From: an uncultured Pelagibacteraceae bacterium
GTDB lineage: Bacteria; Pseudomonadota; Alphaproteobacteria; Pelagibacterales; Pelagibacteraceae
Direction of reading: 5' to 3'
DNA: 44,426 nt
Assembly (NCBI GenBank): GCA_902573425.1
Contig: CACGJO010000002.1
Coordinates: 65,877-110,302, forward strand
Positions within the stretch are counted from its first letter, which is position 1, and the number at the start of each line of letters is the position of its first letter. Shown one piece after another: positions 1-44,426 of the stretch. The notes under the pieces are model-generated. The model was not told where the DNA came from. It saw only the letters and a list, made by a program, of their open reading frames with translations, and did no database searches. The translations under genes and the position numbers were made by a program.

Positions 1-2
1 TT

Positions 3-1445
3 AACCCAAAGTATCTTAATAAATTTTCTGATCATACTTTTTATATGGCTGAAGATTTAGGATTATGTACTTTTCAAAAACATCATAAACTTAAGATATT
101 ACTTTTTCTTTCATCGATGCGTTCTTTCAAGGACGAACTTAAATCTAAAAAATTTAACATCATCTATAAAGATTGTCGCAAAGACTTTAATCTTTCATAT
201 GAAAAAAAACTAGAAAGAACAATTAAAGATAAAAAAATTAATGAAGTAAGTTTTTTTGAAATAGAGGATATTTTTTTTGAAAAAAGAATTAAATTATTTT
301 TTAAGAAAAAAAATATAAAATTTAACGAAATTAAATCACCCATGTTCTTAACTTCGAGGATGGAATTTAAAAAATATCTCGAAAGCACCAAGAAACCATT
401 TATGGCAAATTTTTATAAAATTAATAGGTCCAAAACTAATATTTTAATGAATAAAAATGGAACCCCCAAAGGAGGTAAATGGAGCTTTGACGAAGATAAT
501 AGAAAAAAGTTACCTGATAAAATCAATATACCAAAAAATTTAAAATTTCAAAGTACATCTCATACGGAAGATCTTAAAAAATTTATTGAAGTAAATTTTA
601 AAAATCATCCGGGGTCTACTAATAATTTTTGGTTTCCAACCACAAGGGATCAAACTCAAAAATTATTTGATCAATTTCTCAAAACCAAAATAGATTTATT
701 TGGAGATTATGAAGATGCTGTAAGTAAAAAATCAAATATTTTATTTCATAGTGCATTAAGTCCTTTAATAAATATTGGACTAATTACTCCTGGTGAAATT
801 ATAGAAAAGGTTAAAAAGGTAGAAAATAATATAAAAATTAATTCTTTAGAAGGTTACGTTAGACAAGTAATTGGTTGGAGAGAATTTATGAGAGGCATAT
901 ATCAAAATTATGATAAACGTCTTGATGATACTAATTTCTTTAATCATAAAAATAAAATGAAAGCGTCTTGGTACAATGGAACAACGGGTCTTGATCCATT
1001 AGATCATTCAATAAAAAATGCATTAAATTTTGGATGGTCTCATCATATAGAAAGATTGATGATTTTAGCGAATATAATGAATCTTTGCCAGATTCATCCA
1101 AAGCAAGTTTACAAATGGTTCATGGAAATGTTTGTTGACTCATCAGACTGGGTAATGGCTCCAAATGTTTATGGCATGGGTCTTTTTAGTGATGGAGGAA
1201 TATTTGCAACAAAACCTTATATTTGTGGATCTAGTTATTTTTTAAAGATGATGGATTTTAAAAAAGGAGAGTGGTGCAATGTAATGGACGGGCTTTATTG
1301 GAACTTTATAAATAAAAATAGGAAATTCTTCCAAAAGAATCCAAGACTTTCAATGATGGTTAGGGTTTTTGATAAAATGAAACCAGATAGAAAAAAATTA
1401 ATCCTTAAGGCAGCAGATAAGTTTGTAAAACAAAATACCATTTAA
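3..1445 (+). CDS. DPRP-family cryptochrome/photolyase, 5' end cut by window edge
   Basis: The reading frame is open to the left edge, and the residues before the first Met at 45 (NPKYLNKFSDHTFY) fit the family, so the true start lies outside the window. The protein resembles the deoxyribodipyrimidine photolyase-related (PF04244, FeS-BCP/PhrB) group: FAD flavoproteins that repair UV lesions or sense light. Visible family blocks are MAEDLGLCT near the start, GWREFMRGIYQNYD in the middle, WSHHIERLMILANIMNLC, and WVMAPNVYGMGLFSDGG towards the C-terminus. In PhrB-type members a cysteine-rich loop near the C-terminus binds a 4Fe-4S cluster. Here that loop is shortened to DFKKGEWCNVMDGLYW and the Cys-x-x-Cys pair is absent, so a cluster is doubtful. 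The stop codon overlaps the start of the DUF2256 gene, which implies co-translation. Confidence 0.9.
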   Translation, partial: NPKYLNKFSDHTFYMAEDLGLCTFQKHHKLKILLFLSSMRSFKDELKSKKFNIIYKDCRKDFNLSYEKKLERTIKDKKINEVSFFEIEDIFFEKRIKLFFKKKNIKFNEIKSPMFLTSRMEFKKYLESTKKPFMANFYKINRSKTNILMNKNGTPKGGKWSFDEDNRKKLPDKINIPKNLKFQSTSHTEDLKKFIEVNFKNHPGSTNNFWFPTTRDQTQKLFDQFLKTKIDLFGDYEDAVSKKSNILFHSALSPLINIGLITPGEIIEKVKKVENNIKINSLEGYVRQVIGWREFMRGIYQNYDKRLDDTNFFNHKNKMKASWYNGTTGLDPLDHSIKNALNFGWSHHIERLMILANIMNLCQIHPKQVYKWFMEMFVDSSDWVMAPNVYGMGLFSDGGIFATKPYICGSSYFLKMMDFKKGEWCNVMDGLYWNFINKNRKFFQKNPRLSMMVRVFDKMKPDRKKLILKAADKFVKQNTI

Positions 1446-1582
1446 TGATCAAAAAAATAGATCTACCATCTAAAATCTGTAAAGTATGTAAAAGACCTTT
1501 TTCATGGAGAAAGAAATGGAAATTAAATTGGGAAAACGTAAAATACTGTTCAAAAAAATGCTCTAAACTTAGGATAGGTTAA
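1445..1582 (+). CDS. DUF2256-family zinc-ribbon-like mini-protein (45 aa)
   Basis: A 45-residue ORF starts inside the stop of the upstream photolyase gene (TAATG overlap). It contains ICKVCKRPFSWRKKW, then YCSKKCSKLR. This matches the DUF2256 pattern: CxxC, an RPFxWRKKW core, and a second Cys pair. Four cysteines (residues 12, 15, 35, 39) suggest a small zinc-binding fold. From general knowledge, DUF2256 genes often sit beside cryptochrome/photolyase genes; the function is unknown. Its 3' end overlaps the 3' end of the convergent minus-strand photolyase-like gene by 14 bases. Recognition is by motif only, but the motif is nearly complete. Confidence 0.87.
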   Translation: MIKKIDLPSKICKVCKRPFSWRKKWKLNWENVKYCSKKCSKLRIG

Positions 1583-2708
1583 AACTAGCAATTATCTTTG
1601 GTATATTTGATTTAAAATTAAAATATCCTTTATTAGAAAACTTCCAACAAAAAATATCTCTTTCGTCTTTTAAAAAATTAACTTTTAGATTTCCTTTTTT
1701 TATTAAATTATTCAAAAAAGATTTATTTTCTCCAACAGAAGGATAGATAACATCAAAATCTTTTTTTTCATTTAATAAATCAATATAATTCGAATTGTAT
1801 ATTAATTTAATATTCTTTTGAGAATTTTTGATGATATTTTCAATTAATTTTTTTTTAAATTCTAATACTTTCCCGTCAAGTTTGATTCTTCTATACTCGT
1901 TATCAAGTAATATACTATAAATATTTTCATACTTTTCTAAATTGAATTTCTCAAAATTTAAATCATTTTCAAAAAAAATCAGATTTTTTGAGGATAAGCT
2001 ATTATCAGTATTCTCAATTTGATTTAAATTATATTCGCGTCTATCAACCAATGGAACCGCATTATCGTTTAATTTAATTTTTTGATATCTGTTATTCGTA
2101 AATTTTTCAATATTCCAAGATTGAGCTACATAATTTTTGCCTTTAGTTTGAATTCCAGCAACCCACCTCCAACTCAAAGTATTTGAAGCTGCATCACCGT
2201 CATAAAGATGTCTTAAAAAAAACTCTGCACCTTTTTGCCAAGGTAGCTTAAGTGTGAAAATCCAGATACTTGCAAACCACATTCGTGTGTGATTATGAAG
2301 ATAATTAAATTCTTTTAATTCTTTAACCCAATCATTAAAACAATCAATTTCTGTTTCTCCATTTTTAGCTTGATCAAGTTTTCCGTTATCTTTTATAATT
2401 TTTAAATCCTCTACAAAATCCGTCCACACCTTAGGTCTTAATTCGAGCCATCCCTTCCAATAAACACGCCAAAATACTTCTTGGACATACTTTTCTACTT
2501 TTTGGTAAGGATATTTCTTTAAAACTTTTTTTATTGTTTCGTACTCATTTATCAGCCTATGGGTTATATAAGGAGATAAACATGAAATGTTCTCTCTTCT
2601 TTTTGGTCCAAAATCAAAATTTCTCTTAAAATTATAGTTTGAAATTTCATTTTCTATGAAATGATCTAATTTATCTAATGCGCCTTTTCTAGTAGTTTCA
2701 AATTTCAT
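1569..2708 (-). CDS. Photolyase-like FAD-binding domain protein with C-terminal alpha/beta segment
   Basis: The protein has 379 residues from the ATG at 2708. The frame stays open upstream to 2795, but that would overlap the divergent phosphatase gene, so 2708 is preferred. Residues about 40-215 carry the cryptochrome/photolyase FAD-binding fold: SPYITHRL (45-52), VFWRVYWKGWLELRP (78-92), HNHTRMWFAS (139-148) and the FAD-contacting LYDGDAASNTLSWRW block (168-182). The usual N-terminal antenna alpha/beta domain is missing. Instead, residues about 245-379 look like an alpha/beta unit ending in KGYFNFKSNIPKII. Conserved Trp residues of the electron-transfer region are present. Likely a photolyase/cryptochrome-related flavoprotein; repair activity is not assured. 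It lies tail to tail with the other photolyase gene. Confidence 0.82.
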   Translation of the reverse strand: MKFETTRKGALDKLDHFIENEISNYNFKRNFDFGPKRRENISCLSPYITHRLINEYETIKKVLKKYPYQKVEKYVQEVFWRVYWKGWLELRPKVWTDFVEDLKIIKDNGKLDQAKNGETEIDCFNDWVKELKEFNYLHNHTRMWFASIWIFTLKLPWQKGAEFFLRHLYDGDAASNTLSWRWVAGIQTKGKNYVAQSWNIEKFTNNRYQKIKLNDNAVPLVDRREYNLNQIENTDNSLSSKNLIFFENDLNFEKFNLEKYENIYSILLDNEYRRIKLDGKVLEFKKKLIENIIKNSQKNIKLIYNSNYIDLLNEKKDFDVIYPSVGENKSFLNNLIKKGNLKVNFLKDERDIFCWKFSNKGYFNFKSNIPKIIASFNLS

Positions 2709-2764
2709 GCTTATTTTTTTATTTAATACCTTATATTGTTGATTGATATTATTAATTTGGACAC

Positions 2765-3316
2765 ATGTACAAAGCATTTTTCTCAATTTTTGCAATACTA
2801 TTTCTTAATATTTCTGAAATTGATGCAGATGAAAACATTATTAAAAAATTAAAACAAGGTGGAAACATAATTTTTATAAGACACGCAATAGCACCTGGAA
2901 GTGGTGATCCAGAAAATTTCGACCTAAATGATTGCAAAACTCAGAGAAATCTTAGTAGCCAGGGTATTAAGCAGTCTAAAAGATTGGGTTTGTTTTTTTC
3001 AAAAAATCAAATTCCTGTTGATACAGTCTTATCAAGCGAATGGTGCCGATGCAAAGACACAGCAAAATATGCATTCGGAAATTACAAAACTTTTAGCGCT
3101 TTAAATTCGTTTTTTTCTTACAAGTATCAAAAAAATAAAAACAAACAAATGAAAGATTTACGAGAATATTTAAAATCTTGGAGAAGTGATAAAAATTTAA
3201 TTTTAATTACACATTACGTTACTATTTTAGAAATTATTAATGAAACATCGTCTTCTGGAGAAATATTAATTACTGACTTAAAATTAAATTTATTAGATAG
3301 TATTGCTGATTATTAA
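2765..3316 (+). CDS. Exported histidine phosphatase superfamily protein
   Basis: The protein has 183 residues with a hydrophobic N-terminal segment (about 1-18) that looks like a signal peptide. The phosphatase core opens with IIFIRHAIAPG, where Arg39-His40 form the RH(G/A) phosphohistidine motif. The second active-site histidine is likely His150 in LILITHYV. CKTQRNLSSQG matches the T-x-R-x-L-(T/S)-xx-G block typical of the branch. Members dephosphorylate small metabolites, proteins or phosphohistidine; the substrate cannot be told here. The gene is divergent from the photolyase-like gene with a 56-base gap that should hold both promoters. Confidence 0.85.
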   Translation: MYKAFFSIFAILFLNISEIDADENIIKKLKQGGNIIFIRHAIAPGSGDPENFDLNDCKTQRNLSSQGIKQSKRLGLFFSKNQIPVDTVLSSEWCRCKDTAKYAFGNYKTFSALNSFFSYKYQKNKNKQMKDLREYLKSWRSDKNLILITHYVTILEIINETSSSGEILITDLKLNLLDSIADY

Positions 3317-3365
3317 GATTGTTTGTCACACTTAAATTTAAAATTTATTAGGATATATAGTTATT

Positions 3366-3692
3366 ATGTGCCCAATTTGTTGGATTTCAGGTTTTATTGC
3401 AGCTATCTTTGGTGGATCATTAGTAGCAATAGTTAATCATCCAATATCATGGATATTAAGTATATTATTGATTGTTTATGCTGCTTATAAATTTTATGAG
3501 GCAAAAAAAAGAGGAAATAAAATGAGCGATGAAACCAAAGCTCGAAATAGACGTACAATTTTTAGATTCTTACAAGGAGTTGTTCTTGGGTCTTTCGTCA
3601 CCGCAATAGTTTTTTATAGCCTAACTTATAAAGAACATGAAAGAATGCACGACTTACTTGAAAAACACGGAATTGAAAAACACGAACACTAA
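3366..3692 (+). CDS. Small membrane protein with Cys-x-x-Cys start and His-rich tail
   Basis: No family recognised. The 108-residue protein begins MCPICW, so a Cys-x-x-Cys lies at the extreme N-terminus. Two hydrophobic segments follow (about residues 7-24 and 28-42), then a basic loop (KKRGNKMSDETKARNRR), a third hydrophobic segment (about 70-87), and a tail rich in His and Glu ending EKHGIEKHEH. The Cys pair and His cluster could bind a metal, but this is inference. It follows the phosphatase gene by 49 bases on the same strand and converges on the SDR gene. The coding call rests on sensible membrane topology and codon use like its neighbours. Confidence 0.75.
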   Translation: MCPICWISGFIAAIFGGSLVAIVNHPISWILSILLIVYAAYKFYEAKKRGNKMSDETKARNRRTIFRFLQGVVLGSFVTAIVFYSLTYKEHERMHDLLEKHGIEKHEH

Positions 3693-3701
3693 ATAAAGAT
3701 T

Positions 3702-4418
3702 CTATCCGACGTTAGATCTTCCACCATCAACACCAATAATTTGTCCTGTAATCCAAGAGCTTTCGTCAGATAACAAAAATCTTGCCAAGGCCGCTGAGTC
3801 GTATCCTTCACCAACTCTTTTAAGAGGATGTTGTTTTGCTATTCCCTCTGCTATTTTTGGGTTGCTTAAAATTTTTCCTGCCATTTTAGATTTACTTAAA
3901 CTTGGAGCAATACAATTAACCCTTACGTTGGGTGCCAACTCTGCGGCAAGTGAAACTGTAAGACCTTCTAAAGATGCTTTTACTGGAGATATTATGCTAT
4001 GATTAGGGAAACCTTGTTTTACTGCTACAGTTGAAAAAAGAACCACTGAAGATTTATTTTTTTTTAAGTTATCTTTATATTTTTTAATAATTTCAACTAT
4101 TGGGAAAAGATTTAACTCGAAGCTTTTTAAATAATCTTTTTTTGAGACTAAATTTAATGGTTTTAAATCAATCGAACCAACGCAATAGGCTATACCTGAA
4201 ATTTCTAAACCATCTAAATCTTTGTCGATTGTCTCTATAAAATTTTCATCACTTACATCTGCTATACTGTAACTAAATCCTGTTTGATCCTTTAGATTAG
4301 AAATTTCATCTTCATTTTTTCCAATTAAATGTGCATCCATAGATGATTCTTTTACCAATTTTGTTAAAGAGCTACCAACAGATCCAGTTGCACCAAATAT
4401 TAAAATTTTTTTTTCCAT
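3702..4418 (-). CDS. Short-chain dehydrogenase/reductase lacking the catalytic Tyr
   Basis: The 238-residue protein has a Rossmann fold of the classical SDR type: nucleotide-binding GATGSVGSS (9-17), DVSDENF at the usual Asp position, and the C-terminal VRVNCIAPSLSKSKM and WITGQIIGVDGGRS blocks. The catalytic Ser (Ser129 in LFSTV) and Lys147 are present. The residue four before the Lys, normally Tyr of YxxxK, is Ile143 (ISPVKASLEGL). It may therefore not be a normal oxidoreductase. It is the last gene of a minus-strand run (ialB-like, argG, psiE-like, membrane protein, SDR) and lies close to the photolyase cluster. The family is sure; the activity is not. Confidence 0.85.
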   Translation of the reverse strand: MEKKILIFGATGSVGSSLTKLVKESSMDAHLIGKNEDEISNLKDQTGFSYSIADVSDENFIETIDKDLDGLEISGIAYCVGSIDLKPLNLVSKKDYLKSFELNLFPIVEIIKKYKDNLKKNKSSVVLFSTVAVKQGFPNHSIISPVKASLEGLTVSLAAELAPNVRVNCIAPSLSKSKMAGKILSNPKIAEGIAKQHPLKRVGEGYDSAALARFLLSDESSWITGQIIGVDGGRSNVG

Positions 4419-4421
4419 AGA

Positions 4422-4841
4422 TTAGTTTTTTCTTGAGACCTGTAGTTTTCTAGCAATAGAGAAGCTAAGAAAAGTTAGATAAGTACCTGTTATAAAAAGA
4501 CCATTTGCTAAGATCATTGTTACATGACTAATTTGAAAATACGAAAATAGTAAATATGCAAATCCAATCATAAGATCCCAAACCCCAAATAATAAAATAT
4601 AAAGCGGCCATTTAGTATTTGTATTTAAAGACTTAAAGTCCACAATACGTCTTTTGATATAATCAGTACCAATGGCTATTAAAAATAATGGTATAATAAA
4701 AAAGAAAACCCACAAGTAAATGGCAATTGTAAAATTTTGTTCAACCCAAATTTTTGGAAAAAGATTTGTTTCATGTAAAAAAGTCCAGAAAATCAAATAA
4801 CCAAATAGGTAGTAAGATACTATTGCAAAAAGTTGTTTCAT
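4422..4841 (-). CDS. Four-helix integral membrane protein, unknown function
   Basis: I do not recognise the family. The 139-residue protein shows four hydrophobic stretches: about 5-22, 38-58, 79-99 and 107-127. A charged loop (DYIKRRIVDFKSLNTNTKW) lies between helices two and three, and a basic tail (ARKLQVSRKN) suggests a cytoplasmic C-terminus. It sits 3 bases before the SDR gene and 4 bases after the psiE-like gene, so all three are probably co-transcribed. No enzymatic motif is visible. Confidence 0.75.
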   Translation of the reverse strand: MKQLFAIVSYYLFGYLIFWTFLHETNLFPKIWVEQNFTIAIYLWVFFFIIPLFLIAIGTDYIKRRIVDFKSLNTNTKWPLYILLFGVWDLMIGFAYLLFSYFQISHVTMILANGLFITGTYLTFLSFSIARKLQVSRKN

Positions 4842-4845
4842 TTTA

Positions 4846-5241
4846 TTAAGCTTCTTCGCCAGGGTTCTTTTTGTCCATTCCTAATTTTTTGCTATACCTT
4901 AATGTCAAAAAGAATACCGCTAATGCTAATAGAAGTATTGATCCACCTTGGTAAATTAAATTTATCGATGCACTGTCTTTGTCTTGTAAAATTATCAATC
5001 TAGATAGTGCTGTAATTGCAATTAGCACAGGATATGTAATTCTAATTGTTTTACTAGCCCAAAAAACTCCAATCATTCCAATTACCTCAATATAAATAAA
5101 CATTAAAAGCAGGTCAGCCAAAGTTACACGACCAGCTTCATACATTTCATTTAATTCGAAACCAAATGCAACGACGGTTCCCACGAGAATAAATATTACA
5201 CCTACCAACTGAATATTTCTTATAACGGAGTTCAACTTCAT
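4846..5241 (-). CDS. psiE: PsiE-family (phosphate-starvation-inducible) membrane protein
   Basis: The 131-residue protein has four hydrophobic segments. The central LADLLLMFIYIEVIGMIG block, then RITYPVLIAITALSRLIIL, closely resembles the PsiE family (PF06146). The biochemical role of PsiE is not established; E. coli psiE is induced by phosphate starvation. No pho box was recognised upstream, so regulation here is open. It starts 27 bases after argG ends, in the same direction, which suggests an extended argG transcript. Confidence 0.82.
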   Translation of the reverse strand: MKLNSVIRNIQLVGVIFILVGTVVAFGFELNEMYEAGRVTLADLLLMFIYIEVIGMIGVFWASKTIRITYPVLIAITALSRLIILQDKDSASINLIYQGGSILLLALAVFFLTLRYSKKLGMDKKNPGEEA

Positions 5242-5268
5242 AAATATTTTTATATATACAAATTTTTT

Positions 5269-6465
5269 TTAAGACCTAAGCTTTCTTGCCGCACCTAATA
5301 TAAATTTCTCAACTTTTGACTTTTTAAAAGATTTATTTTCTTCAAAAGAGACTTTTTTAATTGAGTAGGCCTTATTCTTACTATTTCTAGAAACAATTGT
5401 AATATTTCCCTTAAATAATTTGAGTTTGATTGAACCACTCACTTGATTTCTTTTTAGATCAACAATTTTTTGCAACTTAAACCTGGCTTTTGAAAACCAA
5501 AAACCATTATAAATTAGCTCTGCATACTTTGGCATTACCTCATCCTTTTGGTGCATAGTTTTTTTATCTAAAGTTATTGACTCCATGGCTCTGTGAGCTA
5601 CCATTAAAAGTGTTCCACCAGGTGTCTCGTAAACTCCTCTTGATTTAATTCCTATAAATCTATTTTCAACTAGGTCTACTCTTCCAATTCCATTTTTACC
5701 AGCAACTAAATTTAATTTTTGCAGAAGCTTTGCAGGAGATAATTTTTTATTATTTACTGATACTGGATCACCTTTTTTAAATCCTATTGTAACAAAAGAT
5801 GCTTTGTTAGGAGCTTTTTCAGGAGTAACTGTTCTTTGAAAAATATACTCTGGAGCTGATCTTTTCGGATCTTCTAAAATTTTACCCTCTGTAGAAGTGT
5901 GGTAAAGATTGTCATCCACAGAAAATGGTGGCGCACCTTTTTTATCTTTTGGTATTGGTATTTTATTTTTTTTGGCGTATCTAATTAAATCTGTTCTTGA
6001 TTTTAACTTCCATATTCTCCAAGGGGCAATAACTTTTATTTTAGGTCCAAAATAATAATATCCAAGTTCAAATCTAACTTGATCATTACCTTTACCTGTT
6101 GACCCATGAGAAACTGCAAATGCTTTAAATTTTTTTGCAATAGCAATTTGTCTTTTTGCAATTAAAGGTCTTGCTATAGAGGTTCCTAGTAAATATACAC
6201 CTTCGTACAAGGCATGCCCTCTTATCATTGGATAAACATAATCTTTTACAAAAGTATTTTTTAAGTCCTCAATAATTATATTTTTGACGCCTAACTTTTT
6301 TGCATTTTTAATAATTTTATTTTTATTCATTACTTGACCAATATTTGCAGTGTAGGCAATGACTTCAGCTTTATAATTTTCCTGAAGCCACTTGAGAATT
6401 ATAGAAGTGTCTAACCCTCCTGAATATGCGAGGACAATTTTATTTTTTTTTTTATTTTTAAGCAC
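5269..6465 (-). CDS. argG: Argininosuccinate synthase
   Basis: The 398-residue length is typical. The enzyme joins citrulline and aspartate using ATP in the penultimate step of arginine biosynthesis. The ATP-pyrophosphatase loop AYSGGLDTS lies at residues 13-21. Further family blocks are [32 protein letters not shown] and [19 protein letters not shown]. The start is a GTG that overlaps the 3' end of the ialB-like gene by 8 bases, which implies translational coupling. No argH or other arginine gene is in the window. Confidence 0.97.
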
Positions 6466-6955
6466 AATTTTTTTTGGCAGTATTATAGGCTTTTGTAAAA
6501 CCCATCATTGAGTAAAGATCTTTGGTTTGTCTACCATTATTTGCTTTTGCAAGTATAGACAGTCTTGATGCTTTTTTCATTGTTTTGATTAAACTGGCTT
6601 CTTCTTCTCTATCAATCAACCAAGCAAAGTTTCCTTGGGAAAACATTGAGAATTCATTTTTTCCGCTAGTTGCTGTTACTGATGCAGATTTATATTCGTG
6701 TCCACTTGTAACACTTACTTCATCTTTAATTTTTTCAGATTTTCTAAAAGTTACAAATAATCTTGAAGGTTTTCTTACAAAGTTATTTGGCGATCTCTCT
6801 AAAGGTATTGTTTGAGCAAAACAAATTTTACCTTTTCCATCGTCATAAGTAAAAGTTTCCCAATTTTTAAACTTACCAACGCTCTTAGGATCATTTGCGT
6901 TTGCAAAGGTTAAAAAAAACAAGCTAATTAAATTTATTAAAATAATTTTTTTCAT
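6458..6955 (-). CDS. IalB-like exported protein (invasion associated locus B family)
   Basis: The 165-residue protein has a signal peptide (about 1-20, cleavage near ANA/ND). The mature part starts with [22 protein letters not shown], the typical IalB-family opening of a W plus a Cys-containing strand. One Cys is early (KICFA) and one is terminal (KKNCA), likely a disulfide in the periplasm. The family is widespread in alphaproteobacteria, usually without any link to invasion; the role is unknown. The gene is first in the minus-strand run and overlaps the GTG start of argG, an unusual partner for an arginine gene. Confidence 0.85.
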
Positions 6956-7012
6956 TTCAGTTATTTATTCAATTTATACAAAATTAATGTCTTTTCAACA
7001 GCTGAGTTGTAT

Positions 7013-8053
7013 TTAAGGTGCCGGGTTAGGATTGTTTTCATGCACTAAATTAATATCACTAATTATATTTTCATTAAGAGTAACATCTATACTCTCAATA
7101 TTTTCTTTCAGTTGATCCATCTTGGTTGCTCCGATTATATTACTAGTTACAAAATCTCTTGAGTTTACAAAAGCTAAGGCTAATTGTGAAAAAGATACTT
7201 TATGTTTTTTTGCAATTTTATAGTATTTCTCAACAGCATCATAAGTTCTTTCATTATGATATCTGGGGTAATTTTCATAAAATAAATCTAACCTTGAATT
7301 TTTAGGTATTTTTTTATTTCTGTATTTCCCGGTAAGATAACCTATTCCTAGAGGTGAGTAAGCTAAAAGACCAGCGTTTTCTCTCATTGATATTTCAGAC
7401 ATCCCAATTTCATAAGTTCTATTAATTAAGCTATAGGGATTTTGCACAGAAACCACTCTTGGAAGTTTTTCTTTTTCAGCAATCTTAATAAAATTAGAAA
7501 AACCCCAAGGCGTCTCATTTGAAAGTCCTATGTATCTAATTTTGCCTTGGTCAATTATTTTTTTAAAAACTTTTAAAATATTTTCAAATCTATTCCATTT
7601 TTTTTCGTTAGCATCATGGTCATAATCAAGATCTCCAAAGTAATTGGTATTTCTCTCGGGCCAGTGAAGTTGATACAAATCAATGTAGTCAGTTTTTAAT
7701 CTTTTTAAACTGCTATTTACTGCATCCTCTATACTTTTTTCTGAGTACTGTTCGCCTCCTCCTCTGATCCATTTTAATCCTGGTCCAGCAATTTTTGATG
7801 CTAAAATAATTTTTTCTCTATTTTTTCTTTTTTGGAACCAGTTTCCAATTATCTCCTCTGTTTTTCCATAGGTTTTTGCTTTTGGGGGAATCGCGTAAAG
7901 CTCAGCTGTATCAAAAAAATTAATTCCTTTATCCAATGCGTAATCCATTTGTTCAAAACCCTCCTCTGCGGTATTTTGTTCGCCATAGGTCATTGTCCCC
8001 AAACAAATGAGGCTTACATTCAGTTTCGTATTTCCTAACTTTTTGTATTTCAT
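7013..8053 (-). CDS. tas: Tas-like aldo/keto reductase
   Basis: The 346-residue protein belongs to the aldo/keto reductase superfamily, closest in layout to the NADP(H)-dependent Tas group. The N-terminus KLGNTKLNVSLICLGTMTYG is followed by GINFFDTAELY, which supplies catalytic Asp48 and Tyr53. LASKIAG gives the Lys and YQLHWPERNTNYFG the His. The long insert after Tyr53 (AIPPKAKTYGKTEEIIG) is Tas-like. The substrate is unknown. It is divergent from the Bax-inhibitor gene, sharing a 68-base gap, and probably monocistronic. Confidence 0.93.
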   Translation of the reverse strand: MKYKKLGNTKLNVSLICLGTMTYGEQNTAEEGFEQMDYALDKGINFFDTAELYAIPPKAKTYGKTEEIIGNWFQKRKNREKIILASKIAGPGLKWIRGGGEQYSEKSIEDAVNSSLKRLKTDYIDLYQLHWPERNTNYFGDLDYDHDANEKKWNRFENILKVFKKIIDQGKIRYIGLSNETPWGFSNFIKIAEKEKLPRVVSVQNPYSLINRTYEIGMSEISMRENAGLLAYSPLGIGYLTGKYRNKKIPKNSRLDLFYENYPRYHNERTYDAVEKYYKIAKKHKVSFSQLALAFVNSRDFVTSNIIGATKMDQLKENIESIDVTLNENIISDINLVHENNPNPAP

Positions 8054-8121
8054 AAAAATGTAATGTTTTTAGGCGATATATGTACCATTGAAAACATAAA
8101 AAAAATGATTATATTTCTCAT

Positions 8122-8886
8122 ATGCAATCAAATCGTCAAAACGTTAATGTAAAATCTACTTTAACTGAAGCACAGATTATAGATCAGGGTCTTAGAAGCT
8201 ATATGTTAAAAGTTTATAACTACATGGCTTCAGGAGTTTTTTTAACAGGGATAGTATCTCTAGTTTTATTTAGATTATCTGGTGGTTATGACATTCAAGT
8301 TTCTGCAAATGGGATAACAGGATTAACTGTAATCGGACAAGCTCTTTTTGCCTCTCCGTTAATGTGGGTAGTAATGTTGGCCCCACTGGGAATTGTTCTT
8401 TATATGAGTTTTGGAATTCGAAAAATGAGTGCCGCAAAAGCACAAACCACTTTTTGGGTTTTCGCAGGATTAATGGGAGCATCTTTAGCATCAATATTTT
8501 TAGTCTACACAGGTGCAAGTATCACAAGAGTATTTTTTATAACCGCAGGCACATTTGGAGCAATGAGTATTTATGGTTACACAACTAAGAGAGATTTAAC
8601 AAAATTTGGTTCTTTTTTAATGATGGGATTAATAGGTATTATTATTGCATCAGTAGTAAATATTTTTATGAAATCAAGTATGATGTACTTTGTAATATCA
8701 GTTTTAGGTGTTTTGATATTTGTTGGTCTTACAGCTTATGATACTCAAAAAATAAAAAACATGTATCTTGCTAGCGATGACAGCGAGGTATCAGGAAAAA
8801 AAGCTGTTATGGGAGCTCTCACTTTGTATTTAGACTTTATTAATTTATTTATAATGCTGTTAAGACTTTTCGGACAAAGAAGATAA
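8122..8886 (+). CDS. Bax inhibitor-1 / YccA family membrane protein
   Basis: The 254-residue protein has a polar N-terminus (about 1-30), then seven hydrophobic segments. The UPF0005/BI-1 signature near the C-terminus reads GLTAYDTQKIKNMY, then GALTLYLDFINLFIMLLRLFG. Bacterial members include YccA, an FtsH modulator, and putative ion channels; the exact role is undefined. The ATG at 8122 follows an AT-rich leader with no strong Shine-Dalgarno. The gene ends 3 bases before the convergent DUF2794 gene. Confidence 0.93.
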   Translation: MQSNRQNVNVKSTLTEAQIIDQGLRSYMLKVYNYMASGVFLTGIVSLVLFRLSGGYDIQVSANGITGLTVIGQALFASPLMWVVMLAPLGIVLYMSFGIRKMSAAKAQTTFWVFAGLMGASLASIFLVYTGASITRVFFITAGTFGAMSIYGYTTKRDLTKFGSFLMMGLIGIIIASVVNIFMKSSMMYFVISVLGVLIFVGLTAYDTQKIKNMYLASDDSEVSGKKAVMGALTLYLDFINLFIMLLRLFGQRR

Positions 8887-8888
8887 TA

Positions 8889-9233
8889 TTATTTAACCAA
8901 TTTTAGACCAGACCACTCAATTTTGTTTATTAACACACTAAGATTTTCAGACTTTTTAATTTTATAACCATTAGCATCCAGAATATAAAATTTTTCTGAT
9001 TTACTTTTCGGATGTAAGTTTTTTGATATTCTCAAAACTGGCTTTTCAGATGCTCTTTGATAAATATCAAATGTAATTTCCTTTTTATTTATTGTTAATC
9101 CATAGTCTTTCCAATCCCCCGAAGATACTTTTTTTGCATAAAGATTAAGTATTATACGCAGCTCTTTTTTAACAAAAAAATTTTCTTTTTTTGAAAATTT
9201 ATTATTTATTATAAGTCTAAATTTATTCTTCAC
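8889..9233 (-). CDS. DUF2794-family protein
   Basis: The 114-residue protein is soluble and basic. The body reads FVKKELRIILNLYAKKVSSG, then DWKDYGLTI, ITFDIYQRASEKPVLRISK and a final IEWSGLKLVK. This resembles DUF2794, an alphaproteobacterial family whose hallmark is a L..IL.LYG.MV..G.WRDY opening. The function is unknown. Its start overlaps the end of yciB by 11 bases, so the two are co-transcribed. Confidence 0.8.
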   Translation of the reverse strand: MKNKFRLIINNKFSKKENFFVKKELRIILNLYAKKVSSGDWKDYGLTINKKEITFDIYQRASEKPVLRISKNLHPKSKSEKFYILDANGYKIKKSENLSVLINKIEWSGLKLVK

Positions 9234-9777
9234 TTTTTTTATACTTTTGTATTAAGGGTAATTGGAATGCTGTAAATATAAAAGTTATAGGCAGGATCCC
9301 CCAAACCTTAAAATTTATCCAAAACTCCTCTGTTTGTGTTCTCCATACTGCTTCATTTAGTATAGCTAAGAAAATAAAAAAAACTATCCATCTAATTATA
9401 AGCTTGTCCCATCCAGCTTCTTCTAATTTTATAGAGCTTTCAAATAATTTTTTTAAAAAATTTTTATTTAAAACAACTTTTCCGAAAAATAAAGCAAAGG
9501 CAAAAATTAAATTTATTATAGTAGGCTTTAAATATATAAATATTGGATTATCAAAAAAAATTGTAAGTCCACCAAACAAACAAACAAGAATTGCTCCCAT
9601 AAGAGGTAGAACAGGGATTCTTTTTTCAAGCATATAGATGACACAAATAGCAATTAATGTAGCAATTATTAAAGCAGGTATAGCAGAAACTAAATCTTTA
9701 TCGTTCTTGTAATATATTATAAAGAAAGCTAGCAATGGCCCAAAATCTGTTACAAACTTTATAAATGATTTATTCAC
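9223..9777 (-). CDS. yciB: Septation protein A / YciB family inner-membrane protein
   Basis: The 184-residue length is typical. The protein opens KFVTDFGPLLAFFIIYY, the YciB/IspZ signature, and has five or six membrane helices. VLPLMGAILVCLFGGLTIFF, the LKPTIINLIFA block, and LNEAVWRTQTEEFWINFKVWG are all family landmarks. YciB is linked to cell-envelope synthesis and intracellular septation through interaction with divisome and elongasome proteins. The start codon is GTG. It overlaps the DUF2794 gene downstream. Confidence 0.93.
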   Translation of the reverse strand: MNKSFIKFVTDFGPLLAFFIIYYKNDKDLVSAIPALIIATLIAICVIYMLEKRIPVLPLMGAILVCLFGGLTIFFDNPIFIYLKPTIINLIFAFALFFGKVVLNKNFLKKLFESSIKLEEAGWDKLIIRWIVFFIFLAILNEAVWRTQTEEFWINFKVWGILPITFIFTAFQLPLIQKYKKSEE

Positions 9778-9855
9778 AGTTAAAAGTTATCACAAAAGAT
9801 TTTTGATTCATATTTTTTTATTGATTTTATAAAATATTTTACTATCTTTAAGAAT

Positions 9856-10176
9856 ATGAATTCAAAAAAAGCTAAGTTTTCAATTGGTGAAATAGTTAAG
9901 CACAAGCACTTTAATTTTAGGGGAGTAATTTACGATGTTGATTTTGAATTTAATAATTCTGAAGAATGGTACCAATCTATCCCTAAAGATGTGAGACCAA
10001 GAAAAAATCAACCTTTCTATCATCTCCTTGCCGAGAATAATGAAGTTACATACGAAGCTTATGTTTCTGAACAAAATTTAATTGAGGATAATTCAGGAGA
10101 CCCAATTCGGCACCCTCTTGTTAATGAGGTTTTTTCTGAAAAGAGAGGCTCTAACTACTACAAGCCATCCAACTAG
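9856..10176 (+). CDS. hspQ: Heat shock protein HspQ (hemimethylated DNA-binding YccV family)
   Basis: The 106-residue protein matches HspQ: KFSIGEIVKHKHFNFRGVIYDVD, then WYQSIPKDVRPRKNQPFYHLLAE, then YEAYVSEQNLIED, and GDPIRHPLVNEVF. In E. coli HspQ is an adaptor and specificity enhancer of the Lon protease and affects DnaA levels. The fold is a small beta-barrel acting in the cytoplasm. The gene stands alone between divergent yciB and the ccm operon. No heat-shock promoter was identified. Confidence 0.95.
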   Translation: MNSKKAKFSIGEIVKHKHFNFRGVIYDVDFEFNNSEEWYQSIPKDVRPRKNQPFYHLLAENNEVTYEAYVSEQNLIEDNSGDPIRHPLVNEVFSEKRGSNYYKPSN

Positions 10177-10250
10177 GCTGTTTTGCCACAAAGTTAACAA
10201 AATATATACAAATCTCCGGCATAAATAAAAACTATAAAAAACAGGTTAGT

Positions 10251-10305
10251 TCCTGGTTGAAAATTATTTATACTTCCTTATCTCCCTCTCAATTTTCAAC
10301 TAGGA
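10251..10305 (+). other. Long hairpin with pyrimidine-rich loop before ccmC
   Basis: A 15-base left arm (TCCTGGTTGAAAATT, 10251-10265) can pair over its whole length with AATTTTCAACTAGGA (10291-10305), with one G-U wobble. The 25-base loop (10266-10290) is almost purine-free in its second half and contains TCTCCCTCTC, the complement of a Shine-Dalgarno tract. No T-run follows, so it is not a standard terminator. It could be a leader element of the ccm transcript or part of a small RNA. It lies in the longest gene-free gap of the window (10177-10355). Confidence 0.55.
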
Positions 10306-10355
10306 CAACAAAATATACCATTCAAAACTTCCACAAAATCAGTTAAAGAAACGCT

Positions 10356-11057
10356 ATGATTAAATATTTAAATCCTAGTTATATTTTTAATTTAACAGGG
10401 AAAATTCTTAGTTTAGTGAAATTTTTTATAATACCAATTGTAATAGTTGGTATTATTTTTTCTCTATTTCTATCTCCTGAAGATTATATTCAGGGTGATG
10501 CCGTTAGAATAATGTACGTTCATGTTCCTGCTGCTTGGATATCCCTTCTTTGTTTCGGAACTTTAAGTTTGCTTTGTGTCATTAATTTTATTTTCAAAAT
10601 AAAAAGTATGAGTCTAATTTTTAAAAGTCTTGCTCCAATTGGGCTTACATTTAATATCATTGCAATTTTGACAGGCTCTCTCTGGGGACAACCTACTTGG
10701 GGAACTTGGTGGGCGTGGGACGCAAGAATAACTTCAATGTTAATCTTGATGTTTTTTTACATAGCTTTTATTTTGTCTTATAAGTTTATAAAAGACCCTT
10801 TAAATTCATCAAAAATTTGTACCCTAATATCACTAGCTGGTTTAATAAATTTAGTTATTATTAAATACTCTGTTATTTGGTGGTCTACATTACACCAACC
10901 TGCAAGCGTGAACTTAACAGGCGAAACAACAATTCACATTTCAATGTTAATACCTCTATGCGTGATGTTATTAGCTTTTTTACTGTATTCTGCGTTAATT
11001 TTTCTAATGAAATATAGGATAGAAACAATTAGAGTAAAGAAAAAAGGCTTGAAATGA
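10356..11057 (+). CDS. ccmC: Heme exporter/handling protein CcmC
   Basis: The 233-residue protein has six predicted membrane helices. The tryptophan-rich heme-handling motif WGTWWAWDARITSMLILMF identifies the CcmC/CcmF superfamily, and the length fits CcmC. Family histidines are visible in YVHVPAAW and in WWSTLHQP. CcmC loads heme onto CcmE in the periplasm during cytochrome c maturation (System I). The gene opens the ccmC-D-E-F-G-H run. ccmA and ccmB are not adjacent and must lie elsewhere if present. The 3' end overlaps ccmD by 4 bases. Confidence 0.97.
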   Translation: MIKYLNPSYIFNLTGKILSLVKFFIIPIVIVGIIFSLFLSPEDYIQGDAVRIMYVHVPAAWISLLCFGTLSLLCVINFIFKIKSMSLIFKSLAPIGLTFNIIAILTGSLWGQPTWGTWWAWDARITSMLILMFFYIAFILSYKFIKDPLNSSKICTLISLAGLINLVIIKYSVIWWSTLHQPASVNLTGETTIHISMLIPLCVMLLAFLLYSALIFLMKYRIETIRVKKKGLK

Positions 11058-11284
11058 TCAATTTTGAAATTTTATTTATGAATGGTTACGGGGTTTATGT
11101 ATGGCCGTCTTTTATATTTACTTTTGTAATTTGTTTAGGTTTTTATCTTAAGACTAATAAAGCTCTAAAAAAACTAGAGAAAGATTTTATAAAAGAGGCA
11201 GAGAGCCTTTCAAAACAAGAGTTTGAGAATCTAAAAAAGCAAAAAATCGCAAAAGAAATTTTAGTTTCACATTCAAAAAACTAA
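11054..11284 (+). CDS. ccmD: Heme exporter protein CcmD
   Basis: The 76-residue protein has one membrane helix (about 14-30) preceded by FMNGYGVYVWPSF, the characteristic CcmD pattern. A charged cytoplasmic helix follows (KALKKLEKDFIKEAES). CcmD stabilises the CcmC-CcmE complex and helps release holo-CcmE. It is a little longer than many CcmDs (50-70 aa). The start overlaps the ccmC stop (ATGA), and position and motif make the call firm. Confidence 0.9.
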   Translation: MINFEILFMNGYGVYVWPSFIFTFVICLGFYLKTNKALKKLEKDFIKEAESLSKQEFENLKKQKIAKEILVSHSKN

Positions 11285-11299
11285 TCCAGCATTGTTGAA

Positions 11300-11728
11300 A
11301 TGCTAAATATTAAGACAAAAAACAGAATACTAATTTTTTTATCGATATTTGTACTAAGTATAATTTTAACTATCTTTCTTCTCAAAACATTGAGAAACAA
11401 TGTCTTATATTTTTATTCGCCATCTGAAGTCAGTAAAAGTGACGAAAATTCATTAAAAAATAATATTAGACTTGGAGGGATGGTTAAGCCAGGGTCAGTA
11501 GAGACAGACAATAATAAAATTAAATTTATAGTTACAGACTATGAAAAAGAGATAATCGTTATTTACCAAGGTACAGTCCCAGCTCTTTTTGCAGAGGGTA
11601 AGGGAGTTGTCGCAGAAGGCAAATTGCAAGATAAAAAATTCTTTTTAGCAAAAAGAATTTTGGCTAAACACGATGAAAATTATATGCCTCCTGAATTAAA
11701 AGAAAGCATGAAACAAAATGTTAAGTAG
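11300..11728 (+). CDS. ccmE: Heme chaperone CcmE
   Basis: The 142-residue protein has an N-terminal membrane anchor (about 10-29) and a periplasmic beta-barrel. GGMVKPGSV and VIYQGTVPALFAEGKGVVAEG are family landmarks. The covalent heme ligand is His124 in the AKHDENYMPPEL block. It carries heme from CcmC to the CcmF/CcmH lyase. The ATG lies inside a small predicted stem (AGCATT 11288-11293 with AATGCT 11299-11304), which might slightly damp translation. The 3' end overlaps ccmF by 11 bases. Confidence 0.97.
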   Translation: MLNIKTKNRILIFLSIFVLSIILTIFLLKTLRNNVLYFYSPSEVSKSDENSLKNNIRLGGMVKPGSVETDNNKIKFIVTDYEKEIIVIYQGTVPALFAEGKGVVAEGKLQDKKFFLAKRILAKHDENYMPPELKESMKQNVK

Positions 11729-13595
11729 TTTTGGAATATCAGTTTCAACTATATCTCTGTTACTTTCTTTATCTCTTTTGTATTTATCATATTATGATCT
11801 AAAATTATCAAACAATAAAATATCAAAAAAAATATATAAATTTGCATTTTCGCAAATCCTATTTACCTTTTTAAGTTTTATAACGCTTATTATAGCTTAC
11901 GTGATTTCAGATTTTTCATTAATAAATGTTTACGAAAACTCACATACAACCAAGCCTTTGTTCTATAAGATTTCTGGTGCTTGGGGAAATCATGAAGGAA
12001 GTTTATTATTATGGATAAATATATTGGTATTATTTTCTTTTTTATTTTTAATTTTAAATAAAGATAAAAATAAAAATTTCAAACTTTATACTATCATTTT
12101 CCAAAACTTATTAATTTCTACTTTTCTAATATTTTTATTAACAAACTCAAATCCATTTTCTTTGTTATATCCGATCCCAACTGAGGGCATGGGATTGAAC
12201 CCAATTTTACAGGACCCTGCATTAGCAATTCATCCTCCACTACTTTATCTTGGATTTGTAGGATCATCGATTTATTTTTCTATTGCTTTAGCAGCTTTAA
12301 TAACAAAAGTTGACTCGAAGTCCCTAGCATTAACCATTAAACCTTGGGTTTCTGTTTCTTGGACATTTCAAACTTTAGGCATACTTGTTGGATCAATTTG
12401 GGCTTACTATGAATTAGGATGGGGCGGCTTCTGGTTTTGGGATCCTGTGGAAAATTCTTCCTTAATGCCTTGGTTTTTAATGACTGCATTACTCCATTCA
12501 GTTTTGGTTTTAGAGAGAAGAATTGGACTTTATTCATGGGTAATAATTTTAAGCATCCTAACCTTCACCATGAGTGTTGTTGGAACTTTTTTGGTTAGAT
12601 CGGGAATATTAAATTCTGTTCATACATTTGCAAATGATCCATCAAGAGGTCTGTTTATATTATCATTTTTGGCTTTAATGGTCTTTTCTTCAATTTTTAT
12701 TTTTTTCAAATACGCACCAGCTGAAAATAAGAATTACAAAATTTTTTCAAAAGAGTCTTTTATATTAATAAACAACTGGTTTATGGTATTTTTCTTAGCT
12801 GTAGTTTTAATTGGAACGTTATACCCAGTTTTTCTTGATACTTTAACAGGACAAAAAATATCAGTAGGTCCTCCTTATTATAATTTTATCTTGGCACCTT
12901 TTTTATTACCCCTGTTATTTTTAATGACATCGGGACCTAAGCACAAATGGATATCCTCTAATGTAATAGGAATATTTAATATTGCTTTATTCACATCTAT
13001 AATTTTATTTTTTGTATTTTTTCTTTCAATCAAAGAGGGTGGTTTATTGTTATTGCTAATATTATTATTTTCAACGTATCTAATAACGCAAACTACTTTT
13101 GATTTTTATGAAACATTTAAAAATAAAAATATTAATTTATCAAGAATTATTTCCCATTTTGGATTTGGATTGTTAATTCTTTCAATATCTCTTAATCAAA
13201 TATTTTCTGTTGAAAAAAGTTTTAATGCTAGATTAGGGGACGAAAAGAATTTTCTAAACTATACTATTAAATTTAATAATTTAGAGACATTCTCTAAAAA
13301 TAATTTTAAGTCAGTCAAAGGTCATTTTGAAATAATAGATAAAAAAAATATCATAAGTCAAAAATTAACACCAGAAATAAGAGTATATAACCAGCCCGAA
13401 ACCATCACATACGAAGCATCAATCAATACTAAACTATTTTCTGACACTTATTTAACGATGAGCAATATATCGAATACTGATATTTTCAATGTAAAATTTC
13501 AGAAGAAACCTTTTATGAATTTTATTTGGTTTTCTGTTTTACTCATATCATTTGGAGGAATTTTGCAATTTTTAAGATTGAAAAAGAGAGTATGA
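11718..13595 (+). CDS. ccmF: Cytochrome c heme lyase subunit CcmF
   Basis: The 625-residue protein has many membrane helices. WGGFWFWDPVENSSLMPW is the heme-handling WWD-type domain. Other landmarks are KISGAWGNHEGSLLLW (upstream His), AIHPPLLYLGFVG, and TFLVRSGILNSVHTFA. CcmF reduces and ligates heme to apocytochrome c together with CcmH. A periplasmic C-terminal domain (about 490-600) precedes the last helix. The stop overlaps the start of ccmG (ATGA). Confidence 0.97.
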   Translation: MLSSFGISVSTISLLLSLSLLYLSYYDLKLSNNKISKKIYKFAFSQILFTFLSFITLIIAYVISDFSLINVYENSHTTKPLFYKISGAWGNHEGSLLLWINILVLFSFLFLILNKDKNKNFKLYTIIFQNLLISTFLIFLLTNSNPFSLLYPIPTEGMGLNPILQDPALAIHPPLLYLGFVGSSIYFSIALAALITKVDSKSLALTIKPWVSVSWTFQTLGILVGSIWAYYELGWGGFWFWDPVENSSLMPWFLMTALLHSVLVLERRIGLYSWVIILSILTFTMSVVGTFLVRSGILNSVHTFANDPSRGLFILSFLALMVFSSIFIFFKYAPAENKNYKIFSKESFILINNWFMVFFLAVVLIGTLYPVFLDTLTGQKISVGPPYYNFILAPFLLPLLFLMTSGPKHKWISSNVIGIFNIALFTSIILFFVFFLSIKEGGLLLLLILLFSTYLITQTTFDFYETFKNKNINLSRIISHFGFGLLILSISLNQIFSVEKSFNARLGDEKNFLNYTIKFNNLETFSKNNFKSVKGHFEIIDKKNIISQKLTPEIRVYNQPETITYEASINTKLFSDTYLTMSNISNTDIFNVKFQKKPFMNFIWFSVLLISFGGILQFLRLKKRV

Positions 13596-14110
13596 AAAAA
13601 AAATATTTAGTAACAATATATTCAATTGCCATATTTTTTTTTGTTGTTCTTTACTTAAGTCTAAACAAAAATAATATTTACACAACGCAAGAAAATATTG
13701 GAAAAAAAATTTCAGTAATACAATTAAATTATTTTGATAAACCTGGAGAATTTAATATACAAGAAATTTCGAATTTTAATTTTACTTTACTTAACTTTTG
13801 GGCATCATGGTGTGGACCATGTAGAAAAGAGCACAAACACCTTGTTGAACTAAGCAGAAACTCAAATTTAAAAATAATTGGAGTAAATTTTAAGGACGAT
13901 AAAAAAAATGCAATGGAATTTTTAAAAGAAATGGGCAACCCCTTTTTTATTTTAACCAAAGATCCTGAAGGAAAAAAATCAGTTAATTTTGGTATTTATG
14001 GAATACCTGAAACAATTTTAATTAATAAGGATTTGAAAATTTTAAAAAAATATGTTGGTCCTCTCAGCGACAAAGATGTTAGAGAAATTCAAAGGATTAT
14101 AAAAAAATGA
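13592..14110 (+). CDS. ccmG: Thiol:disulfide interchange protein CcmG/DsbE
   Basis: The 172-residue protein starts at the ATG at 13592; an upstream in-frame ATG at 13526 would lie deep in ccmF. An N-terminal anchor (about 5-24) is followed by a thioredoxin fold whose active site is WCGPC (Cys74, Cys77) in NFWASWCGPCRKEH. The cis-Pro block GIYGIPETILIN is intact. It keeps the CxxCH motif of apocytochrome c reduced for heme attachment. Overlaps link it to both ccmF and ccmH. Confidence 0.95.
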   Translation: MKKKYLVTIYSIAIFFFVVLYLSLNKNNIYTTQENIGKKISVIQLNYFDKPGEFNIQEISNFNFTLLNFWASWCGPCRKEHKHLVELSRNSNLKIIGVNFKDDKKNAMEFLKEMGNPFFILTKDPEGKKSVNFGIYGIPETILINKDLKILKKYVGPLSDKDVREIQRIIKK

Positions 14111-14472
14111 GAGTGCTATCACTAATAATTATATCATTTTTAATAATTACAATTTCTTATGGCAATGAGAGTAAAACATATAAAATTTTAAAAAATTTAA
14201 GGTGTTTAGTATGTCAAGGCCAAACTATATCAGATTCTAATTCTGATTTTGCATTAACTATCAAAGAGGTTGTAACTGAAAAAGTAAATGAAGGTCTAAG
14301 TGAAAAAGAAATTTATTATTTTTTATCTGACAAATATGGGGACTGGATTTTATTTAATACACCACTTAAAAAAAATAGTTATTTGTTATGGTTTATGCCA
14401 TATGTTTTGTTTATCCTAGGAGGGGCAATTCTCTATATAATGATAAAAAAAAGGACTGAAAAAATAAAATAA
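14107..14472 (+). CDS. ccmH: Cytochrome c maturation protein CcmH
   Basis: The 121-residue protein has a signal peptide (about 1-19), then LRCLVCQGQTISDSNS with the redox pair Cys33 and Cys36 that defines CcmH. A C-terminal membrane helix (about 94-113) follows. It passes electrons from CcmG to apocytochrome c within the heme-lyase complex. No ccmI (CycH) TPR extension or gene follows, so the operon ends here. Confidence 0.95.
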   Translation: MRVLSLIIISFLIITISYGNESKTYKILKNLRCLVCQGQTISDSNSDFALTIKEVVTEKVNEGLSEKEIYYFLSDKYGDWILFNTPLKKNSYLLWFMPYVLFILGGAILYIMIKKRTEKIK

Positions 14473-14514
14473 TAAGCTATATACTTTTTTGAATTTAAAT
14501 TGTATTTTTTGATA

Positions 14515-15018
14515 ATGAAAATCAAAATAAATCTTTTTACTCTTTTGATTGGTATTTTAGTTTTAAATTTACCTGCTATCGCAAACGAGAAAAATAATGG
14601 GATAAATTTTTATACGGGAATGTTCGACTTCAGTGATGATGGCAAAAGGTCAGCTTTATATGGAATTGAACATCAAAATGAAAATTTATACAGGGATACG
14701 ATTTTTGGAAGAGTCTCTCCTGTAACTGGAGCAATGATTACACAAGATGCTGCTGCTTATGTTTATACAGGAGTTGAAGTAAATTATGATTTAGGCCCAA
14801 TTAAGCTAACACCAAGTTTTACTCCTGGACTGTATAGTCAAGGAGATGGAAAAGATCTGGGACATCCGTTAGAATTTAAAAGCGAAGTTCAACTTTCAAT
14901 GGATTTGGGGAATAGTACAAATTTTGGAATGTCATATAACCATGTATCTAATGCTAGCTTAGGAGACAAAAACCCTGGAGCAAATAGTTACATGTTCAAT
15001 TTTCTAAAAAAGTTCTAA
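14515..15018 (+). CDS. Acyloxyacyl hydrolase / lipid A deacylase (PagL-like) outer-membrane protein
   Basis: The 167-residue protein starts at the ATG at 14515, which gives a clean signal peptide (cleavage near AIA/NEK); an in-frame ATG at 14500 is less likely. The rest alternates as in a small beta-barrel and ends with an aromatic Phe. Near the end NHVSNASLGDKNPGANS matches the PagL/acyloxyacyl-hydrolase motif with His143 and Ser145. PagL removes a 3-O acyl chain from lipid A. The glutamate usual 14 residues after the His is Asn157 here, so activity is uncertain. The gene stands between ccmH and the hydroxyacid cluster. Confidence 0.75.
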   Translation: MKIKINLFTLLIGILVLNLPAIANEKNNGINFYTGMFDFSDDGKRSALYGIEHQNENLYRDTIFGRVSPVTGAMITQDAAAYVYTGVEVNYDLGPIKLTPSFTPGLYSQGDGKDLGHPLEFKSEVQLSMDLGNSTNFGMSYNHVSNASLGDKNPGANSYMFNFLKKF

Positions 15019-15028
15019 TATTAAATCA

Positions 15029-16180
15029 ATGACTCTTAAAAATTGCCACAACTTCAGTGACTTTAGAAAGCTTGCAAAAAGAAAACTCCCATCGCCTATA
15101 TTTCACTACATAGACGGCGCTGCAGATGATGAAGTAACTTATAAAAGAAATACTGATGCATTTAATGACGTTGATTTAGTGCCTAATGTTTTACGAGGTG
15201 TGGAACAAGTTGATCTTTCAACTACCATATTTGGAAAAAAATTAGATTTACCATTTTATTGTTCACCGACAGCCTTACAAAGATTATTTCACTATCAGGG
15301 AGAGAGAGCTGTTGGAAAAGCAGCACAAAAATTTAATACAATGTTTGGAGTTTCTTCTTTGGCAACAGTAAGTGTGGAAGAAATTTCATCAATGATCGAT
15401 ACTCCAAAACTTTTCCAATTTTATTATCATAAAGACAAGGGTTTAAATAATGCTATCCTTGAAAGAGTTAAAGCAGCAAAGTTTGATGTTATGGCACTTA
15501 CTGTAGATACAATAACAGGTGGAAATAGAGAAAGAGATCTTAGAACCGGATTTACTTCACCACCAAAATTAACTTTGTCTAGCTTAATCAGTTTTGCACT
15601 TAAACCAATGTGGGGAATAAATTATGTAACAAGAGGAAAATTTGAGTTACCTCACCTCCAGGATCATGTTAAAGAAGGAACAAGCACTGCAACATCTGTT
15701 GGAAATTACTTTTCTACAATGTTGGACCAGTCAATGAATTGGAAAGATGCTGAAAATCTTTGTTCTAAATGGGGAGGCCATTTTGCACTTAAAGGTGTGA
15801 TGAGTGTTGAGGATGCAAAACGCGCAGTAGATATTGGTTGTTCAGGTATAATGGTTTCAAACCACGGAGGCAGACAACTCGATGGAGCCAGATCACCTTT
15901 TGATCAATTAGCAGAAATTGTAGATGCAGTTGGTGATAAAGTTGATGTAATTTGTGAAGGAGGTATTCAAAGGGGAACTCATATACTTAAAGCTTTATCA
16001 TTAGGAGCTAAAGCATGTGCAGGAGGCAGACTTTATCTTTATGCTCTAGCCGCAGCAGGTCAAGCTGGTGTCGAAAGAGCTCTTGGTCAATATAAAACTG
16101 AGTTACAGAGAGATATGAAATTAATGGGATGTACAAAAATAAGCGATCTTAGTAGAAAAAATTTAAAATTTAGAAGATAA
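15029..16180 (+). CDS. FMN-dependent alpha-hydroxyacid oxidase/dehydrogenase (LldD-like), copy 1
   Basis: The 383-residue protein matches the L-lactate dehydrogenase / glycolate oxidase / mandelate dehydrogenase family. Active-site Tyr27 lies in HYIDGAADDE. The Lys is in FALKGVMS, and the base His279 and substrate-binding Arg282 are in SNHGGRQLDG. FMN-phosphate contacts are in EGGIQRGTHILKALSLGA. The enzyme oxidises an L-2-hydroxyacid to a 2-oxoacid and passes electrons to oxygen or quinone; the exact substrate cannot be read off. It is followed at once by a paralogue (TAATG overlap), which indicates tandem duplication. Confidence 0.93.
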   Translation: MTLKNCHNFSDFRKLAKRKLPSPIFHYIDGAADDEVTYKRNTDAFNDVDLVPNVLRGVEQVDLSTTIFGKKLDLPFYCSPTALQRLFHYQGERAVGKAAQKFNTMFGVSSLATVSVEEISSMIDTPKLFQFYYHKDKGLNNAILERVKAAKFDVMALTVDTITGGNRERDLRTGFTSPPKLTLSSLISFALKPMWGINYVTRGKFELPHLQDHVKEGTSTATSVGNYFSTMLDQSMNWKDAENLCSKWGGHFALKGVMSVEDAKRAVDIGCSGIMVSNHGGRQLDGARSPFDQLAEIVDAVGDKVDVICEGGIQRGTHILKALSLGAKACAGGRLYLYALAAAGQAGVERALGQYKTELQRDMKLMGCTKISDLSRKNLKFRR

Positions 16181-17337
16181 TGAGTTTAAAAAATTGCCAT
16201 AATTTCGAAGATTTTAGAAATCTTGCAAAAAAAAAATTACCTTCTCCTATTTTTCATTACATTGATGGTGGGGCTGACGATGAATCAACTTTGAGAAGAA
16301 ATACCGACTCTTTTAATGATTGCGATTTAGTTCCCAATGTTCTGGCAAGTGTTGGAAAACCTGACCTATCAACTACTTTATTCGGAAGAAAAATTGACAT
16401 GCCAATTTTTCTTTCACCTGCAGCGATGCAGAGACTTTATCACCCTGATGGTGATAGGGCGTCAGCTAGAGCAGCTGAAAAATTTAATACCTTTTATAGC
16501 ATGTCATCTATGGGTAATAACACTATAGAAGAAGTCTCAAATATTTCCAGCGGGCCAAAACTATTCCAACTTTATGTTCACAAAGACAGATCAATTTCTG
16601 ATGATTTAATTGAAAGGTCAAGAAGATCAGGGTTTGATGCAATGTGTTTAACAGTTGATACTTTAGTAGCAGGTAATAGAGAGAAAGATCACAGAACAGG
16701 TTTTACAACTCCGCCGAAACTTACGCTTGAAAGTTTAATAAGTTTTGCAATGCGACCTCAATGGGTTTTTAATTATTTAATAGGTAAAAAATTCGAACTG
16801 GCAAATGTTAAAAAAAAAACTGACAAAGGAACAAATATAGCAAAATCTGTGATTGAATATATTAATGAACAATATGATCCAGCAATGGGCTGGAAAGATG
16901 CAGAGTATTGTGCAAAAAAATGGGATGGACCTTTTGCATTGAAAGGAGTTATGTCCGTTGAAGATGCAAAAAGAGCTATTGATATTGGGTGTACTGCTAT
17001 CATGATATCTAATCATGGAGGACGTCAACTTGATGGATCTCGGTCTCCCTTCGATCAAGTTAAAGCAATCTCCGATGCTGTTGGTGATAAGCTAGAGATT
17101 ATTCTAGATGGGGGAGTTAGAAGGGGAACACACGTATTAAAAGCTATCGCTGCTGGTGCCAAGGCCTGTAGTTTTGGCAAGATGTTTTTGTTTTCTTTAG
17201 CTGCAGGAGGTCAAAAAGGTGTAGAGCATTTATTGCAAAATATGCATGATGAAATTAATAGAAACATGGTTTTGATGGGTTGTAAAAATTTAAAAGAGTT
17301 GAATAGTTCTAAATTAATTTATAGAAATAGAAACTAA
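16180..17337 (+). CDS. FMN-dependent alpha-hydroxyacid oxidase/dehydrogenase (LldD-like), copy 2
   Basis: The 385-residue protein is a paralogue of the preceding gene, alignable from end to end (LKNCHNF, LPSPIFHYIDGG, SNHGGRQLDG). Active-site Tyr27, His279 and Arg282 occupy the same positions. Differences lie in the substrate-facing region: copy 1 has FQFYYHKDKG where copy 2 has FQLYVHKDRS, and copy 1 VSSLATVS where copy 2 has MSSMGNNT. The two may therefore act on different hydroxyacids or form a mixed oligomer. It starts on the stop codon of copy 1 and is followed after 17 bases by an aminotransferase. Confidence 0.93.
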   Translation: MSLKNCHNFEDFRNLAKKKLPSPIFHYIDGGADDESTLRRNTDSFNDCDLVPNVLASVGKPDLSTTLFGRKIDMPIFLSPAAMQRLYHPDGDRASARAAEKFNTFYSMSSMGNNTIEEVSNISSGPKLFQLYVHKDRSISDDLIERSRRSGFDAMCLTVDTLVAGNREKDHRTGFTTPPKLTLESLISFAMRPQWVFNYLIGKKFELANVKKKTDKGTNIAKSVIEYINEQYDPAMGWKDAEYCAKKWDGPFALKGVMSVEDAKRAIDIGCTAIMISNHGGRQLDGSRSPFDQVKAISDAVGDKLEIILDGGVRRGTHVLKAIAAGAKACSFGKMFLFSLAAGGQKGVEHLLQNMHDEINRNMVLMGCKNLKELNSSKLIYRNRN

Positions 17338-17354
17338 AAAAAATATTTAAAATT

Positions 17355-18518
17355 ATGAAACTAGCGAAAAGTTTAGATAGACTAGGAACAGAAACTGCTT
17401 TTAGTGTTCTTGCTGAAGCAAAAAAACTAGAGGCCGCAGGAAAGCCAATGATCCATCTTGGATTAGGTCAACCAGATTTTAAGACTCCAAAGCATATTGT
17501 AGATGCAGCAAAAAAAGCATTAGATGATGGTCATCATGGATATGTTTTGTCCAATGGGATACTTGAATGTAGACAATCTGTAACAAGAAAAATTAAAAAA
17601 CTTTATAAACAAGATATTGATCCAGAAAGAATAATTATAATGCCAGGCGGAAAACCTACAATGAGTTATGCAATTCAGTGTTTTGGTGAACCAGGAGTAG
17701 AAATAATTCACCCAACACCTGCATTTCCAATATATGAGTCCATGATCAATTTTACTGGAGCTAAACCAGTTCCATACGATTTAACCGAAGACAAAGATTT
17801 AAAATTTAACCCTGAGAAAATTTTATCATTGATAACTGATAAAACAAAGTTATTGATTTTGATAAATCCAAATAATCCAACTGGCAGTTTTGTTGATAAA
17901 TCAGATATAGATGTTTTAGCAGAGGGATTAAAAAAACATCCTCATGTAACAATTTTAAGTGATGAAATTTATAGTAGACAAATCTTTGATGGCAAAGAAA
18001 TGCCTACTTTTTTTAATTATCCGGAATTAAGAGAAAGATTAATTGTTCTTGAGGGCTGGAGCAAAGCTTATTCAATGACAGGATGGAGATTGGGTTGGAG
18101 TTTTTGGCCAAAGAATCTTGTAGAACATGTAAATAAATTAGTAATAAACAGTGTCTCATGTGTAAATGCAGCTGCTCAGTACGCAGGTATTGCTGCTTTA
18201 GACGGTCCAGATGACTCTATAATTGAAATGATGAGAAAATTTACAATAAGAAGAAAACTTATTCATGAAGGTTTAAACAATTTACCAGGAGTAGAATGTA
18301 GTTTACCTGGTGGAGCGTTTTATGCTTTCCCGAAAGTCAAAGGAACAGGTATGAATGGTGGTGAATTTGCCAAAAAATGTATGCATGAGGCAGGTGTAGC
18401 CATTGTTCCAGGAACAGCATTTGGAAAAACAGCTAAAGATTATGTTAGATTTAGTTTTGCAGCTTCTAGCGATAATATCTCACAAGCCTTAGAAAAAATC
18501 AAAAAGATGCTTGGTTAA
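17355..18518 (+). CDS. Class I/II PLP-dependent aminotransferase
   Basis: The 387-residue protein is a fold-type I aminotransferase of the aspartate/aromatic family. HLGLGQPDFKTP lies near the N-terminus, INPNNPTGSF carries the conserved Asn, and LSDEIYSRQIF gives the Asp-x-x-Tyr that holds the PLP ring. The Schiff-base lysine is Lys237 in GWSKAYSMTGWRLG, and the carboxylate-binding Arg is near the end in DYVRFSFA. It interconverts amino acids and 2-oxoacids. Between hydroxyacid-oxidising enzymes it probably handles a 2-oxoacid made by them; that is inference. Confidence 0.93.
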   Translation: MKLAKSLDRLGTETAFSVLAEAKKLEAAGKPMIHLGLGQPDFKTPKHIVDAAKKALDDGHHGYVLSNGILECRQSVTRKIKKLYKQDIDPERIIIMPGGKPTMSYAIQCFGEPGVEIIHPTPAFPIYESMINFTGAKPVPYDLTEDKDLKFNPEKILSLITDKTKLLILINPNNPTGSFVDKSDIDVLAEGLKKHPHVTILSDEIYSRQIFDGKEMPTFFNYPELRERLIVLEGWSKAYSMTGWRLGWSFWPKNLVEHVNKLVINSVSCVNAAAQYAGIAALDGPDDSIIEMMRKFTIRRKLIHEGLNNLPGVECSLPGGAFYAFPKVKGTGMNGGEFAKKCMHEAGVAIVPGTAFGKTAKDYVRFSFAASSDNISQALEKIKKMLG

Positions 18519-18528
18519 TAAAGGTATA

Positions 18529-18564
18529 TTTTTTCTATATAATTTAATAACATTATAGAAAAAA
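18529..18564 (+). promoter_or_regulatory. AT-rich hairpin abutting the GlcD-like start codon
   Basis: TTTTTTCTATA (18529-18539) is fully complementary to TATAGAAAAAA (18554-18564), with a 14-base loop. The right arm ends on the A of the ATG at 18564, and no Shine-Dalgarno is visible. It may limit ribosome access or act as a weak attenuator. In such AT-rich DNA a chance origin is quite possible. Confidence 0.3.
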
Positions 18565-19937
18565 TGAACGATCAAATACAATCAGAATTAAAAAAAATTT
18601 TTAATGGTAGATTTTCTACCTCAGTTTCTACTAGAACAAATTATGCTAGAGGTGAGGATACATATGATCCAGTATTATCAAAAGCTGTAGTTTTTCCAGA
18701 AACTAACGAGGAAGTTTCTAAAATCCTTAAACTTTGTAATGATCACAAGGTTCCTGTTGTTCCATTTGGGACTGGGACGTCTTTAGAGGGTAATGTTGTA
18801 GGCAATGATAAAGGAATAACGATATCTTTAGAAAAAATGAACAAGGTCTTAAGCGTGAATGTGGAAGACTTTGATTGCAGAGTGCAAGCTTGTGTCACCA
18901 AAGAACAATTGAACGATTACTTGCGAGAGGATGGAGTTTTTTTTCCAATAGATCCTGGAGCAAACGCAGCAATAGGTGGCATGGCATCAACATCAGCATC
19001 AGGAACTATGGCTGTAAAATATGGAACCATGAAGACTGTAATCACAGGTCTTACAGTAGTTCTCCCTAATGGTGATATTATAAAAACCGGCAGCAGAACA
19101 AAAAAAACTTCAGCTGGATATAATTTAACAAATTTGTTTATTGGTTCAGAGGGAACACTTGGAATAATTACAGAAATACAATTAAGATTATCTCCTATTC
19201 CAGAAAGTATTATGAGCGCGGTCTGTCATTTCCCCTCTCTTGAGGATGCAGTTCAAGCAGCACAACAAGTGATTCAGTATGGTGTACCTATAGCCCGAAT
19301 TGAAATGCTCAATAAAGAACAAATGGATATAAGCATTAATTATTCAAAGTTAAAAGATATGAAAGTTTTACCGACATTATTTTTTGAATTCCATGGATCA
19401 GAATCTTCTAACAAAGAAAATATTCAAGTAGTTGAAGAAATATCTAAAGAGAATAAGGGAAGTGCTTTTAAATGGGCGAAAGATTTAGAAGAACGAAATA
19501 AATTATGGCAAGCTCGATGGGATATATATTACTCGGTAAAAGCTTTAATAAAAAATGGAAGAGTTTATTCTACAGATGTATGTCTTCCAATTTCTAAAAT
19601 AGTTGAATGCGTGAAATTTGCAGAGGACGTAACAAAAAAATTTGGTCTTAGAGCCCCAATGGTTGGCCACTTAGGTGATGGAAATTTTCATGTTGTTCTG
19701 CCTTATGATCCTCAAAAAAAAGAAACTTATAGAAAGATAAGAGAGTTTAGTGATTTATTAATTAAAAAAACGCTGGAATTAAATGGAACAATCACAGGAG
19801 AGCACGGAATAGGACTTCATAAAAAAGAGTATCTTATAAAAGAACATGGGGACAATATTCCAATTATGAAATCCATAAAAAGAACTCTTGATCCAAATTA
19901 TATAATGAACCCAGGTAAAATTTTCGATTTGAATTAA
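18564..19937 (+). CDS. GlcD-like FAD-linked 2-hydroxyacid oxidase/dehydrogenase
   Basis: The 457-residue protein belongs to the VAO/PCMH FAD family, D-lactate dehydrogenase (cytochrome) / glycolate oxidase GlcD type. The N-terminal FAD-binding domain has VVPFGTGTSLEGN (65-77) and DPGANAAIGGMASTSASG. TSAGYNLTNLFIGSEGTLGI is a hallmark. The C-terminal domain has MVGHLGDGNFH and ITGEHGIGLHKK. It oxidises D-lactate, glycolate or a similar D-2-hydroxyacid. glcE and glcF are not adjacent, which favours a stand-alone Dld-type enzyme. It complements the two L-specific type enzymes upstream. Confidence 0.92.
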   Translation: MNDQIQSELKKIFNGRFSTSVSTRTNYARGEDTYDPVLSKAVVFPETNEEVSKILKLCNDHKVPVVPFGTGTSLEGNVVGNDKGITISLEKMNKVLSVNVEDFDCRVQACVTKEQLNDYLREDGVFFPIDPGANAAIGGMASTSASGTMAVKYGTMKTVITGLTVVLPNGDIIKTGSRTKKTSAGYNLTNLFIGSEGTLGIITEIQLRLSPIPESIMSAVCHFPSLEDAVQAAQQVIQYGVPIARIEMLNKEQMDISINYSKLKDMKVLPTLFFEFHGSESSNKENIQVVEEISKENKGSAFKWAKDLEERNKLWQARWDIYYSVKALIKNGRVYSTDVCLPISKIVECVKFAEDVTKKFGLRAPMVGHLGDGNFHVVLPYDPQKKETYRKIREFSDLLIKKTLELNGTITGEHGIGLHKKEYLIKEHGDNIPIMKSIKRTLDPNYIMNPGKIFDLN

Positions 19938-19944
19938 AATCAAA

Positions 19945-20898
19945 ATGAAAAAAGTTCTTGTAACTAGAAAATTATTAAGATCTTGTGAGGATAAAGCTTC
20001 TAAACTGTTTAATTCTCATTTTAATTCTAATGATGAGCAATATTCTCAAAAAAAACTAGTTGAGTTAAGCAAAGGCTGTGATGGTATTCTATCATCCCTT
20101 ACAGATAAAATAGACAAAGAAACTATTGAGAAACTTCCTGCCACAATAAAGATAATATCAAATTTTGCGGTTGGTTTTGGAAATATCGATATTGAGGCAG
20201 CTAAAAAAAGAAATATAATAGTGACAAACACACCTGATGTTTTAACAGATGCCACCGCAGAAATTGCAATGCTATTGATTCTTGGTGCTTGTAGGAGAGC
20301 AAATGAGGGAATCGAGTGGGTAAAAAAAGAAAATTGGAAATGGTCAGCAGATTTTTTAATTGGCAAACAACTCACAGGGTCTAGACTTGGTATTCTAGGC
20401 ATGGGTAGAATTGGAAGAGCCTTAGCAAAAATAGCAAAAAGTTTTGGCATGGAAATACATTATAGAAATAGAACCAAATTAAATAACGACAAAGAAATGG
20501 GGGCAACTTTTCACGACAATATTAAAAGTTTATTCTCTGTCTCAGATGTATTATCAATTTGTTGTCCGGCTACAAAAGAAACTAAAGACATAATTAATAA
20601 AGAAACTTTGGAATATTTTCCAACCGGTGCAATTATAACAAATGTTGCAAGAGGAGATATGATTGATGACGAAGCCATGGTTCAAGCTTTGGTTAATCGT
20701 AAAATTTACGCCGTAGGATTAGATGTTTATAAAGGTGAGCCAAAAATTCATCCAGAATATTTGAAGCAACCTACCGCGTTTATATTACCACATCTTGGTA
20801 GCGCTACTAAAAAAACACGAACTGCCATGGCAGATCTTGCGATTGATAATATTGATGAGTATTTCAAAACAGGAAAAGCCAAAAATAAAGTTAATTAG
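19945..20898 (+). CDS. D-2-hydroxyacid dehydrogenase (glyoxylate/hydroxypyruvate reductase-like)
   Basis: The 317-residue protein has the D-isomer-specific 2-hydroxyacid dehydrogenase layout. The Rossmann loop GILGMGRIGRALA starts at residue 149. Catalytic residues are visible as Arg in NVARGDMIDD, Glu in GLDVYKGEP and His in LPHLGSAT. Substrate-loop SNFAVGFGNIDIEAA resembles glyoxylate reductase / D-glycerate dehydrogenase (GyaR type). It reduces glyoxylate or hydroxypyruvate with NAD(P)H, or works in reverse. It lies 7 bases behind the GlcD-like gene, so both belong to one transcript. Confidence 0.92.
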   Translation: MKKVLVTRKLLRSCEDKASKLFNSHFNSNDEQYSQKKLVELSKGCDGILSSLTDKIDKETIEKLPATIKIISNFAVGFGNIDIEAAKKRNIIVTNTPDVLTDATAEIAMLLILGACRRANEGIEWVKKENWKWSADFLIGKQLTGSRLGILGMGRIGRALAKIAKSFGMEIHYRNRTKLNNDKEMGATFHDNIKSLFSVSDVLSICCPATKETKDIINKETLEYFPTGAIITNVARGDMIDDEAMVQALVNRKIYAVGLDVYKGEPKIHPEYLKQPTAFILPHLGSATKKTRTAMADLAIDNIDEYFKTGKAKNKVN

Positions 20899-20978
20899 CA
20901 CAATCTATAATTGAATCATCAAAAACTTTATTGATTCAGCCCGAGACTCTCTAATTTATTTATGCTTAAATATTTCAA

Positions 20979-20992
20979 TAGTTAATTAACTA
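20979..20992. promoter_or_regulatory. 14-bp perfect palindrome upstream of the TRAP binding protein gene
   Basis: TAGTTAATTAACTA is a perfect inverted repeat lying directly before the Shine-Dalgarno of the binding-protein gene. Together with a second inverted repeat in the same 107-base gap (TGAATCA 20912-20918 with TGATTCA 20932-20938) it may be an operator for a dimeric repressor or activator. No regulator gene is adjacent. AT-rich palindromes arise by chance more easily here. Confidence 0.35.
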
Positions 20993-20993
20993 A

Positions 20994-21000
20994 AGGGAGA
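20994..21000 (+). promoter_or_regulatory. Strong Shine-Dalgarno of the TRAP binding protein gene
   Basis: AGGGAGA is followed by five bases and the ATG at 21006. Most genes in this window have weak or no visible Shine-Dalgarno, so this one stands out and fits high expression of a periplasmic binding protein. Confidence 0.7.
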
Positions 21001-21005
21001 CAAAT

Positions 21006-22163
21006 ATGTCTAAAAAAGAAAAAACGTTGAAGAGAGTTAAAACTCCTTCAAGACGTAAGTTCTTTAAAGTAGCAGCAGCGACTGGTGCAGCAGCGGCAGC
21101 AACTATTGCAATGCCGAATGTAGCATTTGGTGCTCCTAAAACTTTAAAGATGCAAGCAGCATGGCCTTCTGGAGCAAATATATTCTTTGAAATGGCCGGC
21201 GACTTTGCAAAGATGGTTGGCGACATGTCAGCTGGACAACTGAAGATAGATCTTCAACCAGTCGGGGCAGTTGTTAAAACATCTGAAATAGGTCAAGCAG
21301 TAAGTTCTGGGGTTCTAGATATGGGACACTGGGTAACTGCATATTGGTACGGAAAAAATCCAGCAGCATCATTATTTGGAACTGGACCATCATACGGAAT
21401 GTCATCTCAAGAAGTTATGGGATGGATGGAGTATGGCGGAGGAAGAAAACTTTATGAAGAAACTCTTTCTAAAGTTGGTTTCAATTACGTTGGTCTTTTC
21501 CATATGCCAATGCCTGCACAGCCATTTGGTTGGTTCAAAAAGAACGTAACTAAAGTGTCTGATGTTAAAGGTATGAAATACAGAACAGTTGGTTTAGCGA
21601 CTAACGTACTAACAGCTATGGGAATGGTTGTAAGACAACTTCCAGGCGGTGAAATTCAGCCAGCTATGAAAACTGGTCTGATTGAAGCTGCGGAGTTTAA
21701 CAACCCAACTTCAGACTCACAGTTTGGTATGCAAGACGTATCTAAGCATTATCACTTAGGTAGCTTCCACCAATCTCAAGAGATGTTTGAAATTCCTGTA
21801 AACACGAAGACATTTAATGGACTAAGCCCACAACATCAGGCGATTCTAAAAAATGCCGCGTATGCTGCGAATACAGACAACTACTTTAAAGCGTTAGTGA
21901 GATACTCAGCTGATTTATCTAAGTTAATGAATCAACATAAAGTAAATGTTTATCAAACTTCAGATGAAATCTTAGCTCAACAATTAAAAGGATGGGACAA
22001 AGTAATAGGTGACTTTGTTAAAAAAGATGCATTCTTTGCTAAAATTGTTGCTTCTCAAAAAGCTTACGCTAAAAGAGTTATGAAGTATCTACTCATGAAT
22101 CAGCCAAATTATAAATTGGCTTACGAAAATGAGTTCGGTAATATAGCTAAAGTTAAAATTTAG
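21006..22163 (+). CDS. TRAP transporter substrate-binding protein, TakP-like, Tat-exported
   Basis: The 385-residue protein has a twin-arginine signal: SRRKFFK at 15-21, a hydrophobic Ala-rich stretch, and a likely cut after AFG (near 42). The mature part fits the DctP family, specifically the TakP/TTHA0766 branch that binds 2-oxoacids or lactate: GHWVTAYWYGKNP, GWFKKNVTKVSDVKGMKYR, LPGGEIQPAMKTGLIEAAEF. It captures substrate in the periplasm for the DctQ/DctM membrane pair that follows. A strong terminator lies between this gene and the permease genes, as expected for higher expression of the binding protein. Substrate class is inferred from family branch and neighbours. Confidence 0.93.
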   Translation: MSKKEKTLKRVKTPSRRKFFKVAAATGAAAAATIAMPNVAFGAPKTLKMQAAWPSGANIFFEMAGDFAKMVGDMSAGQLKIDLQPVGAVVKTSEIGQAVSSGVLDMGHWVTAYWYGKNPAASLFGTGPSYGMSSQEVMGWMEYGGGRKLYEETLSKVGFNYVGLFHMPMPAQPFGWFKKNVTKVSDVKGMKYRTVGLATNVLTAMGMVVRQLPGGEIQPAMKTGLIEAAEFNNPTSDSQFGMQDVSKHYHLGSFHQSQEMFEIPVNTKTFNGLSPQHQAILKNAAYAANTDNYFKALVRYSADLSKLMNQHKVNVYQTSDEILAQQLKGWDKVIGDFVKKDAFFAKIVASQKAYAKRVMKYLLMNQPNYKLAYENEFGNIAKVKI

Positions 22164-22179
22164 TAGCTTTTTAAAAATT

Positions 22180-22209
22180 AAAGGGGGCTTTTTGAAGCCC
22201 CCTTTTTTT
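22180..22209 (+). terminator. Rho-independent terminator between TRAP binding protein and permease genes
   Basis: A GC-rich stem GGGGGCTT (22183-22190) pairs with AAGCCCCC (22195-22202) around a TTTG loop, extended by A-T pairs on both sides and followed by a run of seven T. It is the clearest intrinsic terminator in the window. It lies 16 bases after the binding-protein stop and 35 bases before the small permease gene, so partial read-through is expected. Confidence 0.93.
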
Positions 22210-22244
22210 ATGGAATTTAAAATCTAATTGGACTAACATAAATT

Positions 22245-22829
22245 ATGAGGGAATTTATCGTTTTTGCAGATCATCTAAGTACTTCAGTTGGTAAAGCTTT
22301 TTCTTGGTGCATAGTTATTTTAATGGGAGGGACTTGCTACGAAGTTATAATGGCATATGCTTTTAATGCACCAACACTATGGAATTTCGATTTTAGTTTA
22401 CAAATGTACGGTGCAATATTCATGATGGCAGGAGCTTATACTTTGTCTACGGAAGCTCATGTAAGAGGGGACGTACTTTACAGATTATTTAAACCCAGAA
22501 CTCAAGGGTATATAGATCTAGTTTTATATTTTATCTTTTTTTTTCCAGGTGTTTTTGCTTTAGCATTTTATGGATATGAATATGCAGCTTTAGCTTGGAA
22601 AATAAAAGAGACTAGTTGGAACAGCCCAGCACAAATACAAATTTATATGGCAAAATCTTTAATACCTGCAGCAGGTGTTCTTTTAATTATTCAAGGAATT
22701 AGCGAAGTATTTAGATCAATTATTTGTATACAAACAGGTCACTGGCCAGCAAGAATGGTTGTGGCAGAAGAAACAGAAAAAATATTAATGAGAACTTCAC
22801 AAGACGAGGATCAAAAAGATGTTATTTAG
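22245..22829 (+). CDS. TRAP transporter small permease (DctQ-like)
   Basis: The 194-residue protein has four hydrophobic segments, the usual DctQ topology. Family features include the FDFSLQMYGAIFMMAGAYTL block and EAHVRGDVLY (the conserved HVR-x-D motif). Length and motifs suit the longer TakQ-like branch. It forms the membrane complex with DctM and accepts substrate from the binding protein. The 3' end overlaps dctM by 11 bases. Confidence 0.93.
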   Translation: MREFIVFADHLSTSVGKAFSWCIVILMGGTCYEVIMAYAFNAPTLWNFDFSLQMYGAIFMMAGAYTLSTEAHVRGDVLYRLFKPRTQGYIDLVLYFIFFFPGVFALAFYGYEYAALAWKIKETSWNSPAQIQIYMAKSLIPAAGVLLIIQGISEVFRSIICIQTGHWPARMVVAEETEKILMRTSQDEDQKDVI

Positions 22830-24180
22830 TTTAACAAATCCAGAAATAGCAATTCTTATGATGGCAATATTTCTTTTTGCTGTCCTCTTAGGATTTCCTA
22901 TTGCATTTACTTTAATGGCAATGGGTGTGGGATTTGGCTACTACGCGTATTATGATCCAACAAGAATGGAACACCTATTAGATAATAGGATCTTTCAATT
23001 ATTTGTTCAAAATACTTATACTGTTATGGATAACACCGTTCTTACTGCTGTTCCTTTATTTTTATTTATGGGATATCTTGTTGAAAGAGCCGGAATTGTT
23101 TCAAGATTGTTCTTTGCTATTCGTTTAGCATCTCATGGGTTGCCAGCATCTATGGCAGTGGCAGCTTTAATAACTTGTGCTCTGTTTTCTACAGCTACCG
23201 GAATTATCGGAGCAGTAGTGACCTTGATGGGCCTTTTAGCCTGGCCAGCAATGATAAAAGCAGGTTATGATAAAAAATTTGCATCTGGTGTTATTTGTTC
23301 TGGTGGATGTCTTGGAATACTAATACCTCCAAGTATTATGCTTATAGTTTATTCAGTTATAGCCCAGCTATCACCTTTAAGATTATTTGCTGCTGCAATA
23401 TTGCCAGGAATAATGCTCGCTGGATTGTATATTCTGTATGCTGTTACGAGAGCATATTTGAATCCCTCAATTGCTCCAAAACCACCCGCGGAAGATATAC
23501 CGCCTCGTTCAGTTATTTTAAAAGAGGTTTTGGTTTCATTTCTTCCTTTGTTTTCATTAATAATACTGGTGCTAGGAACCATTCTTGGAGGCCTTGCAAC
23601 TCCTGCTGAAGCAGCAGCTGTAGGAGCATTTGGTGCTTTAGTTTTATCTTATTTTTACAAAACCCTAAAATGGAAAAATTTTAAAGAGTCAGTTTTTTTA
23701 ACTGCCAAAACTACAGCAATGATCATGTGGTTATTTATTGGATCATGGACGTTTGCCTCAGTATTTTCTTACCTGGGTGGTCATGAAGTCTTTGAGCATT
23801 TTTTTAAATCAATGAATTTACAACCTTGGCAATTTTTAATTATTACACAAATAATTATTTTCCTCCTTGGATGGCCTTTAGAGTGGACCGAGATATTAAT
23901 CATATTTGTGCCGATATTTTTACCTCTCGTAGAATTTTTTGGAGTTAATCCTTACTTTTTTGCAATGTTAATAGCACTAAACCTTCAAACTTCTTTTTTA
24001 ACTCCCCCCATGGCTATGTCTGCTTATTATTTAAAGGGAGTGCAAACTAAAAACGTAGAATTATTACAAATTTTTAGCGGTATTATGCCATTCTTATTAA
24101 TTGTCATTTTTGCAATGTTTCTAATGTATATGTTTCCTGGCATAGCACTCTGGTTGCCTGACTTACTTTTTGCAAACTAA
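22819..24180 (+). CDS. TRAP transporter large permease (DctM-like)
   Basis: The 453-residue protein has about 12 hydrophobic segments and belongs to the ion-transporter superfamily. ALFSTATGIIGAVVTLMG and SGGCLGILIPPSIMLIVYSVIA are the DctM signature blocks, and ATPAEAAAVGAFGALVLSY lies in the second half. It carries out sodium-driven import of the acid delivered by the binding protein. Its gene overlaps dctQ upstream, and the amidase gene follows after 9 bases. Confidence 0.95.
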   Translation: MLFSLTNPEIAILMMAIFLFAVLLGFPIAFTLMAMGVGFGYYAYYDPTRMEHLLDNRIFQLFVQNTYTVMDNTVLTAVPLFLFMGYLVERAGIVSRLFFAIRLASHGLPASMAVAALITCALFSTATGIIGAVVTLMGLLAWPAMIKAGYDKKFASGVICSGGCLGILIPPSIMLIVYSVIAQLSPLRLFAAAILPGIMLAGLYILYAVTRAYLNPSIAPKPPAEDIPPRSVILKEVLVSFLPLFSLIILVLGTILGGLATPAEAAAVGAFGALVLSYFYKTLKWKNFKESVFLTAKTTAMIMWLFIGSWTFASVFSYLGGHEVFEHFFKSMNLQPWQFLIITQIIIFLLGWPLEWTEILIIFVPIFLPLVEFFGVNPYFFAMLIALNLQTSFLTPPMAMSAYYLKGVQTKNVELLQIFSGIMPFLLIVIFAMFLMYMFPGIALWLPDLLFAN

Positions 24181-24189
24181 ATCCAAATT

Positions 24190-25530
24190 ATGAGCAAAAT
24201 CTTTTCAATGACAGCTATTGATTTAGCTGAAAAATTAAAAAGTGGTGAAATTTCATGCGTTGATGCATGTAAAGATTATATTGGTAGAATAGATAAGTTT
24301 GAAAAAGATGTTAAAGCTTGGGCTTTCTTTGACAAAAAACTACTTCTAGAGAAAGCAGAAGAAAAAGACGAGTATAGAAAATCTGGTAAACCTCTCGGAC
24401 CACTCCATGGATTACCAATAGGGATAAAAGACATCATCGGAACCCAAGATATGCCAACGGAATGTGGAACTGTATTAAGAAAAGGCATGTCAGAAAGTGC
24501 TGACGCTGAGGTAGTTAATTTATTAAAAATTTCAGGTGCAATAATTATGGGAAAAACAGTTACGACCGAACTTGCTTACTTTGATCCTGGCAAAACAACT
24601 AATCCACACGATAAAACACGAACACCAGGTGGATCTTCGAGTGGATCAGCAGCTGTTGTTGCGGCACATATGGCGCCATTATCCTTGGGGACCCAAACCA
24701 AAGGCTCAATTATTAGACCAGCATCTTATTGTGGGGTAGTGGGTTACAAACCTTCATTTGGATTGATATCGAGAAATGGAGTTTTAAAGCAGTCATCTAA
24801 ACTTGATCATGTAGGAGTTTTTGGCAAAAGTGTTGAAGATGTAGCTTTGATTGCAAAATGCCTAATAAAAAAAGATTTGTACGACAAAGATACAGTTCAC
24901 TATTCAGCAGAAAAAATGTTGGAAGAATGCAGAAAAGGCCCTCACTTTGATCCAAAATTTATATTCTATAAAACTTCTAACTGGAAAAATATAGACAAAG
25001 AATCTCAAAAAGCTTTTGAATTTTTAATAAAAAAACTAAAAAAACACATAGAGATATTTGATGAACCTTCTTACTTTAAAGATATACATAAGTTTCAACA
25101 AGTGGTTCACGAAACTGATATGGCGAATAGTTTTCAAAAATATTACAAAAATTCAAAAAATAAATTGGGAAAAAAACTTGTAGAAGCTATAGAACGTGGA
25201 AATAAATATTCTGCTGGGCAATACACTGAAGCGAGGGACTTTATGGAGCAAAGTTACAGATCTTATAGTGAAGTTTTTGAGGATTATCACGGAGTAATTA
25301 CACCAGCGTCAACAGGCGTAGCAGACAAAGGATTAAAATTTACTGGAAGTCCAGAGTTCTGCACCATCTGGACTTACATGGGTTTGCCATCGGTATCACT
25401 ACCTTTACTTACAGGCGAAAATAATTTACCATTAGGAGTTCAGCTAATAGGCAATAGGCTTGATGATTTAAGATTTTTAGGGGTTGCAAATTGGTTAGAA
25501 AAAAAATGTAAGGATACAGAAGATGAATAA
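24190..25530 (+). CDS. Amidase (amidase signature family)
   Basis: The 446-residue protein has the amidase-signature Ser-Ser-Lys triad: Lys80 in GIKDIIG, Ser149 in GGSSSGSAA and nucleophile Ser173 in GTQTKGSIIRPAS. Spacing of 24 residues between the two serines is standard. It hydrolyses an amide to acid plus ammonia. The residues around the nucleophile (TKGSIIRPAS) differ from the usual TGGSIR of GatA, and no gatB or gatC is nearby, so GatA is unlikely. Its place after a TRAP transporter suggests that the substrate may be imported by it. Confidence 0.9.
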   Translation: MSKIFSMTAIDLAEKLKSGEISCVDACKDYIGRIDKFEKDVKAWAFFDKKLLLEKAEEKDEYRKSGKPLGPLHGLPIGIKDIIGTQDMPTECGTVLRKGMSESADAEVVNLLKISGAIIMGKTVTTELAYFDPGKTTNPHDKTRTPGGSSSGSAAVVAAHMAPLSLGTQTKGSIIRPASYCGVVGYKPSFGLISRNGVLKQSSKLDHVGVFGKSVEDVALIAKCLIKKDLYDKDTVHYSAEKMLEECRKGPHFDPKFIFYKTSNWKNIDKESQKAFEFLIKKLKKHIEIFDEPSYFKDIHKFQQVVHETDMANSFQKYYKNSKNKLGKKLVEAIERGNKYSAGQYTEARDFMEQSYRSYSEVFEDYHGVITPASTGVADKGLKFTGSPEFCTIWTYMGLPSVSLPLLTGENNLPLGVQLIGNRLDDLRFLGVANWLEKKCKDTEDE

Positions 25531-25699
25531 ATTAACAAGTATAGTTGGATGCTCTATTGCAATCGCCTTTTTAATAGGTTTGGCCACTACATTAACAAGA
25601 TCAATGATGATTGGCTTTACCGATGTTCTTCCAGTTTACATTCTTATGGGCTTAGTAATATGCATGATGATTTATGAAGCCTTCTTCCAAAAAAAATAA
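25523..25699 (+). CDS. 58-residue two-helix membrane protein
   Basis: An ORF of 58 codons starts inside the end of the amidase gene (8-base overlap) and ends inside the start of the EamA gene (26-base overlap). The product has two hydrophobic helices: TSIVGCSIAIAFLIGLATTL (5-24) and PVYILMGLVICMMIYEAFF (37-55). A short loop with TRSMMIGFTDV lies between them, and the protein ends in QKK. No family recognised. The chain of overlaps and good hydrophobic periodicity support translation. It could be a transporter accessory subunit, but that is speculation. Confidence 0.6.
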   Translation: MNKLTSIVGCSIAIAFLIGLATTLTRSMMIGFTDVLPVYILMGLVICMMIYEAFFQKK

Positions 25700-26579
25700 A
25701 ACAACTTTTCTTCCATTTATTTTACTTTTAATTCAGCCAATTTTTATGGCAAGTAATTTAGCTATTGCTAGAGGGGCAGTTCCATTTGTTCCACCAGTTT
25801 CTTTAGGGTTTTGGAGATGGACACTTGTATTTGTTTTCTTATTACCATTTTTTTACCAACCAATAAGAAAAAATTTTAAACATTTAAAGTCAGAGTTTTT
25901 AAAACTCCTTTTTTTAGGTTTTACCGGATGTTGTCTATGCAGCATTTTTCCTTACGTTGCAGGCAAAACTACAACTGTTTTAAACATGTCACTAATTTAC
26001 ACATCTTCCTCAATTTTTATTGTTATGCTGTCAACTTTTTTTTATAAAGAAAAAATTAATTTTCTCCAGAGCATTGGATTTCTTCTGGCATTTGTTGGCG
26101 TATTAGTTGTCATCTCAAATGGAAAATTATCAACCTTTTTAAATTTAAATTTTGTTGAAGGAGATATTTGGATTTTAGGCGCAGCAATATCGTGGGCTTT
26201 ATACTCAGTTTATGTTTTACATTGGAAATCAAAATTTAATCTATTTACAAAATTTACATTAATAGCTTTTTTTGGTTCACTTTGTTTATTTCCTTTTTAT
26301 CTTTATGAAGTATTTTATTTAGGCGATAAATTTAATTTAGAGTTAATACCCATCTTATGGATTACAATTGCAGCAATATCACCAGGTATAATTGCTTTTA
26401 TTCTTTACAGCAAAATTCAAAAATATCTAGGTGCATCAATTACTGGTTTTACATTATATTTATTTGTTGTATATGGAGCATTTTATGGAATATTTTTTTT
26501 TAACGAGGAACTTTTTGTGTCGCATTATTTAGGTGGAGCATTAGTTTTGCTTGGAGTGTATTTTGCCAAAAAAACTTAG
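25674..26579 (+). CDS. EamA/DMT-superfamily metabolite exporter
   Basis: The 301-residue protein has ten hydrophobic segments in two repeats, the drug/metabolite transporter layout. GFWRWTLVFVFLLPFF lies in repeat one, and AAISWALYSVYVLHWKSK at the start of repeat two is the EamA pattern. These carriers usually export amino acids or related metabolites; the substrate is unknown. The gene overlaps the small membrane ORF upstream. The following hydrolase ATG lies 4 bases after its stop. Confidence 0.9.
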   Translation: MKPSSKKNKTTFLPFILLLIQPIFMASNLAIARGAVPFVPPVSLGFWRWTLVFVFLLPFFYQPIRKNFKHLKSEFLKLLFLGFTGCCLCSIFPYVAGKTTTVLNMSLIYTSSSIFIVMLSTFFYKEKINFLQSIGFLLAFVGVLVVISNGKLSTFLNLNFVEGDIWILGAAISWALYSVYVLHWKSKFNLFTKFTLIAFFGSLCLFPFYLYEVFYLGDKFNLELIPILWITIAAISPGIIAFILYSKIQKYLGASITGFTLYLFVVYGAFYGIFFFNEELFVSHYLGGALVLLGVYFAKKT

Positions 26580-26583
26580 ATAT

Positions 26584-27375
26584 ATGTTTACTTTAGTAAC
26601 TATATTAATTTTATGCTACTTCCTTGTAGTAATTTTTGTATTTTTTTATCAAAGAAATCTTCTTTATCATCCGTTTGAAAATAATTATAGCTCTGACGAA
26701 GCAAGTTTCGAATATGAGGAAGTTTTTGTGCCCACATCTGAGGGAAAAGAACTAAGGGCCTGGCTTCATAAAAAAGACTTGAGAGAAAAAAAGACTTTAT
26801 TATTTTTTCATGGAAATGCTGGCGATTTAAAAAATAGAATTTATAAATTAAATTTAATTAAAGATTTTGATATAAATTTTTTGATTGTGGCTTATAGGGG
26901 TTTTAGTGGTAATGAAGGTAGTCCTTCAGAAAAAGGATTATATCAGGATGCCAAAGATTCTATAGCCTGGTTAAACGAGCAAGGAGTCAAAGATAAACAA
27001 ATTATAATTTATGGAGAATCTCTAGGAACTGGTGTTTCCGTTGAAGTTGCACAAAATAAAAATTTTGCAGGTATAATTTTAGAATCTCCTTTCACGTCGA
27101 TGGTCGAAGCTGGAAAACATTATTATTTTTATCTACCGGTTTCGCTCTTACTTAAAGACAGATATGAAACAATAAAAAAATTAAAAAATATCAAAATTCC
27201 GATTTTGGTTATGCATGGAGAAAATGATAAAATTGTTCCATTCCATATGGGTAAAAAAGTTTTTTCAGAGGCTAATGATCCCAAATATTCTTATTTTCCT
27301 AAAGATGACGATCACATGATGGAATATAACAAAAATTTATTAGAAGCTTTAAATAAATTTTTTTTATCAATATAA
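26584..27375 (+). CDS. BEM46-like alpha/beta hydrolase, membrane-anchored
   Basis: The 263-residue protein starts at the ATG at 26584; an in-frame ATG at 26551 would overlap the EamA gene by 29 bases and add no conserved sequence. A hydrophobic N-terminal anchor (about 3-20) is followed by an alpha/beta hydrolase domain: FFHGNAGD oxyanion block, nucleophile Ser146 in GESLG, Asp215 in HGENDKIVP and His244 in DDDHMMEY. The family includes YfhR/BEM46 proteins of unknown substrate. It converges on the HPP gene, with the last 9 bases overlapping. Confidence 0.9.
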   Translation: MFTLVTILILCYFLVVIFVFFYQRNLLYHPFENNYSSDEASFEYEEVFVPTSEGKELRAWLHKKDLREKKTLLFFHGNAGDLKNRIYKLNLIKDFDINFLIVAYRGFSGNEGSPSEKGLYQDAKDSIAWLNEQGVKDKQIIIYGESLGTGVSVEVAQNKNFAGIILESPFTSMVEAGKHYYFYLPVSLLLKDRYETIKKLKNIKIPILVMHGENDKIVPFHMGKKVFSEANDPKYSYFPKDDDHMMEYNKNLLEALNKFFLSI

Positions 27376-27846
27376 CCAGTTATCCCTAATAGGATATTTT
27401 CTTTTTAAAATAATTTTATTAATAAAAACTGACATTATAATAATTGCTATAGTTCCTAGTATTACCGGGAACAGAATAAATTCGAAAGAAACATCTGTAA
27501 ATAAAACTACCAAAGGATTTGATGCTGCAGGTGGATGCATAACTTTTAAATATACCATTAAAGTTACGGCTACACCGACAGCTAAACCAAGAGAGTAAAA
27601 CGAAAATCCAACTGTTTCATTAAAAATAATTCCAACTAAAACTGAGATTAAATGTCCAAAAAAAATATTTTTTGGTTGTGCTGTTTCTAGATTATGAAGT
27701 GCAAAAACTAAAAAAACAGTTGCTCCAAATGAAAACATTAGCCATACACCGGCAGACGTTCTTAAGGTTAAAAAGGCAAGAACACTTATAACTATTGATG
27801 CAGATATTCCCGATATAATTGGCTCTATTTTTTTTGGTATTTTCAT
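27367..27846 (-). CDS. HPP-family integral membrane protein
   Basis: The 159-residue protein has four membrane helices and the eponymous motif HPPAASNPLVV. Other family blocks are FSFGATVFLVFALHNLETAQP and GHLISVLVGI. HPP proteins are implicated in nitrite transport in plastids and cyanobacteria; in heterotrophs the role is unclear. The gene ends in a 9-base tail-to-tail overlap with the hydrolase and starts 2 bases after the ftsY stop, so it may be read from the dapF-ftsY transcript. Confidence 0.88.
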   Translation of the reverse strand: MKIPKKIEPIISGISASIVISVLAFLTLRTSAGVWLMFSFGATVFLVFALHNLETAQPKNIFFGHLISVLVGIIFNETVGFSFYSLGLAVGVAVTLMVYLKVMHPPAASNPLVVLFTDVSFEFILFPVILGTIAIIIMSVFINKIILKRKYPIRDNWLY

Positions 27847-27848
27847 TT

Positions 27849-28724
27849 TTAATTTTCAACCAACATTTTAGAAAAGGTTGCTGTGTTAAATGGATGCAAA
27901 TCACTTTCCTTTTCGCCCATACCAACTGCAATTATGGGCAAACCAAATTTTTTACATATAGCCAATAATATCCCACCCTTCGCTGAAGTATCTAATTTGG
28001 TAATTATTAAACCTGTTATGTTTGAAATTTTTTTAAATTCTTCAACTTGATTTAAAGCATTTTGGCCTGTTGTAGCATCAAGTACTAAAATAGTTTCATG
28101 GGGATATTCTGGATTTACTTTTTTTAGAACTGTAAATATTTTCTTATATTCCTCCATTAGATTTTTTTTATTTTGTAGTCTTCCCGCAGTATCAATAAAC
28201 GCTATATCTAGTTTATTATCTTCAGCAAACTTTGCAGTTTTAAATCCAACAGATGCTGGATCCGTTCCTAAATCTGATTTAACAAAATCAGCCCCAATTT
28301 TTTTTGACCAAAGTTCTAATTGTTCAATAGCTGCTGCTCTAAAAGTATCAGCAGCACCAAAAACTATTTTTTTTCCCTCATTTTTAAATAACTTTCCAAG
28401 TTTACCTATTGTTGTTGTCTTACCTACTCCATTTACTCCTGCTACAACTACGATTGAAGGAGAGTTTTTATAAAGATTATTAAGTTTTCTCTCAAAAGGA
28501 TCAAGTATTTTAGATATCTGCTCCCCAAGAAAATCAAATATTTCTTTTTCGTCCTTAATTTCTTTTCCAATTTTTTCTTTTTTAAATTTTTCTTTCAGAT
28601 CCGAAGCTATTTGAGTACCAACATCTGACTCAATTAGAAGTTCTTCAAATTTATCAAGCAAGTTTTCATCTATCTTTTTTTTACTAAATAAATTACTAAA
28701 TTTAAAATTTTCAAAAAACTTCAT
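27849..28724 (-). CDS. ftsY: Signal recognition particle receptor FtsY
   Basis: The 291-residue protein has a short N-terminal region and a complete NG domain. G1 is GVNGVGKTTTIGKLG, and the insertion-box part is DTFRAAAIEQL. The DTAGRLQNKKNLMEE and ITKLDTSAKGG blocks give G3 and G4. The long acidic A domain of E. coli FtsY is absent, as in many alphaproteobacteria. It receives Ffh-RNA-ribosome complexes at the membrane. The gene's ATG overlaps the dapF stop by one base, and ffh is encoded divergently just beyond dapF. Confidence 0.97.
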   Translation of the reverse strand: MKFFENFKFSNLFSKKKIDENLLDKFEELLIESDVGTQIASDLKEKFKKEKIGKEIKDEKEIFDFLGEQISKILDPFERKLNNLYKNSPSIVVVAGVNGVGKTTTIGKLGKLFKNEGKKIVFGAADTFRAAAIEQLELWSKKIGADFVKSDLGTDPASVGFKTAKFAEDNKLDIAFIDTAGRLQNKKNLMEEYKKIFTVLKKVNPEYPHETILVLDATTGQNALNQVEEFKKISNITGLIITKLDTSAKGGILLAICKKFGLPIIAVGMGEKESDLHPFNTATFSKMLVEN

Positions 28725-29542
28725 TATATTTCAAAGTCAATTGTTTCAATCTCTGAGACTGGACCAGTCATAAACATATTTTCTGTTTTATCGATTTTTA
28801 CATTTAAAAAACCTTCTTTAAATTTTATATCTACTTCATTATTAACCAATTTATTCTTAAAACCAGCGACAGCGGTTGCACATGCTGCTGTCCCACATGC
28901 TTTAGTTAGTCCAGCGCCTCTTTCCCAAACATTAACAGTTATATTATTTTCATCAATTATCTGAGCCATTGTTACATTGGCTTTTTCAGGAAATAGAATG
29001 TGGTTTTCAATTTTTGGACCTATTGTTTTTAAATTATATTCAAAACAATTCTTCACAAAAAAAATTATATGTGGATTTCCTACGTTTACACAAAATCCAC
29101 CTGTAAATTTCTTATTATTTATCTCTAAAGTAATATCTGCTGGGTTTATTTTTTTTGATAAAGGAATATCTTCAGAATTAAATAATGGTTTTCCCATTTC
29201 AAGTTCTACTTGTAAATTTCCTACTATTTTTGCATTAAGAAGACGGTTGTTTGTTTTTAGTTTTATTTCTTTTGTGTTTAAATTTTTACCCAAAAGATAA
29301 GCTACGCATCTAGATCCATTTCCACATGCACTTACTTCACCTCCATCAGAGTTGAAAATTGTTATTGGAAAAGAATTTTCTTTTTCTTTTTCTATAAAGA
29401 TTATTTGATCAAAGCCAATGTTAGATCTACTTCCCAATTCAATAATTTTTTCTCTTGTTAAATTAATAGAATTTTTTCTTCTATCAACAATGATAAAATC
29501 ATTACCTAAGCCATCCATTTTGTAAGCGTTAATTGATGTCAT
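28724..29542 (-). CDS. dapF: Diaminopimelate epimerase
   Basis: The 272-residue length is usual. The two catalytic cysteines are Cys73 (GGEVSACGNGSR) and Cys216 (GLTKACGTAAC), and the N-terminus has the typical KMDGLGNDF. The enzyme converts LL- to meso-diaminopimelate for lysine and peptidoglycan synthesis. Its stop overlaps the ftsY start. In many alphaproteobacteria mtaB lies between dapF and ftsY; here it is missing. Confidence 0.97.
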   Translation of the reverse strand: MTSINAYKMDGLGNDFIIVDRRKNSINLTREKIIELGSRSNIGFDQIIFIEKEKENSFPITIFNSDGGEVSACGNGSRCVAYLLGKNLNTKEIKLKTNNRLLNAKIVGNLQVELEMGKPLFNSEDIPLSKKINPADITLEINNKKFTGGFCVNVGNPHIIFFVKNCFEYNLKTIGPKIENHILFPEKANVTMAQIIDENNITVNVWERGAGLTKACGTAACATAVAGFKNKLVNNEVDIKFKEGFLNVKIDKTENMFMTGPVSEIETIDFEI

Positions 29543-29552
29543 AATTGATTAG

Positions 29553-29558
29553 TATAAT
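29553..29558 (+). promoter_or_regulatory. Candidate -10 element for the ffh transcript
   Basis: A perfect TATAAT lies on the plus strand in the dapF-ffh divergent gap. Transcription would start near 29565, about 30 bases before the first paired base of the leader RNA. No convincing -35 was found at the ideal spacing (TTGATG at 29533-29538 leaves only 14 bases). Confidence 0.4.
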
Positions 29559-29595
29559 TATTCATTGACTTTTAAAACCCTTAATTGTAGCTTCT

Positions 29596-29688
29596 CACCA
29601 CTTCCGCAAATGTTAGATTTTGCGGTGCCTTTAGAAATAAAGGGATCGACACTAGTCAGCGAGGGTTCGCCCACTAGTGCGATTGGTG
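29596..29688 (+). ncRNA. Multi-hairpin structured RNA in the ffh 5' leader
   Basis: Four helices can form in order. Closing helix: CACCA (29596-29600) with TGGTG (29684-29688). Hairpin 1: CCGCAAA (29604-29610) with TTTGCGG (29619-29625). Hairpin 2: CCTTTA (29628-29633), a GAAA tetraloop, and TAAAGG (29638-29643). Hairpin 3: ATCG plus CACTAGT (29645-29656, one bulged A) with ACTAGTG plus CGAT (29673-29683), capped by GGG-TTCG-CCC or GCGA-TCGC pairing. Nearly every base is paired, and stable GNRA and UUCG loops occur. It ends 18 bases before the ffh ATG. It is not the SRP RNA: the conserved GGAAGGAAGCAG-type domain is absent. A cis-regulatory leader or a processed RNA is likely. Confidence 0.75.
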
Positions 29689-29706
29689 TTGGATGAATTA
29701 AAAAAA

Positions 29707-31056
29707 ATGTTTGAAAACTTAACAAATAAATTAGAAGGAATACTAAGCAAACTAAAAAAAGCCCCTTCTCTGAATGAAACACAGGTTGAAACAGGGTTGA
29801 AGGAAATTAGAGAGGCACTTTTAGCTGCAGACGTTTCACTAGCTGTAGTAAAAAAATTTATAGAAGATATTAAACCCAAAGCTATTGGTCAGGAAATTAT
29901 TAGATCGACCTCACCTGGTCAAATGTTAGTAAAAATTGTTTATGATCAATTAGTTCAAGTTTTAGGTGGCAAAGGAGAAGAACTCAATCTTAAAGCTGTT
30001 CCACCCGCTTCAATACTATTAGTGGGTTTACAAGGATCAGGAAAAACCACAACAGCTGTAAAATTAGCTAAAAATATTGAAAAAAATTATAAAAAGAAAA
30101 TTTTACTTGCGAGTCTTGATGTTTATAGACCTGCAGCACAAGAGCAATTAAAAATATTATGTGAAAAAAATAATTTAAATGTCCTTCCTATTATAAAAGA
30201 TCAGTACCCAATTGATATTACAAAAAGAGCCAAAAATGCAGCATCATTAAGTGGAGCAGATATTATAATCTATGATACTGCAGGGCGAACTCAAATAGAT
30301 TTAAATATGATGACAGAGATTAAAAATATCAAAGCAGAAGCCTTGCCTATCGAAACAATATTAGTTGCAGACTCCTTAACAGGACAAATAGCAGTCAAAT
30401 TAGCTTCTGAGTTTGATAAAGCAATTGACCTAACAAGCATAATATTAACAAGAGTTGACGGAGATGGTAGAGGTGGTGCCGCTCTTAGCATGAAACAAAC
30501 AACAGGAAAACCTATTAAATTTATAGGTGTTGGAGAAAATATTAATGACTTCGAAACATTTCACCCTGACAGGTTAGCAAACAGAATTCTTGGAATGGGA
30601 GATATAGTTTCTTTAGTTGAAAAAGCTTCACAAGACTTGGATGAAGAAAAAATGAAAGCTGCAGAAGAAAACCTTAAAAAAGGAACATTCACTTTTGATG
30701 ATTATCTAATGCAAATAAGACAAATGAAAAAAATGGGAGGAATGGAAGGAGTTTTATCTCTTTTACCAGGAGTTGGAAAAGTAAAAGAGCAAATGCAAAA
30801 TGCAAATGTTGATGAAAAACTTCTTACAGCAAACGAAGCAATAATTTTGTCTATGACAAAAAAAGAAAGACAAAATCCTGATATCATAAGTGGCTCTAGA
30901 AGAAAAAGAATATGTTTGGGTTCTGGAACAGATCCTCAAACAATTAATAGGCTCTTAAAGCAATTTAAGATGATGTCAAAGATGATGAAAAAAATGTCAA
31001 AAGGAAAAGCCCCCAAAGGGCAAATTCCCGATGAGTTGTTAAATAATCTAAAATGA
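29707..31056 (+). CDS. ffh: Signal recognition particle GTPase Ffh
   Basis: The 449-residue protein starts [17 protein letters not shown] at the ATG at 29707, the standard Ffh opening; upstream in-frame GTG/TTG codons lie in the structured leader. The N domain is followed by the G domain with [33 protein letters not shown] and [10 protein letters not shown]. The Met-rich M domain contains [17 protein letters not shown] and [13 protein letters not shown], the RNA-binding part. It binds signal sequences on the ribosome and docks with FtsY, encoded divergently nearby. rpsP follows after 10 bases. Confidence 0.97.
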
Positions 31057-31066
31057 AAGGAACAAA

Positions 31067-31483
31067 ATGTTAAAAATAAGACTATCAATGGGGGGAGCAA
31101 AAAAGCGACCAGTCTACAAGATAGTTGTAGCTGACAGTAGATTTCCAAGAGACGGAAGATTTATAGAAAAATTAGGATCTTTTAATCCTCTTCTACCAAA
31201 GGAAAAAAAGGAGAGAATTAAATTAGAGTCTGAAAGAGTAAAACATTGGTTGAGCAAAGGCGCAAGGCCAACAGTAAGAGTTACTAGAATTCTTGGTGAG
31301 GCTAATATTATGCCAATGCCTAAACCAGGAAATAATCCTAAAAAAGCAATTCCTAAAAAAGATAGGAAAAAAGATGGTAAAGAAGAACCAAAGAAAGAAG
31401 CTCCAAAGCAGGAAGCTAAGAAAGAAGAACCAAAGAAAGAAGCTCCAAAACAGGAAGCTAAGAAAGAAGAACCAAAGAAATAA
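31067..31483 (+). CDS. rpsP: 30S ribosomal protein S16 with repetitive C-terminal tail
   Basis: The 138-residue protein has a normal S16 core: [21 protein letters not shown], then [15 protein letters not shown], then [16 protein letters not shown]. The core ends near residue 90. After it comes a Lys/Glu/Pro-rich tail with a 14-residue unit ([14 protein letters not shown]) repeated twice plus a partial third copy. A clear AAAGGA Shine-Dalgarno precedes the ATG. The usual rimM between rpsP and trmD is absent; trmD starts 3 bases after this stop. Confidence 0.97.
31382..31480 (+). repeat. 42-bp in-frame tandem repeat in the rpsP tail
   Basis: Unit 1 spans 31382-31423 and unit 2 spans 31424-31465. 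They differ by a single visible base (aag/aaa for one Lys codon). A 15-base partial third unit spans 31466-31480, just before the stop. Each unit encodes [14 protein letters not shown]. Near identity at DNA level suggests recent slippage. Confidence 0.92.
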
Positions 31484-31485
31484 CA

Positions 31486-32181
31486 ATGTGGAAAGCACGA
31501 GTATTCACTTTGTATCCAGAAATATATCCTGGCCCTTTAAACAAAGGGCTCTACGGTAAAGCTTTAGAAAAAAAAATTTGGAACTTAGAGGTCGTCAATA
31601 TTAGAGATTCAGCTGAAGACAAACATAAAACGGTTGATGACAAACCATTTGGAGGAGGAAGTGGAATGCTTTTAAAGCCAGATATATTAGGAAAATCTAT
31701 TGATGCAAATGTAAAAAAAGGTGAAAAAATATTTTACCTAACACCTAAAGGAAAGAACTTTAATCAAAAGAAAGCGAAAGAATTTTCTAAGGAAAAAGTT
31801 ATAAATTTAATATGTGGACATTTCGAAGGAGTAGATGAAAGAATACTGAACACAAGAAGCATCGAACAGCTAAGTATTGGAGATTATATTTTATCAGGAG
31901 GTGAGTCAGCATCGTTTGTGGTGATTGATACAGTTTTAAGATTACTACCCGAGGTGCTTGGAAATAATAACTCAAAAGATGATGAAAGCTTTGAGCATGA
32001 TTTATTGGAATACCCTCAATATACAAAACCACAAATATGGGAAAAAAAAAGCGTCCCAGATGTGCTTTTATCTGGTAATCATTCTAAAATTAAAGACTGG
32101 CGTTTATCACAATCAAAGGATATAACACGACGCCAAAGACCAGATATGTGGAAAAAATTTTTAGAAAAAGAAAAAAAATGA
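31486..32181 (+). CDS. trmD: tRNA (guanine-N1)-methyltransferase TrmD
   Basis: The 231-residue protein has the SPOUT methyltransferase landmarks of Trm[20 protein letters not shown], then [16 protein letters not shown], then [14 protein letters not shown] and [17 protein letters not shown], which form the knotted SAM site. It methylates G37 of tRNAs reading CUN, CCN and CGG codons, to prevent frameshifting. It is within the rpsP-trmD-rplS operon and overlaps rplS by ATGA. Confidence 0.97.
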
Positions 32182-32690
32182 AAAATATAGAGGAAATAAA
32201 CAAAGTAAATGTTCAAAAAATAATTCAGAAGAAAAAAATACCTGAATTTTTCCCTGGGGATACAATTCGTGTTGGCGTGAGAATTGTAGAAGGAAAAAGA
32301 GAGAGAATCCAAAATTTTGAGGGCGTTTGTATAGCTAAAAAAAATAGAGATATTAATTCTTCATTTAAAGTTAGAAAAATTTCTTTTGGAGAAGGAGTTG
32401 AAAGGACTTTCGCTTTATATAGCCCGGTTATTGGATCAATTAAAGTTATTCGATCTGGTAAAGTGAGAAGAGCAAAACTTTACTATTTAAGAGATAGAAA
32501 AGGAAAATCCGCAAGAATTGCTGAAAAAATTAAAAAAAATATAGGAATAGAGGTTGATGTTAAAACCTCCACGAATGAGGATCCAGCAACAGAAATTACT
32601 ACGGAAAAAAAAGTTGAATTAACAAAAAATTCTCCCGAACCAAAAGTTGAAGAAAAAAAAGAAATAAAAAAATCAGATAAAACAAAGTAA
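32178..32690 (+). CDS. rplS: 50S ribosomal protein L19 with charged C-terminal extension
   Basis: The 170-residue protein starts at the ATG at 32178, which overlaps the trmD stop. The core is a standard L19: [19 protein letters not shown], then [14 protein letters not shown], then [22 protein letters not shown] and [12 protein letters not shown]. It ends near residue 115. A further 55 residues rich in Lys, Glu, Thr and Pro form a low-complexity tail, similar in character to the S16 tail. L19 sits at the 30S-50S interface. Confidence 0.96.
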
Positions 32691-32697
32691 TATACTT

Positions 32698-34101
32698 ATG
32701 CCAAAAACTTTATACGATAAAATTTGGGAAGATCATCTTGTACATCAACAAGAAGATGGCACATCTTTACTTTATGTAGATAGACACTTAATTCATGAAG
32801 TAACAAGCCCTCAAGCTTTTGAAGGCTTAAGATTAAATAAAAGAAAAGTTAGACAACCAAAACTTACTTTAGCAGTCGCAGATCATAATGTGCCAACTAC
32901 CGACAGATCCAAAGGAATTAATGACGAAGAATCTAAAGTGCAGGTTGATACTTTAAGAAATAATTGCAAAGAATTTGGAGTTCCACTATTTGACATGAAT
33001 GATAAAAGGCAAGGAATAGTCCATATCATTGGCCCAGAACAAGGCTTTACTCAGCCTGGATCTGTAATTGTTTGTGGAGATAGTCACACAGCTACCCATG
33101 GTGCATTTGGTGCGCTTGCTTTTGGAATTGGAACATCTGAAGTTGAACATGTTCTAGCAACACAAACATTAATTCAAAAAAAATCTAAAAATCTTCTTCT
33201 TAAAGTTGATGGTAAATTACCAATTGGGGTCACAGCCAAAGACATAATTTTAAAAATTATAGGAACAATAGGAACCGCTGGTGGCACAGGATTTGTCATC
33301 GAATACTCAGGAGAAGTTATTAAAAATTTTAGTATGGAAGAAAGAATGACTATTTGTAATATGACAATTGAAGGTGGAGCAAGAGCTGGATTAATTCAAC
33401 CTGACGAAAAAACATTTAACTATTTAAAAAACAGACCAATGTCACCAAAAAATGAAAAATGGACAAAAGCTTTAGAGTACTGGAGCAGACTAAAATCCGA
33501 TGAAGGATGTAATTTTGACAAGGAAGTTATAATAAAAGGAGAGGAAGTAGCACCCCAAGTTACGTGGGGAACATCACCGCAAGATGTAGTCCCTGTTAAT
33601 GGTTCTGTACCAGATCCAAAAAATGAAAAAAATCAAGATAGAAGAGTAGCAATGGAAAGATCTTTAGACTACATGGGACTAAAACCAAACACAAAAATGA
33701 CAGAAATTAAAATTGACAAAGTTTTTATAGGCAGCTGTACGAATGGTAGAATTCAAGATCTAAGGGAGGCCGCAAAGTTGCTTAAAGACAAAAAAATTGC
33801 AAAACATGTTAATGCTATGGTTGTTCCAGGTTCTGGTTTAGTTAAAAATCAAGCCGAGCAAGAAGGTTTAGATAAAATTTTTAAAAACTCAGGTTTTGAA
33901 TGGCGAGAGCCTGGTTGCTCAATGTGCTTAGGAATGAATGAGGACCAGTTAAAACCAAAAGAAAGGTGTGCGTCTACATCAAATAGAAATTTTGAAGGTA
34001 GACAAGGAAGAGGAGGAAGAACTCACCTTGTTAGTCCAGCTATGGCAGCCGCCGCTGCTTTGGATGGCCACCTTTCAGATGTAAGGAAATTTGGTAGTTA
34101 G
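32698..34101 (+). CDS. leuC: 3-isopropylmalate dehydratase large subunit
   Basis: The 467-residue length is typical. The enzyme isomerises 2- to 3-isopropylmalate in leucine synthesis. The aconitase-family landmarks are present: [20 protein letters not shown], the 4Fe-4S cysteines in [13 protein letters not shown] and GCSMCLGMN, and [20 protein letters not shown]. leuD follows by one base. It lies 7 bases after rplS, so leucine genes may share the ribosomal transcript. Confidence 0.97.
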
Positions 34102-34102
34102 A

Positions 34103-34702
34103 ATGGATAAATTTAAAAATATTAAAAGTATACCTGCCTACATTTCATTAATGAATATCGATACAGATAAAATAATACCTAAACAATTTTTAAAAACTAT
34201 TAAAAGATCAGGTTTAGGTAAAAATTTATTCTATGAAATGAGATTTGATGAGAAAGGAAAGCCAATTTCAGGTTTCATTTTAGATAATGATCCGTACAAT
34301 AAGTCAAAAATCTTAATAACTGGAAAAAATTTTGGATGTGGATCTTCGAGAGAGCATGCTCCGTGGGCATTACTAGATTTTGGTATTAGAGCAATTATTA
34401 GTGAAAGTTTTGCTGATATTTTTTACAACAATTGTTTCAAAAATGGTATTTTGCCTATAGTTGCAAATCAAAATATTATAAATGAATTGTCAGAATATTC
34501 CTCTAGAAAAGAGAATATTGAGGTAAAGTTAACCGAACAAGAAATTCTATATGGAAATAAATCTTTTAAGTTCGAATTAGATCCATTCAAAAAAAAATGT
34601 TTACAAGAAGGGTTAGATGATATTGCATTATCTCTTAATAAAGCTGAGAGCATCAAAAGTTTTGAAAACAAAATGACACAAGACAAACCTTGGATATTAT
34701 AA
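34103..34702 (+). CDS. leuD: 3-isopropylmalate dehydratase small subunit
   Basis: The 199-residue protein starts at the ATG at 34103; an in-frame GTG at 34091 would run into leuC. NIDTDKIIPKQFLKTI and GKNFGCGSSREHAPWALLDFG are diagnostic for the swivel domain that completes the LeuC active site. C-terminal FELDPFKKKCLQEGLDDI is typical. The gene abuts leuB with no spacer. Confidence 0.97.
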   Translation: MDKFKNIKSIPAYISLMNIDTDKIIPKQFLKTIKRSGLGKNLFYEMRFDEKGKPISGFILDNDPYNKSKILITGKNFGCGSSREHAPWALLDFGIRAIISESFADIFYNNCFKNGILPIVANQNIINELSEYSSRKENIEVKLTEQEILYGNKSFKFELDPFKKKCLQEGLDDIALSLNKAESIKSFENKMTQDKPWIL

Positions 34703-35806
34703 ATGCCTTCAAATCAAAGAAAAATATTACTATTACCGGGGGACGGTATTGGACCAGAAGTAGTTCGTGAAACTAAAAAAGTAATTGACTGGTTTAATAA
34801 AAAAAAATCTTTGGATTTCAAAATTGATCAAGGTTTAATAGGTGGAGCTGCTATTGATGAACATGGTGTACCAATAACAGATGAAGTATTTTATAAAGCA
34901 TTAGAAAGTGATGCGGTTATATTTGGAGCTTGTGGTGGTCCAAAATATGACAAATTAGAATTTTCAAAAAAACCTGAGAGAGCTTTATTAAAATTAAGAA
35001 AAGAACTTAAATTATTCGCAAATTTGAGACCAGCAATTTGTTTTAAACAATTGGTAGATGCTTCAAGCTTAAAGCCAGAAATTGTTTCGGGCCTTGACAT
35101 ACTTATTGTCAGGGAGCTTACAGGTGGAATTTATTTTGGAGAACCAAGAGGGGTCAAACCAATTGAAAATGGGGAAAGAAGAGGAGTTAATACCCATGTC
35201 TATACCACTAAAGAAATAAAAAGAATTGCAAAAGTGGCATTCGAATTGGCTGGGAAAAGAAATAATAAAGTTACTTCTTGTGAAAAATCCAATGTTATGG
35301 AGGCAGGAGTACTTTGGAGAGAAGAAGTTCAAAATTTAAAAGATAACGAGTATAAAAAAATTGATCTTAACCATATGTTAGCTGATAACTGCGCAATGCA
35401 GCTATTAAGAAATCCAAAACAATTTGATGTTATACTTGCAGACAATTTGTTTGGAGATATGTTATCTGACGAAGCAGCTATGCTAACAGGTTCACTAGGT
35501 CTTCTACCTTCAGCATCTTTAGGTGACAAGGATAAAAATGGAAGAACTAGATCTTTATATGAACCAGTGCATGGTTCAGCCCCTGATATTGAGGGAAAAA
35601 ATATTTCAAATCCAATCGCAACGATACTGAGCTTTTCAATGGCTTTAAAATACTCGTTAGGATTAGAAAAAGAGTCTGCACATCTCGACAAAGCTGTTGA
35701 AAAGACCTTGGAAGACGGTTTAAGAACTCCTGATATAATGTCAAAAGGAAAGAAAAAGGTATCAACCTCTGATATGGGTGATGCAATTATATCAAATTTA
35801 AATTAA
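34703..35806 (+). CDS. leuB: 3-isopropylmalate dehydrogenase
   Basis: The 367-residue protein belongs to the isocitrate/isopropylmalate dehydrogenase family. [11 protein letters not shown] opens the chain. [14 protein letters not shown] is the substrate-binding loop with its arginines. [15 protein letters not shown] and [25 protein letters not shown] provide the Tyr and metal-binding Asp residues, and [13 protein letters not shown] is the NAD block. It produces 2-oxoisocaproate. It follows leuD directly and precedes asd by 12 bases. Confidence 0.97.
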
Positions 35807-35818
35807 AATAGCCTTAAA

Positions 35819-36826
35819 ATGAATTTTGCGATAATTGGTGCCACCGGCAACGTCGGGAGAAAAACTATTGAAATTTTAGAGAAATCTAATATTCAAATTT
35901 CAAACCTTTTTTTAGTTGCTTCAGAAAAAAGTAAAGGAAAAAAAATTAAATTTAAAGGCAAAGAAATACAAATAGAAAGTCTCAAAACATATGATTTTTC
36001 TAAGGCGCAAATAACTTTTTTTGCCGCTGGAGGAAAAATAGCAGAGGAATGGGTTCCAAAAGCTAGTAAAAAAACTGTTGTTATAGATAATTCTAAAGTA
36101 TTTAGAATGGACAAGGATGTTCCATTGATCGTACCTGAGGTCAATCCTAATAAATTATCAATGTATAAAAATAAAAATATTATTGCTAATCCAAACTGTT
36201 CAACGATACAAATGGTAGTTGCCCTGAAGCCACTACATGAAAACTTTAATATAAAAAGAGTAATAGTCTCCACTTATCAGTCTGTATCTGGTGCAGGGAA
36301 AGCACCTATGGATGAACTTATTAGTCAAACTAAAGAATATTTGGAAGAAAAAAAAATTAATTCTAAAAATTTTACAAAACAAATAGCTTTTAATTTAATA
36401 CCTCATATCGATGAATTTAAGGATGAGGGCTATACCCGTGAAGAATGGAAGATGATTTCTGAAACTAAAAAAATTCTTGATCCAAAAATTAATTTAACAG
36501 CAACCTGTGTAAGAGTTCCTGTTATGATATCTCACGCAGAGTCACTTAATGTCGAATTTGAAAAGTCTTTTGACTTAAAAAAGGTTAGAGATATTTTAGA
36601 TAAAGCAGATGGATGCAAAGTTGTTGATGAAAGGAAAAACGGTGGATATACAACACCAGTAGAGGCAGAAAATAAAAACCTCACCTTTATTTCTAGAATT
36701 AGAAAAGATAACTCGAGAGATAACGCTCTAAATATGTGGGTCGTTTCTGACAATTTACTTAAAGGTGCCGCATTGAATACAGTACAAATTGCTGAAAGGT
36801 TAATTAAAGATTTTTATGGAAAATAA
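35819..36826 (+). CDS. asd: Aspartate-semialdehyde dehydrogenase
   Basis: The 335-residue protein opens with the Rossmann loop IIGATGNVGRKTIEIL. The catalytic Cys127 is in NPNCSTIQMVVAL, and the TYQSVSGAGKAPMDEL block and the HIDEFKDEGYTREEWK block are typical. It reduces aspartyl phosphate to the semialdehyde that feeds lysine/diaminopimelate, threonine and methionine synthesis, and so links to dapF in this window. Its 3' end overlaps sdhC by 11 bases, an uncommon arrangement that ties amino-acid and respiratory genes. Confidence 0.97.
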   Translation: MNFAIIGATGNVGRKTIEILEKSNIQISNLFLVASEKSKGKKIKFKGKEIQIESLKTYDFSKAQITFFAAGGKIAEEWVPKASKKTVVIDNSKVFRMDKDVPLIVPEVNPNKLSMYKNKNIIANPNCSTIQMVVALKPLHENFNIKRVIVSTYQSVSGAGKAPMDELISQTKEYLEEKKINSKNFTKQIAFNLIPHIDEFKDEGYTREEWKMISETKKILDPKINLTATCVRVPVMISHAESLNVEFEKSFDLKKVRDILDKADGCKVVDERKNGGYTTPVEAENKNLTFISRIRKDNSRDNALNMWVVSDNLLKGAALNTVQIAERLIKDFYGK

Positions 36827-37193
36827 TAATAATCCTCTATCACCACATCTTCAGGTTTATAGATGGCATATATCATCCTTACTTTCTATTACACATAGAA
36901 TTGTTGGTATTATAAATTTTTTAAGCATCATCATTATTCTATTTTTATTAATTCTAATTGGTTCGGATAAAAATTTTTTTGAAATTTTTTCTGAAACTTT
37001 TATAGGAAAATTTATTATTATTTCTTTATGTTGGTCTTTCAGTTTTCAAATTTTAAATGAAATAAGACATCTAGCATGGGATATGGGTTATGGATTTGAT
37101 CTAAAAGTATCTTATATATCAGGAATAGCAACTATAATTGGATCTTTTTTATTAGCAATTTTATTTTATTTTATTGGAAAGAATATAATCTGA
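36816..37193 (+). CDS. sdhC: Succinate dehydrogenase cytochrome b556 subunit SdhC
   Basis: The 125-residue protein has three membrane helices. PLSPHLQVYRWHISSLLSITHR is cut in two recognisable parts: the N-terminal PHLQVYR and the quinone-site SITHR (Ser24, His27, Arg28). The third block FQILNEIRHLAWDMG corresponds to the family's FHxxxGIRHLxWDxG. The histidine that normally binds heme b (E. coli His84) is Gln78 here, and the Gly after it is Glu82; the following His85 is kept. SdhC and SdhD anchor SdhAB and reduce ubiquinone. The start overlaps asd. Confidence 0.93.
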   Translation: MENNNNPLSPHLQVYRWHISSLLSITHRIVGIINFLSIIIILFLLILIGSDKNFFEIFSETFIGKFIIISLCWSFSFQILNEIRHLAWDMGYGFDLKVSYISGIATIIGSFLLAILFYFIGKNII

Positions 37194-37194
37194 A

Positions 37195-37518
37195 ATGATC
37201 AAAGCAACTCGTAAATGGTTAACAATTAAAATTTCCTCAGGATTACTAATTCCTTTTATGGCCTGGTTTATTATAAACCTTGTAACCGCATTTAATGCTA
37301 ATAATTCTCAATTAATAGATTTTGCCTCAAGCATTACAACTAAAATTTTGATGTCTATATTTATAATATTAGCCTTCACCTTTTATACACTTACAATAAG
37401 CGAGGTTTTTGAAGACTATATTAACAACTTAAAACTCAAAAATGCCGCAAATAGATTACTTGTTTTATTTAGTATAATAATCACATTAGTATTATTATTT
37501 TTTTTAATTAAAACTTAA
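37195..37518 (+). CDS. sdhD: Succinate dehydrogenase membrane anchor subunit SdhD
   Basis: The 107-residue protein has three hydrophobic helices. Recognisable parts are [20 protein letters not shown] near the start and the EVFEDYINN block, which matches the conserved D-Y of SdhD (Asp74-Tyr75). There is no histidine in the whole protein; the position of the heme-b ligand (11 residues before the Asp; E. coli His71) is Phe63, with Tyr64 next to it. Identity is supported by topology and position between sdhC and sdhA. Confidence 0.9.
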
Positions 37519-37523
37519 TTTTT

Positions 37524-39299
37524 ATGAGCAAATATAAAATTATAGATCATGAATATGATGTTGTAGTTCTCGGAGCCGGAGGATCAGGTTTAAGAGCTGC
37601 TGTTGGACTTTCAGAGTCAGGTTTAAAAACCGCATGTATATCGAAAGTGTTTCCAACAAGAAGTCATACTTCAGCAGCGCAAGGAGGTATATCTGCCGCC
37701 CTTGGAAATATGGGAGAAGATGATTGGAGATGGCACATGTACGATACAGTCAAAGGATCTGATTGGCTAGGAGATCAAGATGCAATCGAGCACCTTTGTA
37801 AAGAGGCACCCAAAGCTGTCATCGAATTAGAAAAATATGGTGTACCGTTTAGCAGAACAAAGGAAGGAAAAATTTATCAACGTGCTTTTGGAGGTATGAC
37901 TAAAAATTATGGAAATGACTCAGTACAAAGAACATGTGCTGCTGCTGACAGAACGGGACACGCAATTTTACATACTTTATATGGACAAGCTTTAAAACAT
38001 AACACCGAATTTTTTATAGAGTATTTTGCTTTAGATCTTTTAATGAAAAACGGAGAGTGCAAAGGATTAATAGCTTGGAATTTGAATGATGGAACTATTC
38101 ACAGATTTAGATCACACATAACTATTATCGCAACTGGTGGGTACGGCAAAGTTTATTACACCGCAACATCTGCCCATACTTGTACTGGTGACGGAAATGC
38201 TATGGCTTTAAGAGCGGGTCTTCCATTACAAGATATGGAGTTTGTTCAATTTCATCCTACAGGGATTTACGGAGTTGGAACATTAATATCCGAAGGTGTT
38301 AGAGGTGAAGGTGGCTTTCTTTTAAATTCAAAAGGAGAAAGATTCATGGAGAAGTATGCTCCAAAGGCAAAAGATTTAGCCTCGAGGGACGTAGTTAGCA
38401 GATCAATAGCAGTTGAGATCAACGAAGGTAGAGGGGTTGGAAAAAATAAAGACTATGTGAATCTTCATCTAGATCATTTAGACCCAAAAGTTATCGAAGA
38501 AAGATTACCTGGAATAGCGGAGTCTGCCAAAACTTTTTGTGAGGTTGACGTAAGAAAGGATCCAATTCCAGTAGTTCCAACAGTACATTATAATATGGGA
38601 GGAATACCAACAAATTACAAAGCAGAAGTTTTGACATTAAATGGCAAAGAGTCCACAGTCCCTGGGTTGATGGCGATAGGAGAGGCAGCGTGTGTTTCAG
38701 TTCATGGTGCAAATAGATTAGGATCAAACTCTTTAATCGATCTGGTAGTTTTTGGAAAATCTGCCGCAAATAGAGCTGCTGAGCTCGTAAAACCTGGTAC
38801 TCCTCATGAAGAATTATCACAAAGTGAAACAGATAAGTGTTTAGATCGTTTTGATAAGCTTCGAAACTCCAATGGATCTACAAAAACTTCTGAGCTAAGA
38901 TTATCTATGCAGAAAACTATGCAATCTAAATGTGCTGTTTTTAGAACAGAAAAAACCTTAAAGGAGGGAATGGACCAAATAAGAAAACCTTTCGAGGGCA
39001 TGGAAGATATATCAGTTACAGACAAATCATTATTATTTAATACAGATCTAGTTGAGACTCTTGAGTTTGATAACTTAATAAGGCAAGCAATGACCACAAT
39101 AGACTCAGCTTACCATAGAAAAGAGAGCAGAGGAGCTCATGCAAGAGAAGATTATAAAAAAAGAGATGACAAAAAATATATGACCCATACTTTAGCCTGG
39201 CAAAAGGGAAGTGATGTAAAAGTAGATTATAGACCAGTGCATTCAAAAACTTTAACAAATGATGTACAATATTTTCCACCAAGAGAAAGAGTTTATTAA
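37524..39299 (+). CDS. sdhA: Succinate dehydrogenase flavoprotein subunit SdhA
   Basis: The 591-residue length is standard. [20 protein letters not shown] is the FAD loop, and the covalent FAD histidine lies in [12 protein letters not shown]. Active-site blocks [24 protein letters not shown] and [18 protein letters not shown] are intact. It oxidises succinate to fumarate in the TCA cycle. Its stop codon overlaps the sdhB start by one base. Confidence 0.98.
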
Positions 39300-40075
39300 T
39301 GGTTCAGTTTAGCCTTCCTCAAAATTCAAAAATTTTAAAAGGCAAATATTTTAAAGACAAATCAGGATCAACAAATATCAAAAAAGTTAACGTTTATAGA
39401 TGGAGCCCATCTAGCAAGGAAAATCCAAGAATTGATACCTTCGAAATAAATATTAAAGAATGTGGACCAAAAGTTCTAGATATACTTTTCAAAATTAAAA
39501 ATGAAATAGATCCTAGCTTGACCTTCAGAAGGTCTTGTGCTCATGGTGTTTGCGGTTCTTGCGCAATGAATGTTGATGGAGTCAATACTTTATCTTGTAT
39601 AAAATCTCATTCTGATATTAAAGGAGATTTAAATATTTACCCTTTACCTCATTTGAAGGTAGTTAAGGATTTAGTTGGTGATCTAAGCACTCTATATAAA
39701 CAATATGAGTCTGTCGAACCATGGCTTAAAACAACAGCTGGGGAAAAAACATCAGTTGAAATTCAACAGTCTCAAGAAGATAGAGCAAAATTAGACGGCT
39801 ACTATGAATGCATACTTTGTGCTTGTTGTTCGACTTCATGCCCAAGTTATTGGTGGAATGGCGACAAATATTTAGGACCAGCTGTTTTATTACAAGCTTA
39901 TAGATGGATTACAGATAGCAGAGATCAAGAAAGAAAAGCTAGACTTAAAAAAGTTGCAGATGAATTAAAACTATATAGGTGCCATACAATAATGAATTGT
40001 ACTAGTTCATGTCCTAAGGGTTTAAATCCAGCTAAAGCAATAGCATCTATTAAAAAAATGCTTGCAACAAGTTAA
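39299..40075 (+). CDS. sdhB: Succinate dehydrogenase iron-sulfur subunit SdhB
   Basis: The 258-residue protein has an N-terminal ferredoxin domain with [18 protein letters not shown] and a later LSC (2Fe-2S). The C-terminal domain has [16 protein letters not shown] and [17 protein letters not shown] for the 4Fe-4S and 3Fe-4S clusters. It passes electrons from SdhA to quinone at SdhCD. All cluster cysteines look intact, in contrast to the lost heme ligands in the anchor. Confidence 0.98.
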
Positions 40076-40098
40076 AACCTTAATTAATCATTGTTGCA

Positions 40099-41592
40099 AT
40101 GAACGTAATAAAGCATTTTGTAAATGGCCAACTATTTGACGGAAACTCAAAAAGAAAAGGTAAAGTTTTTAATCCTGCTACAGGTGACCAAAGTTCTGAA
40201 GTAAATTTTGCAACAACCACTGATGTTAATATTGCTGTAGATGCTGCAAAAAAAGCATTTGTATCTTGGTCACAAAAAACACCTTTATTTAGAGCGAGAA
40301 TACTTTTTAAATTTAAAGAATTAATCGAAAAAAATTCAGATGAATTAACAAAATTAATAGTTTCTGAGCATGGAAAAGTTTATGAGGATGCAAGAGGATC
40401 TTTAACTAGAGGTTTAGAGGTTGTTGAGTTCGCCTGTGGCATTCCCCAGCTATTAAAAGGAGAATTTACAGAAAATGTTGGAACAAATGTAGATAGTTGG
40501 TCAACTAGACAACCTCTCGGTATATGTGCTGGCATCACTCCTTTCAATTTTCCAGCGATGGTTCCAATGTGGATGTTCCCCATTTCAATTGCCTGCGGAA
40601 ATACATTTATTTTAAAGCCCTCTGAAAAAGACCCATCTTGTTCAATGAGATTAGCAGAATTATTTATGGAAGCGGGATTACCCAAAGGAGTTTTTAATGT
40701 TGTAAATGGAGATAAAGAAGCAGTTGATGCAATAATAAATAATAGAGATATTTCAGCAGTTAGTTTTGTTGGGTCAACACCAATAGCAAAATATATTTAT
40801 GAAAATTGTGCAAAAAATGAAAAAAGAGTTCAAGCACTTGGAGGTGCTAAAAACCATTGTGTGGTTATGCCGGATGCAGATCTCGATCAAGCTGTGAATG
40901 GTTTAATGGGGGCTGCATATGGCTCAGCTGGGGAAAGATGTATGGCACAGTCAGTTGCTGTCGCTGTTGGAAAAATTGCAGATCCTTTAGTCAAAAACTT
41001 ATCTAAAAAAGTCGAAGCACTTAAAGTTGGACCCGGATTAGATAAAAAATCTGAAATGGGACCATTAGTTACTCAAGCCCATCTAGAAAAAGTTAAAGGC
41101 TACGTCGATATAGGAGTTAAAGAAGGGGCCAAACTAGTTGTAGATGGGAGAAATCTTAAATTACAAGGATATGAAAAAGGTTTTTATATGGGGGGATGTT
41201 TATTTGATCAAGTTACAAAGAGTATGCGTATTTATAAAGAAGAAATATTTGGACCAGTTTTATCAGTTGTAAGAGCAAAAAATTATGAAGAGGCGCTAAA
41301 ATTAGTCAATGATCATGAATTCGGAAACGGTGTGAGTATTTTTACGAGAGATGGTGATACCGGACGATCATTTGCCAGTAATGTTCAAATTGGAATGGTT
41401 GGAATAAACATACCTATACCTGTGCCTATGGCATTTCATAGTTTTGGAGGATGGAAAAGATCCCTTTTTGGTGATCAACACATGCACGGACCTGAAGGGA
41501 TAAGATTTTATACTAAATTAAAAACTATAACATCTAGATGGCCATCAGGTATTAAGTCTGATCCAGAATTTATAATGCCAACAATGAAATAA
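40099..41592 (+). CDS. mmsA: CoA-acylating methylmalonate-semialdehyde dehydrogenase
   Basis: The 497-residue protein is an aldehyde dehydrogenase of the MmsA branch. [19 protein letters not shown] and [12 protein letters not shown] form the NAD site. [15 protein letters not shown], with Asn in place of the usual Glu region, and nucleophile Cys281 in GERCMAQS are diagnostic. It converts (methyl)malonate semialdehyde to propionyl-CoA or acetyl-CoA in valine, myo-inositol, beta-alanine or 3-hydroxypropionate routes. It sits between sdhB (23-base gap) and mdh (2-base gap), which suggests a link to TCA metabolism. Confidence 0.95.
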
Positions 41593-41594
41593 AA

Positions 41595-42557
41595 ATGAAA
41601 AAAAAAATTTCTTTAATAGGAGCGGGGCAAATTGGGGGAACACTTGCTCATCTAATTGCTTTAAAAGAATTAGCCGATGTTGTTTTGTTTGATGTTGCAG
41701 AAGGACTTGCGAAAGGTAAAGCGTTGGATATTGCACAATCATCAGGAGTCAGTGGTTTCAATTCAAGTATAATTGGTACAAATAATTATGAAGATATTAA
41801 AAATTCTGATGTAATTATTATAACTGCGGGAGTTCCAAGAAAGCCTGGAATGAGTAGAGACGATCTTCTCGGTATAAATTTAAAAATTATCAAACAAGTA
41901 GCGGAAGGGATTAAAACAAATTCGCCCAACTCTTTCGTAATTTGTATAACTAATCCGTTAGATGTAATTGTTATGGCACTTCAAAAGTACTCAAAGTTAT
42001 CTACATCTAACATAGTTGGTATGGCAGGTATATTAGATACGTCTAGATTTAAATATTTTTTATCCCAAGAATTAAAAGTTCCAATTAATAAAATTAATTC
42101 TTTAGTTCTTGGCGGTCATGGAGACACGATGGTTCCTACATTTAATCATACCATAGTGGATGGAAAATCTTTATCACAGCTTGTAAAAGATAAAAAAATC
42201 TCAGCAGAAAAATTGGATACAATAATTGATAGAACAAGAAAAGGAGGAGCCGAAATAGTAAAATTTCTAAAGACAGGGTCTGCATTCTATGCTCCAGCTG
42301 CATCAGGGGTTGAGATGGCAGAGTCATATATTAAAAATTTAAAAAAAACATTGCCTTGCGCAGCTTATTTAAATGGTGAATACAATATAAAAGGATTATA
42401 CGTAGGTGTGCCAGTTGTAATTGGAAAAAATGGAGTTGAAAAGGTTTTAGAGATAGAATTAAATGAAGAAGAAAAAAATAATTTTAAGATATCTGTTCAA
42501 GCAGTAGAAGAATTATTTGAATCAGCTAGGAAAATTGATCCAGATTTATCAAATTAA
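41595..42557 (+). CDS. mdh: Malate dehydrogenase (LDH-like type)
   Basis: The 320-residue protein has the NAD loop [17 protein letters not shown], the substrate loop [26 protein letters not shown], and the catalytic His in [10 protein letters not shown]. Arg in RKPGMSR is the malate/oxaloacetate specificity residue. It oxidises malate to oxaloacetate. In many alphaproteobacteria sucCD follows; here a membrane protein gene follows instead. Confidence 0.97.
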
Positions 42558-42577
42558 TTTTTAATTTTTTAAAATCT

Positions 42578-44155
42578 ATGAAGGAAAGAGCACTTATTAA
42601 TAAAAATAATTTTTATATTTTTCTTCTTTTTTCTATTTCGATTTTAATAAACAATCATTACGCAAATCTTGGTGCCTTTCCAGTCGACACATTTCTTCAT
42701 TTTGATCTAGGCTTCAAAATTCTGAAAGGCATGGTTCCTTTTTCTGATATTTGGATGGTTACTGGACTAGTTGTAAATTATATCCAAGCTCTCTTTTTTT
42801 ATATTTTAGGAATTAGTTGGTTAAGTTATGTTCTTCATGCATCAATTTTTAATTGTATAATTACTTTAAGTACATATTTTTTATTAAAAGATTTTAAAAT
42901 TAATACAAACTACTGTTTTATTTACTCAATTTTTTTTGCAATTTTAGCCTACCCTTCTAGTGGCACCCCTTTTGTAGATCACCATTCAACTTTTTTCTCT
43001 CTTTTGGGACTTTATTCTCTTTTGTTAGCAATTAAGAATAATAAAAAAATATTTTGGTTTTTAATTCCTATTTTTTTTGGACTAGGTTTCCTTTCCAAAC
43101 AAGTACCAGCTTCCTACATCATATTATCTGTTTTTTTTATATTAACTTTCTACTCGTATGTTTATAAAAAAAAGGAATTTATTAAATTTATTATATATGG
43201 TTCTTTGGTTTTTTTATTATTTATTTTTATTTTTGGTTTTCTAGCAGGTATCAAATTTGAAAATTTTTTAAATCAATATATTCTATATCCAACTACCATT
43301 GGGCAATCAAGAGTTGACAATATAGATTTAGGATTTACATTTCAAAAGTTAATATTTCATTTCAAATTTATACACATTGCTATTTTGCCAATATTATTTT
43401 TTAATTTAAAAAAAATAGCCATATCTAAAAAATATATGGAGAACAAAAATTTCTTCTATTTTTTAATAATTTTATCCTTTACTTATTGTCTGGTACTTCA
43501 TCAGTTGTTAACAAAAAACCAAACTTATATATTTTTCATAATACCTATTTTAGTAGCTTTCTCCCACCGGGTTTTGAACGGCGAAAATATAAAAAGAAAA
43601 AATTTGCTTTTATTTAGTCTTATATTTTTTTGTTTTTTCGTAACAATCAAATATCATTTAAGATTTAATGAAGGGAGAAAATTTCATGACCTATCGTCTG
43701 TAGATTTATCCAAGTCAATTCCAGCAGAAAAAATTGACAAAAAACTATCAGGTCTTAATTGGATCTCACCTGAATACAAAAATAATGTAGAGCAAGAAAT
43801 CAATTTAATAATTGATATAAAAAAATATTTAGAAACAGATAAAAGAAATAAAATGGTTGTTACCCACTATTCTTTTTTAGCAACGATTTTAAATGAAAAT
43901 TATTTTACACCAACTATTGGTTTTCCAAATGACGGTTCTACATACCCAATTAAAAAAAATAAGTTCGTTAGGCACTATAAGAATTTAATTATAAATGGTA
44001 TCAAAAAAAATAATATAGAAGTAATTTATATTATACATCCTATACAAAAAGAGAGTATTTATGACTATATAGACGAAACTTGTTTTAAAGAGGAAGTTAT
44101 TTTTGATGAGCTAAAAAGCTATAAAGTATTAAAATGCAATGATTTAAATGATTAG
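42578..44155 (+). CDS. Large membrane protein, GT-C glycosyltransferase-like
   Basis: The 525-residue protein has about ten hydrophobic segments (within residues 12-365) and a hydrophilic C-terminal part of roughly 150 residues. A first loop reads GAFPVDTFLHFDLGFKILKG, then MVPFSDIWM, which resembles the acidic loop of membrane GT-C transferases (GT39/ArnT type) after helix one. PFVDHHSTFFS lies in a second loop. This suggests sugar transfer from a polyprenyl carrier to an envelope acceptor in the periplasm. The substrate is unknown, and other polytopic families cannot be excluded. It lies 20 bases after mdh. Confidence 0.65.
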   Translation: MKERALINKNNFYIFLLFSISILINNHYANLGAFPVDTFLHFDLGFKILKGMVPFSDIWMVTGLVVNYIQALFFYILGISWLSYVLHASIFNCIITLSTYFLLKDFKINTNYCFIYSIFFAILAYPSSGTPFVDHHSTFFSLLGLYSLLLAIKNNKKIFWFLIPIFFGLGFLSKQVPASYIILSVFFILTFYSYVYKKKEFIKFIIYGSLVFLLFIFIFGFLAGIKFENFLNQYILYPTTIGQSRVDNIDLGFTFQKLIFHFKFIHIAILPILFFNLKKIAISKKYMENKNFFYFLIILSFTYCLVLHQLLTKNQTYIFFIIPILVAFSHRVLNGENIKRKNLLLFSLIFFCFFVTIKYHLRFNEGRKFHDLSSVDLSKSIPAEKIDKKLSGLNWISPEYKNNVEQEINLIIDIKKYLETDKRNKMVVTHYSFLATILNENYFTPTIGFPNDGSTYPIKKNKFVRHYKNLIINGIKKNNIEVIYIIHPIQKESIYDYIDETCFKEEVIFDELKSYKVLKCNDLND

Positions 44156-44164
44156 TTATTAAAA

Positions 44165-44426
44165 TTATTTTGCCTCGGACAATTCTTTTTTTATTTTATT
44201 TATAAAATCATTTATTAATTTAGCATCTTCTTGATTTAGATAATTTTCTTTTTCAATTGCATTTCTTAACTCTTCTCTAAATTTATCTTTTATTTTATCA
44301 ACACTCTCTTTTGATTGTATCTTTTCAATTTTGTGGTTAATTTCCTTTATTTTCATACCAACAGTAAATTGAAAAAGTATGAAAATACAAAAGAAAACAA
44401 ACAAAGTTTTGTAAACAAATAATTTC
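44165..44426 (-). CDS. Small membrane-anchored coiled-coil protein, 5' end cut by window edge
   Basis: The minus-strand frame is open to the right edge, and the residues before the first possible internal start (KLFVYKT) read as a normal N-terminus, so the true start is probably just outside. One hydrophobic helix (VFFCIFILFQFTVG) is followed by a highly charged helical stretch (MKIKEINHKIEKIQSKES, then VDKIKDKFREELRNAIEK). The C-terminus ends INKIKKELSEAK. No family recognised; probably anchored with a helical soluble tail. Convergent with the GT-C-like gene, 9 bases apart. Confidence 0.65.
   Translation of the reverse strand, partial: KLFVYKTLFVFFCIFILFQFTVGMKIKEINHKIEKIQSKESVDKIKDKFREELRNAIEKENYLNQEDAKLINDFINKIKKELSEAK

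Follow-up and report, generated by a model that had tools for sequence, protein, structure and literature searches.

The closest described relative of the element analyzed here is the ffh motif, reported as a single bulged hairpin in SAR11, Rhodobacterales, Sphingomonadales, and Rhizobiales; the accessible part of that paper demonstrates no function and names regulation of ffh as a possible one (Meyer 2009, PMC2704228). In Sinorhizobium meliloti, the gap between dapF and ffh holds sm5, a candidate sRNA of 108–258 nt in predicted length, with a sigma-70 promoter, an array signal, and a putative Rho-independent terminator (PMC2573895), which resembles the present leader by position, and RNA-seq has detected an RNA upstream of ffh, the ffH leader RNA, in Bartonella (PMC7717549). 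As far as the accessible text of these two reports goes, they suggest that the region yields a discrete RNA in other alphaproteobacteria. A candidate leader upstream of rpsP-rimM in Flavobacteria has been proposed, in the accessible part of its report, to bind ribosomal protein S16 (PMC7247131); it too is the leader of an rpsP operon, and it is likened to ours by gene context alone, its hosts belonging to another phylum.

Locus and promoter of the leader

The window, i.e., the whole analyzed stretch of 44,426 nt from an uncultured Pelagibacteraceae bacterium (order Pelagibacterales, class Alphaproteobacteria), carries ffh, rpsP, trmD, and rplS in a row, with dapF and ftsY divergent from them (Table 1); FtsY scored 189 bits in a profile search. 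The open reading frame that follows at 32698–34101 was labeled leuC by us. The S16 encoded here has a long, repetitive tail rich in Lys, Glu, and Pro, and the contigs of several relatives stop near this gene, perhaps because of repeats of this type.

Upstream of ffh, the Rfam family RF01793 ("ffh sRNA") matched positions 29635–29687 with 54.5 bits (cut-off 35) over model positions 1–52 of 52, and this was the sole Rfam match at the gathering cut-off in the whole window. The element is thus already known, and it is the published SAR11 motif whose existence the original prediction, made from the sequence, had suspected. In common with the motif as described in the accessible part of PMC2704228 are the hairpin here termed P3, two conserved cytosines (C29657 and C29672, which face each other), and the place upstream of ffh. 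To that single hairpin our analysis adds two more hairpins (P1 and P2), a promoter, a tail of fixed length, a link to rpsP in genomes without ffh, and the observation that, in some members of the class, the base adjoining the C.C mismatch takes part in a pair. Within the order, 131 of the 147 genomes had the motif, and within the class 95 of 337. A loose pattern scan of contigs placed it at most 400 nt 5' of ffh in 28 of 119 cases among the matches listed. When model R1 was run against 199 genomes of the phylum, 11 gave a match, namely the genome of the window and ten of the same class, under strict filters that may miss weak matches and with the share of genomes from outside the class not given.

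Table 1. Features of the leader and of the genes that follow it, in window positions
Feature	Positions	Strand	Basis or remark
-35 box TTGACT of the leader promoter	29565–29570	+	TTGAC conservation
-10 box TAGCTT	29588–29593	+	17-nt spacer from the -35 box
Hypervariable stretch from the -10 box to P1, containing the CACCA arm	29594–29600	+	0.15–0.40 bits/site
Hairpin P1 (CCGCAAA/UUUGCGG)	29604–29625	+	pairing in 62 order sequences
P2 with basal strand pair CGGU (29623–29626)/AUCG (29645–29648)	29623–29648	+	covariation
Hairpin P3 (core of RF01793)	29650–29679	+	Rfam match and pair counts
11-nt tail ending at U29690, then G29691	29680–29691	+	predicted pause position
ffh	29707–31056	+	TIGR00959, 553.8 bits; start codon consistent with homologues
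rpsP (ribosomal protein S16)	31067–31483	+	TIGR00002, 99.5 bits; 10 nt 3' of ffh
trmD	31486–32181	+	NF000648, 291 bits
rplS (ribosomal protein L19)	32178–32690	+	TIGR01024, 148 bits

The promoter had been sought in a TATAAT at 29553, which turned out not to be the conserved element; the conserved one is a TTGAC box. TTGAC was found 28–48 nt 5' of P1 in 65 of 66 distinct regions of the order (at 38–41 nt in 62), and 55–140 nt 5' of P3 in 77 of 79 loci of the class. In the order, TA followed TTGACN at 15, 16, and 17 nt in 5, 47, and 38 occurrences, respectively (85 sequences), and in the class it lay 17 nt past TTGACN in 30 of 77 loci. These data predict a sigma-70-like promoter and a transcript that begins near 29600. 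A generic promoter scan of 29480–29760 recovered neither the TATAAT nor the TTGAC promoter. Between the -10 box and the first hairpin, positions 29594–29600 and their homologous bases vary strongly among close relatives, with conserved flanks on both sides: over 66 distinct regions, the bases 4–10 nt 5' of P1 carry 0.15–0.40 bits/site, and the two that directly precede P1 reach 1.8.

Three hairpins and their covariation

The predicted transcript (29600–29690) folds with -35.2 kcal/mol (z -4.3), a value equaled by 0 of 1000 dinucleotide shuffles; the longer interval originally proposed, 29553–29706, gave a z of -3.2. Pairing was analyzed in two alignments. One (A1) holds 62 of the order's 80 distinct leaders, near duplicates being excluded, and the other (A3) holds 30 of 31 leaders of the class, which were chosen by eye for a clear P1-P2-P3 arrangement, one with wrong coordinates being left out. 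The comparison with Rfam and the covariance check over relatives' leaders, both suggested with the original prediction, yielded the match to RF01793 and compensatory changes in the hairpins, so that the claim of a structured leader before ffh held, in the form of three covariation-supported hairpins at 29604–29679. The covariation support is strongest for P2 and P3. Four of five whole-structure measures lay above nearly all shuffles of the 62 order leaders, and the measure of further pair types was without excess (302 of 500 shuffles were as high).

In the 62 order leaders, the two parts of P1 were paired in 98.8% and 89.2% of cells, P2 in 93.6%, with both-sided changes in six of six pairs, and P3, including its outer extension, in 96.0%. 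P2 carries the GAAA loop that had been ascribed to one of the hairpins. P3 had been described as an 11-bp helix with a bulged A; the helix exists, and its actual form is 7 bp, a C.C mismatch (29657/29672), an A.C mismatch (29658/29671), and 4 bp (GCGA/UCGC), the last retained in 62 of 62 order leaders. Across the sequences compared, the C.C mismatch is a constant feature of P3. The second mismatch is unpaired in 27 of the 30 class leaders chosen by eye and is, as judged by eye, a pair (C-G, G.U, or U-A) in many other members of the class. In the same 30 leaders, P3 and P2 covaried (55 cells changed on both sides against a shuffled mean of 14.1), strongly in P3 and to some extent in P2.

RNAalifold, applied to the order set, lengthened P2 downwards by CGGU/AUCG and left P1 undrawn; because it pairs the CGG strand of P1 into the base of P2, CGG is common to both hairpins. 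This base covaries within the order (RNAalifold alignment), and an automatic rule found it fully paired in 71 of 82 order and 18 of 97 class sequences. Among the 30 class leaders chosen by eye, one of its pairs showed both-sided change in two sequences, two pairs were invariant, and one merely broke, in two sequences.

Other parts of the original fold did not hold. A UUCG cap is not conserved, and some relatives lack the GGG that such a cap needs. The outer extension of P3, AUCG/CGAU, is stable in the window, but relatives gave p values of 0.284 (order) and 0.134 (class subset), and it was rejected. The proposed closing helix CACCA/TGGTG (29596–29600/29684–29688) was paired in 42.9% of cells in the 62 order leaders, and a permutation test returned p = 0.009 in the order, with no correction for relatedness, and 0.295 for the class as a whole. 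Since its CACCA arm falls in the hypervariable stretch, that arm probably lies mostly 5' of the transcript start. In view of the weak pairing across relatives and this hypervariable 5' arm, a closed four-way junction (P0) was rejected.

Genes that accompany the leader

To learn which gene the leader accompanies, we examined what starts just 3' of it. A recognized Ffh start was found there in 174 of 180 loci. Four of the other six have rpsP directly after the leader, all in one alphaproteobacterial family; of the remaining two, L168, at a contig end, gave no gene, and L172 has an Ffh N-terminus recognized by eye only. Five genomes of that family (93–97% complete) were searched with an Ffh profile, and none matched (G185, G290, G370, G437, and G675; loci L144, L136, L059, L124, L339, and L391–L393). 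The same profile was positive in 14 of 14 control genomes, and each of three comparison genomes yielded an Ffh match plus another that scored like the FtsY of the window. A protein search of the five genomes with the Ffh of the window, a query that BLASTP joins to the FtsY of the window (E 3e-25), returned only one stretch of 17.6 bits, in one genome. Both SRP GTPases, Ffh and FtsY, have thus apparently been lost from this family as judged by these searches; the accessible literature on loss of SRP GTPases, including PMC8321541, gave no match to this family.

The leader lies directly 5' of rpsP in all five ffh-less genomes. In G185 the order is dapF (opposite strand), leader, rpsP, trmD, rplS, and leuC, i.e., the neighborhood of the window minus ffh, and two other longer stretches show dapF (opposite strand), leader, and rpsP. 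A leuC-like match lies on the other strand past dapF in L393. The base of P2 reads CGGU/AUCG in three of the five genomes and CAGU/AUUG and CAAU/AUUG in the others, which are compensatory variants (by eye) and argue that the leader is under selection. P3 and the 11 nt before G are kept in all five (by eye), and the minimum-energy folds draw P3 in all five and P2 in four (not in G437).

Sixty loci, hand-picked among the model hits, were followed downstream. With 1.9–3.9 kb fetched, an rpsP in the same orientation lay 3' of ffh at 55 of the 57 loci from other genomes, and two showed no rpsP inside the fetched stretch. Between the end of the Ffh match and rpsP there are 14–913 nt at 54 of these 55 loci and 2271 nt at L354, so that the adjacency is loose there. 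Of 20 further hits, hand-picked from 28 newly hit genomes, 19 lay before ffh and one, from the same ffh-less family, before rpsP. Because the leader persists before rpsP where ffh was not found, it goes with the ribosomal-protein (trmD) operon rather than with SRP. The ffh-less genomes form one family and so perhaps reflect one evolutionary event, and the leader, together with its promoter, could simply have stayed behind as ffh disappeared. In the accessible literature, no link between the ffh motif and rpsP was found.

The tail after P3 and readings of leader function

Known pauses of RNA polymerase prefer U before G. Of the distinct tails, 63 of the 65 from the order and 67 of the 77 from the class have UG at 11/12 or 12/13 nt past P3, compared with shuffled means of 10.7 and 18.0, respectively. 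In the accessible part of a review, stabilized pauses have a hairpin at 11–12 nt, and NusG-dependent pauses have a motif rich in T that spans -11 to -6 (PMC12288461). The leader shares the former feature, a hairpin 11–12 nt 5' of the 3' end, as a matter of geometry only. As for the latter, class tails are T-rich at -9 to -6 and order tails are not; measured against the NusG-type TTNTTT (-11 to -6), 11 of the 67 tails from the class had four or five of the five T, and none of the 63 from the order did. A run of at least four T occurs in the tail of 35 of 79 class loci; among 85 sequences of the order, one has a T-run. Thus, a pause, not a terminator, is the reading that fits both, and no intrinsic terminator (GC-rich stem plus U tract) was found in the leader region 29480–29760.

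Starting from the promoter, the hairpins, the tail spacing, and the leader before rpsP without ffh, all of which can be read from the sequences, we infer a start site, a pause, a protein ligand, and a direction of control. Transcription from the sigma-70-like promoter would begin near 29600, and the RNA would fold into the three hairpins as it emerges. One of the operon's own products, most probably S16, may then bind the P2-P3 unit, in which the upper stem of P3 is conserved and its C.C mismatch constant. RNA polymerase would pause at U29690|G29691, 11 nt past P3, and the decision would fall during this pause; the outcome would be autogenous control of a ribosomal-protein operon. The leader is independent of Ffh and stays with the ribosomal-protein operon, and therefore we read it as a cis-acting ribosomal-protein leader of ffh-rpsP-trmD-rplS, most likely bound by S16 and acting at a pause near P3, to which we assign an even chance of being right. 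S16 is the likeliest ligand because rpsP adjoins the leader once ffh is gone; L19 or TrmD suits the gene order nearly as well. One hallmark of a ribosomal-protein leader, a conserved covarying structure upstream of a ribosomal-protein operon, is found here, with ffh usually intervening, and no other family of such leaders matched 29500–29800 at E up to 5. Some ribosomal-protein leaders resemble the rRNA site of their ligand. A crude scan for the P3 core in the 16S and 23S rRNA of E. coli showed no excess of hits, with 19 and 33 against shuffled means of 14.3 and 30.7.

Two other routes to control were rejected. An AUG at 29610, inside P1, opens 28 codons (29610–29696) in the window, yet such a leader peptide is rare in relatives: AUG occurs at that site in 4 of 73 distinct order leaders, three of which open at least 20 codons. 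Direct hiding of the ribosome site was set aside as well, that region being predicted unpaired in the fold of the window. The distance from P3 to the ffh start ranges from 17 to 292 nt (median 51; 79 class loci), so that direct blocking of the site is unlikely in general.

The geometry of the tail also bears on a ligand-free element of pausing, stability, or mRNA processing, in which P1 at the 5' end would protect the mRNA and P3 would pause RNA polymerase. P1 starts some 4 nt past the 5' end predicted for the transcript, the tail has the U|G geometry, and class tails are T-rich, all as this reading would have it; however, it leaves the conserved sequence of the upper stem of P3 and the constant C.C mismatch unexplained, and we regard it as rather doubtful. 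A two-state switch or attenuator, in which the CGG strand swaps CCG of P1 for UCG of the P2 base and P3 serves as a weak terminator that releases a small RNA, appears unlikely. The sequences do suggest strand exchange between P1 and the base of P2: G/C/G changes to A/U/A at all three strands, with at least two changes on starred branches of a quick tree from 450 bases of ffh, and among sequences with a full P2 base, 69 of the 71 from the order and 14 of the 18 from the class have the base of P1 overlapping that of P2. The Rho-independent terminator predicted for sm5 in the accessible part of PMC2573895 would also suit this reading. Nevertheless, the changes amount to two independent events only, which leaves a sign test powerless (p 0.5), and the P1 fold of the window is favored by about 2–7 kcal/mol over the alternative. 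Moreover, no overlap of P1 and P2 was seen in the ffh-less genomes (by eye), and both the lack of a terminator-like site in 29480–29760 and the scarcity of T-runs in the order speak against an attenuator.

The original prediction had considered feedback from SRP, with Ffh or 4.5S RNA sensing the SRP level via the leader. Ffh is indeed encoded by the first gene in most genomes, as in the 174 loci above, and regulation of ffh is the possibility named in the accessible text of PMC2704228. This idea is nevertheless disfavored, and we consider it very unlikely, as the leader is kept before rpsP in all five genomes without detectable Ffh or FtsY. The prediction that the leader is not 4.5S RNA was borne out: RF00169 was unmatched in the window at the gathering cut-off and in 29500–29800 at E up to 5. 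At E ≤ 0.001 RF00169 also went unmatched in each of the three genomes searched from the genus, in which a divergent 4.5S-like RNA with a GUAA loop was recognized by eye and by fold before dnaX (L318–L320; the genome of the window and two congeners); one of the three reached 25.1 bits with RF00169 (E 0.14). With such an RNA before dnaX, the leader is no substitute for 4.5S RNA, and mimicry or replacement of the latter was rejected. A metabolite riboswitch would account for a conserved structured leader with constant unpaired residues, but at the examined loci the leader precedes ffh or rpsP, never a metabolic gene. Nothing in the data hints at a metabolite, the other option of the original prediction, and this reading is the most improbable of those considered.

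Returning to the ribosomal-protein leader, we tentatively propose, at odds somewhat short of even, that the "ffh motif" is misnamed and that it would represent S16-bound control of the trmD operon, with a pause read-out across Alphaproteobacteria, that has outlasted loss of the SRP GTPases. According to the accessible part of a 2024 review, nothing has been learned about how the trmD operon is regulated, which is rare for an operon of ribosomal proteins (PMC10931766), so that the reading is both testable and useful. Under it, an orphan motif in print since 2009 would gain a concrete, testable function and would move from protein targeting to ribosome synthesis, and the genomes without Ffh would serve as a natural deletion test.

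Follow-up and report, generated by a model that had tools for sequence, protein, structure and literature searches.

The sdhCDAB locus and its heme-ligand positions

The window, by which we mean the whole stretch of 44,426 nucleotides analysed here, comes from a SAR11 genome of 986 kb that is 79.5% complete; the closest relatives with a name are isolates of uncultured Pelagibacteraceae, of the single-cell type. It encodes a complete set of succinate dehydrogenase (SDH, EC 1.3.5.1) subunits, all four of which score above the curated NCBIfam cut-offs:

36816..37193, + strand: sdhC, membrane anchor subunit C of 125 aa (cytochrome b556-type family; TIGR02970, 3.6e-29; Pfam PF01127)
37195..37518, + strand: sdhD, membrane anchor subunit D of 107 aa (TIGR02968, 5.6e-11)
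37524..39299, + strand: sdhA, flavoprotein (TIGR01816, 2e-284), with the covalent-FAD His48 present
39299..40075, + strand: sdhB, Fe-S subunit (NF004616/TIGR00384), with all cluster cysteines and His229 (E. coli His207) present

An asd gene, named from its own sequence, lies in the window in the same direction as sdhCDAB. Elsewhere in the window, two open reading frames (26551-27375, + strand; 27367-27846, - strand), flanked by an EamA-like transporter and ftsY, had no NCBIfam match at 1e-10.

By protein family and by predicted structure, the anchor consists of two subunits with three transmembrane helices each, homologous to SdhC and SdhD, as in class (type) C succinate:quinone reductases (SQR). 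The AlphaFold2 model of SdhC (pLDDT 84) matched E. coli SdhC with a Z-score of 13.9, with a large overall RMSD and a low-confidence N-terminus, and the predicted SdhD model (pLDDT 93) matched E. coli SdhD with a Z-score of 13.1; both models are of single subunits rather than of the complex. A sequence search for SdhD relatives in the PDB returned only a chance match to bacteriorhodopsin. We also searched the window’s genome, at its 79.5% completeness, for a second, heme-bearing sdhC and found none beyond the single copy.

Nearly all class C enzymes hold heme b between two axial histidines, one from SdhC and one from SdhD. Using E. coli K-12 SdhC and SdhD (from NC_000913) as the alignment reference, we located the corresponding and neighbouring pocket positions:

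37047..37049, + strand: codon CAA of SdhC Gln78, at the position of the E. coli heme ligand SdhC His84 (alignments)
37059..37061, + strand: codon of SdhC Glu82, aligned with E. coli Gly88 (ligand +4)
37228..37230, + strand: codon of SdhD Lys12, aligned with E. coli Arg20 (at the distal heme propionate)
37381..37383, + strand: codon TTT of SdhD Phe63, at the position of the E. coli heme ligand SdhD His71 (alignments and SdhD model)
37393..37395, + strand: codon of SdhD Thr67, aligned with E. coli Gly75 (ligand +4); the yeast counterpart is Sdh4 Glu112

Both axial histidines are thus replaced, by glutamine and phenylalanine. The heme-ligand histidine of avian SDHC likewise aligns with Gln78 (phmmer). 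Residues 3-107 of the SdhD model superpose on residues 11-115 of E. coli SdhD over 105 aligned positions, and because this superposition has no gaps, Phe63 sits on His71. The first-pass annotation had placed Gln78 and Phe63 at the ligand positions, which both the sequence and the predicted SdhD structure confirm; its statement that SdhD contains no histidine at all also holds, the count being zero.

Ligand loss in SAR11 and beyond

Ligand states are written below as SdhC84+88/SdhD71+75 in E. coli numbering. SAR11 counts refer to loci, as some genomes recur across collections. In one large SAR11 group, none of the 135 loci sampled has the SdhD histidine, and both ligands are missing from 95 loci in all, including that of the window. 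At the genus level, it is absent from every sampled genome of g1 (the window’s genus; one suspect genome apart), g3, g4 and g14. Genus g1 comprises 23 loci with QE/FT, three with HE/FT and one genome with two HG/HG loci. All 42 of the 42 g3 loci have QE with F or Y; the sequence of a single cell named Candidatus Pelagibacter ubique (L099) is closely similar. In g4, 20 loci show HE with F or Y and one shows QE/FT, while g14 has QE/NA. Genera g2, g5, g6, g8, g9 and g12 keep both histidines. Because dozens of genomes that were sequenced independently, many from single cells, share the ligand-less state, it reflects neither chance nor sequencing error. Alignment across Pelagibacterales and other alphaproteobacteria, a check that the first-pass annotation had suggested, reveals a clade-wide loss and not the quirk of a single genome.

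The HG/HG genome labelled g1 (G001; loci L028 and L038, contig C25) carries sdhCD genes close to those of the g2 locus L129. The contig is short and the genome is broken into 90 contigs, so that mis-binning or gene replacement may account for this.

A tree of the N-terminus of SdhA, whose gene lies outside the pocket, requires seven changes at SdhD71 and eight at SdhC84. In this tree the ligand-bearing genera g2, g6 and g8 are nested, with modest support, inside the clade lacking the SdhD histidine, and a single SAR11 clade without this histidine is not rejected (AU p 0.49). The SdhD histidine would thus have been lost in one or a few events within SAR11. Within the lineages lacking it, the SdhC histidine changed to glutamine, a one-base change, several times. 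The simplest reading of these sequences is that loss of the SdhD histidine, together with SdhC Glu88 and SdhD Thr/Ser75, would have come first, followed later by repeated His-to-Gln changes in SdhC. A second SAR11 family, f2 (g15, g17, L235-L249; L234 represents g18), lost the opposite ligand and kept the SdhD histidine; its SdhC84 is Tyr (15/15) or Asn, and SdhC88 is Cys, Ser or Asp.

Outside Pelagibacterales, we surveyed 167 alphaproteobacterial genomes from 125 families. The sampling leaned towards small genomes and skipped some second family members, so that rates are approximate, and SdhD in GC-rich genomes was read from HMM envelopes. Both histidines are present in 161 of the 167. The remaining six genomes, from five families, have lost one or both ligands (YE/HE twice, YG/HE, YS/HE, YT/VE and HG/YS); SdhD of the YT/VE genome (L283) is a weak match. 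All six are at most 2.0 Mb in size (Fisher p 0.0018 by genome, 0.006 by family). These losses arose independently.

Several small-genome alphaproteobacteria (L280, L281, L283, L275 and L276) combine SdhC Tyr84 with Glu at SdhD75, the glycine that matches yeast Glu112, and L280 and L281 have Glu at both glycines. A pair of genomes of about 1.4 Mb in genus g158 of family f140 differs at the SdhD ligand: L257 (1465-2254, + strand) has His with Gly at +4, and L258 (1098-1875, - strand) has Tyr with Ser. This pair represents a recent natural loss of a heme ligand.

Overall, Glu occurs at SdhC88 or SdhD75 in five of seven loss families (140/158 loci), against none of the 145 retaining families (0/227 loci), L396 being excluded. 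This locus came from a further survey of 30 small and mid-size proteobacterial genomes, in which it was the one alphaproteobacterium and had lost the SdhD histidine; with state HC/YG, it has Tyr at the SdhD ligand position and Cys at SdhC +4, in a 1.5 Mb genome (G702) of a family with mostly 6 Mb genomes. No ligand loss was found among the small and mid-size beta- and gammaproteobacteria searched: SdhC His and Gly are present in 28/28 readable genomes, and in the 22 of these in which SdhD was read, all have His and Gly.

A rebuilt pocket beside a conserved quinone site

To compare the pocket between states, we used 98 unique Pelagibacteraceae sequences lacking the SdhD histidine and 36 unique ligand-bearing ones. 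SdhC88 is Glu in 98/98 of the former and Gly in 36/36 of the latter, and SdhD20 is Lys in 94/98 versus Arg in 36/36. SdhD19 is Leu, Ile, Thr or Met rather than Gln or His, and SdhD23 is Ser or Gly rather than Ala; in the sequences lacking the histidine, moreover, SdhD75 has changed from Gly to Thr or Ser and the Lys/Arg at SdhD73 is gone. The columns that best separate the groups are SdhC88, SdhD19, SdhD71, SdhD73, SdhD23, SdhD72, SdhD20 and a few others. In the E. coli enzyme, SdhD19, SdhD20, SdhD23 and SdhC38 contact the heme (PMC3290573), and four of the seven published contact positions fall among the top 15 separating columns (hypergeometric p 4e-4, indicative only because the contact set was assembled after the list was seen). 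The invariance of Glu88 in 98/98 sequences indicates that the new state is itself under strong constraint. Loss of a +4 glycine alone is not diagnostic, since a few lineages with both histidines show it too.

On the quinone side, by contrast, positions SdhC27, 31, 91 and 95 and SdhD78, 82 and 83, which line the quinone site and the propionates, are 100% conserved in both groups. In the window, Ser24, His27, Arg28, His85 and Asp89 of SdhC and Glu70, Asp74 and Tyr75 of SdhD are all present. SdhB has every cluster cysteine, His229 and Trp186, and SdhA has the FAD histidine and the catalytic residues, bar one conservative Thr-to-Ser change. Residue checks thus uphold the earlier claim that quinone-site residues and SdhB cluster cysteines are retained. 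Both anchor genes are under purifying selection: among close relatives, most of the informative pairs give dN/dS values of about 0.1-0.25 for sdhC and sdhD, and the values from a few very close pairs are noisy.

That the SdhC/SdhD pair is decaying and no longer serves an SDH in vivo is hardly credible. Nothing beyond the ligand loss itself speaks for it, and it is at odds with these dN/dS values, with intact sdhCD reading frames in the large majority of relatives, with full conservation of the quinone site, and with a single copy adjoining intact sdhAB.

It is improbable, though less remote, that heme b is still bound, either through a substitute ligand (SdhC His27, His85, Gln78 or a Met) or with no axial ligands. 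Mutants of the E. coli enzyme with a single ligand can keep their heme, to judge from the title of Maklashina et al. 2001 as cited in PMC13066397; for the same reason, SAR11 relatives with one ligand left might still bind it. The residues that surround the propionates (SdhC His27, Arg28 and His85, and SdhD Glu70) are also kept. However, these histidines and the arginine are quinone-site residues that are equally conserved in relatives with both ligands, and SdhD offers no histidine. With Glu in place of Gly88 and Thr in place of Gly75 the pocket becomes bulkier, and SdhD19, 20 and 23 change alongside. Yeast complex II, moreover, has one ligand left and no heme (PMC13066397). A substitute histidine, which the first-pass annotation had named as one finding that would speak against a heme-free enzyme, is therefore unsupported: His85 and His27 are ordinary quinone-site and propionate histidines, as conserved in heme-bearing relatives as here.

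We consider the window enzyme a class C succinate:ubiquinone reductase by descent that has lost heme b, with its pocket refilled and its quinone site and catalysis intact, and assign this reading a probability of about 0.85. Heme is very likely absent from the window enzyme, judging from its sequence. The earlier suggestion of a working quinone reductase without heme is thus strongly supported by the clade-wide loss, the changed heme contacts, the kept quinone-site and catalytic residues, and purifying selection. Since electron flow does not need heme, as an active heme-free E. coli variant illustrates, a working heme-free class C enzyme is the best explanation. Conserved residues and known chemistry suggest that electrons would pass from FAD through the 2Fe-2S, 4Fe-4S and 3Fe-4S clusters to quinone, bypassing the heme. 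The cavity between SdhC and SdhD would be refilled by Phe or Tyr for SdhD His71 and, in many lineages, Gln for SdhC His84, and one helical turn further on by Glu (SdhC) and Thr or Ser (SdhD) for the glycines. The substitutions themselves are observed; they are strictly coupled and follow a stepwise pattern across the phylogeny. The carboxylate of SdhC Glu88 would then sit where a propionate of the heme would be, forming a pair with Lys20 of SdhD (both in E. coli numbering). Lys20 is the expected partner because SdhC Arg31 and SdhD Arg20 of E. coli are symmetry equivalents (PMC3290573); homology and pseudo-symmetry suggest that such a pairing may form. We give even odds to the wider proposal that most of the SAR11 core has a heme-free complex II in which SdhC Glu88, with SdhD Lys20, replaces the distal propionate, and that the same swap arose several times, at one or the other of two symmetry-related glycines, in small-genome alphaproteobacteria.

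As to cause, the loss is specific to complex II, because the window’s genome and ten SAR11 relatives contain ferrochelatase and the cytochrome b family (PF00033); heme is still made and used elsewhere in the organism. An adaptation that economises on iron in the low-iron open ocean, which the first-pass annotation had raised as a possibility, seems doubtful to us. Each complex holds 2+4+3 Fe in its clusters and one in its heme, 10 in total, and the saving would be at most 1/10 of the Fe per complex. SAR11 lacks siderophore and heme uptake systems (PMC4771312) and lives in an iron-poor habitat, and the loss is fixed in a lineage in which selection would be expected to be effective. Against this, both ligands persist in some SAR11 genera, the remaining heme machinery is intact, and independent losses occurred in yeast and in other alphaproteobacteria with small genomes and of unknown habitat. 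Because the trait varies among SAR11 genera, any iron benefit would be measurable.

We see about an even chance, instead, that the enzyme could do without heme and that reduced genomes shed it as constraint relaxed, while compensating substitutions in the pocket, fixed alongside, kept the anchor stable. The small size of all six loss genomes outside Pelagibacterales fits this account, as do the recurrent one-base changes of SdhC His to Gln in lineages without the SdhD histidine and the dispensability of heme for catalysis in E. coli (PMC3290573). The invariance of Glu88, which shows that the new state is strongly constrained, and the lack of losses in the 28 readable beta- and gammaproteobacterial genomes count against it. 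Genome reduction explains the distribution as well as iron saving does.

Comparison with known complexes II

A heme-free complex II is already known from yeast (PMC13066397) and ciliates (PMC10227065); in the open literature, to which our search was confined, we found no report on the heme status of SAR11 SDH or on the bacterial Glu signature. What heme b does in complex II has long been debated, whether it acts as a structural brace, an electron buffer or a guard against ROS. SAR11 offers a natural experiment here, with close free-living relatives that carry both, one or no ligands on the same catalytic core. Our reading predicts that some of the ocean’s most abundant respiratory enzymes lack the cofactor implied by their annotation as “cytochrome b556 subunit”. 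Ligand loss combined with a Gly-to-Glu change at the ligand +4 position of either subunit could serve as a signature of heme-free complex II in genomes.

The overall architecture is that of class C SQR, represented by E. coli SdhCDAB and by porcine, avian and human complex II, with which the window shares the sdhCDAB operon, the 3+3 transmembrane anchor, the fold (Z-scores of 13-14 to E. coli SdhC and SdhD) and the quinone-site, FAD and Fe-S residues. Unlike these enzymes, the window lacks both axial histidines, has Glu and Thr at the +4 glycines and has Lys for SdhD Arg20. The E. coli ligand mutants (SdhC His84Met, 2WU2; SdhD His71Met, 2WU5) resemble it in their altered ligand positions, but these and the heme-free variant of Tran et al. 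2007 are engineered and lack the natural pocket compensation. A heme-free E. coli variant nonetheless has substantial activity and supports growth on succinate, according to PMC3290573.

The class D enzymes, which have no heme (PMC10238741), include E. coli FrdABCD; it too has two anchor subunits, and heme is absent there and predicted to be absent here. FrdD is more distant, however, with Z-scores of 9.3-9.8 compared with 13-14 for SdhC and SdhD, and the window anchors belong to TIGR02970 and TIGR02968, with no FrdC or FrdD among their NCBIfam or Pfam matches. The SAR11 state thus appears to be a secondary loss inside class C and not class D by descent. Tetrahymena thermophila complex II, also heme-free and assigned to type D (PMC10227065), is similar in its two anchor subunits, its kept quinone site and its lack of heme b, again a predicted feature here, but its anchor is highly divergent and holds cardiolipin at the heme position.

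A parallel in ligand state is S. cerevisiae, whose complex II has no heme by cryo-EM (PMC13066397). The SdhC-type histidine is kept there, the SdhD ligand is Tyr108, and the +4 glycine of Sdh4 is replaced by Glu112, whose carboxylate substitutes for a propionate of the heme opposite Arg97 (PMC13066397), which we take as the equivalent of E. coli SdhC Arg31. Both systems are class C by homology, with an aromatic residue at the SdhD ligand position (Tyr in yeast, Phe or Tyr in SAR11) and a replaced SdhD75 glycine; in the window these are Phe63 and Thr67. The SAR11 locus L169 has yeast’s exact His/Tyr ligand pair, and the SAR11 H/F variants have a similar ligand state. Yeast, however, carries its Glu on Sdh4 and keeps the SdhC-type histidine, whereas SAR11 has Glu at the pseudo-symmetric SdhC88, and the window has Thr at the SdhD +4 position and has lost the SdhC histidine as well. 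The proposed SAR11 Glu-Lys pair would therefore be a mirror image of the Sdh4 Glu112-Sdh3 Arg97 pair of yeast.
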